Shown here piece after piece: positions 1 through 64,000 of a stretch of 64,000 nt of DNA (position 1 is its first letter; the number at the start of each line of letters is the position of its first letter). The translations under genes and the position numbers were made by a program. A model generated the notes under the pieces. It was not told the DNA's origin. It saw only the letters and a program-made list of their open reading frames with translations, and did not search any database. The stretch lies in contig JASMLZ010000072.1 of the NCBI GenBank assembly GCA_030748435.1, positions 29,911-93,910 of the forward strand. The letters are read 5' to 3'. This stretch comes from Gammaproteobacteria bacterium. GTDB taxonomy: Bacteria; Pseudomonadota; Gammaproteobacteria; Pseudomonadales; Balneatricaceae.

Positions 1-960
1 GATATCAAAAGGTAAGCTGGTTGAAATACCATTTGGATAAAGCTCAATGCTATGTAAACCTTCAGGTTCAACAAAAATTTGGTGACTGCTCTTGTCTGCA
101 AAGCGCATGATTTTGTCTTCGATGGAAGGGCAGTAACGTGGACCTACACCTTCAATAACGCCGGCATACAAGGGTGAGCGATCCAAACCCTGACGAATAA
201 AATCGTGGGTTTGCTCATTGGTATGAGTGATATAACAGGGTACTTGACGAGGATGTTGTTCAACATTACCCATATAAGACATAACGGGAGTAGGTGTGTC
301 TCCCGGTTGTTCCTGCATAACACTAAAGTCAACTGTACGAGCATCAATACGCGGTGGCGTACCGGTTTTTAGACGTTCAATACGAAATGGCCGCTCACGT
401 AATTTGGCAGCCAGTCGGTTGGCAGGTGGGTCGCCAATACGGCCACCCTGATGACTTTCCATACCAATATGGATAACTCCAGCCAAAAAAGTACCTGCGG
501 TCAAAACAACCTGTTGGGCCATAAATGTCAGGCCCATATTGGTAACCACTCCCTGAACCTGTTCCTGCTTGATTATTATATCGTCTACAGCTTGTTGAAA
601 AATAAACAGATTATCTTGTTGTTCAAGTATATTTCTTATGGCTTGACGATAAAGGGAACGGTCAGCTTGAGCGCGGGTGGCACGCACTGCTGGCCCTTTG
701 CGTGCATTAAGAATGCGAAACTGAATACCCGCCATATCGGTGGCATGAGCCATATAACCATCCAGAGCATCAATCTCTTTTACCAGATGGCTTTTACCTA
801 TACCACCTATGGCTGGATTACAGGACATTTGTCCTAAGGTATCAATATTGTGGGTCAATAACAGTGTTTTTACACCCATGCGGGCACTGGCTAGAGCTGC
901 TTCAGTCCCAGCATGGCCACCACCAACAATAATGACATCAAAGTTATCTGCAAATTGCAC
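1..960 (-). CDS. mnmG: tRNA uridine 5-carboxymethylaminomethyl modification enzyme MnmG (N-terminal part)
   Basis: The FAD-binding half of MnmG (GidA), which works with MnmE to modify the wobble uridine of certain tRNAs. The minus strand is open from a GTG at 960 to the window edge (320 codons), so the ORF track missed it. Visible motifs are the dinucleotide-binding loop [11 protein letters not shown] near residue 10, [29 protein letters not shown] and [15 protein letters not shown], all typical of the family. No ATG precedes the conserved FDVIVVGGG stretch, so GTG is the likely start. The rest of the gene, and usually rsmG-parA-parB after it, would lie to the left of the window. Confidence 0.97.
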
Positions 961-1009
961 ACTTGTACCTAGGTTTATAAGTTAAACAGACCAGCGGGCA
1001 AGTATAACT

Positions 1010-1470
1010 TCTTCTCAATGTTTAAGAAATAAACCAGCTTTTTGTTTATTAATTAAAAAAGAATATATGAAATATATTTAGATTATTTTTATGGTTATTA
1101 TTAGTCCAGACATTTTCTGTTGATAAGCTAAAAAAAACGATAATAAACAATATTTTAATTTAATGATAAGGGTCTTATTAAGGGTTTAGTTAACCCCTTT
1201 TTTATTTGGGAATAGTTTGTGGATAAAAAACCTGTTTATACACAGGCTAGGGTTATACACAGTTTGGTGCGGTGCCCTTATGGTTTGTTATACATAAATT
1301 TGTGAATAAGTTATATGGAGATAAATTTTTTTAATAATATCTTGAATAAAATTGTGGTTAATTTTTAAAAAATAATTTTATATATTTGAAAAATAAGAAG
1401 AAATATTTTATTTGATAACTTAATAAGTTGTTATCAAAAGGTGGGTAAGTGGTTTATATGCTGTTGATTT
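1010..1470. other. Candidate replication origin (mnmG side)
   Basis: A very AT-rich intergenic stretch upstream of mnmG, where enterobacterial and many other gammaproteobacterial origins lie. A cluster of DnaA-box sequences (1218-1309) is flanked on both sides by long A/T runs (about 1020-1200 and 1320-1430) that could serve as unwinding elements. No GATC site was seen, so Dam/SeqA-type control is not suggested. The competing candidate is the rpmH-dnaA gap; gene polarity fits that one better because genes diverge there. Which site is active cannot be decided by eye. Confidence 0.5.
1218..1309. promoter_or_regulatory. DnaA-box cluster
   Basis: Within 92 bp there is one perfect box (TGTGGATAA at 1218, reverse orientation), two TTATACACA boxes in forward orientation (1236 and 1253), a near match TTATACATA (1288) and TGTGAATAA (1301). 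The E. coli consensus is TTATNCACA, so at least four of the five fit. Such density in an AT-rich intergenic region is typical of an initiation region. Confidence 0.7.
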
Positions 1471-1490
1471 ATTATTTATGCAAGAGTTTC

Positions 1491-1625
1491 CCAATTAACT
1501 GAGTAACAGTGATTTTGAGTTATTTTTTGTGCTGATAAGGAGTAATAGTGTTTCTATTGCGACGAATGGCAACGACCTCAGCGCGGCAAAGGGCCGAAAT
1601 CAAGTCATTAAACTAATTGAGAACA
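1491..1625. repeat. Short inverted-end repeat, family 2, copy 1
   Basis: About 135 bp bounded by inverted ends CCAATTAACTGAGTAAC and, on the right, GTCATTAAACTAATTGAG. A second shorter copy lies just upstream of dnaA (12150-12243). The copies share both ends and the internal TTTTTTGTGCTGA, and differ by a gap of about 40 bp in the middle. No open reading frame is present. It looks like a MITE-type element, but because both copies sit beside DnaA boxes an origin-linked conserved element is also possible. Confidence 0.6.
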
Positions 1626-1852
1626 CCCCCTAGCACTCCAAATACACTATATTGACGGATTCAGCATTGTGCTGTTATTGCCCAGCAAGGCGATATGTAG
1701 AGGCAATGGTATTCCCTGGCTAAACACGGTAACCCAGTCTAGAGATACCAGCACAGTGCCTCTAGACTGCATTGAGCCTCTTGCTTAGTGAATCACCATT
1801 AACTACAAGATACGTCTTGTCAGGAATACTGAGCTATGTCACTGAGAAAGGC
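1626..1852. other. Intergenic stretch with a perfect 10-bp inverted repeat
   Basis: Non-coding sequence between repeat family 2 and the pit terminator. It contains CAGTCTAGAG (1735-1744) and its exact reverse complement CTCTAGACTG (1760-1769) separated by 15 bp, which could form a hairpin or bind a dimeric protein. There is no T-run after it. Nothing else is recognised here. Confidence 0.35.
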
Positions 1853-1880
1853 AAAAAAAACCGCGTTATAGAAACGCGGC
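1853..1880 (-). terminator. Rho-independent terminator of the phoU-like/pit operon
   Basis: Read on the minus strand, a GC-rich stem (CCGCGTT / AACGCGG, 5-nt loop) is followed by eight T residues. It lies about 30 bp after the pit stop codon. Confidence 0.85.
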
Positions 1881-1908
1881 TTTGGTATGGGTTTTCTGTA
1901 AAAGTGGC

Positions 1909-3183
1909 TTAGGAAAAGACACCCTTGAAGAAATAGAAAAACAGGATAGACAGGGCAGCGCCGGCAGGCAAAGTAATAAGCCAGGAGGTGAATATATTAC
2001 CTACCATGCGCAGGTTAAGGGCTGCAATACCCCTTGCCAGACCAACACCAAGCACAGCACCCACCAGTGTATGAGTGGTGGATATGGGCAAACCAATACC
2101 TGAAGCCAGCACTACCGTACAGGAAGCACCCAATTCGGCAGCAAAACCCCGGCTTGGTGTTAGTTCGGTGATCTTTTTACCAATGGTAGCCATTACTTTA
2201 TAACCGAAAGTGGCCAGACCGACGATAATACCAATACCACCAGCCAATAATACCCATGATGGCATAGAAGATTTAGTTGTAATAGCGCCTGACTTGATGG
2301 TGGATATAGCAGCGGCCATGGGACCTACAGCGTTAGCAACATCGTTGGATCCGTGGGCAAATGCCATAGCACAGGCGGTAAATACCATCAAAATAGCAAA
2401 TACCTTTTCCACATTGGCAAAGCGATCATTATCTTCTGCCGCTTTATTGCGTTCTACCCGACTCATCAGATAAGCACCCAAGATAGCGACCAATATGCCA
2501 ATGACACTGGCAATCATAAACATTTCTGGGTAGCTTATTTTTAAGGAGAGATCTTTAAATACATGTTTTAGGCCTTTAATCAGAGTCACCATGGTGATCA
2601 TAAAACCCACCATAAACATATATATAGGTATATAACGCTTAGCATTTTCAAAGGGTGTTGCCGTATCCAGAATCAGGCGCTGAACACTTCTAAACAGGAA
2701 AAAGGATATAGAACCAGCTAATAATGGTGATACCACCCAAGAAGCCACAATGGTGCTTACTTTACCCCAGTTAACCGCATCAACAGAGATAGCAACAGCA
2801 GCAAAGCCGACAATCGCACCCACAATAGAGTGTGTAGTGGACACGGGCCAGCCCAACATGGAGGCAATAAGTAGCCAAGTACCCGCTGCCAATAAGGCTG
2901 ACAACATACCATATACCAGATATTCCGGCGTTCCCTGCAGAGTTAAGGGATCAATAATACCTTTGCGTATTGTAGCGGTTACTTCACCACCTGCTAGATA
3001 GGCACCGGCAAATTCAAAAACCATAGCGATAATAATCGCCTGCTTTAGAGTGATAGCACCGGAACCAACAGATGTGCCCATGGCATTAGCGACGTCGTTG
3101 GCACCAACCCCCCAAGCCATAAATACACCAAAAATAATGGCTAGGATCAGTAAAATTTGACCGTATTCGTTTAATACTTCCAT
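1909..3183 (-). CDS. pit: PiT-family inorganic phosphate transporter
   Basis: A low-affinity, cation-coupled phosphate permease of the inner membrane. The 424-residue product shows the internal duplication that defines the family: WGVGANDVANAMGTSVGSG near residue 25 in the first half and HGSNDVANAVGPMAAAIS in the second, each followed by hydrophobic helices, with the second conserved loop seen as STTHSIVGA and STTHTLVGAVLG. It follows the PhoU-like gene with a 19-bp gap, so both are probably one transcript. A three-repeat PhoB box lies upstream of that transcript, suggesting induction by phosphate limitation. The single-gene PiT plus DUF47 pair is a common arrangement. No pstSCAB genes are visible in the window. 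Confidence 0.95.
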   Translation of the reverse strand: MEVLNEYGQILLILAIIFGVFMAWGVGANDVANAMGTSVGSGAITLKQAIIIAMVFEFAGAYLAGGEVTATIRKGIIDPLTLQGTPEYLVYGMLSALLAAGTWLLIASMLGWPVSTTHSIVGAIVGFAAVAISVDAVNWGKVSTIVASWVVSPLLAGSISFFLFRSVQRLILDTATPFENAKRYIPIYMFMVGFMITMVTLIKGLKHVFKDLSLKISYPEMFMIASVIGILVAILGAYLMSRVERNKAAEDNDRFANVEKVFAILMVFTACAMAFAHGSNDVANAVGPMAAAISTIKSGAITTKSSMPSWVLLAGGIGIIVGLATFGYKVMATIGKKITELTPSRGFAAELGASCTVVLASGIGLPISTTHTLVGAVLGVGLARGIAALNLRMVGNIFTSWLITLPAGAALSILFFYFFKGVFS

Positions 3184-3202
3184 CTAAATAGCCTCTTTTA
3201 AT

Positions 3203-3880
3203 CTAGCGGGCAATAATAATTTGGATTTGTTCACCGGCAGATTGTGCACGGTCTGCTAAATTACCAATGGCTTCGATAGTCTTGTATAAGAACATCGCAT
3301 CAACAGGTGGTAAGTCAGCTTCGATGGAATGCAATTTGGAACGCAAAGCAATCTGGCGCTTATCGTTCTTGTTTTCAGCTTTATCCAGTTTGGTAATACA
3401 TTTATTGATACGATCTATCTCACGGCCACCAAAACCTGAGCCAATCAATTCATCTAATTCGTCAATAACAATGCGAGCTTCATAAGCAACTGTAACAGCC
3501 GACTTTACATAGGCTTTCATATCAGCCGCGATTTTTTTCGGCATGACTTGCTGGCGACCTAAAATCAAGCCGGCAATATCTTTAGCTTTATTACAAATCT
3601 TGTCCTGTTTGCTTAACAAGTGGATTAGGTCAGAACGATTGATTGGCATAAACAGACTTTTTGGCAGGTGCAGGCGGATATCCTGCTTTTGGTCATCGGC
3701 CGCTGACTCGAGTTCAGAAATCTTGTTATAAATAGCCTCAACTGTTTGCCAGTCTTCGGCACATACAGCTACAAAAAAATCATTCAGTTGGTTGGCACAA
3801 TCTACAACCGTATACATATGATTTTGCAGGGGTTTTATAGGAGATTGGCCGAATAGACTAAGTATGGTGCTGGACGCCAT
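3203..3880 (-). CDS. PhoU-like DUF47 (TIGR00153-type) phosphate transport regulator
   Basis: A 225-residue cytoplasmic, mostly helical protein of the DUF47/TIGR00153 family, distant relatives of PhoU. The start MASSTILSLFGQSPIKPLQNHM and the DQKQDIRLHLPKSLFMPINRSDLI segment are characteristic. Family members are nearly always encoded next to a PiT transporter, as here (19 bp upstream of pit), and are thought to modulate it; that role is inferred from context. It is the first gene of the operon, about 100 bp downstream of a triple PhoB box. Confidence 0.9.
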   Translation of the reverse strand: MASSTILSLFGQSPIKPLQNHMYTVVDCANQLNDFFVAVCAEDWQTVEAIYNKISELESAADDQKQDIRLHLPKSLFMPINRSDLIHLLSKQDKICNKAKDIAGLILGRQQVMPKKIAADMKAYVKSAVTVAYEARIVIDELDELIGSGFGGREIDRINKCITKLDKAENKNDKRQIALRSKLHSIEADLPPVDAMFLYKTIEAIGNLADRAQSAGEQIQIIIAR

Positions 3881-3980
3881 GGGCTTTACCTTTGCTATTT
3901 AATAATCAATAGTGAAGTACTAACTACTGGCGCGCATTATAAGTAGACAATGTTAAGACAATATAAAGATTTACCTTAAT

Positions 3981-4009
3981 ATGACAAAAATATGACATTA
4001 TTATGACTA
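3981..4009 (-). promoter_or_regulatory. Triple PhoB-binding box
   Basis: On the minus strand the sequence reads TAGTCAT-AATA-ATGTCAT-ATTT-TTGTCAT: three 7-bp half-sites separated by exactly 4 A/T bases, the classic 11-bp-period Pho box (consensus CTGTCAT). It lies about 100 bp upstream of the phoU-like/pit operon and points toward it. PhoB is encoded nearby (6189-6875). Confidence 0.85.
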
Positions 4010-4151
4010 TAACAGCTATGGTAGATTTAGCTTTATAAGACATTTATATAGAGGGTTGATCAGGTTGGTTGGGCGCGACCAGTAGGTATGTTTGTCACGG
4101 TAGGAGCATTAGCCACAATATCTTGCCAATATGCCTATGCTGCAGACTTTT

Positions 4152-5939
4152 CTAAGTTATAGTATTAGTAATAGGTAAGCGAACTTCAAAGCGGGTGCCC
4201 CGTTCCAGATCACTTAGTACCTGCACTTTGCCCTGGTGGCTTTGCACAATATGTTTCACAATAGCCAACCCCAGACCTGTGCCGCCAACTTCCCGTGAGC
4301 GGGCCTTGTCGACGCGGTAGAAACGCTCAAAGATGCGTTCCTGGTCGGCAGGAGCAATACCGATGCCAGTGTCTTCCACAGCAAATAGAATTTGTTGCTC
4401 ATGCTGTTGCAGATAAACATCAACTTGCCCTCCCGCGGGAGTGTATTTAATGGCATTGTCCACCAAGTTGGTGACTAGTTGATTTAGGGCTTTGTCATCG
4501 CCTAGTACGGGTAAGACCTTATCCTTAACGGCGTGCAATTTAAGGCTGATCTCCTGACTTTGTGCTACAGCTTGTAAGTTAGCGCACACTTTCGCTGTAA
4601 TTCCCATAATATCTACAGTTTTTTCGAAAGCTTCGTCATTGCTTTCGAGGCGAGACAGGGCTAAAAGATCCGATACCAGATCAGACAGGCGCAGTGATTG
4701 GCTGTGAATTTTGCGCATAAAACGGCGTATTAGTTTGGCGTCAACATCACCCCCGTCAAGCAAGGTTTCAGCAAACCCCCGGATTGCCGTTATTGGGGTC
4801 TTTAATTCATGGGAGGCATTGGCGACAAAATCTGCCCGCATACGGTCGATACGTTGTACTTCGGTGACATCTTGCAGTACCAAAATAGCACCATCATTGC
4901 GGGACTCCTTAAGAGGACTAACATGCAGTTGATAGTGGCGCGCAAAAGCATAGCCACGCAGTTGAATCTGTTGTTTGTAACTGGACTGATGGTCGAGGCA
5001 CTTTTTCCATGCCTTATGCAGCACGCTGGTCTCTTCTATCTGTTTTAAGGTCTGTCCCAAACACCGCTCCGCTTTATTGCGTAACATACGTGCGGCAGCG
5101 GCGTTGATATGCTGAATTACCCCTTGATTATCAACCGTAATAACACCCTCATTCATACTTTTAAGAATGGTTTCCAATAAGTCTCTTTCGCTGGCCAGAT
5201 TATTAAAGCGCTGGGCAGATATATCTGCCATTTGATTAAGTGATCGTGCTAGGTCACCAATTTCATCACGGCGATGACTGGGGATGCGTAATTGATAGCG
5301 TCCTTGGGCAAAGTTATTGGCGATTAGGGTCATTTGTCGCAATGGTTGGGCAAAACTCATGGCTAACCAGTAGCCTACAAACAGGGCAATGATTGCGGTC
5401 AGGCTGGTAGCAATAATAATCACTCGACGCAGGTAATTAATTTCCTCATCAATACTTTTGGTAGACAGGGCGGTGCGTATATAACCTAGTTGATTGGTTG
5501 CGTTCAAACTTGGTAAAGCCACATACTGCATGGTGGTATTCAAGGTAGTACTAAAGCGTCTGGATTCACCTATGCCCTCTAGTTTGGCCGCTTGGATTTC
5601 AGGGCGTTGATGATGGTTGTCCATCTTTTGTGGATTAAATTCAGAGTCAGCCAACACTACTCCGTGGCGATCAATCAGTGTAATACGTGCTTCAATGCTG
5701 GCGCTAATCGTAGCTACCTGACGCTGTAGTTGCAGTATGGGAATCTCCGTCTGAAAAGCAAATGTTTGCTGCAGAATATAGGCTTGATGGGTAAGGTTGG
5801 TACGGATATTACGCAGGCTGGCATCTTCTATTTGTCGCTGCACCATTAAGCCAAGGATACTGATACTAAACAATATCACCACTGCAAAGCCGACAAAGAG
5901 TTTAATAAATATGGGTGAATGGCGACGAGTTGCAGACAT
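4152..5939 (-). CDS. phoR: Phosphate-regulon sensor histidine kinase PhoR
   Basis: A 595-residue membrane kinase expected to phosphorylate PhoB. In order: a transmembrane helix near residues 10-35, a periplasmic region of roughly 125 residues, a second helix (RRVIIIATSLTAIIALFVGY), a HAMP linker, a PAS domain (MNEGVITVDNQGVIQHIN), the H-box NASHELKTPITAIRGF with the phospho-accepting His near residue 376, and HATPase motifs (NLVDNAIKYTP, GTGLGLAIVKH). The ORF track starts 26 codons further upstream inside a repeat element; MSATRRH at 5939 is the sensible start. It is longer than E. coli PhoR (431 residues), which lacks a large periplasmic domain. PhoR is assigned because phoB is next to it. 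Confidence 0.9.
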   Translation of the reverse strand: MSATRRHSPIFIKLFVGFAVVILFSISILGLMVQRQIEDASLRNIRTNLTHQAYILQQTFAFQTEIPILQLQRQVATISASIEARITLIDRHGVVLADSEFNPQKMDNHHQRPEIQAAKLEGIGESRRFSTTLNTTMQYVALPSLNATNQLGYIRTALSTKSIDEEINYLRRVIIIATSLTAIIALFVGYWLAMSFAQPLRQMTLIANNFAQGRYQLRIPSHRRDEIGDLARSLNQMADISAQRFNNLASERDLLETILKSMNEGVITVDNQGVIQHINAAAARMLRNKAERCLGQTLKQIEETSVLHKAWKKCLDHQSSYKQQIQLRGYAFARHYQLHVSPLKESRNDGAILVLQDVTEVQRIDRMRADFVANASHELKTPITAIRGFAETLLDGGDVDAKLIRRFMRKIHSQSLRLSDLVSDLLALSRLESNDEAFEKTVDIMGITAKVCANLQAVAQSQEISLKLHAVKDKVLPVLGDDKALNQLVTNLVDNAIKYTPAGGQVDVYLQQHEQQILFAVEDTGIGIAPADQERIFERFYRVDKARSREVGGTGLGLAIVKHIVQSHQGKVQVLSDLERGTRFEVRLPITNTIT

Positions 5940-5945
5940 TGTTAA

Positions 5946-6188
5946 TCCTAAAAACCTCATTTGAACACAGGATTTGCCCTGCGAGACAGGGCCGCAAAAC
6001 AAGGCGCAGGTCACGGTGAATAGTCGTAGCTCTTGGCAAGAACGGCAACGATGGTTTGTGGTTTTGGATCCAGCGCAAAACGGTCTAGTGTTCTTGTATC
6101 CACTTGCAGGGTGAGTAGAACAGACAGCTATTTTAATGGCATGTCAACAGGTTACGCAAGATATAAGCGATCAATAGAGGTTTTTGGT
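5946..6188. repeat. Inverted-end repeat (MITE-like), family 1, copy A
   Basis: About 243 bp of non-coding sequence filling the phoB-phoR gap. It is clearly homologous to 30401-30644 (same orientation) and 18632-18840 (opposite orientation); shared blocks include GGATCCAGCGCAAAAC and GCAAGATATAAGCGATCAA. The ends are inverted: TCCTAAAAACCTCATTTGA on the left and TCAATAGAGGTTTTTGG on the right. TAA flanks it on both sides, and the right-hand TAA is the phoB stop codon, which looks like a 3-bp target duplication. It is too short to encode a transposase. Confidence 0.8.
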
Positions 6189-6875
6189 TTAATGATCACT
6201 GTTGCTGCAGCGATAACCTACGCCCCGCACAGTCTCGATAATCACATTGTCTTCACCCAGGGCTTTGCGAATAGCACGTATGTGCACATCCACATTGCGA
6301 TCCACAACATCGGTTTGTTCACCCAAAGCGGTCTGGATTAGCTGTTCACGAGAAAAAGCTCGGCCTGGCTTTTGCATTAGTGTTTGTAAGAGTTTGAACT
6401 CAGTGCTGGTAAGTTTTACTGTCGTACCAGCTACCTTGCAGGTGAAATCATCTGGATCCAGACACACTTGCTTAACACAAAGGGTATTGGATTGGGGCTT
6501 GCGCCGCAAGGCTACCTGAATACGAGCTATCAACTCGGCCTGACTAAAGGGTTTGGTGATATAGTCGTCGGCACCACCGGTTAGGCCTTTAACGATATCA
6601 CTTTCTTCACTGCGGGCGGATAACATGATAATCGGGGTATCGCTGGTGGCTGGGTCTGATTTTAGCTTTTGGCATACCTGCATACCATTAAGGCCGGGCA
6701 GCATGACATCCAATAGAACCAGGTCCGGCTGACAGCTTTGTACCAGTGACAGACCTGCAATGCCATCTTCCGCCAAACTTACCTGATAGCCGGCACGTTC
6801 CAGATTAAAGGCAATAATTTCCTGAATGTCTACTTCGTCTTCTATGCAGACGATATGATAGGGAGTACTTTGCAT
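6189..6875 (-). CDS. phoB: Phosphate-regulon response regulator PhoB
   Basis: A 228-residue OmpR-type response regulator that binds Pho boxes when phosphorylated. The receiver domain shows the acidic pair E12-D13, the phospho-acceptor D56 in LVLLDVMLPG and the conserved Lys in ITKPFSQAEL. The C-terminal winged helix has TSTEFKLLQTLM and ends with RNVDVHIRAIRKALG and ETVRGVGYRCS, a good match to PhoB. Its stop codon abuts the repeat that separates it from phoR, so phoBR co-transcription would have to pass through that element. No convincing Pho box was seen in its own upstream region, which carries repeat family 3. Confidence 0.95.
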   Translation of the reverse strand: MQSTPYHIVCIEDEVDIQEIIAFNLERAGYQVSLAEDGIAGLSLVQSCQPDLVLLDVMLPGLNGMQVCQKLKSDPATSDTPIIMLSARSEESDIVKGLTGGADDYITKPFSQAELIARIQVALRRKPQSNTLCVKQVCLDPDDFTCKVAGTTVKLTSTEFKLLQTLMQKPGRAFSREQLIQTALGEQTDVVDRNVDVHIRAIRKALGEDNVIIETVRGVGYRCSNSDH

Positions 6876-6908
6876 GGGTGGTTGCGGTTTCTTATGTCAT
6901 GCTTGTAA

Positions 6909-7049
6909 CAAGACCTTTGTTCGATGGCTAATTTACCTGTGACGGCGTTAAAAACCTTACAAGTGGTCATTTATTATACATAAACTCCCTCTTTGCGTGC
7001 GTTTTTGCCTTGTCAAAGAATAATAATACCGGATCGTGCAAAACTCTCT
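6909..7049. repeat. Inverted-end repeat (MITE-like), family 3, copy 1
   Basis: About 140 bp upstream of phoB, matching 43301-43439 upstream of polA. Shared blocks include CCTGTGACGGCGTTAAAAAC (G/T variant), GGTCATTTAT and GTGCGTTTTTGCCTTGTCA. The right end GATCGTGCAAAACTCTCT is the inverse of the left end of the other copy, AGAGAGTTTTGCACGAT; the left end here is degenerate. No reading frame is present. Confidence 0.75.
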
Positions 7050-7356
7050 AAAAAAAGTTAGCTAATTGTATGAGCATGGGCACTTAACAGCAAGTTTGGA
7101 TTACTTAAACGGTAAAAAACATCATCTGCCAAGATAAAACAGAATCAGTTATCGGGTTGAATCTATCAATACAATATTGTTGGTGTATCAAGGAACCTCT
7201 GCAAAATCGTTTATTGCAGGGAAGAGGAATGACGCAAATAACGATAAGATAGTGCAAAATCTTCTTATATTGCAATATAGAGTGAATTTTATAAATATGT
7301 GCTTTGCCGGCTTATAATATTATGGCCCATTAGCTGATCCCTAAGGAATCACGATT
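7050..7356. other. Intergenic region upstream of the racemase-family gene
   Basis: AT-rich non-coding sequence. It contains an imperfect hairpin around 7195-7235 (CTGCAA / TTGCAG inside CCTCT / AGAGG) and a smaller one, AAGAT / ATCTT, at about 7248. A possible -10 element, TATAATATTAT, lies about 45 bp before the start codon at 7357. No gene is seen. Confidence 0.35.
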
Positions 7357-8079
7357 ATGAAAACTCAAGGTGGTAAGAATATTTACGGTGTATCAATAGG
7401 TGTGCTGGCTTTGGCAAGCTATTTTCCTAAGCCTCCTGGTCATATCAAGAATCCAGCCAGTTTACCATTTACCACTTGTTACGAAATTTTGCCGGGAATT
7501 TCGGTACCAGAATTGCTTTATCGTCCAACTCAGGAAATGGAAACAGTTATTATTACTGCAGCCAAAAGTTTGCAGCAACAGGGGGTAAGGGCGATTACTG
7601 GGTCGTGTGGGTTTTTGGCTGCTTATCAACCAGCCATAGTAAACGCCGTCTCAATACCTGTCTTTATGTCCAGTTTGATACAGATACCACTGGCTTATCA
7701 GATGACGGGCAAAACAGTGGGTGTGATTACGGCTGACGCGAATAGTTTAACGGTACAACATTTACAGGCAGTGGGTGCACATACCACACCTGTTGCTATT
7801 GCTGGGTTGCAGGATACTCAGGAGTTTGCCAGCGTAATACTGGCCAATAATAGCAATGATATGGACTTAGACTTGGTGCAGCAGGAGTTGGTCGATACGG
7901 TGGCCAACCTGCTGGCAACCCAGCCGGATATAGGCTCTTTAGTGCTTGAGTGTACCGACCTTCCTCCTTATGCGCATATCCTGCAGGCAAGATTTAAGCT
8001 ACCGGTATTTGATCTGACCACCCTTGCTACCATGGTTCACAATGTGGTTTTACGCCAGTCTTTTACCGGTTACTACTGA
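7357..8079 (+). CDS. Asp/Glu racemase-superfamily protein
   Basis: A 240-residue protein of the Asp/Glu/hydantoin racemase superfamily, which uses two cysteines as acid/base catalysts. Candidate catalytic cysteines are C84 in ITGSCGFLAAY and C199 in LVLECTDLPPYA, each at the expected position in its half of the pseudo-symmetric fold, and both are present. The substrate cannot be read from the sequence; the family includes aspartate, glutamate and hydantoin racemases and maleate isomerases. The start ATG has an upstream TAAGGAATC that can act as a ribosome binding site. It stands alone on the plus strand between phoB and mnmE and converges on mnmE, so it is probably its own transcription unit. 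Confidence 0.8.
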   Translation: MKTQGGKNIYGVSIGVLALASYFPKPPGHIKNPASLPFTTCYEILPGISVPELLYRPTQEMETVIITAAKSLQQQGVRAITGSCGFLAAYQPAIVNAVSIPVFMSSLIQIPLAYQMTGKTVGVITADANSLTVQHLQAVGAHTTPVAIAGLQDTQEFASVILANNSNDMDLDLVQQELVDTVANLLATQPDIGSLVLECTDLPPYAHILQARFKLPVFDLTTLATMVHNVVLRQSFTGYY

Positions 8080-8114
8080 GATTATTGTCAAGCACTGCTT
8101 ACCTTAAGTATCGC

Positions 8115-9473
8115 CTATTTGCCAATACAGAAAGAGCTAAATATCCGTCCCAACAGGTCGTCTGTGGTAAATTGACCGGTAATTTCACTCAGGCAGTTTT
8201 GCGCCAGACGCAGATCTTCTGCCAACAGTTCACCCGCTTGACTGTAGGCCAATTGATCGGCGCCCTGTTGTAAATATGTTGCTGCCCTCTGTAGAGCATC
8301 AAGATGGCGTCGGCGAGCACTAAAACCACCTTCCAAGGTGCTTTGGTAACCCACAATATCTTTTAGGCACTGGCGTAAATCCGCTATACCTTGGCCTTGC
8401 TTGGCGCTGATAGCAATAACGGGTATGTTACCCTCTTGCTGGATTCCAGCAGGGTCGCCAGTTAAGTCGATTTTATTACGTACCAGAGTAATATGATCAG
8501 GCATGGATTGCTGTGGCAGTAGGCTCTGCCAAAGTTGTTTGGGACTGCTGTGTTCACGGCAGTCTTGCAGCAAGAGAATTTGGTCAGCGTTTTGAATGGC
8601 TTTGATCGCCCTTGCGATGCCTATTTGCTCAACTTGATCAGGGCTGTCTCGTAAGCCGGCAGTATCAATGATATGCAAAGGCAGGCCATCAATATGAATG
8701 GTTTCTTGCAGCGTATCGCGAGTGGTACCAGCCACACCGGTCACGATAGCCCGGTCTTGGCCAGCCAGAGCATTTAGCAGGCTGGATTTGCCCGCATTGG
8801 GCGCGCCGGCAATAACCACTTGCATGCCTTCTTGTAACAGGCTGCCTTGTTGTGCTACCAACAGCACCGAGTCAAGTTGGTGACACACGTCACCTAGCAA
8901 TCCACTTACTTTGCCATCAGCTAAAAAATCGATTTCTTCTTCAGGAAAATCAATGGCAGCTTCCACATATAAGCGCAGATGGATAAGTTGTTCTACTAGG
9001 CTATCTACCTGACGACTAAACTCGCCTTGCATAGAGCGCAAGGCATTGCGTGCCGCTTGCTCGGAACTGGCATTAATCAGATCGGCAATAGATTCTGCCT
9101 GTGCCAAATCCAGTTTGTCATTGATAAAGGCTCGTTCACTAAATTCTCCCGGCCGTGCGAGCTCTGCCCCCAGTAGAGTCAGTTCGCTCAGTAACATATC
9201 CATGACAACCTGACCGCCATGTCCCTGGAATTCGAATACATCTTCGCCGGTAAAAGAGTCCGGGCCGGGAAAGTATAGGGTAATACCCGCATCGATTTGC
9301 TGACCCTGACAATCAAAAATGGGGCCATAGTGGGCATGGCGGGGCTGGCCAGTATTGTGGCTTAGCTGTTGGCCTATGGTTAAAGCATGAGGGCCGGATA
9401 AACGAATAATACCGACCCCACCGTTGCCGGGAGGGGTAGTTTGGGCACAGATTGTGGTATTGGGTGCTTGCAT
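8115..9473 (-). CDS. mnmE: tRNA modification GTPase MnmE
   Basis: A potassium-activated GTPase that partners MnmG in wobble-uridine modification. The 452-residue product begins with the folate-binding domain ([21 protein letters not shown]), then a helical region interrupted by the G domain with [24 protein letters not shown] and RNKID, and ends in the catalytic FCIGK motif. Length matches E. coli (454). It follows yidC on the same strand, but a strong hairpin lies between them, so it may have its own promoter. Its partner mnmG is also in the window, about 7 kb away. Confidence 0.97.
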
Positions 9474-9494
9474 GATTGTTAGTATACCAAAAAG

Positions 9495-9531
9495 CCAAAG
9501 GGGTCAGATGAAACTCACCTGACCCCTTTGG
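9495..9531 (-). terminator. Strong hairpin terminator between yidC and mnmE
   Basis: A perfect 13-bp stem (CCAAAGGGGTCAG / CTGACCCCTTTGG) with an 11-nt loop. On the minus strand it is followed by GCTTTTTGG, a short T-run, so it probably ends yidC transcripts or attenuates read-through into mnmE. Confidence 0.7.
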
Positions 9532-9548
9532 ATTGATGCACCTTTGGG

Positions 9549-11207
9549 CTAGTGCTGTTTACCCTGCATATCACGTTCAATACGCTTGGTAATAACATAT
9601 TGCTGAGCAATGGATAGTATGTTGTTAACTACCCAGTAAAGTACCAGACCAGCAGGGAACCACAGGAAGAAGAAGGTGAATACCAGCGGCAACATCTTCA
9701 TAATCTTGGCCTGCATGGGGTCAGGAGGTGTTGGGTTTAGCAACTGCTGGATAAACATGGTGGCTCCCATAACTACAGGCAGTACAAAAAATGGGTCTTG
9801 TACGGACAGGTCGGTAATCCACAGATAGAAGGGTGCATGGCGTAGTTCAACACTTTCCATCAGCATCCAGTAGAGGCCGATAAATACTGGCATCTGGATC
9901 AGGATGGGAAAGCAGCCACTTAGTGGGTTGGCTTTCTCGCGCTTATAAAGTTCCATCATACCCTGTGACATCTTTTGACGATCGTCACCATAGCGCTCTT
10001 TAAGCTTGGCAATTTCTGGTGCCAGAGCCCGCATTTTGGCCATTGAGCGATAGGAGATAGCAGATGGGTAGAAGAAAAATGCCTTCACACACAGGGTAAC
10101 CAGAATAATGGCCACACCCCAGTTGCCCACAAAGCCGTACATGGTGTTTAGCAACCAGAACAGAGGCTGGGCAATCCACCATAGCCAGCCATAGTCGACT
10201 ACCAAATCCAGATTTTCAGAAATAGCTTCCAAATCATCCTGAATTTTCGGACCCACATACAACTGAGCACTGGTACTGCCTTGCTGGCCAGGTTGCAGGT
10301 GCATGGCAGGGCTCACAAAACCGGCAATATAGTTGCCATTGCTGACGCGTGTACTGTAGGTGTGGTCTTGTTCAGAGTTAGGTACCCAAGCGCTAACAAA
10401 GTAGTGTTGTAACATGGCCACCCAACCACCCTTGGCGGTAGCCTTCAGGTTTTCTTCGTCCATGTCGTCAAAGTCATAACGCTTGTACTTTTCGTCATTC
10501 AAAGAGAAGGCAGGGCCGATATAAGCAGACATGCCCATACTGGTACTGGCTGTTGGGTCAGCGGAACGGTCGCGTTTTAGTTGACCAAATAGATTAGCAG
10601 ACCAGGGTTGGCTGGATTGGTTGTTAACCTTATAAGTTAATTTGATCAGATGGCTGCCACGGGTAAAGCTATATATCTTATCGATACGGGCGCCGTACTG
10701 GTCAGTAAATGACAGGGTGACATCCAGACTGTCCTCATTGTCACCCATGGTGTAGCTTGGCTGGCTAGCTTTATAGACAGGACGACTAACGGCGTCTGTA
10801 CCGTGACTGCCAACCAGACCACTTTGGGCAACATAGGTACGCTGTTGATTTTGTTCCAACAAAGTGAAAGGTACATCCGGATGATCCATCTCCGCCAAAT
10901 ACTTGGCTAAAGAAGCCTGAATGATATCACCGCCACGGGTATCGATGGTGACTTGCAGAGCATCCGTTGTAACATCAATCAATGTTGGTGATGCTAAACC
11001 GGTGTCAGTATGATTAGTACTGCTAACCACCTGATTGCCTGTATTGATAGCAAAATCAGTACTAACCGTGTCTTCCTGATAGGCAGAAACACTGGTGACC
11101 TGAGTTGGCTCGACACTGGTGGGACCGTAATCCTCGTTCCACTGCAGCATCATAATATAGGAAATGACACCAAGTGCGCCAATAAGTAGTATGCGTTGGA
11201 AGTCCAT
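9549..11207 (-). CDS. yidC: Membrane protein insertase YidC
   Basis: A 552-residue inner-membrane insertase that works with or without SecYEG. It shows an N-terminal signal anchor (FQRILLIGALGVISYIMML), a large periplasmic beta-sandwich domain (residues ~60-330), then the conserved Oxa1-type core with WGVAIILVTLCVKAFFFYPS, GCFPILIQMPVFIGLYWML and the C-terminal LVLYWVVNNILSIAQQYVI. Length matches E. coli (548). The usual small gene yidD is absent: only 87 bp separate it from rnpA. Confidence 0.97.
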   Translation of the reverse strand: MDFQRILLIGALGVISYIMMLQWNEDYGPTSVEPTQVTSVSAYQEDTVSTDFAINTGNQVVSSTNHTDTGLASPTLIDVTTDALQVTIDTRGGDIIQASLAKYLAEMDHPDVPFTLLEQNQQRTYVAQSGLVGSHGTDAVSRPVYKASQPSYTMGDNEDSLDVTLSFTDQYGARIDKIYSFTRGSHLIKLTYKVNNQSSQPWSANLFGQLKRDRSADPTASTSMGMSAYIGPAFSLNDEKYKRYDFDDMDEENLKATAKGGWVAMLQHYFVSAWVPNSEQDHTYSTRVSNGNYIAGFVSPAMHLQPGQQGSTSAQLYVGPKIQDDLEAISENLDLVVDYGWLWWIAQPLFWLLNTMYGFVGNWGVAIILVTLCVKAFFFYPSAISYRSMAKMRALAPEIAKLKERYGDDRQKMSQGMMELYKREKANPLSGCFPILIQMPVFIGLYWMLMESVELRHAPFYLWITDLSVQDPFFVLPVVMGATMFIQQLLNPTPPDPMQAKIMKMLPLVFTFFFLWFPAGLVLYWVVNNILSIAQQYVITKRIERDMQGKQH

Positions 11208-11294
11208 AGGGCGTTTCGTCTAGTGGTAATTAAACTGCTTTTTTAATTCAACCGTGATTATAGGGTCTGAAATACTGGTGGCAACCATAGGCGG

Positions 11295-11669
11295 CTATTT
11301 CTGAGGGCTTTGTTGCATTTTTTTAGCTAAACGGCGCCATTGTTTGTTAAAAAGCTTGTGTAATAAAGGCTTTTCCATCTCACCGAGACCTTTGCGAGCA
11401 AGAACAACAATATCTACTGGTGGTTGCAGAGGGTGTTCTAGAGTGCGAAAAGATTCCCGCAGAGTGCGCTTAATGCGGTTACGGTCAACGGCACGTTTAA
11501 CGTGCTTTTTGGCAATAACCAAGCCCAGACGAGAATGGGGCGTTTGTGCAGGGCGAGCTAATATTAGCAGGTGCTGATCAGAGACTTTAAAGTCAGCTTT
11601 ATCAAATACCCTTCGATAATCCCCGGCAGTTAACAGGCGTCGCTGCCGAGAAAAGTCGAATTCGTTCAT
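11295..11669 (-). CDS. rnpA: Ribonuclease P protein component
   Basis: A 124-residue basic protein subunit of RNase P, which binds the catalytic RNA and the 5' leader of pre-tRNA. The signature RNRIKRTLRESFR (family RNR motif) is present near residues 62-74, preceded by GLVIAKKHVKRAVD. It follows rpmH by 44 bp on the same strand, the universal rpmH-rnpA pairing. Confidence 0.96.
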   Translation of the reverse strand: MNEFDFSRQRRLLTAGDYRRVFDKADFKVSDQHLLILARPAQTPHSRLGLVIAKKHVKRAVDRNRIKRTLRESFRTLEHPLQPPVDIVVLARKGLGEMEKPLLHKLFNKQWRRLAKKMQQSPQK

Positions 11670-11713
11670 AGCTAGTAGTGGTTTAAATGCTAACTAGCGT
11701 ATAGGCAATGAGC

Positions 11714-11848
11714 TTATGCGCTCAGACGCTTACGGCCTTTGGCACGACGAGCGTTAATTACCGCACGGCCGCCGGCAGTAGCCATACGGGCACGGAAACC
11801 GTGTGTGCGCTTGCGCTTCAGTACGCTGGGTTGAAACGTTCTTTTCAT
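11714..11848 (-). CDS. rpmH: 50S ribosomal protein L34
   Basis: A 44-codon gene too short for the ORF track. The product starts [20 protein letters not shown] and ends KGRKRLSA, a complete L34 sequence. TAA is at 11714-11716 and the ATG at 11846-11848. It heads the minus-strand rpmH-rnpA-yidC group and diverges from dnaA. Confidence 0.98.
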
Positions 11849-12082
11849 GATCGGTCTCGCTAAAAATAATTAAGTTAAAAGCCAATAAGGTCGGCGGTTC
11901 AAACTAGGCGCGCAATTATATGGAAATAATGCCCCCTGTGCAAGGTAATTTTGCATTTCTGCGAACACTTGATGGACTATTCTACTGTTCTTAACAGGGT
12001 GTTTTGTCTCTGGCTCGGTATTATAAACCTAATTAACTGATTATAATAAGGAAATATGTTTTTTTCAGAGTCCACTGATTGC

Positions 12083-12105
12083 TGTGGATAAGTGTCTGTG
12101 GATAA
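12083..12105 (-). promoter_or_regulatory. Pair of perfect DnaA boxes upstream of dnaA
   Basis: Two TGTGGATAA boxes (12083 and 12097), same orientation, 14 bp apart start to start. They lie in the 427-bp rpmH-dnaA gap, which also has an AT-rich stretch (about 12000-12070) and repeat family 2. They may autoregulate dnaA or form part of an origin, as in Pseudomonas where oriC lies in this gap. Confidence 0.75.
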
Positions 12106-12149
12106 TGTTAGAATCTACTACTATTTTTATGATTATCTGGTGTGTGTTA

Positions 12150-12243
12150 TCAATTAGCTGAGTAACCATGATGTTGAGTCATTTTTTGTGCTGAGTCAGT
12201 CTGGGAAAGGGCTGCAGCCAAGTCATTAAGCTAATTGAAAACA
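12150..12243. repeat. Short inverted-end repeat, family 2, copy 2
   Basis: A 94-bp version of the element at 1491-1625. Left end TCAATTAGCTGAGTAAC and right end GTCATTAAGCTAATTGA are imperfect inverted repeats; the interior TTTTTTGTGCTGA is shared with copy 1. It lies only 32 bp upstream of the dnaA start codon, so it is probably within the dnaA leader or promoter. Confidence 0.6.
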
Positions 12244-12275
12244 CCCTCTGGTCCTCTTGTCGGTAATTTATCAAT

Positions 12276-13739
12276 ATGTCCATGTCTTATTGGTCCCAAA
12301 TACTTGCTAGCTTGCAGTCTGAATTGCCGAGTCAGCCCTTTAATACCTGGGTTAAGCCTCTGCAAATGCAAGAGCAGGATTTGCACTTGCAGCTGTTGGC
12401 GCCAAACAAATTTTTCAAAAATTGGGTAGAGGACAAATATCTGTCGCGTATTCAGGAATTGGCACGAGAGCAATTTGGTTCCACTATGCAGGTAAGTTTG
12501 GGGGTTAGTCAGGTAAATAAAGCCAAGCCGTCCTTTTTGCATCAGGCAAAGTCCTCTGGCACGACTTCTGCACCACCCCCCGCTCCCCCATCAGCTTTTG
12601 AGCAACCAGCAACGACCTCTGCGGTTAATGCAGTAACTGCAGTAAGTAATGAGGTAACACCGCTGGAGGCTGGCTCGGCAACGGAGCGCAAGGTACAGGT
12701 AGACGGTTCTTTACGTCATCAGAGCTATCTTAACCGGGCTTTTACCTTTGCCAGCTTTGTGCAAGGTAAATCCAATCAGCTGGCTTTGGCTGCGGCCAAG
12801 CAGGTAGCGGAAAACCCCGGTAGTTCCTATAATCCCCTGTTCCTATATGGTGGTGTAGGCTTGGGTAAAACGCATTTGATGCATGCGGTTGGTGCTGCCT
12901 TATTAGAGCATAATCCTCATGCCAAGGTGGTATATCTGCACTCTGAGCGGTTTGTGGCAGATATGGTAAAAGCCCTACAGTTAAACGCCATAAATGATTT
13001 TAAGCGCTTCTACCGTTCCGTTGATGCGTTGTTAATTGATGATATCCAGTTTTTTGCCGGCAAAGAGCGGTCGCAAGAAGAGTTTTTCCATACTTTTAAT
13101 GCGCTGTTGGAAAGTGGTCAGCAAATGATTCTTACCTGTGATCGCTATCCCAAGGAAATAGAGGGCCTGGAGGAGCGTTTAAAGTCCCGTTTTGGTTGGG
13201 GTTTGCCCGTTGCTGTGGAGCCTCCTGAATTGGAAACAAGGGTGGCTATTTTGCTAAAGAAAGCGCAAGAAGCAGGTGTTTACCTGCCAGAAAATGCAGC
13301 TTTTTTTCTGGCCAAGCGCATTCGCTCTAATGTGCGCGAACTGGAAGGTGCGTTAAAGCGTGTTATTGCTAATGCCCACTTTACTGGTGAAGCTATCAGT
13401 GAAGCTTTTGTACAAGAGTCCCTAAAAGACCTGCTGGCCCTGCAAGACAAGCAGGTAAGTATTGATAATATTCAAAAGACAGTGGCTGGTTATTATAAAA
13501 TACGGGTGGCGGATATTCTTTCCAAACGACGCACCCGTTCTGTAGCAAGGCCTCGGCAGCTAGCTATGGCACTGGCTAAAGAGCTCACCAACCATAGTTA
13601 CCCCGAAATAGGTGATGCTTTTGGTGGTAGGGATCATACCACTGTATTGCATGCCTGCAGAAAAATAAAAGAGTTGCGCGATATGGATCGCGAAATACAT
13701 GATGATTATGCTAATTTATATCGTACACTTACGGTATAA
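12276..13739 (+). CDS. dnaA: Chromosomal replication initiator DnaA
   Basis: A 487-residue AAA+ initiator that binds DnaA boxes and melts the origin. Domain I starts at [27 protein letters not shown]; a variable alanine/proline-rich linker follows (~90-150). Domain III has Walker [10 protein letters not shown] near residues 191-199 and the Walker B region [21 protein letters not shown]. Domain IV carries the DNA-binding signature [15 protein letters not shown] near 450-463. The linker is slightly longer than in E. coli (467 residues). First gene of dnaA-dnaN-recF-gyrB, 30 bp before dnaN. Confidence 0.98.
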
Positions 13740-13769
13740 AAATCGGTTTAACCTTAACAGGAAAGTTGT

Positions 13770-14873
13770 ATGAAATTTACTATTAGCCGCGAAGCTTTAT
13801 TGACACCACTGGTATTAGTGGCGGGCGTTGTTGAGCGTCGCCAAACCTTACCTATCTTGGCCAATATATTGTTGGTAGTAGAAGATAAGCAACTTAGTCT
13901 TACGGGCACTGATCTGGAAGTTGAACTGGTGGGTCGTGCCTTACTGGAAGAGGAAGCAGTATCAGGCAGTGTTACTGTGCCGGCACGTAAGCTTTTGGAT
14001 ATTTGTAAATCCTTGCCTGATCATGCGGTAATCGAAATCAGTCAACAAGATGATCAGATATATGTGCGTTCGGCCCGCAGTAAGTTTAAGTTATCCACAT
14101 TGCCAGCCGCTGACTTTCCCAATGTGGAAGACAGCCCCGAGTCCTTCGAGTTTGAGCTGCCTCAAAGCAGCCTGAAGAGTCTGATTGATAAAACAGGTTT
14201 TGCTATGGCGCAACAGGATGTGCGTTATTACCTGAATGGCATGTTGTTTGAGATCAAGGCCAGTCAGCTGCGCACGGTTGCCACTGACGGCCATCGTCTG
14301 GCTACCAGTGTGACCCCGATAGCCTTGCCGGAACAGGCTGGACAACAGCTTATTGTGCCGCGCAAAGGTGTGCTGGAATTAGCGCGTTTAATGAATGATG
14401 AAGAGGCCACTGTTAAATTGGTGATCGGTGCCAGTCATGTGCGAGCATTTACCCAGGATTTTATTTTCACTTCTAAGCTTGTTGATGGCAAGTTCCCCGA
14501 TTATGAGCGCGTTTTGCCCAAAAATGGCGACAAGATCGTGCTAATTGACCGATTGGCTATGCGTGGTGTTCTAAGCCGTGCAGCGATTCTTTCCAATGAG
14601 AAATATCGCGGTGTTAGGGTCACCCTGAGCGACACTAACCTGCAGGTTGTAGCCAATAATCCGGAGCAGGAAGAAGCGGAAGAAAATCTGATGGTTGATT
14701 ATCAGGGTGCACAAATCGAGATTGGCTTTAATGTAGGCTATGTGCTTGATGTATTGAGTGTTTTGACTAGTAGTGATGTTAAAATAACGCTCAGTGATGC
14801 CAATTCCAGTGCCCTTCTGTCTGATGGTGATGAGGGCGATGCGCAGTACGTCATTATGCCTATGCGTTTGTAA
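13770..14873 (+). CDS. dnaN: DNA polymerase III beta sliding clamp
   Basis: A 367-residue clamp subunit (E. coli 366) that tethers polymerase III to DNA. It begins MKFTISREALLTPLVLVAGVVERRQTLPILAN and ends with the family's C-terminal YVIMPMRL. A ribosome binding site (AGGAAAG) precedes the ATG. The coding sequence contains a perfect DnaA box, TTATCCACA, at 14091-14099. Confidence 0.98.
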   Translation: MKFTISREALLTPLVLVAGVVERRQTLPILANILLVVEDKQLSLTGTDLEVELVGRALLEEEAVSGSVTVPARKLLDICKSLPDHAVIEISQQDDQIYVRSARSKFKLSTLPAADFPNVEDSPESFEFELPQSSLKSLIDKTGFAMAQQDVRYYLNGMLFEIKASQLRTVATDGHRLATSVTPIALPEQAGQQLIVPRKGVLELARLMNDEEATVKLVIGASHVRAFTQDFIFTSKLVDGKFPDYERVLPKNGDKIVLIDRLAMRGVLSRAAILSNEKYRGVRVTLSDTNLQVVANNPEQEEAEENLMVDYQGAQIEIGFNVGYVLDVLSVLTSSDVKITLSDANSSALLSDGDEGDAQYVIMPMRL

Positions 14874-14950
14874 TTGCCTGTTTGTATCATGCTTCAGAAG
14901 GCTTTGAATAGTCTGCCCAAAGGTGCCTTTTGCCCATGATATCCACAATT

Positions 14951-14959
14951 TTATCCACA
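14951..14959 (+). promoter_or_regulatory. DnaA box before recF
   Basis: A perfect TTATCCACA in the 96-bp dnaN-recF gap, 11 bp before the recF start; a partial ATATCCACA lies just before it at 14940. It could affect recF translation or transcription, or titrate DnaA. Confidence 0.6.
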
Positions 14960-14969
14960 GAGGCTTCTG

Positions 14970-16073
14970 GTGTCTATTAAGCACTTAACGGTGCAGGATC
15001 TGCGTAATTTACAGCAGGTGGACATGCAACCTGATGCTGGCATTAATATTATCACTGGTGCCAATGCCAGTGGTAAAACCAGTTTACTGGAAGCTATTCA
15101 TATGCTGGCTTTGGCCCGATCCTTTCGCAGCCATCGCCTGGCTTCGGTCATTACGGCAGGAAGTTCAGCTTGCCAGTTATTTGCTCGTATTGACGCGCCT
15201 GGCGGCGGTAGCATACCTCTGGGTATGTCACGTCGTTTGGATGGTGAGCATCAAATACGCCTTAATGGAGAAACTCTGCGCTCTACATCTGAGTTGGCCA
15301 TGTTACTGCCGGTACAGGTTATTGCTCCCGCAGGCACAGGCTTGTTGGATGCTAGTCCCGGGGCACGCAGGCAGTTTTTAGACTGGGGAGCCTTCCACCA
15401 TGATGAACGCTTTTATGGACTCTGGAAACAGGCTCAGAGGCTCTTAAAACAAAGGAATAGTAGTCTAAAATGTGGTACCATGGAGGCTTCTGTAAGGGCT
15501 AGTTTTGAGCCCGCCTTGGTAAGGGTCTCAGAGCAGTTGGATATGCTCAGAAAGGCCTATTTGGAAGCGCTGGAGCCATTGTTCTTTGCCAGTCTGGAAA
15601 ATATAGTAGTCATACCCGAGTTAAATCTCAGTTACTACCGGGGCTGGAATAAAGATAAGTCTCTGGTCAGTGTCTTGGACGAAACGTTGGAGCGGGATAA
15701 ACAGTTTGGCTATACCCAGCGAGGGCCTCAGCGTGCAGATTTGCGTTTTACCGTACAGGGAGTGAATGCTGCCGAGCGCCTGTCTCGTGGACAGCAAAAG
15801 CTGGTGACCATTGCTTTGCGCTTGGCACAAGGGCAGTTGTTAAGCCTGTGCGGGCAACGGCGCTGTTTGTTTTTGGTAGATGATTTGGCTGCTGAGCTGG
15901 ACCAAAATCATTTGCGCCAGGTCTGTGAGCAATTGGTGGCTATAGATTCACAAGTGTTTGTTACTGCGGTTAAAGCCAGTGAATTGCTGGATGTTTGGCC
16001 GCAAGGTACGTCCTTGGCTCATTTCACTATTGAGCAAGGTAAAGTGGTTGCCGGTCATAAAGCGGCGCAATAA
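14970..16073 (+). CDS. recF: DNA replication and repair protein RecF
   Basis: A 367-residue SMC-like ATPase that loads RecA at gaps with RecO and RecR. The start is GTG (MSIKHLTVQDLRNLQQVD). Walker A GANASGKT occupies residues 30-37; the ABC-type signature RLSRGQQKLV is near 270 and is followed by the Walker B region CLFLVDDLAAELD. Length is close to the E. coli protein (357). Confidence 0.97.
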   Translation: MSIKHLTVQDLRNLQQVDMQPDAGINIITGANASGKTSLLEAIHMLALARSFRSHRLASVITAGSSACQLFARIDAPGGGSIPLGMSRRLDGEHQIRLNGETLRSTSELAMLLPVQVIAPAGTGLLDASPGARRQFLDWGAFHHDERFYGLWKQAQRLLKQRNSSLKCGTMEASVRASFEPALVRVSEQLDMLRKAYLEALEPLFFASLENIVVIPELNLSYYRGWNKDKSLVSVLDETLERDKQFGYTQRGPQRADLRFTVQGVNAAERLSRGQQKLVTIALRLAQGQLLSLCGQRRCLFLVDDLAAELDQNHLRQVCEQLVAIDSQVFVTAVKASELLDVWPQGTSLAHFTIEQGKVVAGHKAAQ

Positions 16074-16129
16074 TTAAATTGATTGGTGCCCTGAAGGGGT
16101 GCCTTAACTTGGATGTTGGAGCTATATAG

Positions 16130-18547
<2,418 letters not shown>

Positions 18548-18576
18548 TTAAGCTATACCCTTAATAGCTCCATCAA

Positions 18577-18606
18577 TAAAAACCACCTTATAAGGTGGTT
18601 TTTTTA
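18577..18606 (+). terminator. Rho-independent terminator of gyrB
   Basis: AAAAACCACCTTATAAGGTGGTTTTTTT: a perfect 10-bp palindromic stem flanked by A and T runs, 30 bp after the gyrB stop. It could work in both directions. Confidence 0.9.
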
Positions 18607-18631
18607 TGGGTCAACTTTGTCATTGCCTTTA

Positions 18632-18840
18632 ATCTAAAAACCTCAGCCGGCCCTTATATCTCTCGTAAGGTGTTGAAATGCTATTAAAGTGGCCGGTGAT
18701 TCTATTTGTGCTGAAGGCTTTGCGTTGGACCCATATACACAATCATCGTTGTCATTCCTCGCTCTTGCCAGGGGCTACTTGTCTGCGAGGAGTGTCTTGT
18801 CTTGCGGCCCTGTTTCTTAGACTTAACTGAGGCCTTTCGG
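18632..18840. repeat. Inverted-end repeat (MITE-like), family 1, copy C (inverted)
   Basis: About 209 bp in the gyrB-glyS gap, the reverse complement of copies at 5946 and 30401. Matching blocks include CTTATATCT...GTAAGG, AAAGTGGCC, ATCGTTGTCATTCC-GCTCTTGCCA and CTTGCGGCCCTGT. Ends are TCTAAAAACCTCAGCC and TTAACTGAGGCCTTTCGG; TTTAA flanks both sides. It is the most diverged and shortest copy, and lies directly beside the first parS site. Confidence 0.75.
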
Positions 18841-18865
18841 TTTAATTAGCCGTCTGGCCTTGATA

Positions 18866-18881
18866 TGTTCCACGTGAAACA
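18866..18881. promoter_or_regulatory. parS site 1 (ParB-binding centromere)
   Basis: TGTTCCACGTGAAACA, which fits the widespread bacterial parS consensus TGTTNCACGTGAAACA. ParB loads here to organise and segregate the origin region. The parAB genes usually lie beyond mnmG, to the left of this window. Confidence 0.95.
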
Positions 18882-18959
18882 CTGGGTAAAAGGTTTTCCA
18901 TCTATTCCATATGGTTTGATACAAGCTTGGATTGGTACTGGTTATTATTGGTTATAAAT

Positions 18960-18986
18960 AAAAAAGCCGTGCAATTTGCACGGCTG
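18960..18986 (-). terminator. Rho-independent terminator of glyQS
   Basis: On the minus strand, GCCGTGC-AAATT-GCACGGC followed by TTTTTTA. It lies between the two parS sites, about 30 bp after the glyS stop codon. Confidence 0.85.
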
Positions 18987-18987
18987 A

Positions 18988-19003
18988 TGTTCCACGTGAA
19001 ACA
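18988..19003. promoter_or_regulatory. parS site 2 (ParB-binding centromere)
   Basis: A second TGTTCCACGTGAAACA, identical to parS site 1, 122 bp away and only 15 bp from the glyS stop codon. Confidence 0.95.
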
Positions 19004-19017
19004 TTGGCTTCTGGTTT

Positions 19018-21069
19018 TTACTGCGCCAAAAGAGCGATATCAGCAACACGCGCTAGTTCAGTTTGGATGCCAGACAGTAAAGCTAGCCGATTATTCTTAA
19101 CGGATTCATCATCAGCCATTACCATGGTGCTGGCAAAAAAGGCTTCCAAAGGGTCAGCTAGATTGGCTAAAGCAGATAAAGTGGATTGATAATCACCTTT
19201 AGCAATACTGATTTGGTTAGCCTGGCTGACTTGGATTAAAGCTTGATTAAGAGCTTTTTCATCAGCTTCAACCAGCAGTTTCGCATCAATATGGTCGTTA
19301 CCATTGCCATTCTTCAACAATATATTACTAACACGCTTGTTAGCCTCAGCGAGACTACCGGATGAAGCCAGGGTCAGAAAATGGTTTACAGCCTTCACTC
19401 GGCGATCAAAATCTAAAGGCGAAGATGGTTTATTGGCATTTACTGCCAAGTAAACCTCCGCTTTGATATCTTGATCATCATAGTAGGCGCGCAAGCGCTC
19501 GATAATAAAACTATGTAACTGATTGCGAGTGGTATCTCGATCCTGCTTTAAATTGACATGCAAGCTATAGGCATTATTAATTAAGGCTAATAAATCCAGT
19601 TCCAGCTCTTGTTCGATCATAATTCGCAACAGGCCAACCGTGGCGCGGCGCAGGGCATAGGGGTCTTTGCTGCCTGTTGGTGGTTGTTTTATACCAAACA
19701 GCCCAACCAATGTGTCCAGGCGGTCAGCTAAAGCCAGAGCGCTGGCTTCGAGTGATTGTGGCAGCTTGTCGCCAGCAAATTTGGGCCAGTAATGCTGTTC
19801 AATGGCCTCAGCCGTAATGGTATCTTCACCATCGTTAAGCGCATATACATGCCCCATCAGGCCCTGCAAGTCGCCAAATTCGAGCACCATTTCTGTATTA
19901 AGGTCTGCCTTGGCCAGCAAACCGGCACGTGTTGCTTGGTCAGCATTAGCACCAATTTGGTTGGCGATAGTGCCAGCCAAAGCGGCAATACGGTGGGTTT
20001 TGTCGGCCAAGCTGCCAAGATCTGCCTGAAATACGACTTTTTCCAATGCTGGATTACGACTTTCCAGTGTTGTTTTTTTGTCAGTCTCAAAGAAGAATGC
20101 TGCATCAGCTAAGCGAGGACGGATAACACGTTCATTGCCGGCGATCACGGACTCAGGGCTCTTGCTAATCAGGTTACTAACAGTAATAAAATAAGGTTGT
20201 ATTTCACCCTTGTTATCGACTAGGTGGAAGTATTTCTGATGTTCAGCCATAGATGATACTAAGGCTTGTGCGGGTATGGCCAAAAATGCTTCGTCAAATT
20301 TGCCACACAAACAAACTGGCCATTCCACCAGAGCAGAAACTTCATTTAACAGGTTTTCATTTATCACTGCTTGAGCACCGACTTTGGCGGCTTGCTCGGC
20401 AACCTGGGTGCGTATAATTTGTTTGCGCTCATCTATGTCGACAATCACTTTACCCTGATTGCGTAGTTGTTGGGCGTAGGTCTTGGGGCTGTCGATGGTA
20501 ATGGACTCAAGGCAGTGGAAGCGGTGGCCACGGGTCTGGTTACCATTATTTAAGTTAAATAGAGAACAGTCTACCAGAGTCTCACCCAGCATTAGGATAA
20601 ACCATTGCACAGGGCGCACAAACTCAGCTCGAGATTGGCCCCATCGCATACGCTTGGCAATGGGAAGGTCTGCTAGTGCTTGTTCAATGACTGCCGCAAG
20701 TAGACTCTTGGTGCTGGCACCGGCAACCTGTTTGTCAAAGCTATAATACTGGCCTTTTTCGGTATCGATAACGGCCAGTTCAGACAGTTCAACACCGCAT
20801 GATCTGGCAAAGCCTTGCGCCGCTTTTTCGGGTGCAGAAAGAGACGGGCCGCGCCGGCTCTCTTGACGATCGTCTTGCTGTAGCTGTAGCTGATCGATAA
20901 TAACCGTTAGGCGTCTGGGAGTAGCGTAAGCAGTCACTTCGCCATGTGCCAGACTTAACTGTGCCAACTGTTTTACTATGCTATCACGCAGAGCATTTTG
21001 TAGTGTCTGTAAGGATTTTGGCGGCAGTTCTTCTGTGCCTAACTCAAACAGAAAATCAGCGTGTGACAT
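19018..21069 (-). CDS. glyS: Glycyl-tRNA synthetase beta subunit
   Basis: A 683-residue subunit of the bacterial alpha2beta2 glycyl-tRNA synthetase (E. coli 689). It begins with DFLFELGTEELPPKSL, typical of the family, contains QKYFHLVDNKGEI and LADAAFFFETDKK, and has the C-terminal anticodon-binding region near residues 570-683. Its start overlaps the glyQ stop by one base (21069), the normal translational coupling of the pair. Confidence 0.97.
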   Translation of the reverse strand: MSHADFLFELGTEELPPKSLQTLQNALRDSIVKQLAQLSLAHGEVTAYATPRRLTVIIDQLQLQQDDRQESRRGPSLSAPEKAAQGFARSCGVELSELAVIDTEKGQYYSFDKQVAGASTKSLLAAVIEQALADLPIAKRMRWGQSRAEFVRPVQWFILMLGETLVDCSLFNLNNGNQTRGHRFHCLESITIDSPKTYAQQLRNQGKVIVDIDERKQIIRTQVAEQAAKVGAQAVINENLLNEVSALVEWPVCLCGKFDEAFLAIPAQALVSSMAEHQKYFHLVDNKGEIQPYFITVSNLISKSPESVIAGNERVIRPRLADAAFFFETDKKTTLESRNPALEKVVFQADLGSLADKTHRIAALAGTIANQIGANADQATRAGLLAKADLNTEMVLEFGDLQGLMGHVYALNDGEDTITAEAIEQHYWPKFAGDKLPQSLEASALALADRLDTLVGLFGIKQPPTGSKDPYALRRATVGLLRIMIEQELELDLLALINNAYSLHVNLKQDRDTTRNQLHSFIIERLRAYYDDQDIKAEVYLAVNANKPSSPLDFDRRVKAVNHFLTLASSGSLAEANKRVSNILLKNGNGNDHIDAKLLVEADEKALNQALIQVSQANQISIAKGDYQSTLSALANLADPLEAFFASTMVMADDESVKNNRLALLSGIQTELARVADIALLAQ

Positions 21070-22013
21070 TAGGCTTGCTCCTCATCATTTAACAGTTCGG
21101 CTCTGAGTTCAGGGCTAGCCAAAGGGAAACCCAAAGCTTTGCGGGCAGCATAATATTCGTGAGCCACTTGTCGGGCCATGGTGCGCACGCGCAATATATA
21201 GCGTTGACGCTCAGTCACGGAGATAGCATGACGGGCGTCTAGCAGGTTGAAAGTATGAGAGGCTTTTAAGACTAACTCGTAAGCTGGTATTGGTAGGTGC
21301 GCGGTCACCAGCTTTTCGCATTCGCTTTCATAGTGGTCAAAATTGGAAAATAAAGTAGGCACATGGGCGTGGTCAAAGTTGAAAGTAGACATTTCAACTT
21401 CCTGCTGATGATAAATATCGCCATAGCTTACGACTTCGCCATCTTGCGTGCGGCTCCAGACCAAATCATAAACGCTGTTAACGTTCTGTAGATACATAGC
21501 TATGCGTTCAAGACCAATAGTGATCTCACCCATAACAGGATAGCACTCCAAGCCACCAGCTTGCTGAAAATAGGTAAACTGGGAAACTTCCATGCCATTC
21601 AACCAGACTTCCCAGCCTAAACCCCAGGCACCAAGCGTAGGTGATTCCCAGTTATCTTCCACAAAGCGAATATCGTGAACTTCTGGATCAATGCCCAGGT
21701 GTTTCAAGCAGTCTAGATACATGTCCTGAAAGTTATCAGGCGACGGCTTGATAACTACTTGAAATTGAAAGTAATGTTGCAGGCGATTAGGGTTTTCACC
21801 ATAACGGCCGTCGGTAGGTCGGCGGCTAGGCTGAACATAGGCAGAGCGCCAGGTTTCTGGTCCAATGGCCTTCAAAAAGGTGGCAGGGTGAAAGGTACCC
21901 GCGCCCACTTCCATATCCAGAGGCTGCATGATATTACAGCCCTTGTCTGACCAGAATTGTTGTAAGGCAAATATTAGACCCTGAAAAGTGCCGCTATCGG
22001 TAGTAGTATCCAC
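21069..22013 (-). CDS. glyQ: Glycyl-tRNA synthetase alpha subunit
   Basis: A 314-residue catalytic subunit that activates glycine. Characteristic stretches are [60 protein letters not shown] and the C-terminal AVQ-type region around [16 protein letters not shown]. Slightly longer than in E. coli (303). Transcribed with glyS. Confidence 0.97.
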
Positions 22014-22258
22014 GCTGTCAAATCCACTTTTGACGGTTAATCGAGTCAGCCCCTAAGTGGGCTAAAATAAAAGGCGGTATTATACCCTATTCAAGATTTT
22101 GGCGCATGAAGTTGAGTGCTTCTACAAGGGCAAAATAACCTAAAAATGCCACTAAGTCAGGTTTATTGTGCCTAAAATAATGGAAATCGGTAAAGCGAGG
22201 AGTGTACGTCCAATAAGGGTGGTATGATAGGTTTTCCGCTGTTTTGTATATTTGTTCT

Positions 22259-23113
22259 ATGAAATCTTATTTAGCCACTGCTACGATTCGCTTGTTTGGT
22301 TTGCTGCCCATGATGGTAGCCCAGTTTATTGGTTTGTTAGTAGGCCGTTTATTATTCTGGCTGCCCAACGCAACAAAAAATGAAACCCGCTTAAATATTC
22401 AACGTTGTCTGCCGCAACTTCCCAAGCATCGACAACAAAGCCTGTTAAAAGATAGCCTTGCTCATACGGCTATGGCAATGCTGGAAATGGGCCATAATTG
22501 GTGTGGCGCCAATGCTCTGAATCTGGCGAGAATAAAGCATGTCCAGGGAGATGATTTATTAGCGACAACCCGTACTCGCATTATCCTTACTCCTCATTTG
22601 GGCAATTGGGAGTTATTTGCTGCCTGGTTGGCAAGCCATACCCAACTAACTGCCCTGTATAAGCCCGCTAAATTGCCTGCTTTGGACATGCTGATTGCCA
22701 GTGGTCGTAAAGCGTCAGGTATGGCTTTGGCGCCGGCATCTGCGTCTGGTGTTAAGGCTCTTAAAAAAGCTTTAAAAAAACAGCAGTCTATCCTGATATT
22801 GCCTGATCAGGAGCCTCCTGTGGCAGCGTCTATCGAAGCCACCTTCTTTGCCCAGCCTGCTTATACTATGACATTGGTGGCACAATTAGCGAAAGGCGAA
22901 AATGTACAATTGCTGCTTGGTTGGTCCAGGCGCTTGGGTGTGGGTAAGGGGTTTGCTATTCAATTACTGGATATTACTGATGACCTGCAAGAAGCTAAAT
23001 TAGCAGATTCAGTACAAGCTATGAACGATGCCATAGCTGACCTTATTCTTACAGACCCTGCTCAATACCAGTGGGAATACAGGCGTTTCAAGCATACTCT
23101 GGAGCAGGATTGA
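22259..23113 (+). CDS. Lauroyl/myristoyl acyltransferase homologue (LpxL/HtrB family)
   Basis: A 284-residue inner-membrane acyltransferase of the LpxL/LpxM family, which adds secondary acyl chains to lipid A. It has an N-terminal hydrophobic segment (IRLFGLLPMMVAQFIGLLVGRLLF), the catalytic HX4D/E-type motif as HLGNWE, and ILPDQEPP with VEATF-like sequence further on. The ORF track begins at a TTG; ATG 22259 (MKSYLATATIRLFG) is preferred. A single gene reading toward a decayed region, divergent from glyQ. Pseudomonas places a similar gene beside glyQ. The specific acyl donor is unknown. Confidence 0.85.
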   Translation: MKSYLATATIRLFGLLPMMVAQFIGLLVGRLLFWLPNATKNETRLNIQRCLPQLPKHRQQSLLKDSLAHTAMAMLEMGHNWCGANALNLARIKHVQGDDLLATTRTRIILTPHLGNWELFAAWLASHTQLTALYKPAKLPALDMLIASGRKASGMALAPASASGVKALKKALKKQQSILILPDQEPPVAASIEATFFAQPAYTMTLVAQLAKGENVQLLLGWSRRLGVGKGFAIQLLDITDDLQEAKLADSVQAMNDAIADLILTDPAQYQWEYRRFKHTLEQD

Positions 23114-23134
23114 TTTACTGGTGGATTATGCGTC

Positions 23135-23885
23135 GAGCTTATTCGCCAGAGGAGTTTGATAGAACGTATTATTAAATATAGAACTGGCTGGTGTAAGATT
23201 GCTGGCTATCTGTGGATAAATATTTTGTTGCGGGCAGATTCCGATATAAATCAGGTAAAAAATTCTGATAATGACGTTTGCTTGATATCCAAACAAGGGC
23301 CTTTTATCGCTAACCAGTGCAGTAAGGCATAGTGCTTAATAGTTCCAATCCCATTTCAAAAATACCTTATTTGAATAAGATATATTATTGTTTTAAATAA
23401 AAAATAATTTTTAACCAAAGAAATACGCAAGGTTTATGCTAGGGGTATTAGTAGGTAATAAGTGCTTAAAAGTATTCGCATTTGGGTTTGTTTCTGGCAA
23501 ATTATTTCTCTATACCTTGTATAGACCCTGTTTCTTGAAGTTCTGTATTTTTGTGGATAAGTCTGTTGATACTATTTAATTTTATGTAATATAATATATT
23601 TAAGTTAGCTAAAACATGGGCGTAAATATAGCCAGCAAGGTAAAGGTTTCAAATTGCTCCGGCAGTATGGAAAAAAATCCACTTGGCCGTGGGGCTAATA
23701 TCATCTTGGGGCCTAATCCAGCCTTGTGGCCAATAGATAAGTATCAAAGCACAAACTGCAAAGAATTCCCATCCAGCATCGCCTGCTGATCCGGGGCGGC
23801 CCGAGCTTCAAATTTGATACGTATTGCCAGATTAGGGTAAATAAGATTTAGCCTCTTAAGGCAATTAACACACCTTGTTCTATAT
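23135..23885 (-). pseudogene. Decayed tandem copy of the methyltransferase-trkH segment
   Basis: This gene-free stretch aligns almost end to end with about 24030-24890. The first part matches the methyltransferase gene (CTATCTGTGGATAAATATT at 23207 against TTATCTGTGGATAAATATT at 24112; GGCATAGT, GCCTTTTA and GTTTGC blocks follow in the same order). The second part (about 23590-23885) matches the 3' end of trkH: ACATGGGCGTAAATATAGCCAG and TCCACTTGGCCGTGG. Many substitutions, indels and stop codons make both fragments non-functional. The 3' end of the methyltransferase copy is missing. Confidence 0.85.
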
Positions 23886-23889
23886 TTGC

Positions 23890-24450
23890 TTACTTGCGGG
23901 CAATAAGGAGGGCTTGGCCTGCTATGCTGGGATATTTGTCAGGCAGATAAAGTTCTTGTTCATCTAAATAGACCAGAGGCACCAAGCCACTGAATAGTGT
24001 TAATAATTCGCCGGGTTGTAAGAGAAAATTGTTGTTGCTGGGTTTGCCTGTCAGAGGAATCTGATTGAAGGTCTGATAAAATAGAGTACCGTTGGGTTTG
24101 AGGCTGCTAATTATCTGTGGATAAATATTTCGTTGCAGGTAGGCGCTGACATAAATTAGATCAAATTCTGATGCTGGCCATGTTTGCGTAACATCCAGAC
24201 AGCTGCCTTTTACCTCCAACCTATGCCGTAGGGCATAGTCATTGACGGCCTTGATAGCGACCTCAGAAATGTCCCATGCTTGAACATTAAGTCCCTGCTT
24301 TGCAAGAAAAAATGCGTTTTGACCAAGGCCGCATGCAAGGTCCAGAGCAGAACCGTTAGTGGGTAGTAAGTGTTTATAGGTGCTCAACCAGGGGTTAACT
24401 TTTGGCAGATGATTGCTTTTAGAGTAGCGTTGGTTCCATTTATCCGGCAT
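23890..24450 (-). CDS. Class I SAM-dependent methyltransferase (TehB-like)
   Basis: A 186-residue methyltransferase. The SAM-binding motif I is LDLACGLGQNAFFLA near residues 36-50, followed by the acidic D in VQAWDIS and the later FDLIYVSAYL and SLKPNGTLFYQTF strands. The opening MPDKWNQRYS resembles TehB/thiopurine-methyltransferase-type proteins. The substrate is unknown. It is downstream of trkH by 58 bp on the same strand and may be co-transcribed. Two perfect DnaA boxes occur, one inside it (24116) and one just before it (24461). Confidence 0.85.
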   Translation of the reverse strand: MPDKWNQRYSKSNHLPKVNPWLSTYKHLLPTNGSALDLACGLGQNAFFLAKQGLNVQAWDISEVAIKAVNDYALRHRLEVKGSCLDVTQTWPASEFDLIYVSAYLQRNIYPQIISSLKPNGTLFYQTFNQIPLTGKPSNNNFLLQPGELLTLFSGLVPLVYLDEQELYLPDKYPSIAGQALLIARK

Positions 24451-24508
24451 TTTGTTTTCCTGTGGATAAATCTGTTGACAGTATTTTTAATAATATATTA
24501 TATTATAT

Positions 24509-25984
24509 TTAATCTCGCCAAAACATAGGCGTAAATATAACCAGTAAGGTAAACACTTCAAGTCGGCCTAACAACATGGAAAAGCACAAAATCCACTTGG
24601 CCGTGGTATTGATATCACCGTAGTGCTCAGCTACGTCACCTAAGCCTGGGCCTAGGTTATTGAGTGTTGCGCCAACTGCGGACCAGGCAGTAACCTGGTC
24701 CAGACCTGTGGCCAAGAGTACAATCATCATCACTATAAATACCAGAGCATACACTGAAAAGAAACCCCATACAGCGTCAGCTACCCGGTCTGGGATGGCT
24801 GTGCCACCGAGCTTGACGCGAATAACTGCATTGGGGTGAATAAGGCGTTGTACTTCTCTTAGCCCCTGTTTTAATACAATTAACACGCGCACCACCTTCA
24901 TGCCACCCCCGGTTGATCCGGCACAGCCACCGATAAAGGCAGCACTAAACAACAGAAATGGTAACATAGCAGGCCAACTGGCAAAGTCAGCAGTGGCATA
25001 ACCGGTAGTGGTAGCAATAGACACGACTTCAAACAGGCCCTGGCGAAAGCTGCCTATCCAGCCCATATTGGTGGCGATACCGAGTGTGATAATGGTCACC
25101 ACGGAGATACTGGCAATAATACTCAGGAAAAACTGGAATTCTTCATCTCGCCAGTAGTGTTGTAGATTAAAGCTGTGATGTTTATTACGCAGCAGTCGGG
25201 CAGTTTGGAAATGTAGCCCAAAGTTAATGGCAGCGAGCAACATAAAGACAATGGCAATGCCTTCGATAACAGGGCTGTCAAAATAGCCCAGGCTGGCATC
25301 ATGGGTGGAAAAGCCCCCAATGGCAATGGTTGAAAAGCTGTGGCAGATGGCATCAAAGGCGCTCATACCGGCCGCCCAATAGGCCAAGGCACAGCTGACT
25401 GTCAGGGCAAGATAAATATACCAAAGGTGTTTGGCTGTTTCGGTAATGCGTGGGGTTAGCTTGGAGTCTTTAACAGGCCCCGGTGTTTCTGCCCGGTATA
25501 GCTGCATGCCACCAATGCCCAGCATGGGTAAAATGGCCACCGCCAGGACGATAATACCCATACCACCAAACCATTGTAACAGCTGCCGATAGAAGAGGAT
25601 GGATTCTGGTAGGTAGTCAATCTTAATAACCACTGTGGCACCGGTAGTGGTAAGCCCGGAGAGGGATTCAAACAGGGCATCAACAAATTGCCAATTTACT
25701 TGCCATGGCTTTACCAGATATAGAGGCAGGGCGCCGAATATGCCCAGGATCGTCCAAAACATGACGACAATGACAAAGCCGTCACGCGTGCGCAGTACTT
25801 TTTGGTGTTTAGCTGCCGGCAGCCAGGTGACTAGCCCAACTGCCAGGGTAATGACAAAGGCTTCTATAAAAGCCATATGAGCACCATCTTGATAGATAAA
25901 AGACACCAGCAGGGGTGGCAGCATGGCCAGACTGAATACCATCAGGAGGATGCCAATAATTTTCTGAGTAACTCGCAGGTGCAT
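24509..25984 (-). CDS. trkH: Trk potassium uptake channel subunit TrkH
   Basis: A 491-residue potassium-translocating membrane protein of the SKT superfamily (E. coli TrkH 483). Selectivity-filter-like loops are visible: SGLTTTGATV, STIAIGGFSTHDAS, SIATTTGYATADF and ATLNNLGPGLG, one per repeat. It lies 8 bp after trkA, so both come from one transcript. Its 3' end is duplicated as a relic at 23590-23885. Confidence 0.96.
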   Translation of the reverse strand: MHLRVTQKIIGILLMVFSLAMLPPLLVSFIYQDGAHMAFIEAFVITLAVGLVTWLPAAKHQKVLRTRDGFVIVVMFWTILGIFGALPLYLVKPWQVNWQFVDALFESLSGLTTTGATVVIKIDYLPESILFYRQLLQWFGGMGIIVLAVAILPMLGIGGMQLYRAETPGPVKDSKLTPRITETAKHLWYIYLALTVSCALAYWAAGMSAFDAICHSFSTIAIGGFSTHDASLGYFDSPVIEGIAIVFMLLAAINFGLHFQTARLLRNKHHSFNLQHYWRDEEFQFFLSIIASISVVTIITLGIATNMGWIGSFRQGLFEVVSIATTTGYATADFASWPAMLPFLLFSAAFIGGCAGSTGGGMKVVRVLIVLKQGLREVQRLIHPNAVIRVKLGGTAIPDRVADAVWGFFSVYALVFIVMMIVLLATGLDQVTAWSAVGATLNNLGPGLGDVAEHYGDINTTAKWILCFSMLLGRLEVFTLLVIFTPMFWRD

Positions 25985-25992
25985 ATTGGGCC

Positions 25993-27375
25993 CTAGAAAA
26001 AGGTAAGAGCGACGGCAAACAGGCGCTCAACTTCATTTATCATGCGTCTATCTGTCAGGAAAAGTATAACATGGTCGTTATTTTCAATAACGGTATCATG
26101 ATGTGCCATAAGCACTTTTTCTTTTCTTACAATGGCGCCAAAGCTGGTGCCCTGAGGCAGGTCTATTTGCTCCAGACGACGGCCTACTACCTGAGAGGTT
26201 TTGAGATCTCCATGGGCAATCACTTCTATGGCTTCAGCTGCGCCACGGCGCAACGAGTGTACATTGACGATATCGCCACGGCGCACATGGGTAAGCAAGC
26301 TACTAACGGTGGTTTGTTGTGGAGAAATGGCAATATCAATAGTGCCATCTTCAATCAGGTCCACATAAGCCGGGTTGCTGATTAAGGTCATCACATTGCG
26401 TACACCCAGGCGTTTAGCCAACATGGAAGCCATAATATTGGCTTCGTCGTCATTGGTTAAAGCACAAAATACATCGGTAGCTTCAATATTTTCTTCAATT
26501 AACAAATCCTGATCAGAAGCACTGCCGTGCAGTACAATCACATCGTTCAGGGTATCGGCCAATTGCTCACAACGTGCCAGGCCGCGTTCGATCATTTTTA
26601 CCCGAAAGTCCTTGGACAGGTTGCGGGCCAGGCGGGAGCCAATATTACCACCACCGGCAATCATAATTTTCTTATAGGGCTTTTCCAAGCGCCTAAGTTC
26701 GCCCATTACCGCGCGAATATCCTGCTTGGCGGCAATAAAAAAGACTTCATCATCGACATGAATTTCTGTGTCACCTTCAGGCACGATAGCGTGGTCTTTA
26801 CGGAAGATGGCTGCGACTCGCGTATCAATGCTGGGCATATGCTGCCGCAGGTTGGCAATAGGCTGGCCTACCAGAGGTCCCCCCAAGCGGGCTTTTACGG
26901 CTACTAGTTGTACACGACCATCAGCAAAATCAAGTACCTGAAGAGCGCTGGGGTTTTCGATCAGACGTTGCACGTGCTTGGTTACCAGCTTCTCTGGGCT
27001 GATAATAACATCAATGGGGAAGGCACCACTTTCGCTCTTAAATAAGGCCCCTCGCTGATTCAGATATTGATGTGAGCGAATACGGCTGATGGTGGTGGGG
27101 GTGAGATAGACGTGTTTGGCGATCTGACAAGCCACCATATTGACTTCATCGCTATTGGTTACTGCCACCAGCATATCAGCATCTTCTGCACCAGCAGCCT
27201 CCAGTATATTGGGCAGTGAGGCAGCGCCTGCTACGGTACGGATATCCAGACGATCCTGCAGATCCTTAAGGGCTGCCGTATCCTGATCCACCATGGTGAT
27301 GTCATTAGCATCAATGGCCAGGTTTTCCGCCAGGGTTTTGCCGACCTGGCCGGCACCGAGAATGATTATTTTCAT
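25993..27375 (-). CDS. trkA: Trk potassium uptake regulator TrkA
   Basis: A 460-residue peripheral membrane protein that gates TrkH. It has two RCK-N/RCK-C pairs: [20 protein letters not shown] at the start and a second Rossmann [13 protein letters not shown] near residue 238, each binding NAD(H). The ORF begins 18 codons upstream, but the conserved start is MKIIILG at 27375. E. coli TrkA is 458 residues. Confidence 0.96.
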
Positions 27376-27469
27376 AACGGTCGCTTCAGTGATGTGAGCC
27401 GATTTGCTTGCTATGATACCAGAAACCACAGGCGTGTCATGGGTATTAGCATCAGCTTGGTAAAGTTTG

Positions 27470-28771
27470 TTACGGGAATGCCTTTTTTAGTACGGCATAA
27501 TAAAAGCCGTCATGTCCGTCAGGTCGGGGGAAGAGCTGACGGCCATAGTCAGTTGCTTGCCCCCAGTCAGCCACAATGGCTTGTTGTTGAGCATCTTCCT
27601 GCGCCTGCAAAAAGCGTTTAATAATGCGTTCGTTTTCCTGTCGTAGCACAGAGCAGGTGGCATAAACCAGCAGGCCTCCGGGTGCCAGAGTGGGCCATAA
27701 TTGCTGCAATAAAGTCAGTTGTAACTGGGCCAAACGCGTAATATCTTCATTGCTGCGTAGCAGCTTTATATCTGGATTACGGCGAATGACCCCGGTGGCG
27801 GAACAGGGGGCATCCAATAAAATACGTTCAAAGGCTTGACCATCCCACCAACTCTCCGGCTGGCTGGCATCGGCGCAAATAACCTCGGCTGACAATTGCA
27901 AACGTTGCAGATTATCATGTAATCGGCCAATACGGCGCTGTTCCAGCTCAACTGCAGTTACTTGCACATCAGCAATTTCCAGCAGGTGACCAGTTTTTCC
28001 GCCCGGTGCTGCACAGGCATCAAGTACCCGCTGGCCGGTCTGTAAGTCTAACAGGGTTGGTGCCAATTGTGGTGCTTCATCCTGCACGCTCACCCAGCCT
28101 TGCGCAAAGCCCGGCAGTTCATCGACCTGACAAGAGTTGGCTAACTGTACACCCCAAGGGCTAAAGGTACAGGCCTTGGCCTGGATATTGGCTTTTGCCA
28201 GCAACGCCAGATACTCGGGTGTGGTGTGATGACGTTGATTGACACGCAGTGTCATAGGGGCTTGCTGATCATTGGCACAGAGTATAGCTTGCCAATAATC
28301 GGGCCAGTGATTGGCCAGTTTTACCTGTAGCCAATGGGGATGGTTGTAGTGGAATTCTGGTGTATCCTCTAACGCCTGCGGTAGCGTTTCACGTTGGCGT
28401 AAAAATGCTCTCAGCACACCATTGATCAGTGCCGGTGCCCAAGCTTGGCCGCTGGCTTTAGCGGCCTCCACGCAACTGCCAACAGCGGCATGATGGGGAG
28501 TGCGCATATGGGAAAGCTCGTACAGCCCCACTAGCATAAGCGCATAGATATCAAGATCGCGGTTACGCAGAGGCTTATTGAGCAGATGTTGAGCAATGCT
28601 GTTAAGTTGGGGGTAATAGCGGCAGGTTCCGTACACCATTTGTGATAGCAGCGCTCGTTCTTTTGCTTCCGCCTGAGTTAAAGCAAGGGGTAGGCTTGCA
28701 GCCAAAGAGCCCTGTTCACGCAGCACTTCGGTAATGGCCAGAGCAGCCAGATAGCGAGTCGGATCTGCCAT
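27470..28771 (-). CDS. rsmB: 16S rRNA m5C967 methyltransferase RsmB
   Basis: A 433-residue enzyme with an N-terminal NusB-like domain ([17 protein letters not shown], residues ~5-130) and a C-terminal SAM domain. Motifs are [15 protein letters not shown] (SAM binding), [19 protein letters not shown] (catalytic Cys in PC) and [13 protein letters not shown] (second Cys). The start is taken as [12 protein letters not shown] at 28771, five bases after the fmt stop. The ORF's extra 30 codons overlap fmt. Confidence 0.95.
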
Positions 28772-28776
28772 GTGAG

Positions 28777-29724
28777 CTAGCAACCCAGTTGACTGCCTAC
28801 AGGCAGCTTTGATTGCAGATTTTTGAGCTGTGGGCCAGTTATGGTTTTCCCCCCAGGCCACTGTAATTGGGTAATCAATAACTGACCCTGGCCACAGGCC
28901 ACATTAATGCCCTGTTTACTATAGCCCAGGATACTGCCCGGCTGAGCACTCATATTGGTGTCTGTTAGTACTACCGTTGACCAAATACGCAAACGTTGCT
29001 CACCATAGTCCGTATAGGCCACAGGCCAGGGGTTTAAGCCGCGGACTTGTCGGTTGATGGCCTGAGCGGAGGTATGCCAATCAATAACGCCTTCTGCTTT
29101 GCTTAGTTTGGTGGCGTAGCAGGCTTGGCTATCATCCTGCTGCTCGGCCCTAAGCACCTCTATTTGTTGCAGGGCCTCCAGCAAACCTGCGCGGCCACTG
29201 GTGGCAAGCCTGTCATGCAGGCTGGCTGATGTATCCGCCTCATCTATAGTGATGCTCCGCTTAAGCAACATGGGGCCTGTATCAAGACCGGCTGCCATTT
29301 GCATTATAGTTACCCCGGTTGTTTTATCGCCGGCTAGCAAGGCCCGTTGAATGGGTGCCGCACCTCGCCAGCGTGGGAGCAGAGAAGCGTGCACGTTAAT
29401 ACAGCCTAGGCGAGGTGTTTGTAATACTGCTTCGGGTAATAGCAGGCCATAAGCCACCACCACCATAATATCGGCTTGATAATCAGCCAGTTTGGCCTGT
29501 GCAGCGGGGGCCTTTAGTGACAGTGGTTGTTGTACTTCAACATTGTGCGCGTCGGCCAACTGTTTAACTGGGCTGGCAGTGAGCTTGCGGCCGCGACCGG
29601 CTGGGCGATCAGGTTGGCTATACACGGCCACTACCTGATGCTCGCTATCAAGCAGCGCTTGTAGATGTTGGGCGGCAAATTCAGGTGTGCCGGCGAAGAT
29701 AATGCGCAAGGCTTGGGTGCTCAC
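28777..29724 (-). CDS. fmt: Methionyl-tRNA formyltransferase
   Basis: A 315-residue enzyme (E. coli 315) that formylates initiator Met-tRNA. Motifs: LRIIFAGTPEFAAQHLQALL at the start, the formyl-THF signature NVHASLLPRWRGAAPIQRALL with catalytic Asn/His, GVTIMQMAAGLDTGPML, and the C-terminal OB-fold region from about residue 205. Part of def-fmt-rsmB-trkA-trkH. Confidence 0.96.
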   Translation of the reverse strand: MSTQALRIIFAGTPEFAAQHLQALLDSEHQVVAVYSQPDRPAGRGRKLTASPVKQLADAHNVEVQQPLSLKAPAAQAKLADYQADIMVVVAYGLLLPEAVLQTPRLGCINVHASLLPRWRGAAPIQRALLAGDKTTGVTIMQMAAGLDTGPMLLKRSITIDEADTSASLHDRLATSGRAGLLEALQQIEVLRAEQQDDSQACYATKLSKAEGVIDWHTSAQAINRQVRGLNPWPVAYTDYGEQRLRIWSTVVLTDTNMSAQPGSILGYSKQGINVACGQGQLLITQLQWPGGKTITGPQLKNLQSKLPVGSQLGC

Positions 29725-29835
29725 AAGTGCTCCTTGAGTGGCAAAGGTTTAGGCAATCTCTGCTCAATAAAATCAATAGCTTAGAGGTTGCTGCGTCGCC
29801 AGACTTCTGGTCATGGTGAAGGTTGCAGAGATGCT

Positions 29836-30351
29836 CTAAGAACCCTGTTGTTGCAGGCGGTGCTTTTTCTCCAGCTTCTTGCGAATGCGATCGCGCTTGA
29901 GGCGCGACAGATAATCCACAAATAACTTGCCATTCAAGTGATCCAGTTCGTGCTGAATGCAGATGGCCAATAAGCCACTGGCCTGTGCCTCAATAGGGTT
30001 GCCATCACGATTCAGGGCGCGATAGATAATATGACTATGACGTTCTATATCATCATAGAATTCTGGTACCGACAGACAGCCCTCCTGATAATTATCCATG
30101 ACGTCATCTATCGCTTCCCATTCCGGGTTAATCAATACCAGAGGCGCATCACCTTCATCGGAAACGTCAATCACGACAATACGCTGGTGCACATCGATTT
30201 GAGTGGCGGCCAGACCAATACCGGGCGCAGCGTACATGGTTTCCAGCATATCGTCAGTAAGTTGCCGGATAGCGTCCGTCACCTCTTCTACGGGCTTTGC
30301 AATTTTGCGCAGGCGAGGGTCGGGGAATTCAAGTATGGGTAGCAGGGCCAT
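29836..30351 (-). CDS. def: Peptide deformylase
   Basis: A 171-residue Fe/Zn hydrolase that removes the formyl group from new proteins. All three family motifs are present: GIGLAATQ near residue 45, EGCLSVP (metal Cys) near 90, and QHELDHLNG (two metal His and catalytic Glu) near 133. A 111-bp gap with a weak inverted repeat separates it from fmt. Confidence 0.96.
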
Positions 30352-30400
30352 GATTTGTGTTGCTCAAGTAAAACCAAAAAAACGAACTAGAATTGTATCA

Positions 30401-30644
30401 TCCTAGAAACCTCAGTTGAACACAGGATTTGCGCTGGGAGACGGAGCCGCAAAACAAGGCGCCCCTCGCAGGCAATGGCCCTAGTCCTTGGCAAGAGCGG
30501 CAACGATGGCTTGTGGTTGTGGATCCAGCGCAAAACAGTGTAGCGCTTTTGCACTCATCTGTAGGGTAAATAGAATAGCTGGCCATTTTAATTGTATTTT
30601 AACCCCTTATGCAAGATATAAGCGATCAACTGAGGCTTTTAGGA
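30401..30644. repeat. Inverted-end repeat (MITE-like), family 1, copy B
   Basis: A 244-bp element in the def-dprA gap and the best-preserved copy. Its ends are TCCTAGAAACCTCAGTTGA and TCAACTGAGGCTTTTAGGA, nearly perfect inverted repeats of 19 bp. The trinucleotide TCA flanks both ends, consistent with a 3-bp target duplication. The interior matches copy A throughout and copy C in reverse. Non-coding. Confidence 0.85.
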
Positions 30645-30681
30645 TCATTAAGTTTAATGCAATTTATGGCAGGGAGGCCGT

Positions 30682-31842
30682 ATGCACAGACCAAGCAGAA
30701 TATTTGCAGATAATGATTTAAATGGACAACAAGGGCAGTTGGCTGATTGGCTCTGGTTGGCTTTGACAGAACTGCATTTAAGCTTTACTCAGAGCCGCAA
30801 GCTAGTGCAACAATGGCCTCATATTGAGGAGCTGTTTTATAACATAGATTTAAACCAACTCAGGCACTTTCTCTCGCGCCAGCAACTTGAGCGTTGGCAA
30901 CGACTAAGAAAAATCGATTTACCCACCCACTTTCGGCAACATTACCGTTGGCTGCAGACGCATCAGACGCACCTTCTTACCTGGCATGATGTGTGTTTTC
31001 CCAAACAGCTTAAACTATTGCACGATTGCCCGGGTTGGCTATGGGTGCAAGGTAATATTGATTTATTGGCTGATCCGGCTATTGCTATGGTGGGTGGGCG
31101 TCGAGCCAGTCCATCGGGCTTGGCTTTGGCCAAGGAATATGCTCAGGCTTTGGCGAGTGCAGGATTAACTGTGGTAAGTGGTTTGGCTATTGGCGTTGAT
31201 GGTGCCAGCCATGCTGGCGCATTGGCAGTAGGAGGAGATACTATTGCCGTACTGGGGTCGGGCTTAGCCAAGATATATCCAGCCAGACACCAGCAGTTGG
31301 CCAAAGATATCGTTACCAGTGGTGGGGCTCTGGTTTCTCCTTGGCCGTTATTTCTGCCAGCCATGCCCCACCAGTTTCCTGCCCGTAACAGCATTGTCAG
31401 TGGCTTAAGTCTTGGTGTGCTAGTCGTAGAAGCGGCACCAAAAAGCGGTTCTCTAATTACTGCGAAAACAGCTCTGGAACAGGGGCGAGAGGTCTTTGCC
31501 TTGCCTGCCAGTACCCACAACCGGCAGGCTCAGGGGAGTTTAGGACTGTTGCGAGAGGGGGCTTGCTTGGTGTATACACCGCAACAGATTATTGCGGAAT
31601 TGGCACCTATGTTAAGTGAGTCAATTACCCGGCCCGCGGCAACCGAGCAATGCTCTCCCACACAACATTTATCAGCTCAATTACAACAATTGTTAAATCA
31701 GTTTGGCTCTGACCCCCTGCCTATTGATATAATCTGCCAACAATTGGCCTTACCCTATGCCGAAGTGGCGGCCCAGCTTATGGAACTAACCCTGCTGGGC
31801 TATTTGGCAGAGGGGCCACAGGGCTATGAACGTATTGGATAG
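30682..31842 (+). CDS. dprA: DNA processing protein DprA (Smf)
   Basis: A 386-residue RecA loader for incoming single-stranded DNA during natural transformation. The Rossmann-like core has AMVGGRRASPSGLALAKEYA, VVSGLAIGVDGASHAGAL, the FPARNSIVSGLS nucleic-acid loop and SGSLITAKTALEQGREVFALP; a C-terminal winged-helix DML1-like domain follows from about residue 320. The start is set by a good GGGAGG ribosome binding site. Heads dprA-tsaC-hemF-aroE. DprA is widespread also in non-transformable bacteria. Confidence 0.95.
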   Translation: MHRPSRIFADNDLNGQQGQLADWLWLALTELHLSFTQSRKLVQQWPHIEELFYNIDLNQLRHFLSRQQLERWQRLRKIDLPTHFRQHYRWLQTHQTHLLTWHDVCFPKQLKLLHDCPGWLWVQGNIDLLADPAIAMVGGRRASPSGLALAKEYAQALASAGLTVVSGLAIGVDGASHAGALAVGGDTIAVLGSGLAKIYPARHQQLAKDIVTSGGALVSPWPLFLPAMPHQFPARNSIVSGLSLGVLVVEAAPKSGSLITAKTALEQGREVFALPASTHNRQAQGSLGLLREGACLVYTPQQIIAELAPMLSESITRPAATEQCSPTQHLSAQLQQLLNQFGSDPLPIDIICQQLALPYAEVAAQLMELTLLGYLAEGPQGYERIG

Positions 31843-31851
31843 AGACTAATT

Positions 31852-32412
31852 ATGACCAGTGACTGGCATATCAATAATGCTGTGGCTGCGGTACGACAGG
31901 AGGGTGTTATTGCCTATCCCACCGAGGCTGTTTGGGGTTTGGGTTGTGACCCTTGGAGCTTGTCGGCTGTGCAACAAATATGGCGATTAAAACAACGTCC
32001 CTGGCATAAGGGCCTGATATTGGTGGCCTCGCGATGGCAGCATATTCAGCCGTTAATTGAGCCTTGTGACGATGAGCAGATTGAGCGCTTAACAAACACT
32101 TGGCCTGGGCCTAATACCTGGTTGTTGCCTGATGTTGGCAACTGGGTGCCTGTCTGGATCAAAGGCCAGCATACCAGTGTGGCGGTGCGCATTTCGGCCC
32201 ACCCTCTGGTCAGCAGGCTGTGTGATGCTTTAGGTGGGCCAATTGTCTCCACCTCGGCTAATCCGGCTGCTGTCGCCCCGGCCCGTACACGCTTAAAGGT
32301 GCGCCAGTACTTTGGCGCACAGTTGGACTATGTCTTACCCGGTCATTTGGGCATGTCGCGCCAACCTACACAGGTCAGAGACCTGCTTACGAATAAGATT
32401 ATACGCGTCTAG
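31852..32412 (+). CDS. tsaC: Threonylcarbamoyl-AMP synthase TsaC
   Basis: A 186-residue YrdC-domain enzyme that makes threonylcarbamoyl-AMP for the t6A37 modification of tRNA. Visible: VIAYPTEAVWGLGCDP, KQRPWHKGLILVAS (KRP.KGLIL motif), TWPGPNTWLLP and GPIVSTSANPA. Nine bp after dprA. The length matches the short TsaC type of E. coli (190). Confidence 0.95.
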   Translation: MTSDWHINNAVAAVRQEGVIAYPTEAVWGLGCDPWSLSAVQQIWRLKQRPWHKGLILVASRWQHIQPLIEPCDDEQIERLTNTWPGPNTWLLPDVGNWVPVWIKGQHTSVAVRISAHPLVSRLCDALGGPIVSTSANPAAVAPARTRLKVRQYFGAQLDYVLPGHLGMSRQPTQVRDLLTNKIIRV

Positions 32413-32447
32413 ACCAGACATTAACTAACCACCAGGCAGGAATATAA

Positions 32448-33362
<915 letters not shown>

Positions 33363-33411
33363 ATCATGTAGTTGCATTTCTATTTGTTGCATAATCTATG
33401 GGAATATAATA

Positions 33412-34245
33412 ATGACAAGGCTGCCGGGCATGGACCAGTATCGAGTAGTTGGTAACCCTATCAAACACAGTAAGTCACCGCAGATTCATCAGCAATTTGC
33501 CGCAAGTACGCAGCAAGATATTGAATATTCGGCGCAGTTGGTGGCAGAAGACGACTTTGAACAGTTTGTTCATGACTTTTTTGCCAAGGGTGGCAAGGGG
33601 CTCAATATCACCGTACCCTTTAAGCAGCGGGCCTTTGCTATGGCCCAGCACCCAAGTACAGTAGCCAGTATGGCCCAAGCAGCCAATACCCTATGGTGTA
33701 ATGAGGCTGGTGAGTTGTGTGCTGACAATACTGATGGTGTCGGTATGGTGCGCGATATTATGCTCAATTTGGGTGGGCATTTGGCCGGCCGGCGCATATT
33801 GGTGCTGGGGGCCGGTGGCGCCGTGCGAGGTGTGTTGGCACTGGTTATGGCACAGCGGCCAGCACTGTTGGTAATAGCCAATAGAACCCCAAGTAAAGCG
33901 CAACAGCTGGTTGAATCCATGCACTACCTGGGTAGAGTTAAAACCTGTAGTTTTGCTGAGCTGGAAGGTCCCTTTGACTGGGTGATTAATGGCACGGCAG
34001 CCAGCTTAACGGGTGATCTGCCACCCTTGCCAGATGGTTTGTTGGCTCCCCAAGCCCGCACCTATGACATGATGTATGGTGCTGAGCCGACCGTATTTAG
34101 TCGTTGGGCAAGGGCGCAAGGAGCGGTAGTGGCTGATGATGGCTTGGGTATGCTGGTAGAACAAGCCGCCGAGTCTTTTGCCATCTGGCGTGGAGTACGC
34201 CCGAACACGCGGCAAGTATTAAGCTGGCTGCGTCAGCAGCTGTAG
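33412..34245 (+). CDS. aroE: Shikimate dehydrogenase
   Basis: A 277-residue NADP-dependent enzyme of aromatic amino acid synthesis. It shows YRVVGNPIKHSKSPQIH (shikimate-binding SKS), LNITVPFKQRAF (catalytic Lys), NTDGVGMVRD (catalytic Asp) and the dinucleotide loop VLGAGGAVRGVL. A second ATG at 33430 (MDQYRVVG) is an equally plausible start. It converges on gpt with only a 24-bp gap. Confidence 0.96.
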   Translation: MTRLPGMDQYRVVGNPIKHSKSPQIHQQFAASTQQDIEYSAQLVAEDDFEQFVHDFFAKGGKGLNITVPFKQRAFAMAQHPSTVASMAQAANTLWCNEAGELCADNTDGVGMVRDIMLNLGGHLAGRRILVLGAGGAVRGVLALVMAQRPALLVIANRTPSKAQQLVESMHYLGRVKTCSFAELEGPFDWVINGTAASLTGDLPPLPDGLLAPQARTYDMMYGAEPTVFSRWARAQGAVVADDGLGMLVEQAAESFAIWRGVRPNTRQVLSWLRQQL

Positions 34246-34269
34246 GCCATTGCAAAGGACTGCTATGGC

Positions 34270-34770
34270 TTAGTGACCCAAATCGGCGATAGGAGTAGCA
34301 AAGGTATGCACCATATCCCAGGGGAAGCGAATCCAGGTGTCTTGACTCACTTCGGTAATATACATGTCTACCGCAGGTTTGCCTGCTGGTTTGGCATAGA
34401 TAGTAGCAAAGATGGCATTGGGCACCATTTCGCGCACCACCCTAGCTGTACCACCAGTATCAACCAGATCGTCAATCAAAATATAGCCTTCGCCATCACC
34501 TTCAAAACCTTTTAGCAAGACGTGTTCGCCCACCATATCGGCTTCTTTGCCCACCTCGAGTTGCCCATAACTAGAAATACAAATGGTATCGATCAGACGA
34601 ATATCCAGTTCGCGGGCAATAATGGCGGCAGGCACTAGCCCACCGCGAGTAATAGCAATAATGCCTTTCCATGGGCCTTTTTCTAATAGGCGCCATGCAA
34701 GAGCACGGGCGTTGCGGTGCAGTTCTTCCCAAGAGATAGGGAAATCTTTGGTATAGGGAGAGTTACTCAT
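34270..34770 (-). CDS. gpt: Xanthine-guanine phosphoribosyltransferase
   Basis: A 166-residue purine salvage enzyme resembling E. coli Gpt (152 residues). The PRPP-binding motif is [15 protein letters not shown] near residue 96-110, preceded by [20 protein letters not shown] and [15 protein letters not shown] near the C-terminus is typical of Gpt. Its ATG overlaps the stop of the upstream gamma carbonic anhydrase-like gene, so the two are coupled. Confidence 0.93.
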
Positions 34771-35303
34771 TGGTCAGTTTCCATATAGGTATTTTTCAGG
34801 TCAACATAATTATTGGCCATATAATCTAACAGGGCGAATTCTTGTTCAGTAAGGGGACGGCGTTGTTGAGCAGGGCTGCCGGCATAGAGGTAACCAGAGT
34901 CCAGAGTCTTACCCGGTGGCACTAGGCTGTTAGCGCCCAGCATGACATGATCTTCGATAGTCGCTCCGTCCAACACCGTACTGCCCATGCCTATCAGTAC
35001 GTGATTGCCAACAGTACAGGCGTGCAGCACGGCATTATGGCCTACGGTAACAGCATCACCAACCAATAAAGCCTTGCCAGCACCCGTGTAAGGCCCGGCA
35101 TGGGTTACATGCAAGACACAGCCATCTTGAATGCTGGTGCGCTCACCAATGCTAATCCTGTGTACATCGCCCCGAATAACCGCTTGTGGCCAGACTGAAC
35201 TGTGGGCACCAATGCTGACGTCACCAATAATGGTGGCTTGGGCGTCTACCATCACGCTGGGATGGATATGGGGGTGTTGATCTTTATAGGGACGAATGCT
35301 CAT
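34767..35303 (-). CDS. Gamma carbonic anhydrase family protein (YrdA-like)
   Basis: A left-handed beta-helix hexapeptide-repeat protein of about 178 residues. Repeats run from [31 protein letters not shown]; the metal-binding histidines of the family are present as HVTHAG and GHNAVLHAC. Related to E. coli YrdA/PaaY; catalytic carbonic anhydrase activity in this subgroup is uncertain. The ORF track starts 27 codons upstream, but conserved sequence begins [11 protein letters not shown] (35303). Its stop overlaps the gpt start. Divergent from prlC. Confidence 0.88.
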
Positions 35304-35396
35304 GGTTTCCATTTCTGTTATAACCTGTGGCCATCTATTGTAAGCTAATATTGCGTTCTTGTGGCTAGATGATGGAAAAATCATACTTTGGCCCTA

Positions 35397-35420
35397 TATA
35401 CACATATACACATATACACA
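35397..35420. repeat. Three tandem TATACACA units upstream of prlC
   Basis: A 24-bp stretch made of exactly three copies of TATACACA, ending 22 bp before the prlC start codon. It falls in the gap between the divergent yrdA-like and prlC genes, so unit-number change could alter expression; that is inference. Confidence 0.6.
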
Positions 35421-35442
35421 AATCCATGCTGAGAGCGATTTA

Positions 35443-37476
35443 ATGTCTTTAATGCAGACCTTGCAACTGCCCGATTTTGCCCATTTTGATGCCAATAATA
35501 TACCCACACAACTTATTAATCTGTTGGCGACTAGTCAGCAGCAAATTGAGCAACTAGTGGCACAGCAGGGTTTATCCTATGCAGAGTTAATACCACCGCT
35601 GGAACAGATCGACGATGCCATTAGCCAAGTGTGGGGCCCCTTAGCACATTTGCATAGTGTGGCTAATACGGATGACGTGCGGCAGGCCTATGATAGCTGC
35701 CTGCCCAAGTTAACAGAATACAGCACCTGGTTGAGTCAGAACCAAGCCTTGTATCAGGCTTTGGAAAGTATTCAACAAAGTGATGAATTTAATCAGTTAA
35801 CAAGCGTACAGCAGCAGGATATTCATCTCCAGATGCGTGACTTTCGCTTAGCAGGGGTCGCATTGGCTGCCGATGATAAACAGCAATATGCCAGTTTAAA
35901 GCAACAGCTAGCCCAGCTATCAACGCAGTTTTCCAACAATGTTATGGATACTACTGACCAGTGGAGTATGCATTTTAACGATAGTAAGCGCTTACTAGGT
36001 TTGCCTGAATCAAGCCTGCTTCAGGCCCGGCAATTGGCAGCCAGTAAAGAGCAAACAGGTTATCTGTTAAACCTGGACTTTGCTTGTTACCAGGCTGTGG
36101 TGACCTTTGCTGATGACCGTGATCTCCGCCGCACTATCTATAAGGCCTTTAATACCCGGGCCTCTGATCAGGGGCCCCATGACAAGCAATATGATAATAC
36201 GCAAATTATGACGCAATTGGTTACCTTGCGGCAGCAACTTGCCCAACTTGTTGGCTACGATAACTATGCAGAGTATTCCGTGGCGAGCAAAATGGCTGAT
36301 TCTGGTGTTCAGGCCCATGAGTTTTTGCAGGATCTGGCGCGGCAATGCAAACCGCTAGCGGTGCAAGAGATGGCGCAACTGCAAGACTTTGTCAGCCAAC
36401 AGGATGGCCCACAGCCATTGCAAGCATGGGATATCGCTTATTATAGTGAAAAGCTGCGGCAGGCGCGTTTTGACCTGTCACAGGAAGAATTAAAGCCCTA
36501 TTTTGCCTTACCACAAGTACAGGCAGGTCTATTTGCTATTGTGGAACGGCTGTTTGGTATTCAGGTTGAACAGGTTGATGGGGTACCGGTTTGGCATGAG
36601 GATGTTAGTTTTTATCGTATTAGCCAGCATGGTAAAGCCTTGGGCTATTTCTATTTTGACCTGTTTGCGCGGCAACAAAAACGTGGTGGTGCCTGGATGA
36701 ATGATTGCCGTACGCGGCAACAATTGGTCGGCCAGCAGACGCAACTGCCCGTGGCCTATCTGGTATGCAATTTTGCTCCAGCTAGTGATAATCAGCCAGC
36801 CCTCTTGACCCACAACGATGTGGTAACCCTGTTCCATGAGTTTGGTCATGGTCTGCATCATATGCTCACGCAGATAGATGTTGCCGGGGTGGCAGGTATT
36901 AACGGAGTCGCTTGGGATGCGGTGGAATTACCCAGCCAGCTATTAGAAAACTGGGCCTGGCAAAAAGCATCCTTAATGATGTTTGCCAAGCATTATCAAA
37001 CTGGTGAACCTCTACCTGCAGCCATGTTGCAAAAAATGTTGGCGGCCAAACATTTTCAGTCGGCCATGTTTATGCTGCGACAATTGGAATTTGGTCTGTT
37101 TGACCTGCGCTTGCATAGTCAAAGCCAGTCTGAGCGGTTCAATGTGCAAGCTGTGCTGGATCAAGTGCGGCAAGAGGTTGCCGTTATAACGGCGCCTGAC
37201 TGGAACCGCTTCCAACATGGCTTTAGCCATATTTTTGCCGGCGGTTATGCGGCGGGTTATTATAGTTATATGTGGGCCGATGTTTTGGCTGCTGATGTCT
37301 TTGAACGCTTTTTGGCAGAGGGTATTTTTAATCCGCAAACAGGTCAGCAATATTGGCACCAGCTATTGGGGCGTGGCGGTTCTGCCGATGCCATGCAGTT
37401 GTTTATTGACTTTATGGGGCGTAAACCGGATGTGGCAGCATTAATTCGCTCCAAAGGTTTGGGAGAGGCGGCATGA
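35443..37476 (+). CDS. prlC: Oligopeptidase A
   Basis: A 677-residue M3-family zinc metallopeptidase (E. coli PrlC 680) that degrades cytosolic peptides, including cleaved signal peptides. The active site is TLFHEFGHGLHHML (HEXXH plus downstream Glu in WDAVELPSQLLENW). It begins MSLMQTLQLPDF at 35443 after GAGAG; the 28 extra codons in the ORF run through the TATACACA repeat and are not credible. The stop overlaps the start of the yheV-like gene by 4 bp. Confidence 0.96.
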   Translation: MSLMQTLQLPDFAHFDANNIPTQLINLLATSQQQIEQLVAQQGLSYAELIPPLEQIDDAISQVWGPLAHLHSVANTDDVRQAYDSCLPKLTEYSTWLSQNQALYQALESIQQSDEFNQLTSVQQQDIHLQMRDFRLAGVALAADDKQQYASLKQQLAQLSTQFSNNVMDTTDQWSMHFNDSKRLLGLPESSLLQARQLAASKEQTGYLLNLDFACYQAVVTFADDRDLRRTIYKAFNTRASDQGPHDKQYDNTQIMTQLVTLRQQLAQLVGYDNYAEYSVASKMADSGVQAHEFLQDLARQCKPLAVQEMAQLQDFVSQQDGPQPLQAWDIAYYSEKLRQARFDLSQEELKPYFALPQVQAGLFAIVERLFGIQVEQVDGVPVWHEDVSFYRISQHGKALGYFYFDLFARQQKRGGAWMNDCRTRQQLVGQQTQLPVAYLVCNFAPASDNQPALLTHNDVVTLFHEFGHGLHHMLTQIDVAGVAGINGVAWDAVELPSQLLENWAWQKASLMMFAKHYQTGEPLPAAMLQKMLAAKHFQSAMFMLRQLEFGLFDLRLHSQSQSERFNVQAVLDQVRQEVAVITAPDWNRFQHGFSHIFAGGYAAGYYSYMWADVLAADVFERFLAEGIFNPQTGQQYWHQLLGRGGSADAMQLFIDFMGRKPDVAALIRSKGLGEAA

Positions 37477-37712
37477 AAAAGCGGTTTATCGCCGGGATCG
37501 TATGCCCAAAATGTGGCGCTGCCGACAGTGTCCGCTTGCATATAGCCGAAGCTGGTGAAGTGGACCATCAGGTGCGTGATTGTGTGGAATGCGGGTATCA
37601 GGAAAGTCTGGCCCAGCACTTGGCGGCGCGTCAGGAACTGCCAACCCGTGTAAACCAAAGTAAAACCGCGGCAGCAAAAGAGACCAAGCCGCAGGTGTTA
37701 AAGATTCACTAA
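37473..37712 (+). CDS. yheV: YheV-family putative zinc-ribbon protein
   Basis: A 79-residue protein with two cysteine pairs, CPKCG near residue 11 and CVECGY near 37, forming a probable zinc ribbon. The opening MKKRFIAGIVCPKC matches the YheV family, which follows prlC-like genes in many gammaproteobacteria. The function is unknown. Translationally coupled to prlC by a 4-bp overlap. Confidence 0.88.
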   Translation: MKKRFIAGIVCPKCGAADSVRLHIAEAGEVDHQVRDCVECGYQESLAQHLAARQELPTRVNQSKTAAAKETKPQVLKIH

Positions 37713-37839
37713 AGTATACAATAGGCTCCAAGTTACTGCGCTAATCTTCAACTTATTGATGTTATCGGGCGGGGTTGTGTCACTGCGTTCGATATAACGG
37801 ATTTATAAACTTCTCGGATCTGCTTGCTGTCCTAACAGG

Positions 37840-39171
37840 TTACCACCAGGCTTGGCGTTGGCGCAGATATAGATAGAAGCCTATGGCTACGATGGCGCGC
37901 AGCAGGAAAAAGCCTAACAAAGCCAGCCATAGCAAATCATTATTGGGCTCTCCTGTGTACCAGATCAGCAGCATGGCCAAGGCGCCACACCAGGCAGAAT
38001 GGAGCATGGCTTTGGACTGTGCCCCAGCGATAAAAACGCCATCCAGAAGATAGCTCCAAACGCTAATAATCGGTACCCAGACAACCCATATAACATAGGT
38101 TTTAGCCAATGTTAGTACCTCAGGTAGATTGGTAAGCAAGGCGAAGAAAAGCTCATGTAACCAGTAAAAACCAAGGCATGCCACGATAGCCAATAACAGT
38201 GAAAAAAGGCCCGTAGCATTGACCGACTGATAAAAAGCAGTGACCTGTCGGCGGCCGATTTTCTCACCACAACTGGCTTCGGCGGCATGGGCAAAGCCAT
38301 CCAGAAAATAAGCCAGTAAAGTAATATATTGCAATAGCAGAGTATTGGCCGCCAACACCTGAGTACCCATACTGGCACTTTGGGCGGTGATAAAGGCAAA
38401 CACCAATAACAATATCAGGGTGCGTACAAACAGGTAGCCATTAAGGCCTAGCAACCGGCCTATTATGACCTGACTTTGGTGCCAGCTTATGTTGAGCTTG
38501 GCAAAAGGTCGCAACTGGCGCCATACCAACCAAGCAGCTACAGCAAAGCCGATATAATCTGCCATCAAACTGCCCCAAGCCACGCCTGCAACCTGCAGCT
38601 TATAGCCCAACACCAGAATAAGATTAAGTACGATATTGCTAATATTGGTCAATACCAGAATAAGCAATGGGCCATGGCTGTCCTGACGGCCTAATAACCA
38701 ACCTATAGCCACATAGGTCATTAATACCGCGGGAGCACTAAAAATGCGTATGCTCAGGTATGTGGTAGCCAATAAATTGACCTCTTCTGCTGCCTGCATA
38801 TAACTCACTGCCGTTGGTATAAACACCGGCGACAAGGCGATAATCAGGGTGCCAATCAGGGCGCCAAGCAAGCCGGGCAGGTACAGCATTTGCCATTGCC
38901 TGGGCTCGTCTTGGGCGCCATAGGCCTGCGCTGTTAGCCCCACGGTTCCCATCCGCAAAAAACCAAATGCCCAATAGGCAAAAGAGATAATAGTGGACCC
39001 CACTGTTACCGCAGCCAGATAACGGGCATGGGACAAGTGTCCCATAATGGCCGTATCGACTAGACCCAGCAGGGGCACACTAAGATTGGACAGCATCAGG
39101 GGCCAGGCCAGCAACCAAATACTCTGTAGCTGGCTCTTGGTAGGGGCAATTAACAGACTGGGCCTGCTCAT
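37840..39171 (-). CDS. MATE-family efflux transporter (DinF-like)
   Basis: A membrane protein of about 443 residues with 12 predicted helices, a member of the MATE/DinF drug and metabolite exporters that use Na+ or H+ gradients. Typical features are LAWPLMLSNLSVPLLGLVDTAIMGH at the N-terminus and the internal repeat starting near LNGYLFVRTLILLLVF. The start MSRPSLLIAP (39171) overlaps the znuB stop by four bases (ATGA), so it is the fourth gene of zur-znuC-znuB-MATE. Whether it has any link to zinc is unknown. Confidence 0.9.
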   Translation of the reverse strand: MSRPSLLIAPTKSQLQSIWLLAWPLMLSNLSVPLLGLVDTAIMGHLSHARYLAAVTVGSTIISFAYWAFGFLRMGTVGLTAQAYGAQDEPRQWQMLYLPGLLGALIGTLIIALSPVFIPTAVSYMQAAEEVNLLATTYLSIRIFSAPAVLMTYVAIGWLLGRQDSHGPLLILVLTNISNIVLNLILVLGYKLQVAGVAWGSLMADYIGFAVAAWLVWRQLRPFAKLNISWHQSQVIIGRLLGLNGYLFVRTLILLLVFAFITAQSASMGTQVLAANTLLLQYITLLAYFLDGFAHAAEASCGEKIGRRQVTAFYQSVNATGLFSLLLAIVACLGFYWLHELFFALLTNLPEVLTLAKTYVIWVVWVPIISVWSYLLDGVFIAGAQSKAMLHSAWCGALAMLLIWYTGEPNNDLLWLALLGFFLLRAIVAIGFYLYLRQRQAWW

Positions 39172-39959
39172 TGTGGCTGTTGGCGTGGCCACAGATAAAG
39201 ACAGAAGAAGGTCGCACTGGCGACCACTACCACGGAAGGGCCGGCGGGGCTGTCATAGTACCATGATAGAGACATACCGCCAGTAATAGCCAAACAGCCA
39301 AACAGGCTGGCCCAGATGGCCATTTGTTCTGGGGTACTAGCCAGACGGCGGGCACTGGCCGCAGGGATAATCAGTAGCGAGGTGATTAGCAAGACACCTA
39401 CTACCTTCATAGCGATGGCGATAACCATGGCAATTAACACAAACAACAAAGTACGCATAAGGTTGTTGTTGACGCCTTCCACATGGGCCAGTTCTGGGCA
39501 GATAGTATGACTCAGTAGAGGTCGCCAGAACCATGCCAACACACCCAGTGCCAAGGCTACACTGATACTAATCCACGCCATATCGTCAATACCCAAGGCT
39601 AAGAGATCGCCAAATAGCATAGCCATCAAATCCACAGGCTGATCATTAAACATACTGATAATCACCAGCCCTATAGCCAAGCTACTATGGGAAAGAATAC
39701 CCAGCAAGGTATCGGTGGCAATAATACGCTGATACATAAGGGTGCTGAGCAGTATGGCCAGCAATAGACAAAACAGTACTACGGCCAAATTAAGATTAAT
39801 CTGTAAAATCCAGCCTAAAGCGACACCCAGCAAAGCAGCGTGAGCCAGAGTGTCACCAAAGTAAGCCATGCGGCGCCACACTACAAAAGCACCTAAAGGG
39901 CCTGTAGCAACAGCAATTAGCATGCCACCCAGCCAGGGCCAAAGTAAAAGCTCAATCAT
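39168..39959 (-). CDS. znuB: Zinc ABC transporter permease ZnuB
   Basis: A 263-residue inner-membrane permease of the ZnuABC importer (E. coli 261). Features: GPLGAFVVWRRMAYFGDTLAHAALLGVALG near the N-terminus and VKVVGVLLI-type sequence (MKVVGVLLITSLLIIPAASARRL), hallmark of metal-type ABC-3 permeases. The true start is MIELLLWPWLGG at 39959, overlapping the end of znuC by 8 bp. Confidence 0.95.
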   Translation of the reverse strand: MIELLLWPWLGGMLIAVATGPLGAFVVWRRMAYFGDTLAHAALLGVALGWILQINLNLAVVLFCLLLAILLSTLMYQRIIATDTLLGILSHSSLAIGLVIISMFNDQPVDLMAMLFGDLLALGIDDMAWISISVALALGVLAWFWRPLLSHTICPELAHVEGVNNNLMRTLLFVLIAMVIAIAMKVVGVLLITSLLIIPAASARRLASTPEQMAIWASLFGCLAITGGMSLSWYYDSPAGPSVVVVASATFFCLYLWPRQQPQ

Positions 39960-40728
39960 GCTCGCATCCCCCGTGGTGATGACCCGGGATAATAGTGCCC
40001 TGGCTGTCATGGTGGTGGTTATGCTGATGGTTATAAACGGCTAAGGCGCTCACCCCCTGGTTGCCAAATAGTTCAACGATGGCAGGGTCTTGGCTGACTT
40101 GTTGTGGGTGCCCCGAACAACAAACATGCTGATTAAGGCAGATAACCTGATCGGTAGCTGCGGCGACCATATGCAGATCGTGAGAGATCATTAGAATGCC
40201 ACAACCAAGTTGGTCACGGATATTGACAATTAACTGATACATGTCTGCCTGACCAGCAATATCAACACCTTGCACAGGTTCGTCCAGAATTAGCAGGTGT
40301 GGGCTATTGAGTAAAGAGCGTAACAGCAGCACGCGCTGGGTTTCTCCCCCAGACAGATACTGCATGGGCTGGGTCAACAGGTGCTCAATACGACAGGCCT
40401 GAAACATAGCTTGCAGCAGGTTTTTTGGTAACCGGTGTTTGCCCAACCCCAAATCAATAAAGCGTTGTACCCTAAGGGGCAGGGTTGATTCCAGATTAAG
40501 TTTTTGGGGCATATAGCCTACCCGCAAGTCGGGTCGCTTAGTGATAGTGCCGGCAGAAGCCTTCTGCAAACCCAAGAGAGTACGCACCAGCGTTGATTTG
40601 CCAGCTCCGTTGGGGCCAATAAGAGTGGTTATTTGGCCAGCCTGCAAATCGAGGCTGACATCGTGAATAAGTTTGCGTCGGTTACGCTTTACCATCAACC
40701 CCCGGGCACTGAGTATGCCTTCAGCCAT
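39952..40728 (-). CDS. znuC: Zinc ABC transporter ATP-binding protein ZnuC
   Basis: A 258-residue ATPase. Walker A GPNGAGKSTL near residue 40, signature YLSGGETQRVLLLRSL, Walker B HLLILDEPVQGVD, and a histidine-rich tail (HNHHHD, GHHHGGCEHD) that may bind zinc. MAEGILSARG at 40728 is the start; it overlaps the zur stop by 8 bp. Confidence 0.95.
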   Translation of the reverse strand: MAEGILSARGLMVKRNRRKLIHDVSLDLQAGQITTLIGPNGAGKSTLVRTLLGLQKASAGTITKRPDLRVGYMPQKLNLESTLPLRVQRFIDLGLGKHRLPKNLLQAMFQACRIEHLLTQPMQYLSGGETQRVLLLRSLLNSPHLLILDEPVQGVDIAGQADMYQLIVNIRDQLGCGILMISHDLHMVAAATDQVICLNQHVCCSGHPQQVSQDPAIVELFGNQGVSALAVYNHQHNHHHDSQGTIIPGHHHGGCEHD

Positions 40729-41233
40729 GGTTTTCTGTGTTCTGTTTGCTCTGGCATTGAGCACAGCAACCAGTTATTTCTATGGTTTGTTGGGCGATAC
40801 TAAAGCCATGCTTGCCAGCGCTGTTCTGCAATGAGTGTTGCAAGGTACTGGTGTCAATTTCAAGCGCCTGATGGCAGCTTAAGCACAAGAAAAAATGCCC
40901 CTCGTGGGGGGTTCCTGGATTACAGCAGCCGGTGAAGGCGTTAATGCTGGCAAGCTTGTGAATAAGTCCCTCGTGTTGCAGAAACTCCAGTGCCCGATAG
41001 ATGGTTGGGGGGGCCGAGTTAAAGCCTTCTTCCGCCAATAAGCCCAGCAGTGTATAAGCCCCAAGTGGCTGGTGGCTCTGCCATACCAGTTCCAGCACGC
41101 GTTGGCGTATTGGCGTTAAGCGTACGCCCCGTTGCTGACACAAATGCCGAGCTTGGGCCATGGCACTGTCAATACAGTGATTATGGTCATGCTGACAAAA
41201 AGCGGTTGTTGGTTGGGTAGCATCGGATGTCAT
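40721..41233 (-). CDS. zur: Zinc uptake regulator Zur (Fur family)
   Basis: A 170-residue Fur-family repressor. The DNA-binding helix region is GVRLTPIRQRVLELVWQSHQPLGAYTLL with PTIYRALEFL; metal-binding residues are seen as HEGHFFLCLSCHQALEID and CCAQCQ (structural Cys4 zinc). The histidine-rich N-terminus (CQHDHNHC) is unusual. Fourth-gene operon with znuC and znuB, and divergent from znuA, all of which point to Zur rather than Fur. A palindromic operator lies in the shared promoter gap. Confidence 0.94.
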   Translation of the reverse strand: MTSDATQPTTAFCQHDHNHCIDSAMAQARHLCQQRGVRLTPIRQRVLELVWQSHQPLGAYTLLGLLAEEGFNSAPPTIYRALEFLQHEGLIHKLASINAFTGCCNPGTPHEGHFFLCLSCHQALEIDTSTLQHSLQNSAGKHGFSIAQQTIEITGCCAQCQSKQNTENHG

Positions 41234-41269
41234 GGGATATGTGTTTCTTGGTCATCTAAATTGACAAGG

Positions 41270-41287
41270 GTTATAACGTAACATAAC
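41270..41287. promoter_or_regulatory. Zur box between zur and znuA
   Basis: GTTATAACGTAACATAAC, an inverted repeat with arms GTTAT / ATAAC, in the divergent promoter region. It resembles the proteobacterial Zur operator (GTTATANTATAAC-type core). A TTGACA at 41261 could be the -35 element of znuA, so the box would lie over the promoter. Confidence 0.75.
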
Positions 41288-41328
41288 ATCACCAGCCTTT
41301 CCAGATTGACAACCAGCAAGGATTATTG

Positions 41329-42276
41329 ATGCAGGGCGGCTTTATTATCAATTTTTGCAGACTCAAGAGCAACTTTTTTATGTTGGTTTGGGCTTCTCTG
41401 CTGGCTTTCTCCGTTCAGGCTGAGAATAAATCTCTGATTGTTGCCAGCATCAAACCCCTAGCTATGCTGCAGGCCGATTTGGGGTTGGGCTGGCAAGAGC
41501 CCATTGTGCCAGATGGTATTACGCCCCACGATTTTAGTCTGCGTGCCAGTCATATTAAGCGTATTAACGCAGCCCAACTGGTTATTTGGTTGGGGCCAGA
41601 GATTGAACCCTACCTAGCCAAAATTATGGCTAGAAAAGCTGCTTATCAGCAAATCATCCTGCCACCCTATACTCATGCGGAAGATGCTCAGAACCAGCAT
41701 CATAAAGAGAGTAAGGGTGATGACGAACATCAACACTATGGTAAGCACCAGCATAAGCATCATCACGGTGCTGATTTGCATCCCTGGACCAGCCCTGTCT
41801 ATATGCAAAGGGCAATGGCACAGGTAGCTGAAGCTATCAATACCTTGCTGCCCCAATATGCCCATACTGTGAAAGCCAATGAGCAGCGCCAGCAGCAGCA
41901 ACTGGCTGCTCAGATGCAGCAATGGCAAGATTATTTTGCCAGCCACAAGGTGAGTTATCTGGTGTATCACGATGCTCTGCAGCCTTATGAAACAGCCATG
42001 GGACTTGGCACCAGCAATATGGGCAGTTTTGCCGATGCTGCAGGTAGCCAGTTCGGTTTAAAAAACCTGCGCCAGTTGCAACTTGCTATTGTGCAACAGA
42101 AGGTTGCCTGTGTGCTGGTGGATAATGAGGCCAATCTTGCCTTGATAAAGAAAATTGCCGGTCAGCAACTACCCCAGGTGACACTGGATTTATTGGCTTG
42201 GCAGCTACGCCCCGGGACTAATAATTTACACCGTTATTTTGCCCAGCTTGGTCAAGCTGTGCAGCAGTGCCAGTAA
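41329..42276 (+). CDS. znuA: Zinc ABC transporter periplasmic binding protein ZnuA
   Basis: A 315-residue cluster A-I solute-binding protein. A signal peptide covers about residues 1-31 (FFMLVWASLLAFSVQA). The zinc ligand histidines are expected at GITPHDFSLR, in ADLHPW and in VYHDALQP, with a histidine-rich loop (HQHYGKHQHKHHHG) typical of zinc-binding members. AAGGA lies 8 bp before the ATG; the ORF's TTG is one codon earlier. Divergent from zur. Confidence 0.95.
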   Translation: MQGGFIINFCRLKSNFFMLVWASLLAFSVQAENKSLIVASIKPLAMLQADLGLGWQEPIVPDGITPHDFSLRASHIKRINAAQLVIWLGPEIEPYLAKIMARKAAYQQIILPPYTHAEDAQNQHHKESKGDDEHQHYGKHQHKHHHGADLHPWTSPVYMQRAMAQVAEAINTLLPQYAHTVKANEQRQQQQLAAQMQQWQDYFASHKVSYLVYHDALQPYETAMGLGTSNMGSFADAAGSQFGLKNLRQLQLAIVQQKVACVLVDNEANLALIKKIAGQQLPQVTLDLLAWQLRPGTNNLHRYFAQLGQAVQQCQ

Positions 42277-42301
42277 CCACTGTGCAACGGCTTTTATAGA
42301 A

Positions 42302-43282
42302 TTAAACGGGTAATAAATGCAGGTGCTTTTGACGCAGACGCAAAATATCCCGTATGGCATCCGGGTCTTTTAATACCGTAACACCGGCTTCACGCTGGTG
42401 TGAATCCAGTCCATGATAGGTTTCCAGGCGTGATAGCCAAAAGCGCATAGCAGCGGTTTGTAGCATTACGGGCCAGTATTGCGCTTCGCTTTTGGTAAAG
42501 GGGCGAGTCTGGTGGTAGGCATTGATAAAGGCCATATAAAGCTCATTACGCATACTGCCGTCGGCCTTAATACACCAATCATTAACGGCTACTGCCACAT
42601 CATATAGTAAAAAATCATGGCAGGCGTTATAGAGATCGATAATGGCGCTAAATTGCTCACCCTCAAAGAGGGCATTATCATGGAATAAATCACCATGCAC
42701 GACTCCCCTTGGCAGTTCTACACCAGCCTCTAGTATGCCTTGATAGGCATTGATGGTGTTGAGCAATAGTTCAGCGTCGTTATCACTAAGACATTGGGCG
42801 GCACGAGGGCCTAGTTGCGTCCACCAGACCTGGCCACGGTGGGCCTGACGTTGTAAATCAAAACGCTGACCGGCTTTATGCAAGCTCGCCAACTGTTGGC
42901 CCATGATGGCACAAACCTTCGGGCTAATAGCGCTGCGGGGCAGATGCTCGCCCGGGAAACGTGGAAACAATAGAGCTGGGCGTGCAGCAAGGCGCTTCAA
43001 GGCTGTGCCAAATTCATCACGCAATGGTGCCGGTACGGTTATACCATGAGCCACCAGATGTTCAGTAAGAGCCACAAAGTAAGGCAGCTCGTCATAGGCT
43101 AAATCTTCAAACAGCGTGAGTACATGGTCATGTTTGGGTTGGCCGGGTACCTGAGTGGTAACAAAGTAGTTGGTATTCTCCACCCCGCCACTAATACCTT
43201 TAAAACACACTAACTCACCCAGATTATAGGGTTCCAGATAGTCAGTGACTTGCTGCTGATCTAATTGTGTATAAACGGCCAT
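42302..43282 (-). CDS. thrB: Homoserine kinase, ThrB (APH-like type)
   Basis: A 326-residue kinase of the aminoglycoside phosphotransferase fold, the Pseudomonas-type homoserine kinase in threonine biosynthesis. It has GGVENTNYFV near residue 32, the catalytic loop RGVVHGDLFHDNALF near 192-206 and IDLYNACHDFLLYDVAVAVNDWC. It is unrelated to the GHMP-type ThrB of E. coli. In Pseudomonas it also lies beside polA. Confidence 0.93.
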   Translation of the reverse strand: MAVYTQLDQQQVTDYLEPYNLGELVCFKGISGGVENTNYFVTTQVPGQPKHDHVLTLFEDLAYDELPYFVALTEHLVAHGITVPAPLRDEFGTALKRLAARPALLFPRFPGEHLPRSAISPKVCAIMGQQLASLHKAGQRFDLQRQAHRGQVWWTQLGPRAAQCLSDNDAELLLNTINAYQGILEAGVELPRGVVHGDLFHDNALFEGEQFSAIIDLYNACHDFLLYDVAVAVNDWCIKADGSMRNELYMAFINAYHQTRPFTKSEAQYWPVMLQTAAMRFWLSRLETYHGLDSHQREAGVTVLKDPDAIRDILRLRQKHLHLLPV

Positions 43283-43300
43283 GGGCTGGTTAGACTGTTA

Positions 43301-43439
43301 AGAGAGTTTTGCACGATGGTTACTTTATCCTGTGACGGTGTTAAAAACGTACTCAATCGGTCATTTATCATGCATAACTTCTTCTTTGTGTGCGTTTTTG
43401 CCTTGTCACAGAACAAAATCCCGGCTCGTGCAGAACACT
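43301..43439. repeat. Inverted-end repeat (MITE-like), family 3, copy 2
   Basis: A 139-bp non-coding element between the divergent thrB and polA genes, homologous to 6909-7049. The left end AGAGAGTTTTGCACGATGG and the right end CCGGCTCGTGCAGAACACT are imperfect inverted repeats. The interior shares CCTGTGACGGTGTTAAAAAC and GTGTGCGTTTTTGCCTTGTCA with copy 1. Confidence 0.75.
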
Positions 43440-43606
43440 GTGTCAATAAAATGGCTGCAAATAGTACGCTTTGCTGGCTTAGGTTACAAGTTTTTCCATG
43501 CTTTGTCTGCCCATTGGTAGCAGCAAAATATTGGCGTCTGTGCTAGTCTTAGGGCTTTAAAGCAAGTTCTGCCATGGGCTTGCTAATAGCGCTTAGAGAT
43601 TGCCGT

Positions 43607-46372
43607 ATGCCTGAACAAGTTTCTGTGCCCGTGGTGCTGGTTGATGGGTCGTCCTATCTGTTCCGCGCCTACCATGCTTTGCCTCCCCTGACTAATAGCA
43701 AGGGCCTGCCCACGGGGGCAATTAAAGGTGTGATCAATATGCTGCGCAGCCTGCGCAAGGATTACACTAATGCCAATATTATTGTTATTTTTGATGCCAA
43801 AGGCCCCACTTTTAGGCATGAGATATATAGTGAATATAAGGCTCATCGCCCACCTATGCCAGATGATTTGCGGCAGCAAATAGAACCTATTCATGCCATT
43901 ATCAAAGCCATGGGCCTGCCTTTACTAGTGATTCCAGGTGTGGAAGCAGATGATGTCATTGGTACCCTGGCCGAGCAGGCCACCCAGCAGGGTATAGATA
44001 CACTTATTTCAACTGGCGACAAGGATATGGCACAGTTGGTTAGCGATCATGTGAAGTTGGTTAACACCATGACCAATACCTATATGGACCGTGATGGTGT
44101 CGTGGCTAAATTTGGTGTGACAGCCGAGCAGATCGTTGATTATTTGGCTATTACCGGAGACAAGGTAGACAATATTCCCGGGGTTCCCGGGGCCGGGCCA
44201 AAAACGGCAGTCAAGTGGCTTAACGCCTATGGTGATCTGCAAAGTCTAATGACCAATGCCGATGAAATTGGCGGTAAAATAGGAGAAAAGTTACGTGCGG
44301 CCCTGCCTGACCTTCCTCTTTCTCGGCAGTTAACCAGTATTAAACTGGATGTACAGCTGGACTGCGGCTTGCAGGATATAACCTCGCAACCTGTGGACCA
44401 AGCTGCTCTGCTGGGTTGGTATGAAGAACTGGAATTTACCACCTGGGCGCGGGTACTGCAGGCAGAAGGTGTCAGTGGTGCAGCCCCAGCAGCCAAGCCA
44501 GCGCTTACTAACGCAGAGTCAACGACACCAGCACCAGCAAAACCCCTGCCTGTTCAGGTGGCGGTAACAGATTATCAACTGTTGCTGGAAGAGAGTCAGG
44601 TTATGGTGTGGCTGCAACGCTGCCGCGAGGCAGACTGTTTTGCCTTTGATACCGAAACCACCAGTCTTGATTATATGGATGCCCAGTTAGTGGGTGTTTC
44701 CCTATCTATAAAGCCAGGCGAAGCGGTATATATCCCCTGCGCTCATGATTATGTTGGGGCACCAGAGCAGATAGGTCGTTCACGGTTAATTGCCATGCTC
44801 AAGCCATTATTGGAAGACCCTAGGCAGTTAGTGTGTGGACAGAACCTGAAATACGATATGAATGTGTTGGCTAACTATGGCATTCAATGGCAGGCCCGGA
44901 TTAAGGACAGCATGCTGCAGTCCTATGTCTATAATTCTACGGCGAGCCGGCATAATCTGGATGATTTGGCGAATTACTATTTGCAGCATCAGAATCTCAA
45001 GTTTACTGATATTGCCGGCACTGGCGCCAAGCAATTGACTTTTAACCAAATTGATTTACAGCAAGCCGTACCTTATGCTGCAGAAGATGCGGATATAGCT
45101 CTGCGTTTGAGTTTGTACTTTGATGAGTTGTTGGCACAAGAGCCTAATCTGGCCAGAGTGTATAGTGACATTGAAGAGCCCCTGATTCCAGTGTTGGCTA
45201 ATGTTGAGCGCACCGGTGCCAAGGTGGATGCTATGGCGCTGGGTAGGCAAAGTCAGTCCCTTGGTCAGCGTTTACAGGAGTTGGAACGTCATGCTCATGA
45301 TCTGGCGGGGGAAATATTTAATCTTGCCTCCACCAAGCAGCTAGGTGGTATCCTGTATGACAAACTTGGCTTACCGGTGTTAAAGAAAACTCCCAAAGGT
45401 AAGCCATCCACCGCCGAACCAGTATTGCAGGAATTGGCTCAGGATTATGAGTTGCCAAGGCTATTGTTGGAACACCGTAGTTTAGCAAAACTAAAGTCTA
45501 CCTATACGGATAAGCTACCGCTACAGATCAATAAGGCTACAGGCCGCATTCATACCTCATATCATCAGGGCGTTACCGCCACGGGACGTTTATCTTCGAG
45601 TGATCCCAATTTACAGAATATCCCCATCCGCAGTGCTGAAGGCAGGCGTATACGGCAGGCCTTTGTGACGCCAACCGGACACATCATGCTGGCAGCAGAC
45701 TACTCGCAAATTGAACTGCGTATTATGGCTCATCTGTCGGGTGATGAGGGCTTGTTAACTGCTTTTGCCAAAGGTCAGGATGTGCATCAGGCCACCGCCG
45801 CAGAGGTTTTTGAGGTAGCACCTGAGCAGGTCACCAGCGAGCAACGGCGCAGTGCCAAAGCCATTAACTTTGGTTTGATCTATGGTATGTCAGCTTTTGG
45901 TTTGGCAAAACAGCTGGGTATTAGCCGGGGTGAAAGTCAGGCTTATATTGGCCGCTATTTTAGTCGTTATCCCGGCGTGCAAGAGTATATGGACAATACC
46001 CGGGCACAAGCAGCTGAGTTGGGTTATGTGGAAACCATCTTTGGCCGCCGTTTATATCTGCCGGATATTAAAGCGCGCAATGCTATTGCTCGTCAGGCGG
46101 CAGAACGCACCGCCATTAATGCCCCTATGCAGGGCAGCGCTGCTGATATTATCAAGTTGGCCATGATCCGTGTAGACCAGTGGTTGGCGGCGCAACCCTA
46201 TGCTGCCAAGATGATTATGCAAGTGCATGATGAGCTGGTGTTTGAAGTAGCTCAGGCACATTTGCCTGCCTTGCAAACTGGCGTTAAGGACGCCATGGAG
46301 GGGGCAGCACAACTGCGTGTACCCTTGGTGGTCGATATGGGCGTGGGGCTGAACTGGGATGAAGCCCATTGA
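43607..46372 (+). CDS. polA: DNA polymerase I
   Basis: A 921-residue repair and Okazaki-fragment polymerase (E. coli 928). Domain order: 5' nuclease (VPVVLVDGSSYLFRAYHALPPL, GVEADDVIGTLA, STGDKDMAQLV), an alanine/proline linker near 295-320, the 3'-5' exonuclease with FAFDTETTSLD (the DxE motif is intact) and the polymerase with ADYSQIELRIMAHLSGD, RRSAKAINFGLIYGMS and MQVHDELVFEV. All catalytic acids are present. The start MPEQVSVPVVLV (43607) is preferred over the upstream ORF start. Confidence 0.97.
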   Translation: MPEQVSVPVVLVDGSSYLFRAYHALPPLTNSKGLPTGAIKGVINMLRSLRKDYTNANIIVIFDAKGPTFRHEIYSEYKAHRPPMPDDLRQQIEPIHAIIKAMGLPLLVIPGVEADDVIGTLAEQATQQGIDTLISTGDKDMAQLVSDHVKLVNTMTNTYMDRDGVVAKFGVTAEQIVDYLAITGDKVDNIPGVPGAGPKTAVKWLNAYGDLQSLMTNADEIGGKIGEKLRAALPDLPLSRQLTSIKLDVQLDCGLQDITSQPVDQAALLGWYEELEFTTWARVLQAEGVSGAAPAAKPALTNAESTTPAPAKPLPVQVAVTDYQLLLEESQVMVWLQRCREADCFAFDTETTSLDYMDAQLVGVSLSIKPGEAVYIPCAHDYVGAPEQIGRSRLIAMLKPLLEDPRQLVCGQNLKYDMNVLANYGIQWQARIKDSMLQSYVYNSTASRHNLDDLANYYLQHQNLKFTDIAGTGAKQLTFNQIDLQQAVPYAAEDADIALRLSLYFDELLAQEPNLARVYSDIEEPLIPVLANVERTGAKVDAMALGRQSQSLGQRLQELERHAHDLAGEIFNLASTKQLGGILYDKLGLPVLKKTPKGKPSTAEPVLQELAQDYELPRLLLEHRSLAKLKSTYTDKLPLQINKATGRIHTSYHQGVTATGRLSSSDPNLQNIPIRSAEGRRIRQAFVTPTGHIMLAADYSQIELRIMAHLSGDEGLLTAFAKGQDVHQATAAEVFEVAPEQVTSEQRRSAKAINFGLIYGMSAFGLAKQLGISRGESQAYIGRYFSRYPGVQEYMDNTRAQAAELGYVETIFGRRLYLPDIKARNAIARQAAERTAINAPMQGSAADIIKLAMIRVDQWLAAQPYAAKMIMQVHDELVFEVAQAHLPALQTGVKDAMEGAAQLRVPLVVDMGVGLNWDEAH

Positions 46373-46384
46373 CAGCACTAAAGC

Positions 46385-46536
46385 AGCATAAGCATTGTGC
46401 CGGATATATATTTGTTAAATTATTTTTGAACTTTTCCGGCCCAGCGCTCTCAAACTAGTTAACAGCAAGCAGTAACTATTACAGAGAAACCACAAGCAGG
46501 CCCTGATATATTCCCCTTATATCAGGGCATTTTTTT
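46385..46536 (+). ncRNA. Candidate small RNA after polA
   Basis: A 350-bp gene-free region follows polA, the location of Spot 42 in enterobacteria and of ErsA in Pseudomonas. The segment has AT-rich sequence (46410-46435) that could hold a promoter and ends in a strong terminator at 46500-46536. I recognise no diagnostic sequence of either RNA, so the call rests on position and the terminator. The terminator could equally belong to polA. Confidence 0.3.
46500..46536 (+). terminator. Rho-independent terminator downstream of polA
   Basis: GCCCTGATATA / TATATCAGGGC form a perfect 11-bp stem with a 7-nt loop, followed by ATTTTTTT. Confidence 0.9.
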
Positions 46537-46588
46537 GCCCACTATACACCCCTGCTCCGGCGGCTTGGTTTGCCAAACTACCCCTTTG

Positions 46589-46618
46589 GCAGATGTTTTG
46601 GTGACGGTTAACATCTGC
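46589..46618 (+). other. Second hairpin in the polA-peptide transporter gap
   Basis: GCAGATGTT / AACATCTGC, a perfect 9-bp stem with a 12-nt loop, followed by TATTTTAC. It lies about 107 bp before the peptide-binding protein gene and may be a weak terminator or an mRNA leader structure. Confidence 0.45.
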
Positions 46619-46724
46619 TATTTTACAAGCAATCAGTCCCAAGCTATGCGAAATTTAAATTGCCTTATAAAAAAAGGGGCTTTAAGGTAGGCCTTTATTC
46701 TTTGTTGCAGGGCCATGGTTTTAT

Positions 46725-48287
46725 ATGTTATCCAATCATCGTCACTATTGGCGTATTCTGCTGTTAGCTTGGCTCCTGCTGTGCTCCGGCACCAGTAGAG
46801 CCAACCAGTTGCATATGGCCTATGATGCTGATCCGGTATCACTGGACCCCTATGAGATTCTGTCTGGCGGCACTTTGCAAATGGCCCATTTGTTGTTTGA
46901 CCCGCTACTACGCTGGAATCTTGACCACCAGTTGGAAAGCCGTTTGGCCACTTCATGGCAACGACTCAGTGATCGTGCCGTACGCTTTAATCTGCGCCCC
47001 GGGGTGCTGTTTCACAGTGGTCGGGAAATGACCGCTCTGGATATTAAATGGACCTTGCAAAGGGCTAAAACCAGCACCGACTTTAAGGCCTTGTTTGCTC
47101 CATTTAACAATGCGCGGGTAGTGGACAAATACACGGTTGATTTGATTACCGAGCGGCCCTACCCTCTGCTATTAAATATGGCAACCTATCTATTTGTTAT
47201 GGACAGTCAGTTCTATAGTGGTTTTGATAGCCGCCAGAAAGCTAAGGATGCCATTGAGAAGCACGGCAATTCTTTTGCCTCCACTCATGTCTCAGGGACC
47301 GGCCCTTTTGTGGTCAGTAAGCGCCAACAAGGCGTTAGTTTGGAACTGCAACGTTATGCCAATTATTGGGACCAGGCTTCCCCCGGCAATGTTGATGCTA
47401 TTCGTCTAACCCCTATTAAAGACAGCAGTACCCGTACGGCGGCCCTGTTGGCTGGCGACCTTGATTTGATTGCTCCGGTGCCACCTATTGATCACTATCG
47501 TATTGCCAAACAGGCTGGGTTAAAACTCTATACTCGCAGTGGTGCCCGACTTATTACCTTGCAGCTTAATCAGCAGAAGCGGCCAGAACTGCGGGATCAG
47601 CGAGTGCGTCAGGCGATTGTGTATGCTATCAATAACAGGGCTATTGTAGGTAAATTAATGCGTGGTTTTGCCACTCCTGCTGGCCAACAGAGTCCGCCGG
47701 GATATGCTGGCCATGTGGCGGAACTGGAACCGCGTTTTGATCTTCAAAAAGCCCGCCGGCTAATGGCCGAGGCAGGTTATGAAAGTGGTTTTGCTGTGAG
47801 TATGATTGCGCCCAATAACCGCTATGTTAATGATGCCAAGATTGCCCGGGCAGTGACTAGTATGCTGGCTAAGATTAATATACAAGTTGACCTGGTAACC
47901 ATGCCCAAAGCTCAATACTGGCAGCAGTTTGACCAGCGCCCCGCTGATATTATGATGCTTGGCTGGCACTCAGATACAGAGGATTCGGCCAATTTTACTG
48001 AATTTCTGGCTATGTGTCGGGATGATGATTCAGGTTTTGGCCGCTACAACGGTGGTGGCTACTGCAACCCCGAGGTAGATCGCCTGATTATGGCTAGTGC
48101 CACGGAAACCAATGCCCAGCGTCGAGCTATGCTGTTGCAGCAAGTGGAACGTATTCTTTATCAGGATGCCGCCTTTGTGCCATTGCACTGGCAGAATCTG
48201 GCTTGGGCTGTGCGCCATGGGGTCAATATTGAAGCGGTTATGACCGACAGTAACGTGCCCTATTTGGGTGATTTGGTGATCCAATGA
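46725..48287 (+). CDS. Peptide ABC transporter substrate-binding protein
   Basis: A 520-residue family 5 extracellular solute-binding protein (DppA/SapA/OppA type). A signal peptide (LLLAWLLLCSGTSRA) occupies about residues 10-26. Family features include YDADPVSLDPYEILSGG, VRFNLRPGVLFHSG, the GTGPFV loop and RVRQAIVYAINNRAIV. No lipobox Cys is obvious right after the signal, so it is probably a soluble periplasmic protein. First gene of a six- to seven-gene operon in which every junction overlaps or nearly overlaps. The substrate is probably short peptides, but not determined. Confidence 0.88.
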   Translation: MLSNHRHYWRILLLAWLLLCSGTSRANQLHMAYDADPVSLDPYEILSGGTLQMAHLLFDPLLRWNLDHQLESRLATSWQRLSDRAVRFNLRPGVLFHSGREMTALDIKWTLQRAKTSTDFKALFAPFNNARVVDKYTVDLITERPYPLLLNMATYLFVMDSQFYSGFDSRQKAKDAIEKHGNSFASTHVSGTGPFVVSKRQQGVSLELQRYANYWDQASPGNVDAIRLTPIKDSSTRTAALLAGDLDLIAPVPPIDHYRIAKQAGLKLYTRSGARLITLQLNQQKRPELRDQRVRQAIVYAINNRAIVGKLMRGFATPAGQQSPPGYAGHVAELEPRFDLQKARRLMAEAGYESGFAVSMIAPNNRYVNDAKIARAVTSMLAKINIQVDLVTMPKAQYWQQFDQRPADIMMLGWHSDTEDSANFTEFLAMCRDDDSGFGRYNGGGYCNPEVDRLIMASATETNAQRRAMLLQQVERILYQDAAFVPLHWQNLAWAVRHGVNIEAVMTDSNVPYLGDLVIQ

Positions 48288-49204
48288 TCGATGCCATAGT
48301 GTCGCGTGGACTGCAGACTTTGGTTGTGCTGTGGCTTATCAGTCTGGTGAGCTACTGGGTGCAGGTCACGGTAACCCCTCTGGCAGGCCCTGCCACTTAT
48401 GGAGACTATTTGGCTGCTTTAGTGCGCGGAGATTTGGGTGAATCCCTGTTCTATAAGGCTCCGGCTTTGGATATTATCCTAGAGAAATTTCCTGCCACCT
48501 TGGAACTGGTGCTGGGAACTGGTTTGCTGATTGGTTTGGTGGCGGTACCAGCAGGTGTGTTTACTGCTCTGGCACCGCGGCACTGGCTGGCACGGGCTAT
48601 TATGGCGATTAGTCTGCTGGGAATTTCCTTGCCGGTATTTTTGTCAGGAACCCTGCTAGTATATTGGTTTGCTGTGGAATTGAACTGGCTGCCGGTATTT
48701 GGCCGTGGGCCGGTAGTCTGGTTTGGTGGTTGGCCTACGGGCCTGTTCAGCGTGGCGGGCTTGCAGCACCTGCTACTGCCCTGCAGTGCTTTGGCGCTGA
48801 CCTTGCTGCCCTTGTTTATCCGTTTGATCCGGGCTGAAATGCTTATTGTTTTGGCCAGTAAGCATGTCCTTTATGCTCGTGCTATGGGGTTGGCTCCCTG
48901 GCGCATATGGCTGCGTTACGGTTTACGCAATGCCTTGCTGCCTCTGGTAACCATGTCGGGATTGCAGTTTGGTACGCTTATGGCCTATGCCCTGGTGGTA
49001 GAAAACCTGTTTCAGTGGCCGGGCATGGGGTTTCTATTTATGGAGGCCGTAACCCGCTCCGATGGACCGCTGATGGCCGCCTATATTTTGGTTGCAGGAG
49101 GTATTTTTCTATTCACCAATATTATTACAGACTTGATCTACGGCCTTGTTGATCCTCGTCTGGCACCCTGGAACCGGGACAAGGTTAGCCATGAGTCCAT
49201 TTGA
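48284..49204 (+). CDS. Peptide ABC transporter permease (DppB-type), short
   Basis: A 306-residue inner-membrane permease of the binding-protein-dependent family, with GRGPVVWFGG and the EAA-type loop ARAMGLAPWRIWLRYGLRNALLPLV. It is about 30 residues shorter than the second DppB in this window (337): the periplasmic segment after the first helix, including the usual PGDP motif, is missing, and GDYLAALVRGDLGESL follows almost directly. The ATGA overlap with the upstream gene shows translational coupling. Confidence 0.88.
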   Translation: MIDAIVSRGLQTLVVLWLISLVSYWVQVTVTPLAGPATYGDYLAALVRGDLGESLFYKAPALDIILEKFPATLELVLGTGLLIGLVAVPAGVFTALAPRHWLARAIMAISLLGISLPVFLSGTLLVYWFAVELNWLPVFGRGPVVWFGGWPTGLFSVAGLQHLLLPCSALALTLLPLFIRLIRAEMLIVLASKHVLYARAMGLAPWRIWLRYGLRNALLPLVTMSGLQFGTLMAYALVVENLFQWPGMGFLFMEAVTRSDGPLMAAYILVAGGIFLFTNIITDLIYGLVDPRLAPWNRDKVSHESI

Positions 49205-50141
49205 AGTAAGCAGCCATAAACTTTGGCGGCGCTATCGACGCAGTCAGGTTATGGCCCATCTAAAAGCCCATCGGGCTGCCTTTGTTTGTGCCATTGTACT
49301 TTTGTTGGCCATCATTACGGCGCTGCTGGCACCCTGGTTGGCACCTTATAATCCGGGGGATCTATCGGCTCATGATATTATGGATGCCGAGCTGCCACCC
49401 ATTTGGCAGGCGGGCGGCGATAGCCGCTTCTGGCTGGGCACAGACGGCCTTGGCCGTGATCTGCTGAGCAGTCTGATTTATGGTTTGCGTACATCCCTGG
49501 CGGTCGGTTTCTGTGCCGTACTGCTGCAACTGGTATTGGGAGTGTCTCTGGGTTTGGCAGCCGGCTATTTGGGGGGGTGGACTGACCGTGTGCTTATGCG
49601 TCTGGCTGACTTGCAGCTAGCCTTCTCCAGTTTGATGCTGGCTATTTTGGCTCTGGCCATTGTGCAGGCCGCTATGGGGGCTGCCAGCTACAGTATTTGG
49701 GCACCGTGGATACTGGTGCTGGTGCTGGGGCTAGCGGAATGGCCACAATATGCCCGTACCCTGCGGGCCAGTGTGATGGCTGAAAAGCAAAAGGACTATG
49801 TGGCGGCGGCAGAATTATTGGGGTTTGGCGATTGGCGCATTATGTTACGCCATATTCTGCCTAATACCCTGTCGCCTTTATTGATTATTTCCACCCTGCA
49901 GGTGGCGCATGTGATACTGGCAGAAGCTGCCTTGTCCTTCCTTGGTATCGGTATGCCCTACTACACCCCTTCTTTAGGGGGACAGATGCGTGACGGCTTC
50001 GAATATATGCTTAGTGGCAGTTGGTGGATTGCCCTGCTGCCAGGCTTGACTTTAGTGTTGCTGTTACTGGCCATCAATCTCTTGGGAGACTGGCTTAGAG
50101 ATACACTGGATATTCAACACCAGGATGGGCCATCCCTATGA
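49191..50141 (+). CDS. Peptide ABC transporter permease (DppC-type)
   Basis: A 316-residue permease. Typical features are WLAPYNPGDLS, FWLGTDGLGRDLLSSLIYGLRTSL and the EAA loop AAELLGFGDWRIMLRHILPN. The ORF track starts 15 codons early at a non-ATG codon; MSPFEVSSHKLWR at 49191 is preferred and overlaps the upstream gene by 14 bp. Confidence 0.9.
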   Translation: MSPFEVSSHKLWRRYRRSQVMAHLKAHRAAFVCAIVLLLAIITALLAPWLAPYNPGDLSAHDIMDAELPPIWQAGGDSRFWLGTDGLGRDLLSSLIYGLRTSLAVGFCAVLLQLVLGVSLGLAAGYLGGWTDRVLMRLADLQLAFSSLMLAILALAIVQAAMGAASYSIWAPWILVLVLGLAEWPQYARTLRASVMAEKQKDYVAAAELLGFGDWRIMLRHILPNTLSPLLIISTLQVAHVILAEAALSFLGIGMPYYTPSLGGQMRDGFEYMLSGSWWIALLPGLTLVLLLLAINLLGDWLRDTLDIQHQDGPSL

Positions 50142-51154
50142 TGCCTTTACTACACATTGATGACCTGTGGGTGGCTTACAATGGTCGTGGCCCCAACCAA
50201 CCAGTGCAGAACATGTTGCATGGTATCAGCTTGTCGATACAAAGGGGCGAACGAGTAGCTATTATTGGTGAAAGCGGGGCTGGTAAATCGCTGCTGACCA
50301 TGGCCATTATCAACTTATTGCAAGAAGGCGCATTTATTCGTCAGGGCAAGATTGAGTTTGAGGATCAGGTTTTAAACCAACTCACGCCCGAGGCCTTAAG
50401 GTTGATCAGGGGGCGGCGTATTGGGATGGTCTTTCAGGATCCAATGACTAATCTGAATCCGCTACTGACCATTGAACAACAACTGGTGCAATGTATCCGT
50501 AGCCACCGCCGTATTAGTTATCAGGATGCTCGTACTATTGCCCTGCACAAATTACGGCTGGTGCATATTCCGGCGCCGGAAAGCCGCCTGCTGCAATACC
50601 CTCATCAACTATCAGCAGGCCAACGCCAGCGCGTTACTATCGCTATGGCCTTGTCTCTGGAGCCAGCGCTGATTATAGCCGATGAACCCACCAGTGCTCT
50701 TGATGTCACTATGCAAGCTGAAATTATGCACCTCTTGAATCATCTATGCCAAAGTAATGGGGTAGCCCTGTTGTTTGTCAGCCATGATCTTGGGTTGGTG
50801 GCCCAGCACACAGATCGCAGCCTGATTATGTATGCTGGCCGTATTGTTGAAGATGGTCCCACTGCCAGCCTTATCAATGATGCCCAGCACCCCTATACTC
50901 AGGGCCTGATCAAGGCCCTGCCCCAGCATAGCCGGCCCGGCAGTCGCTTGTACCAGATTCCTGGCCAGATGCCGTTGCCGCAGCAGGTTGGGCCGGGCTG
51001 TGCTTTTGCGCCGCGCTGCCCCTATACGACAGAGCGTTGTTTGCAGCAGATTCCTGCGCCGCAGGGTCCAGGGGGCCACCAGGCCAGTTGTCATTTGCTG
51101 GCATCTGATGCTGCAGGTGATAGTCATATGGGTCACACTGGAGGTAGCCTATGA
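50138..51154 (+). CDS. Peptide ABC transporter ATP-binding protein (DppD-type)
   Basis: A 338-residue ATPase. Walker A GESGAGKSLL, Q-loop VFQDPMTNLNPL, signature LSAGQRQRVTIA (Ala where Gly is more usual) and Walker B LIIADEPTSALD. The C-terminal oligopeptide-transporter extension has CAFAPRCPYTTERC, a cysteine motif expected in Dpp/Opp ATPases. Starts within the stop of the permease gene. Confidence 0.92.
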   Translation: MMPLLHIDDLWVAYNGRGPNQPVQNMLHGISLSIQRGERVAIIGESGAGKSLLTMAIINLLQEGAFIRQGKIEFEDQVLNQLTPEALRLIRGRRIGMVFQDPMTNLNPLLTIEQQLVQCIRSHRRISYQDARTIALHKLRLVHIPAPESRLLQYPHQLSAGQRQRVTIAMALSLEPALIIADEPTSALDVTMQAEIMHLLNHLCQSNGVALLFVSHDLGLVAQHTDRSLIMYAGRIVEDGPTASLINDAQHPYTQGLIKALPQHSRPGSRLYQIPGQMPLPQQVGPGCAFAPRCPYTTERCLQQIPAPQGPGGHQASCHLLASDAAGDSHMGHTGGSL

Positions 51155-52152
51155 CACAGCCATTGTTGCAACTGGAACAGGTGAGCAAGTCTTTTTATAC
51201 TCGTCCAACCGCACCCTATGAACTGTTTCGCTGGCGCCGGCCTGCCCGGCTGAGCGCTGTTGAGCAACTGGATTTAACGGTTTATAGGGGCGAGACACTG
51301 TGTGTGGTGGGTGAAAGCGGTTGTGGCAAATCTACCATGGCTCGTTTGGTAATGGGTTTGCTGCATCCCGACGAGGGGCAGATCAATTATGCCGGCCAAC
51401 GCATTGATCATTTAAAGCGCCATGACCGGCTAGCCTACCGGCGCCGTATGCAGATGATATTTCAGGACCCTTATACCGCCCTTAACCCAAGACTTACGGT
51501 ACTGCATTGTTTATTGGAACCCTTGCTTTATCACCAACCGCAACTAACTGAACAAGAGGCTCTGGAACAAGTTTTTCAGCAGTTGCTGGCAGTGGGCATT
51601 GACCCGGCTCTGGGGCAGCGCTTCCCCCATCAGCTTTCCAGTGGCCAGCGGCAAAGGCTTAATATTGCCCGTGCGCTTAGTGTCAAGCCAGAATTTATTG
51701 TGGCTGACGAACCCCTGTCGGCCCTTGATGTTTCTATTCAGGCACAGATCCTCAATCTATTGCAGGATACGGCCAATCAGCAGAATTTAACGTTTCTGTT
51801 CTTCACCCATAATCTGGCGGTGGTTGAGCATATAGCGGACCGAGTGGCGGTGATGTATGAAGGGCGCCTGTGCGAGTTAACTAGTAGTCGCAATCTATTC
51901 AAGCACCCCCGCCATCCTTATACTCAGGCTTTGCTGGAGGCTATGCCGCAACTTACCACCAGTCCACAACAGGGAGCTAAATTAATGGGTGATGTGCCTA
52001 GTCGCCTGCAACGCCCGCTGGGCTGCAGTTTGCAGGATCGTTGTCCCTATGCCAATGAGCGCTGCCGCCATCAGGTACCAACGCTGTTCAGCCATACTGA
52101 TGGTGGGCAAACAGCATGCCATGCCTTACAGGAGGGGCGAATAAAGCCATGA
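51151..52152 (+). CDS. Peptide ABC transporter ATP-binding protein (DppF-type)
   Basis: A 333-residue partner ATPase. Walker [14 protein letters not shown]-loop IFQDPYTALNPRL, signature LSSGQRQRLNIARAL, Walker B FIVADEPLSALD, and a C-terminal CSLQDRCPYANERC cysteine motif. ATGA overlaps with the preceding gene and with the carboxypeptidase that follows. Confidence 0.92.
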   Translation: MTQPLLQLEQVSKSFYTRPTAPYELFRWRRPARLSAVEQLDLTVYRGETLCVVGESGCGKSTMARLVMGLLHPDEGQINYAGQRIDHLKRHDRLAYRRRMQMIFQDPYTALNPRLTVLHCLLEPLLYHQPQLTEQEALEQVFQQLLAVGIDPALGQRFPHQLSSGQRQRLNIARALSVKPEFIVADEPLSALDVSIQAQILNLLQDTANQQNLTFLFFTHNLAVVEHIADRVAVMYEGRLCELTSSRNLFKHPRHPYTQALLEAMPQLTTSPQQGAKLMGDVPSRLQRPLGCSLQDRCPYANERCRHQVPTLFSHTDGGQTACHALQEGRIKP

Positions 52153-53282
52153 CATTATCTATTGATAGCCACTTTGACAGTGGTAATATTAGTCTGCTGG
52201 ATATTACTGGCAATCCGCTGCGCTTGGCGATTGAGCTGGACCATAATTCCCATTTCTACCAATGGTTTTACTTTTCTGTCACGGGCGGCAAGGGACAAAA
52301 TGATCTTAAGCTGTGCCTAGAAAATGCATGCGGGGCAGCTTTTCCAGAGGGTTGGCAGCATTATCAGGTGGTGGCTTCCTATGACCGGCAGCAATGGTTT
52401 CGGGTGACCAGTCATTATCGTGACGGTCAGCTTTATTTTGACCATGCGGCACAATATGATCAGGTTTGGTACGCCTACTTTACCCCCTATAGTTGGGAAC
52501 GCCATCTGGATATATTGGCCCAAGCCCAGCAGAGTCCGTCCTGCAGCTTAGAGTCTTTGGGTCAAACTCTTGATGGACGCCCACTACATATGCTGACCCT
52601 TGGTGAGGCCAGTCCGGAAAAATATAAAGTCTGGCTGACTGCCCGTCAGCACCCGGGTGAAACTATGGCCCAGTGGGCTATGGAAGGATTATTACAACAG
52701 TTGTTAGACCCTCAGGATGCCTGTGCTCGCCGCCTGTTGCAGCAAGCTGTCTTTTACCTGCTGCCCAATATGAATCCTGATGGTAGTGTCAGAGGGCATT
52801 TGCGTACCAATGCTGCTGGCGTAAACCTGAACCGGGAATGGCAGGCCCCCAGCCTGTTATCCAGCCCCGAAGTGGCTCTCACTTTGCAACGAATGCATGC
52901 AACGGGAGTAGATCTGTTTATTGATCTGCATGGCGATGAGGAAATACCCTATGTGTTTCTGGTTACCAATGAAGGCATACCGGGGTATAGCCCTCGTTTA
53001 CAGCAGTTGGAACAACAGTTTAAAGCCCAATTGCTGCGCAGTTGTGCTGACTTTCAGACCACTTATGGCTATCCTCTGGATAAGCCTGGTCAGGCCAATA
53101 TGACCATGGCCAGTTGTGCTGTGGGGCAAGCCTTTGATTGCCTGTCATTAACTCTGGAAATGCCGTTTATCGATAATCATAATCTGCCCGATGCCACCCA
53201 TGGTTGGTCGGCTGAGCGCAGTCGCGCGACGGGCCGGGCCTTGTTGCCCACCATGGCGGCCATCATGCCGGAATTAAGGTAG
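52149..53282 (+). CDS. M14-family cytosolic carboxypeptidase-like protein
   Basis: A 377-residue zinc metallopeptidase resembling the bacterial branch of the cytosolic carboxypeptidase (CCP/AGBL) family. It has a beta-sandwich N-terminal region (residues 1-120) with the YFTPYSWERH motif, then the zinc motif RQHPGET, NMNPDGSVRGHLRTNAAGVNLNREW, the third zinc ligand in IDLHGDEE, and the catalytic Glu in LTLEMPF. No signal peptide, so it is cytoplasmic. It starts inside the stop of the last transporter gene (52149), strongly suggesting that it trims imported peptides; that role is inferred. Confidence 0.88.
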   Translation: MTLSIDSHFDSGNISLLDITGNPLRLAIELDHNSHFYQWFYFSVTGGKGQNDLKLCLENACGAAFPEGWQHYQVVASYDRQQWFRVTSHYRDGQLYFDHAAQYDQVWYAYFTPYSWERHLDILAQAQQSPSCSLESLGQTLDGRPLHMLTLGEASPEKYKVWLTARQHPGETMAQWAMEGLLQQLLDPQDACARRLLQQAVFYLLPNMNPDGSVRGHLRTNAAGVNLNREWQAPSLLSSPEVALTLQRMHATGVDLFIDLHGDEEIPYVFLVTNEGIPGYSPRLQQLEQQFKAQLLRSCADFQTTYGYPLDKPGQANMTMASCAVGQAFDCLSLTLEMPFIDNHNLPDATHGWSAERSRATGRALLPTMAAIMPELR

Positions 53283-53290
53283 GAGAACCC

Positions 53291-54229
53291 ATGGAACTGC
53301 GCTGGCTTGATGATTTTTGCGCTCTGGCACGTACCCGGCATTTCTCTCGGGCGGCTGATGAGCGCCATGTTAGCCAGCCAGCCTTTAGCCGCCGCATCAA
53401 AATGCTGGAAGAAGAAGTGGGAGTGACGCTGGTGGATCGCAATAGTATTCCCCTGTGCCTGACCCCCGCTGGTGAGATATTTCTGCACAGCTGTGAAGCT
53501 ATTTCCCAGCGTATGCAAATCACCAAAAAACGCTGCCGTGACCTGCAAGCACAGCAGCAAAACCGCATCAGCTTTGCTACCAGCCAATCCTTGTATGTCA
53601 GCTTCTTCCAGCACTGGAACCAGCATATTAACCAGTCTTCAGGGCTGGATGCCCCTCTGGAGGTTAATCTTAAATCCAGTAACTGGATTGGCACAGAATT
53701 TATTCAGGCTCTGCAGCAGAACACCTGTGATCTGATAATGTGTTACTGGCATACCACTATGCAGGCCTATCAGGACCTATTTGCAACAGACTACGAGTAT
53801 CTGGTACTGGGGCAGGATAGCCTGCAGCCCATGAGTGCCCCCCAGGCTGATCAAACACCGCTATTTGCTTTGCCCGATAGTATGGACCAAAGCAAGGGCA
53901 AAAGCCTGCCTTATATTGCCTACCACCAGTCCACCTTTTTGGCACAAGCGGTAAGCCATTCTCTGCAGCATGCGGCCCCCAGCCCCAGCTTGCTGACAGT
54001 GAATGAAAATATCCATCCGGTCAGTGCCAGAGCCATGATATGTGAAGGTTTTGGTCTTGGCTGGCTGCCGGCAAGACTAGCCCGGGATGAACTTAACAAG
54101 GGTAATCTTTGTTTGGCTGGTAATGCCCAATGGCATATTCCACTGGAAATCCGGTTATACCGCAAACGCAGTAACGACAGTACTGCCCTGCAACAATTAT
54201 GGCAGTATCTGGCTGGCCTAACGCCATAA
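53291..54229 (+). CDS. LysR-family transcriptional regulator
   Basis: A 312-residue regulator. The N-terminal helix-turn-helix is LDDFCALARTRHFSRAADERHVSQPAFSRRIKMLEEEVG, followed by a coiled linker and a substrate-binding domain. A GGTAGGAG ribosome binding site precedes the ATG, 8 bp after the carboxypeptidase gene. Being the last gene of the operon, on the same strand, it is likely co-transcribed rather than divergent, which is less common for this family. The effector is unknown. Confidence 0.92.
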   Translation: MELRWLDDFCALARTRHFSRAADERHVSQPAFSRRIKMLEEEVGVTLVDRNSIPLCLTPAGEIFLHSCEAISQRMQITKKRCRDLQAQQQNRISFATSQSLYVSFFQHWNQHINQSSGLDAPLEVNLKSSNWIGTEFIQALQQNTCDLIMCYWHTTMQAYQDLFATDYEYLVLGQDSLQPMSAPQADQTPLFALPDSMDQSKGKSLPYIAYHQSTFLAQAVSHSLQHAAPSPSLLTVNENIHPVSARAMICEGFGLGWLPARLARDELNKGNLCLAGNAQWHIPLEIRLYRKRSNDSTALQQLWQYLAGLTP

Positions 54230-54381
54230 CCCTTCACTGCACGCACTGACAGCAATAGATAAGCTTTTACTATGCCAAGTAGGCAAAATAGCAAAGCGGG
54301 ATAAGACTGCTATACTCGTGGCTGAAGTTGACAACCTAGCATCGAACAAGCGCGGTGATTAATACAACCAGCGAGTGGTTT

Positions 54382-54864
54382 ATGAATTATCAATTAGCAC
54401 AAATTAATATTGCCAAATTTCGTTTACCGCAACAACATCCAATAAATGCTGATTTTGTGAATAGCCTTGACCAGGTAAATGCAGTGGCAGAATCCCAGCC
54501 CGGATTTGTTTGGAGATTTACAGGTTCTGGCAATGATGCTCTGGATGTTCAGGCTTTTGATGATCCTAATATTGTGGTCAATATGTCAGTTTGGTCTGAC
54601 CTGCAAGCTCTGGTGAATTTTGTGTATCGGAACCAGGCACACAAGGACATCATGCGCAGGCGTAAAGAGTGGTTTGATCGCATAGACTTCCATATGGTGC
54701 TTTGGTGGATCGAGCCTGACCGCAAGCCTTCAATAGAGGAAGCAAAAATTCGTCTGGAGTTACTGCGTCACAATGGACCATCTTACTCTGCATTCACATT
54801 TAAGCAGCCCTATTCGGCTCCCAATAGTGAAATAATAAATCCATTTAAGGAAAACTGTGCATAG
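54382..54864 (+). CDS. DUF3291 domain protein
   Basis: A 160-residue protein of the DUF3291 family, related to ABM-type dimeric alpha/beta-barrel proteins. Typical start MNYQLAQINIAKFRLPQ, then VNMSVWSDLQALVNFVYRNQAHKDIMRRRKEWF and the end of the domain at WIEPDRKPSIEEA. Function unknown. The ORF begins at a GTG nine codons earlier, but ATG 54382 matches family starts. A single gene after the LysR gene, 150 bp away. Confidence 0.85.
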   Translation: MNYQLAQINIAKFRLPQQHPINADFVNSLDQVNAVAESQPGFVWRFTGSGNDALDVQAFDDPNIVVNMSVWSDLQALVNFVYRNQAHKDIMRRRKEWFDRIDFHMVLWWIEPDRKPSIEEAKIRLELLRHNGPSYSAFTFKQPYSAPNSEIINPFKENCA

Positions 54865-54904
54865 CTGGGTAGTATCGTCAACAAAGTATCACAGTAAGCC
54901 GCTT

Positions 54905-54951
54905 AGAGATTGACGAGTCAGTGCGAGGAGTGCAGTGCCTCGTCAATCTCT
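54905..54951. other. Perfect 13-bp inverted repeat (possible shared terminator)
   Basis: AGAGATTGACGAG and CTCGTCAATCTCT, exact inverse arms separated by 21 bp, in the gap between the convergent DUF3291 and dppF genes. Neither side has a T-run, so it is not a classic intrinsic terminator. It could bind a protein or stabilise both transcripts. Confidence 0.55.
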
Positions 54952-55031
54952 TAACTGTTAATGTTATTGGACAGCGATTGCTTGTGTGCCTTTGCAATGG
55001 CGGATGTACACATTTTTCAGACCTGCCTTAA

Positions 55032-55061
55032 GTATATAGATAGCTTGTATATAGATGGCTT
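55032..55061. repeat. Two tandem 15-bp units
   Basis: GTATATAGATAGCTT followed directly by GTATATAGATGGCTT, differing at one base, just past the dppF stop codon. No function is apparent. Confidence 0.5.
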
Positions 55062-55080
55062 GAGCCGGCCCTTGTACTAA

Positions 55081-56049
55081 TCAGTTCTGCGCATTAAAAC
55101 AGGCAACCTGTACATCACCATAGCTGCGAATGGCGGGTACCTGTTGTTGGCAGGCCAGGGCCGCGGATTGGCAGCGTGGGTGAAAAGTGCAACCCGGCGG
55201 TGGATCAAGGGGTGAGGGCAGTTCACCTACCAGTTTGATGCGCTCCATGCGGCGACTGGGATCGGTCTGCGGGGTGGCTGACAATAATGCCTGAGTGTAG
55301 GGATGTCGGGGTTGGGCAAAAACCTGCTCACAAGGACCTTGCTCAACGGGTTTGCCCAAGTACATAACCAGTACATCATCGGCGATATGGCGCACTACAC
55401 TCAGGTCGTGGGAAATAAACAGATAAGCTAGATCCAGTTCCTGTTGTAATTCGCTGAGCAGATTTAGCACCTGTGCCTGAATGGATACATCCAGCGCCGA
55501 AACCGGTTCATCCAGCACCACAATTTTGGGTTTAAGAATCAATGCCCTGGCAATCGCAATACGCTGACGCTGACCACCAGAGAACATATGCGGGTAGCGG
55601 TGGTAGTGTTCGGGTCGCAAGCCAACTCTGCCCATCATGGCCAGCACTTCCTGTCGCCGCTGTTGCGTTGTCATATTGGTATTGATCAGCAGAGGCTCCC
55701 CCAGAATGGTGCCTATTTGCTGGCGGGGATTAAGGGAGCCATAGGGATCCTGAAATACAATTTGCACCAGTTGCCGCAGTTGTCGTTTGGCGGCGGCTGT
55801 GGTGATCTGAGATACATCCTGCCCGGCAAGACTAAAGCGCCCGCCAGTGGGCTGTTCGATCAAGGTTATCAGGCGGGCCAGGGTAGACTTGCCACATCCG
55901 GATTCGCCCACTACCGCCAGAGTACGACCGGCATGCAGGTCAAAACTGGCACCACCCAGAGCTTGCAGAATCTGGTCCGGCTGCAACCAGCCACGCTTGA
56001 TGGGATAGTGGCGATGTAAGTCTCTGGCTTTAATCAGTGGCTCTGTCAT
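55081..56049 (-). CDS. dppF: Dipeptide/oligopeptide ABC transporter ATP-binding protein DppF
   Basis: A 322-residue ATPase closing the dppABCDF operon. Walker [15 protein letters not shown]-loop [14 protein letters not shown], signature [16 protein letters not shown], Walker [15 protein letters not shown] and the C-terminal [14 protein letters not shown] cysteine motif. The 4-bp overlap with dppD shows coupling. Confidence 0.94.
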
Positions 56050-57041
56050 ACTGATGCTCCTTCTTCGATCACAGCCTGAGTGGATGCTGTATCATCTCCC
56101 ACACGGGGGAAATGGCACAGGACCCCATCCTGACGGGGTGGTTCTGCCGTGCGGCACAAAGCCTGAGCCGACTGGCAGCGTGGATTAAACAAACAGCCCG
56201 TAGGGCGGTCCAATTGCCCCGGTACCACTCCGGGAATGGCCTCCAACAGGCGCGACGACGAACGTTCGGGCAAAGCATTAAGCAGAGCATGGGTATAGGG
56301 ATGACCGGGCTGGGAAAAGAGTTCCGCTACCGGCTTCTGCTCCACCTGTTGGCCGGCATATTGTACTAACACCTTATCCGCTGTTTCAGCTACCACAGCC
56401 ATATCATGAGTGATCAGTACCAAAGCCATGCCATGTTGGCGCTGCAGGTCAACCAGTAAGTCCAGAATCTGGGCCTGAATAGTCACATCCAGAGCGGTGG
56501 TGGGTTCATCGGCTATCAGCAATTTCGGCTGACAGGCGATCATCATAGCAATCATCACGCGTTGGCACATACCACCGGATAACTGGTGAGGATAGGCGCG
56601 CAGACGACTTTCTGGAGCCGGAATACCGACTTGCTGGAGCAATTCTATAGCTCTGGCCTGATGACTGCGGCGCCGGCCGCCCAGATGCTGACGCAATACT
56701 TCGGTAATCTGGTAGCCGACGGTAAAACAGGGGTTCAGGCTGGTCATGGGCTCCTGAAAGATCATGCTGATATCTTTACCAATAATTTGGCGCCTTTGCG
56801 CATTGCTCATAGCCAGCATATCCTGACCATCAAAACGCATCACGTCAGCACTAATATTAGCTGTCCATGGTAATAGGCCCATCAAGGCTAACATGGCTAC
56901 AGACTTGCCCGATCCGGATTCCCCTACCACGGCCACAATATCGCCTTTGGCCAGTTCCAGATTAACCCCATCTACGGCTCGGAAAACACCGTGGGCTGTG
57001 GCAAATTCTACCACCAGATTGCGAATTTCCAGTAGGCTCAT
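56046..57041 (-). CDS. dppD: Dipeptide/oligopeptide ABC transporter ATP-binding protein DppD
   Basis: A 331-residue ATPase. Walker [14 protein letters not shown]-loop [13 protein letters not shown], signature [16 protein letters not shown] (Met-Cys where the family usually has Met-Arg/Ser), Walker [15 protein letters not shown], and [14 protein letters not shown] near the end. Two bp after dppC. Confidence 0.94.
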
Positions 57042-57043
57042 GC

Positions 57044-57943
57044 TTATGACCTCTTTAACTTGGGATCGAGGGCATCACGCAAGCCATCCCCCATCAGGTT
57101 AATGGCCAAAACTGCCAGTAAAATAGCCAGTCCCGGTAGGGTTACGGTCCAGGGTGCGCTTAACATCAGATCGCGGTTTTCGGCAATCAGGGTACCCCAT
57201 TCCGGCATGGGAGGCTGGGCCCCCATGCCCAAAAAGCCCAATGCTGCGGTATCCAGAATAGCGGTGGAAAAGCTCAGGGTGGCCTGCACAATAAGGGGTG
57301 CGGCACAGTTGGGTAGCACACTGACAAACATTAGCCGCAGTGGCCCGGCACCGGCGACGCGGCTGGCGGTGACATAATCACGGTTGATTTCGCTGATCAC
57401 CGAGGCACGGGTCAGGCGCACAAAATAGGGGGTATAGGTAATCGCAATAGCCACCATGGCATTGAGTAGTCCCGGCCCCAAAACAGCTACCAGAACCAGC
57501 GCCATAAGCAGGCCGGGCACTGACAGAATGGTGTCCATAACCCGCATAATAATCGCTTCAACCCAGCCTCGGCTGTAGCCAGCTATTAATCCCAATACCG
57601 TACCAATAGATAAGGACAGCAATACCACAATACAGCCGGCCACCAGAGACAGACGCGAGCCGTGGATAATACGAGACAACATATCCCGGCCCGCATAATC
57701 GGTGCCAAATAGGAAACGTATTTGCCCGCCTTCCATCCAGGCGGGGGGTATTTCTGCAAACTGGCGATATTGTTCGGCCGGGTCATGGGGGCTGATAATA
57801 TCAGCGAACAAAGCCAGAGTAATCACTAGCAACAGGAATACCAGGCCGGCTACGGCGGTTTTGCTTTCGCTAAAATAAAACCAGAACTCTTGCCATTGTT
57901 GGCGGCGGACACTGATATTGGCTGTAGAAGATGTAGCAGTCAT
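57044..57943 (-). CDS. dppC: Dipeptide/oligopeptide ABC transporter permease DppC
   Basis: A 299-residue inner-membrane permease with five or six helices. Family stretches are [27 protein letters not shown], the EAA loop [27 protein letters not shown] and [20 protein letters not shown]. Two bp after dppB. Confidence 0.94.
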
Positions 57944-57945
57944 AA

Positions 57946-58959
57946 TCAGCTCCGTTGATGTAGTATACGAGGGTTAATCAGGCCATACAGCAGGTCCACC
58001 ACTAGATTAACTGTCATAACACACAGGGCAATTAACAATAAGCCTCCTTGTACGGCAAAATAGTCGCGGCTAAACACCGAGAAAATAATCCACTTGCCAA
58101 TACCCGGCCAGCCAAAAATAGTTTCGGTGAGAATGGCGCCAGCCAGTAATACGGCCACTTGCAAGCCGATCACGGTTACCACGGTAATCATGGCATTACG
58201 CAAAGCATGAATGGCCACAATGCGCCAGGGCGAAAGCCCCTTGGCGCGGGCGGTACGTACATAGTCTTCGCCCAGTACCTCCAGCATGGCAGACCTTGTC
58301 TGGCGGGCAATAACGGCCAGAGGGATGGTGCCCAGCACGACCGCTGGCAACACCAGATGATGCACTGCCGAGGCAAAGGCACCTTCTTCATCACTTAGCA
58401 GGCTGTCAATCAGCATAAACCCGGTCACCGGTTCTACTTCAAACAGAAAAGACATGCGCCCTGAAACCGGGGTCAGGTTCAGGGTGTTGGAAAACAGGAT
58501 GATTAGTAGCAGGCCCCACCAGAAAATGGGCATGGAATAGCCTACCAGAGACAAACTCATCATACCCTGGTCCAGCAGCGAACCACGGCGGATGGCGGCT
58601 ATTAGTCCAATGGGCAGGCCCACTATGATGGCAAATATAATGGCACACAGGGCCAGTTCCGCGGTGGCAGGAAAGAGTTCCATAAACTCTTCCAGCACTG
58701 GCCGGTTAGTGACCAGCGAGACTCCCAAATCCCCTTGCAGTACATCCCCCACATAACTCAGGTATTGCTGCCATAGGGGCTTGTCAAAGCCCAGTTGCGC
58801 GGTTAGTTCAGCGTGGCGTTCGGGGCTTACACCGCGCTCACCAGCCAACACCTCCACCGGGTCTCCCGGCAAGGCCCTGATAAAGCCAAAGGCAACCAAA
58901 GTAACACCAAAAAACACCGGTATCATAACCAGCAGGCGTTGGAGCAGAAAACGCAGCAT
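57946..58959 (-). CDS. dppB: Dipeptide/oligopeptide ABC transporter permease DppB
   Basis: A 337-residue permease of standard length. MLRFLLQRLLVMIPVFFGVTLVAFG begins the first helix, followed by the conserved ALPGDPVEVL and GDLGVSLVTNRPV segments, and the EAA loop RTARAKGLSPWRIVAIHALRNAMI. It is separated from dppA by 195 bp of hairpin-rich sequence. Confidence 0.94.
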   Translation of the reverse strand: MLRFLLQRLLVMIPVFFGVTLVAFGFIRALPGDPVEVLAGERGVSPERHAELTAQLGFDKPLWQQYLSYVGDVLQGDLGVSLVTNRPVLEEFMELFPATAELALCAIIFAIIVGLPIGLIAAIRRGSLLDQGMMSLSLVGYSMPIFWWGLLLIILFSNTLNLTPVSGRMSFLFEVEPVTGFMLIDSLLSDEEGAFASAVHHLVLPAVVLGTIPLAVIARQTRSAMLEVLGEDYVRTARAKGLSPWRIVAIHALRNAMITVVTVIGLQVAVLLAGAILTETIFGWPGIGKWIIFSVFSRDYFAVQGGLLLIALCVMTVNLVVDLLYGLINPRILHQRS

Positions 58960-59066
58960 AAATAATACTCAAACAAGGCATGACAGGGGCTTGTTCCCCA
59001 TATGACATACACAGGCAATCAATGGATTCTTCTATGATGGCATAGAAGGTTCGGGTTAGCAGGCTG

Positions 59067-59143
59067 AATACCTGTCGTAGCAGGTATTGGGTCTGATAAC
59101 CCGGGATGCCCGCGGGCACCCCGGTTGGTGATGTTAGTCACCA
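59067..59143 (-). promoter_or_regulatory. Three consecutive hairpins between dppA and dppB
   Basis: AATACCTG / CAGGTATT (59067-59088), a long GC-rich stem AACCCGGG-TGCCC / GGGCA-CCCGGTT (59098-59126) and GGTGA / TCACC (59127-59142). Such structures between a binding-protein gene and its permease genes commonly stop or shield transcripts so that the binding protein is made in excess. No T-run follows the large stem on the minus strand. Confidence 0.6.
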
Positions 59144-59154
59144 TGGTTAGCAGA

Positions 59155-60744
59155 CTATTTCAGGTCAACACCGTCATAGAAGATATGGCTACCCAGAGGG
59201 TGAACCTTGAAACCAGTTACTTCTTTGCGCACTGGCTTAAATACCACCGAGTGAGCAATGGTTACCCAAGGTGCTTCTTCTTTAAAGATAACCTGTGCCT
59301 GTTCGTACAACTTGGTACGCTCAGCCTGATCGGTGATCTGCTTGGCTTGACGCAAGGTGGAATCAAACTCTTCATGACACCAGCGGGCACGGTTACCACC
59401 ACTCTTGGCAGCATCACAGCCCAACAGCACATACATAAAGTTGTCTGGGTCACCATTATCACCGGTCCAGCCCAGAAACACGGTATCATGTTCGCCTTCT
59501 TTGGAGCGCTTGAGGTACTCACCCCATTCGTAGGTGACAATTTCTGCTTCCACGCCCACCTTAGCCCAGTCAGCCTGAATCAGTTCAGCCATACGACGGG
59601 CGTTAGGGTTATAGGGGCGTTGCACTGGCATGGCCCAGATATTGGTCTTCAGACCAGAGACACCGGCTTCACGCAGCAATACCTTGGCTTTGCCTGGATT
59701 ATAAGGATAATCCTGTACGGCATCATTATAAGACCAGATGGTAGGTGGAATTGGGTTCTTGGCAATCGAACCGGCCCCCTTAAATACCACATCCAGAATA
59801 GCCTGCTTGTTAATGGCCATATTTAGTGCTTGACGCACTTTCTTCTGGTTAAATGGTGCTTTTTCTGTATTAAAGGCAAGATAGCCTACGTTCAAACCTT
59901 CCTGACGCATTAGATTGATATCTTCATCTGCGTCCATGGCGGCCAGATCAGCTGGGTTTGGATAAGGCATAACATGACATTCGCCAGCCTTCATTTTCTG
60001 ATAACGCACATTGGCGTCGGTAGTGATAGCAAATACCAGCTTGTCGATATTGGAGCGGCCACCCCAGTAGTCATCATGGGCGGTATAGCGGATCATAGCG
60101 TCTTTCTGGTAGGACTTAAATACAAAGGGTCCAGTACCAACAGGCTTGTGGTCGATATCTTCCATGCTGCCTTGAGCGGCTAATTGATCAGCATATTCAG
60201 CTGACATAACAGAAGCAAAGTCCATGGCCATATTGGAAACAAAAGGTGCTTCAGCCATATTCAGGGTGAATTTCACCGTATAGTCATCAACCTTCTCGAT
60301 GGACTTCAGCAGGTCGCCCATACTCATCCAACCGAAATACTTGTAGTCACCACCGGACACGCCGTGATAAGGGTGATCTTCCTTCCACATACGATTAAAG
60401 GTGAACAGAATATCGTCAGCATTGAAATCACGGCTGGGGGTAAAGTTTTTAGTAGTATGGAACTTGACGCCCTTACGCAACTTAAATGTATATTCCAGAC
60501 CGTCATCAGATGCCGTCCATGATTCTGCCAGACCCGGCACAACTTTGGTGGTACCCGGTTCAAACTGAACCAGACGGTTAAAGATCGTCTGAGAAGACGC
60601 ATCAAAGGTGGTACCTGCGGAATAGAGAGAAGGGTTAAAACCTTCCGGACTACCTTCCGAGCAGAACACCATGGTCTTGGCTTGAGCACTGGCAGACAGA
60701 GCGATGCCCAGTCCCAGGCTCACTGCGAGCAATGTTTTCTTCAT
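59155..60744 (-). CDS. dppA: Dipeptide/oligopeptide-binding protein DppA
   Basis: A 529-residue periplasmic family 5 binding protein. Signal peptide MKKTLLAVSLGLGIALSASAQA, then MVFCSEGSPEGFNPSLYSAGTT, which is typical of DppA proteins. The ORF start is 4 codons earlier; the GGAGAAT within those codons is the ribosome binding site for MKKTLL at 60744. Heads dppABCDF. Other features: KPVGTGPFVFKSY and RQALNMAINKQAIL. Confidence 0.95.
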   Translation of the reverse strand: MKKTLLAVSLGLGIALSASAQAKTMVFCSEGSPEGFNPSLYSAGTTFDASSQTIFNRLVQFEPGTTKVVPGLAESWTASDDGLEYTFKLRKGVKFHTTKNFTPSRDFNADDILFTFNRMWKEDHPYHGVSGGDYKYFGWMSMGDLLKSIEKVDDYTVKFTLNMAEAPFVSNMAMDFASVMSAEYADQLAAQGSMEDIDHKPVGTGPFVFKSYQKDAMIRYTAHDDYWGGRSNIDKLVFAITTDANVRYQKMKAGECHVMPYPNPADLAAMDADEDINLMRQEGLNVGYLAFNTEKAPFNQKKVRQALNMAINKQAILDVVFKGAGSIAKNPIPPTIWSYNDAVQDYPYNPGKAKVLLREAGVSGLKTNIWAMPVQRPYNPNARRMAELIQADWAKVGVEAEIVTYEWGEYLKRSKEGEHDTVFLGWTGDNGDPDNFMYVLLGCDAAKSGGNRARWCHEEFDSTLRQAKQITDQAERTKLYEQAQVIFKEEAPWVTIAHSVVFKPVRKEVTGFKVHPLGSHIFYDGVDLK

Positions 60745-60773
60745 ATTATTCTCCATGAGTGGACGTTATATAC

Positions 60774-60789
60774 CAGTCTGTGCAGACTG
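60774..60789. promoter_or_regulatory. Palindrome in the dppA leader
   Basis: CAGTCTGTGCAGACTG, a perfect 7-bp inverted repeat with a 2-bp centre, 30 bp upstream of the dppA start. It could be an operator or a leader hairpin. The 300-bp dppA upstream region holds no other recognised feature or gene. Confidence 0.45.
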
Positions 60790-61044
60790 CGAACACTATA
60801 TGGGGTAAGCCACAACAGCGGCAATCGAAATTATGCAACGCTACTAGTCATTTATTGCATAGGTCAGAAGAGCATCATAAATACTATAAAAAACAGAATG
60901 TTAAAAAGTTCAGCAGCTTCTATATAGAGGCTAAATGGCTTGCCGCAGTGCAACAAGCCACACATATTGAAAATTAGCCCGCCATGGTGAGGAGCCTGGC
61001 GATAGGGCAATCTCTAGGCCATTGACCTCATTGGTCATGCGGGG

Positions 61045-62190
61045 CTACAGAATTTCTCGGAACAACTGCAAGGTGTTATGGTAGTTCATGGCCACCGGGT
61101 TGCCGTTCACACTGGGGTCCCGCAGGGCCGACTGGGTCAGGGCGTCCAGATCAGCATTAACTACACCCAGTTCGGTCAGGGTTTTGGGAATGCCAAGGGA
61201 TGTATTCAATTTATCAACATAGTCACAGAAGCCTTCAAAACCGCCAGCAATGTCCAGATAGTTGGCGGCAGATGCGATGACTGACTCGATAGCGGGTTTA
61301 TTAAACCGTAAAACGGCTGGCATGCAGACCGCATTAGTGGTGCCGTGGTGGGTATGGTGTACGGCACCAATCGGGTGACTTAAGGCGTGAATGGCCCCCA
61401 GCCCCTTCTGAAAGCCGGTAGCTCCCATCATAGCAGCACTCATCATATGGGCTCGCGCTTCCAGATCTGTACCATCAGCATAAGCTCTGGGCAGGTAGGT
61501 TTTTACCAAGCGCATGCCTTCCAGCGCAATACCTTGGCTCATGGGATGATAATGGGGCGAACAGAATGCTTCTACGCAGTGGGCAAAGGCGTCTACCCCG
61601 GTGCCTGCAGTCATAAAATCAGGCATTCCGACAGTTAGTTGTGGGTCACATATCACCACTGAGGCTAGCATTTTGGGATGGAAGATGATTTTCTTTTCTT
61701 GACTATCTGTGTTGGTGATCAGGCTAGCTCGGCCCACTTCAGAACCCGTGCCTGCGGTGGTGGGTACAGCCACAATAGGTTGAATGGCTGCGGCATCAGC
61801 CCGCGTCCACCAGTCATCCACATCTTCAAAATCCCACAAAGGCCGGGTTTGGCCTGCCATCAAGGCTATGACCTTGGCCAGATCCAAGCCGGAGCCGCCA
61901 CCAAAGGCCACCACACCGTCAAACCCACCGTCCCGATATACGGCCAGACCGTCCCTGACATTGATGTCGGATGGGTTGGGGTCTACGGCAGAGAAGATGG
62001 CATCACCCAGACCTCCAGCCTTTAACAAGTCCAGGGTCTGGTGAGTAATGTCCATGTCTGCCAGACCCTTATCGGTAATCAGCAGGGGCCGAGTCATACC
62101 ACAGGACTTGCAGGCATCGGCTATTTCGTTAATACGGCCCACACCAAAGCGGATTTGGGTGGGGTAAGACCAGTTAGCATTGAGGATCAT
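61045..62190 (-). CDS. Iron-containing alcohol dehydrogenase
   Basis: A 381-residue group III (Fe-dependent) alcohol dehydrogenase. It has the NAD-binding GGGSGLDLAKVIAL, the metal-binding histidine region DAFAHCVEAFCSP and AIHALSHPIGAVHHTHHGTTNAVCMP. The start is MILNANWSYPTQIRFG at 62190, five bases after the aldehyde dehydrogenase stop. The ORF track's longer start overlaps that gene. Together with it and a glutamine-synthetase-like gene it probably forms an amine or amino-alcohol catabolic operon. Confidence 0.9.
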   Translation of the reverse strand: MILNANWSYPTQIRFGVGRINEIADACKSCGMTRPLLITDKGLADMDITHQTLDLLKAGGLGDAIFSAVDPNPSDINVRDGLAVYRDGGFDGVVAFGGGSGLDLAKVIALMAGQTRPLWDFEDVDDWWTRADAAAIQPIVAVPTTAGTGSEVGRASLITNTDSQEKKIIFHPKMLASVVICDPQLTVGMPDFMTAGTGVDAFAHCVEAFCSPHYHPMSQGIALEGMRLVKTYLPRAYADGTDLEARAHMMSAAMMGATGFQKGLGAIHALSHPIGAVHHTHHGTTNAVCMPAVLRFNKPAIESVIASAANYLDIAGGFEGFCDYVDKLNTSLGIPKTLTELGVVNADLDALTQSALRDPSVNGNPVAMNYHNTLQLFREIL

Positions 62191-62195
62191 AGGCT

Positions 62196-63572
62196 TCACG
62201 TTTTCTTGAAATGGTAGGATTTTGGGCGTGTCAGGTTGTGGTAGCCGATGCTGGATAAGCCTCCGCCACGTCCCGTGTCTTTGCAGCCAGTCCAGCATAA
62301 TGCCGGGTCAAGGTAGTCGCAGCGATTGGTAAACACGGTGCCTGTTTGTAAAGCATCAGCAATGGTTTCAGCACGTTTATAATCATGTGTCCACAGCGAT
62401 GCCGTAAGGCCAAACTGGCTATCATTCATCAATGCAATGGCCTCGGCATCGTCCTTGACGGGCATAATGCCTACCACTGGACCAAAGCTTTCCTCCTGCA
62501 TGATGCGCATTGAGTGATCCACATTCACCAGAATCTGTGGCATCAGATAAGCCCCCTGATCCTGGGGGAACAGGGCTGGATCAATCAAGGCCTTGGCCCC
62601 GGCTGCAATGGCCTCTGCTGTCTGGGAGCGTACTTCATCAGCAAAGCGCACATGAGCCATAGGGCCCAGGCTGGTTGTCGGGTCAAGAGGGTTGCCCAAC
62701 TGGTAATTGTTGACTATGGCCACAGCTCGCTCGACAAAAGCATCGTATACATCGGCAGCCACATAAATACGTTCAATACCACAGCAGCATTGACCTGAAT
62801 TGAACATGGCACCATCTATCAGGCTTGCCGCTGCTGCATCCAGGTCCGCATCGGCCATAACGTAGCCCGGATCCTTACCTCCCAGTTCAGTGGCAACACC
62901 AGTAAAGGTACCGGCTGCCGCCATTTCCATGGCCTTTCCGCCAGCAACGGAGCCGGTAAAATTTACCAGATCAAAACACTTGTTGGCAATCAGGTCCGAC
63001 GTGGTTTGGTGATCCAGAAAGACATTCTGGAATACCTCTGCCGGAACGCCGGCGTCGACAAATGCTCTGGTCATGCGTTCCCCCACCAACAGGGTTTGGG
63101 TAGCGTGTTTCAGCACGACAGCATTACCGGCAATCAGGGCCGGGGCCACCGTGTTGATGGCGGTCATATAGGGATAGTTCCAGGGCGCAACCACCAGCAC
63201 CACCCCTTGGGGCACACGTTTGATTTGGCGGCTAAAATGCTTACTTTCCTCAACTACTATGGGAGCCAGAGCTGTGTCAGCAATGGCTGCCATATGGTTG
63301 GCCCGTTCACTAAAACCGTTAAATTCACCACCATATCGCACCGGTCGGCCCATTTGATGGGCTAACTCCAGCACAATTTCATCATTCATATTGCCTACTG
63401 CAGCAACCCCGGCTTGTACCAGAGCAATACGCTCAGACAAGGGGCGTGCCGCCCAAGCCCCTTGTGCCGCTCTGGCTTGCCCAACGATGGCTTTGGCAGC
63501 TGCTTGGTCAAGTGTTGGTCGGCGGGCATATACCGAACCATCAATGGGTGAGATACATTCTATACCGGTCAT
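62196..63572 (-). CDS. NAD(P)-dependent aldehyde dehydrogenase
   Basis: A 458-residue aldehyde dehydrogenase. Cofactor-binding APWNYPYMTAINTVAPALIAGN, general base E229 in VATELGGKDPGYV, and nucleophile C263 in MFNSGQCCCGIER are all present. The substrate is not readable; adjacency to a glutamine-synthetase-like protein suggests a gamma-glutamylated aldehyde, as for PuuC. Six bp after the upstream gene. Confidence 0.92.
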   Translation of the reverse strand: MTGIECISPIDGSVYARRPTLDQAAAKAIVGQARAAQGAWAARPLSERIALVQAGVAAVGNMNDEIVLELAHQMGRPVRYGGEFNGFSERANHMAAIADTALAPIVVEESKHFSRQIKRVPQGVVLVVAPWNYPYMTAINTVAPALIAGNAVVLKHATQTLLVGERMTRAFVDAGVPAEVFQNVFLDHQTTSDLIANKCFDLVNFTGSVAGGKAMEMAAAGTFTGVATELGGKDPGYVMADADLDAAAASLIDGAMFNSGQCCCGIERIYVAADVYDAFVERAVAIVNNYQLGNPLDPTTSLGPMAHVRFADEVRSQTAEAIAAGAKALIDPALFPQDQGAYLMPQILVNVDHSMRIMQEESFGPVVGIMPVKDDAEAIALMNDSQFGLTASLWTHDYKRAETIADALQTGTVFTNRCDYLDPALCWTGCKDTGRGGGLSSIGYHNLTRPKSYHFKKT

Positions 63573-63578
63573 TTCTTG

Positions 63579-64000
63579 TTAGGCCCTTTCAAATCCGCGT
63601 GCCACCTCGTAGTCAGTAACAATGCGGTCATATTCTTCCTGCTCCCATTGAGCAGCGCGGGTATAGTGGTCTACCACATCATCTCCCAGAGCCGTGCGCA
63701 GAAATTGGGAATGTTGCAGTTTATCTGTAGCTGCCTGTAATGAGGCTGGAATCTCAATCACATCTTTATGGTTATAAGCATCACCCACGGTTGGATCCGG
63801 TAATGGCAGCTGTTCAGTTATACCCTGAATGCCTGCTGCCAATTGCACTGCCAGTGCCAGATATGGATTAAGATCAGCACCACCAATCCGACATTCAACC
63901 CGCACACCTTTGGTGCCGGCACCACATAAACGAAAGCCGGCGGTACGATTATCCACCGACCAGACGGTTTTGGTGGGCGCAAAAGTGCCCTTGGCAAACC
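63579..64000 (-). CDS. Glutamine synthetase-like protein, C-terminal part (gamma-glutamyl-amine ligase?)
   Basis: The C-terminal end of a glutamine-synthetase-fold protein, cut by the right window edge. The ORF track begins at an internal GTG, but the frame stays open to 64000 (FAKGTFAPTKTVWSVDNRT). Motifs: VDNRTAGFRLCG (glutamate-binding Arg), VRVECRIGGADLNPYLALAV and a C-terminal DYEVARGFERA. This C-terminal type matches the PuuA/IpuC/GlnA-III-like ligases that glutamylate amines rather than GlnA proper. The neighbouring dehydrogenases support that reading. Confidence 0.85.
   Translation of the reverse strand, partial: FAKGTFAPTKTVWSVDNRTAGFRLCGAGTKGVRVECRIGGADLNPYLALAVQLAAGIQGITEQLPLPDPTVGDAYNHKDVIEIPASLQAATDKLQHSQFLRTALGDDVVDHYTRAAQWEQEEYDRIVTDYEVARGFERA

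Follow-up and report, generated by a model that had tools for sequence, protein, structure and literature searches.

A putative relic of a lineage-specific tandem duplication of a methyltransferase-trkH segment in a gene-free gap near a gammaproteobacterial replication origin

Results and Discussion

A 776-bp gap devoid of recognizable genes separates lpxL from a methyltransferase gene (MT) near the replication origin of this bacterium, raising the question of what the gap is and how it arose. The window (the whole stretch of DNA analysed, 64 kb) belongs to a draft genome of 2.6 Mb and lies near oriC, with the gene order dnaA-dnaN-recF-gyrB-glyS-glyQ as read from translations. At the locus itself the order is glyQ (-), lpxL (+), the gap, MT (-), trkH (-) and trkA (-). 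No open reading frame of 60 or more amino acids from a start codon was found in the gap, and each of the six frames contained between 10 and 24 stops. The features discussed below are as follows.

22259..23113, + strand: intact lpxL-like lipid A acyltransferase gene (Pfam PF03279, Lip_A_acyltrans, 8e-39), left neighbour of the relic
23114..23146, no strand: left end of the relic, abutting the lpxL stop; may retain the final codons of the duplicated MT, and precedes an inferred deletion of ~130 bp
23147..23540, - strand: decayed MT copy, equivalent by alignment of 24052-24449, with stops in all frames
23541..23600, no strand: copy, by alignment, of the MT/trkH intergenic spacer, with an AT-rich tract common only to the genome's own intact copy
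23601..23889, - strand: decayed trkH 3' end, equivalent by alignment of 24510 to ~24890, with deletions of 5, 68, 16 and 16 nt
23890..24450, - strand: intact class I methyltransferase gene, TehB/Methyltransf_25-like, 186 aa (PF03848, 4e-11; PF13649, 2e-9), under purifying selection; source copy
24509..25984, - strand: intact trkH, 491 aa (PF02386), source of the 3' fragment

Homology between the gap and the neighbouring genes

The first-pass annotation had proposed that the gap aligns, in order, with the MT-spacer-trkH region, and this was borne out. The gap (23114-23889) was collinear with MT, the MT/trkH spacer and the trkH 3' end (24052 to ~24890), with 65% identity over 737 columns. When the gap was compared by blastn with the region downstream of it, E was 9e-38 (67% over 574 columns). 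The local alignment score reached 418, whereas 200 dinucleotide shuffles averaged 61 and never exceeded 118. The diagonal expected in a self-comparison was present, continuous and gapped. A repeat search recovered direct repeats in the same order, set 905-914 apart in the left part of the gap: 23147-23260/24052-24165 (73%), 23541-23674/24450-24583 (75%), 23674-23712/24588-24626 (79%) and, past deletions, 23712-23736/24694-24718 (80%) and 23856-23871/24871-24886 (88%). The spacing is wider on the right because the gap copy carries deletions. Pieces of both proteins were still legible in translations of the gap: “FTLLAIFTPMF*” for trkH “FTLLVIFTPMFWRD”, broken but recognizable, and “FKHLLPTN” and “NIYPQI” for “YKHLLPTN” and “NIYPQI” of the intact MT. 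Searching the whole genome with the gap returned only the gap itself and the neighbouring source. An assembly artefact was ruled out as the origin of the relic, the two copies being 35% different.

The source segment had been placed at 24030-24890, which is essentially right, although 24052 to ~24890 describes the alignment better and the segment originally duplicated was probably 23890 to ~24890. The aligned part of the methyltransferase had been taken for its 3' half; since MT lies on the minus strand, it is instead the 5' two-thirds, and the 3' end is missing. The start of the gap, just past the lpxL stop codon, reads TTTACTGGTGG and resembles the MT end TTACTTGCGGG, and in the congener G003 the MT end directly follows the lpxL stop. 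The match of this left edge to 23890-23921 (17/32 ungapped) had p ~0.001 at the predicted register but was not significant when the whole 3' region was searched freely; with so weak a match it is no more than likely that the MT 3' end belonged to the original unit, which probably held the whole MT, ~130 bp of its 3' end having since been deleted. A genuine match would put the start of the unit at the lpxL/MT border. The right edge lies near 24890, and the final 15-20 nt of the relic before 23890 match no assignable source. The exact breakpoints, like one single tandem event, are inferred.

Relatives at the same locus and ancestry of the relic

All 13 congeners with the locus carried an lpxL orthologue in the same position, and in all of them lpxL adjoined MT, with no relic-like copy in between. 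G003 and G014, both among the closest congeners, had lpxL and MT ~10 bp apart; in G005 (whose trkH is 92% identical to that of the window) the distance was 215 bp, of unrelated sequence. No other gene occupied the place of the gap. A search of 14 congeners with the relic produced no match beyond the orthologous MT-trkH region (the border region, in G003 and G014). As the copy is missing from the congeners, the duplication is confined to this species among the genomes compared, in which the species is represented by a single genome. The G005 lpxL-MT gap also contained a hairpin (TCTGGCACTTTGGGGTC/GACCCCAAAGTGCCAGA, L033:2887-2923), REP-like in appearance.

The relic was aligned with its own intact copy and six congeners. 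It was 65% identical to its own copy vs. 55-56% to G003, G005 and G014, and for these three nearest congeners the sites at which relic and own copy agreed against the congener (108-125) exceeded those at which relic and congener agreed against the own copy (41-46). In a maximum likelihood tree the relic was sister to its own intact copy (SH-aLRT 99, UFBoot 100; 0.999 with FastTree). The two copies are adjacent and in direct orientation, and their inner junction is absent from the congeners; on the left, the ancestral junction with lpxL can be recognized only weakly. Together with the broken frames and the flat, AT-biased decay described below, the absence of the copy from congeners and the sister grouping support a lineage-specific tandem duplication of ~1 kb, comprising MT and the last part of trkH, as the probable origin of the relic.

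Alternatively, a related species or strain (the donor may have been a strain of the same species) could have supplied the segment by horizontal transfer, with insertion beside the native genes. The low GC content of the relic (36% vs. 48.6% for the window) could be foreign, and the breakpoints are not recoverable; but the relic is sister to its own copy and to no congener, has features of its own lineage such as the AT tract of the spacer, owes its AT bias to substitutions away from conserved ancestral GC, and stands in the direct, adjacent order that a tandem event leaves. Transfer is thus very improbable.

The account that we favour, and consider very probably correct as a whole, is duplication in place after the species split, followed by decay of the lpxL-side copy and retention of the right-hand one. 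The ancestral order would have been lpxL> <MT <trkH <trkA. After the split from the nearest sequenced congeners, a tandem duplication of ~1 kb, with one end at or close to the lpxL/MT border (~23890) and the other within the 3' part of trkH (~24890), would have placed on the lpxL side a startless trkH fragment and, behind it, a second MT. With the fragment lacking its start and the second MT redundant, this copy would have been free to decay, and it would have gained GC-to-AT substitutions, frameshifts and deletions (~130 bp of the MT 3' end; 68, 16 and 16 bp of trkH). The right-hand copy, still joined to the trkA-trkH genes, would have been retained by selection.

Decay and age of the relic

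Of the two copies one was intact and the other carried indels and stops, as the first-pass annotation had described. Frame-breaking indels of 1, 4 and 5 nt were present in the relic. Over MT, differences between the relic and its own copy were nearly flat by codon position (0.41/0.33/0.39), vs. 0.25/0.15/0.52 between the own copy and G003, and the changes in the relic were AT-biased (GC-to-AT at 87 of 230 sites vs. AT-to-GC at 45 of 303). For the intact copy, maximum likelihood branches since the duplication were short at positions 1+2 (0.03) and longer at position 3 (0.11-0.21), reflecting purifying selection; they were ~0.4 both at positions 1+2 and at position 3 for the relic, which is therefore free of codon constraint. 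Together with the sister grouping, this upholds the earlier explanation of the gap as one decaying copy of an old duplication, in which no gene remains to be seen.

In trees from the whole alignment the intact tip was 0.02-0.04 and the relic tip 0.48-0.77. An extreme evolutionary speed of the relic was considered and set aside, since splitting by codon position traced the difference mostly to purifying selection on the intact copy; the excess left was ~2-fold, with wide errors, and could be within reach of codon-usage selection and imperfect alignment. The position-3 tip amounted to ~40% (with a wide error) of the part of the distance to G003 that falls to this lineage; the duplication is therefore not recent, yet younger than the split from the nearest congeners.

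Identity varied along the relic more than expected under a uniform process (chi-square p ~0.002). Base composition failed to explain the patchiness, which might stem from two stretches that align poorly or from past gene conversion in patches, and which needs no function.

Another reason for the relic to have persisted would be a retained function, be it in regulation or termination between convergent genes, as an RNA or as an antisense promoter. At 75% identity, the block 23541-23674 is preserved better than average, and promoter-like hexamers are present in both copies: a near-consensus TTGATA-18-TATAAT on the + strand at 23566, with the counterpart TTGACA-18-TATATT at 24475. TATA-like hexamers are, however, easily found in the AT tract of the spacer, and promoter-like sites (8 vs. 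4.9 +/- 2.1 in shuffles) were not clearly above expectation; neither an Rfam match nor a terminator-like site was found within the relic, and the congeners manage without the region. Retention for function therefore has only a slim chance of being right, and it is equally doubtful that the spacer gained a regulatory role (an antisense RNA or promoter, or one insulating the convergent genes) through which the decayed copy was kept. No function is indicated for the relic, and it probably has none.

The relic, collinear with a functional and constrained parent, disrupted in frame, unconstrained itself and specific to the lineage, has the properties of a duplicated pseudogene. Pseudogenes that arose in bacteria by local tandem duplication provide a likeness (compare the degraded Salmonella pseudogenes of Kuo and Ochman, 2010, PMC2916853): a copy probably without function, with neutral substitutions, AT-biased change and deletions, adjoined by an intact paralogue. 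Young pseudogenes are, according to the abstract of that study, usually removed fast, and only a few highly degraded ones persist; the relic differs in having persisted to ~0.4 substitutions per site. It is probably an ordinary pseudogene, a dead by-product of a local duplication, and its age is mildly unusual for a bacterium. It accounts for an otherwise blank gap near the replication origin and, having no wider biological consequence, provides a small, well-anchored case of neutral decay in a bacterium: with the parent copy alongside, it shows directly how AT-biased the mutation spectrum is and how a pseudogene persists.

Other repeats in the window

Two dispersed repeats were also observed. 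An intergenic repeat of ~249 bp occurred at 30392-30640, 5938-6185 and, inverted, ~18634-18816 of the window. The genome had 29 matches to it, counting partial ones, and the long copies were 79-89% identical; it was absent from the 14 congeners, had no Rfam match and might represent a non-autonomous mobile element or a family of RNAs. A second, of ~132 bp (43308-43439 and 6916-7047), matched the genome in at least 40 places, several of them right at contig ends. In addition, 1492-1631 and 12151-12249 shared two short repeats (44 and 47 bp, 83-89%), linking the opening 1.9 kb of the window, where no open reading frame reaches 150 amino acids, with the region just upstream of dnaA.
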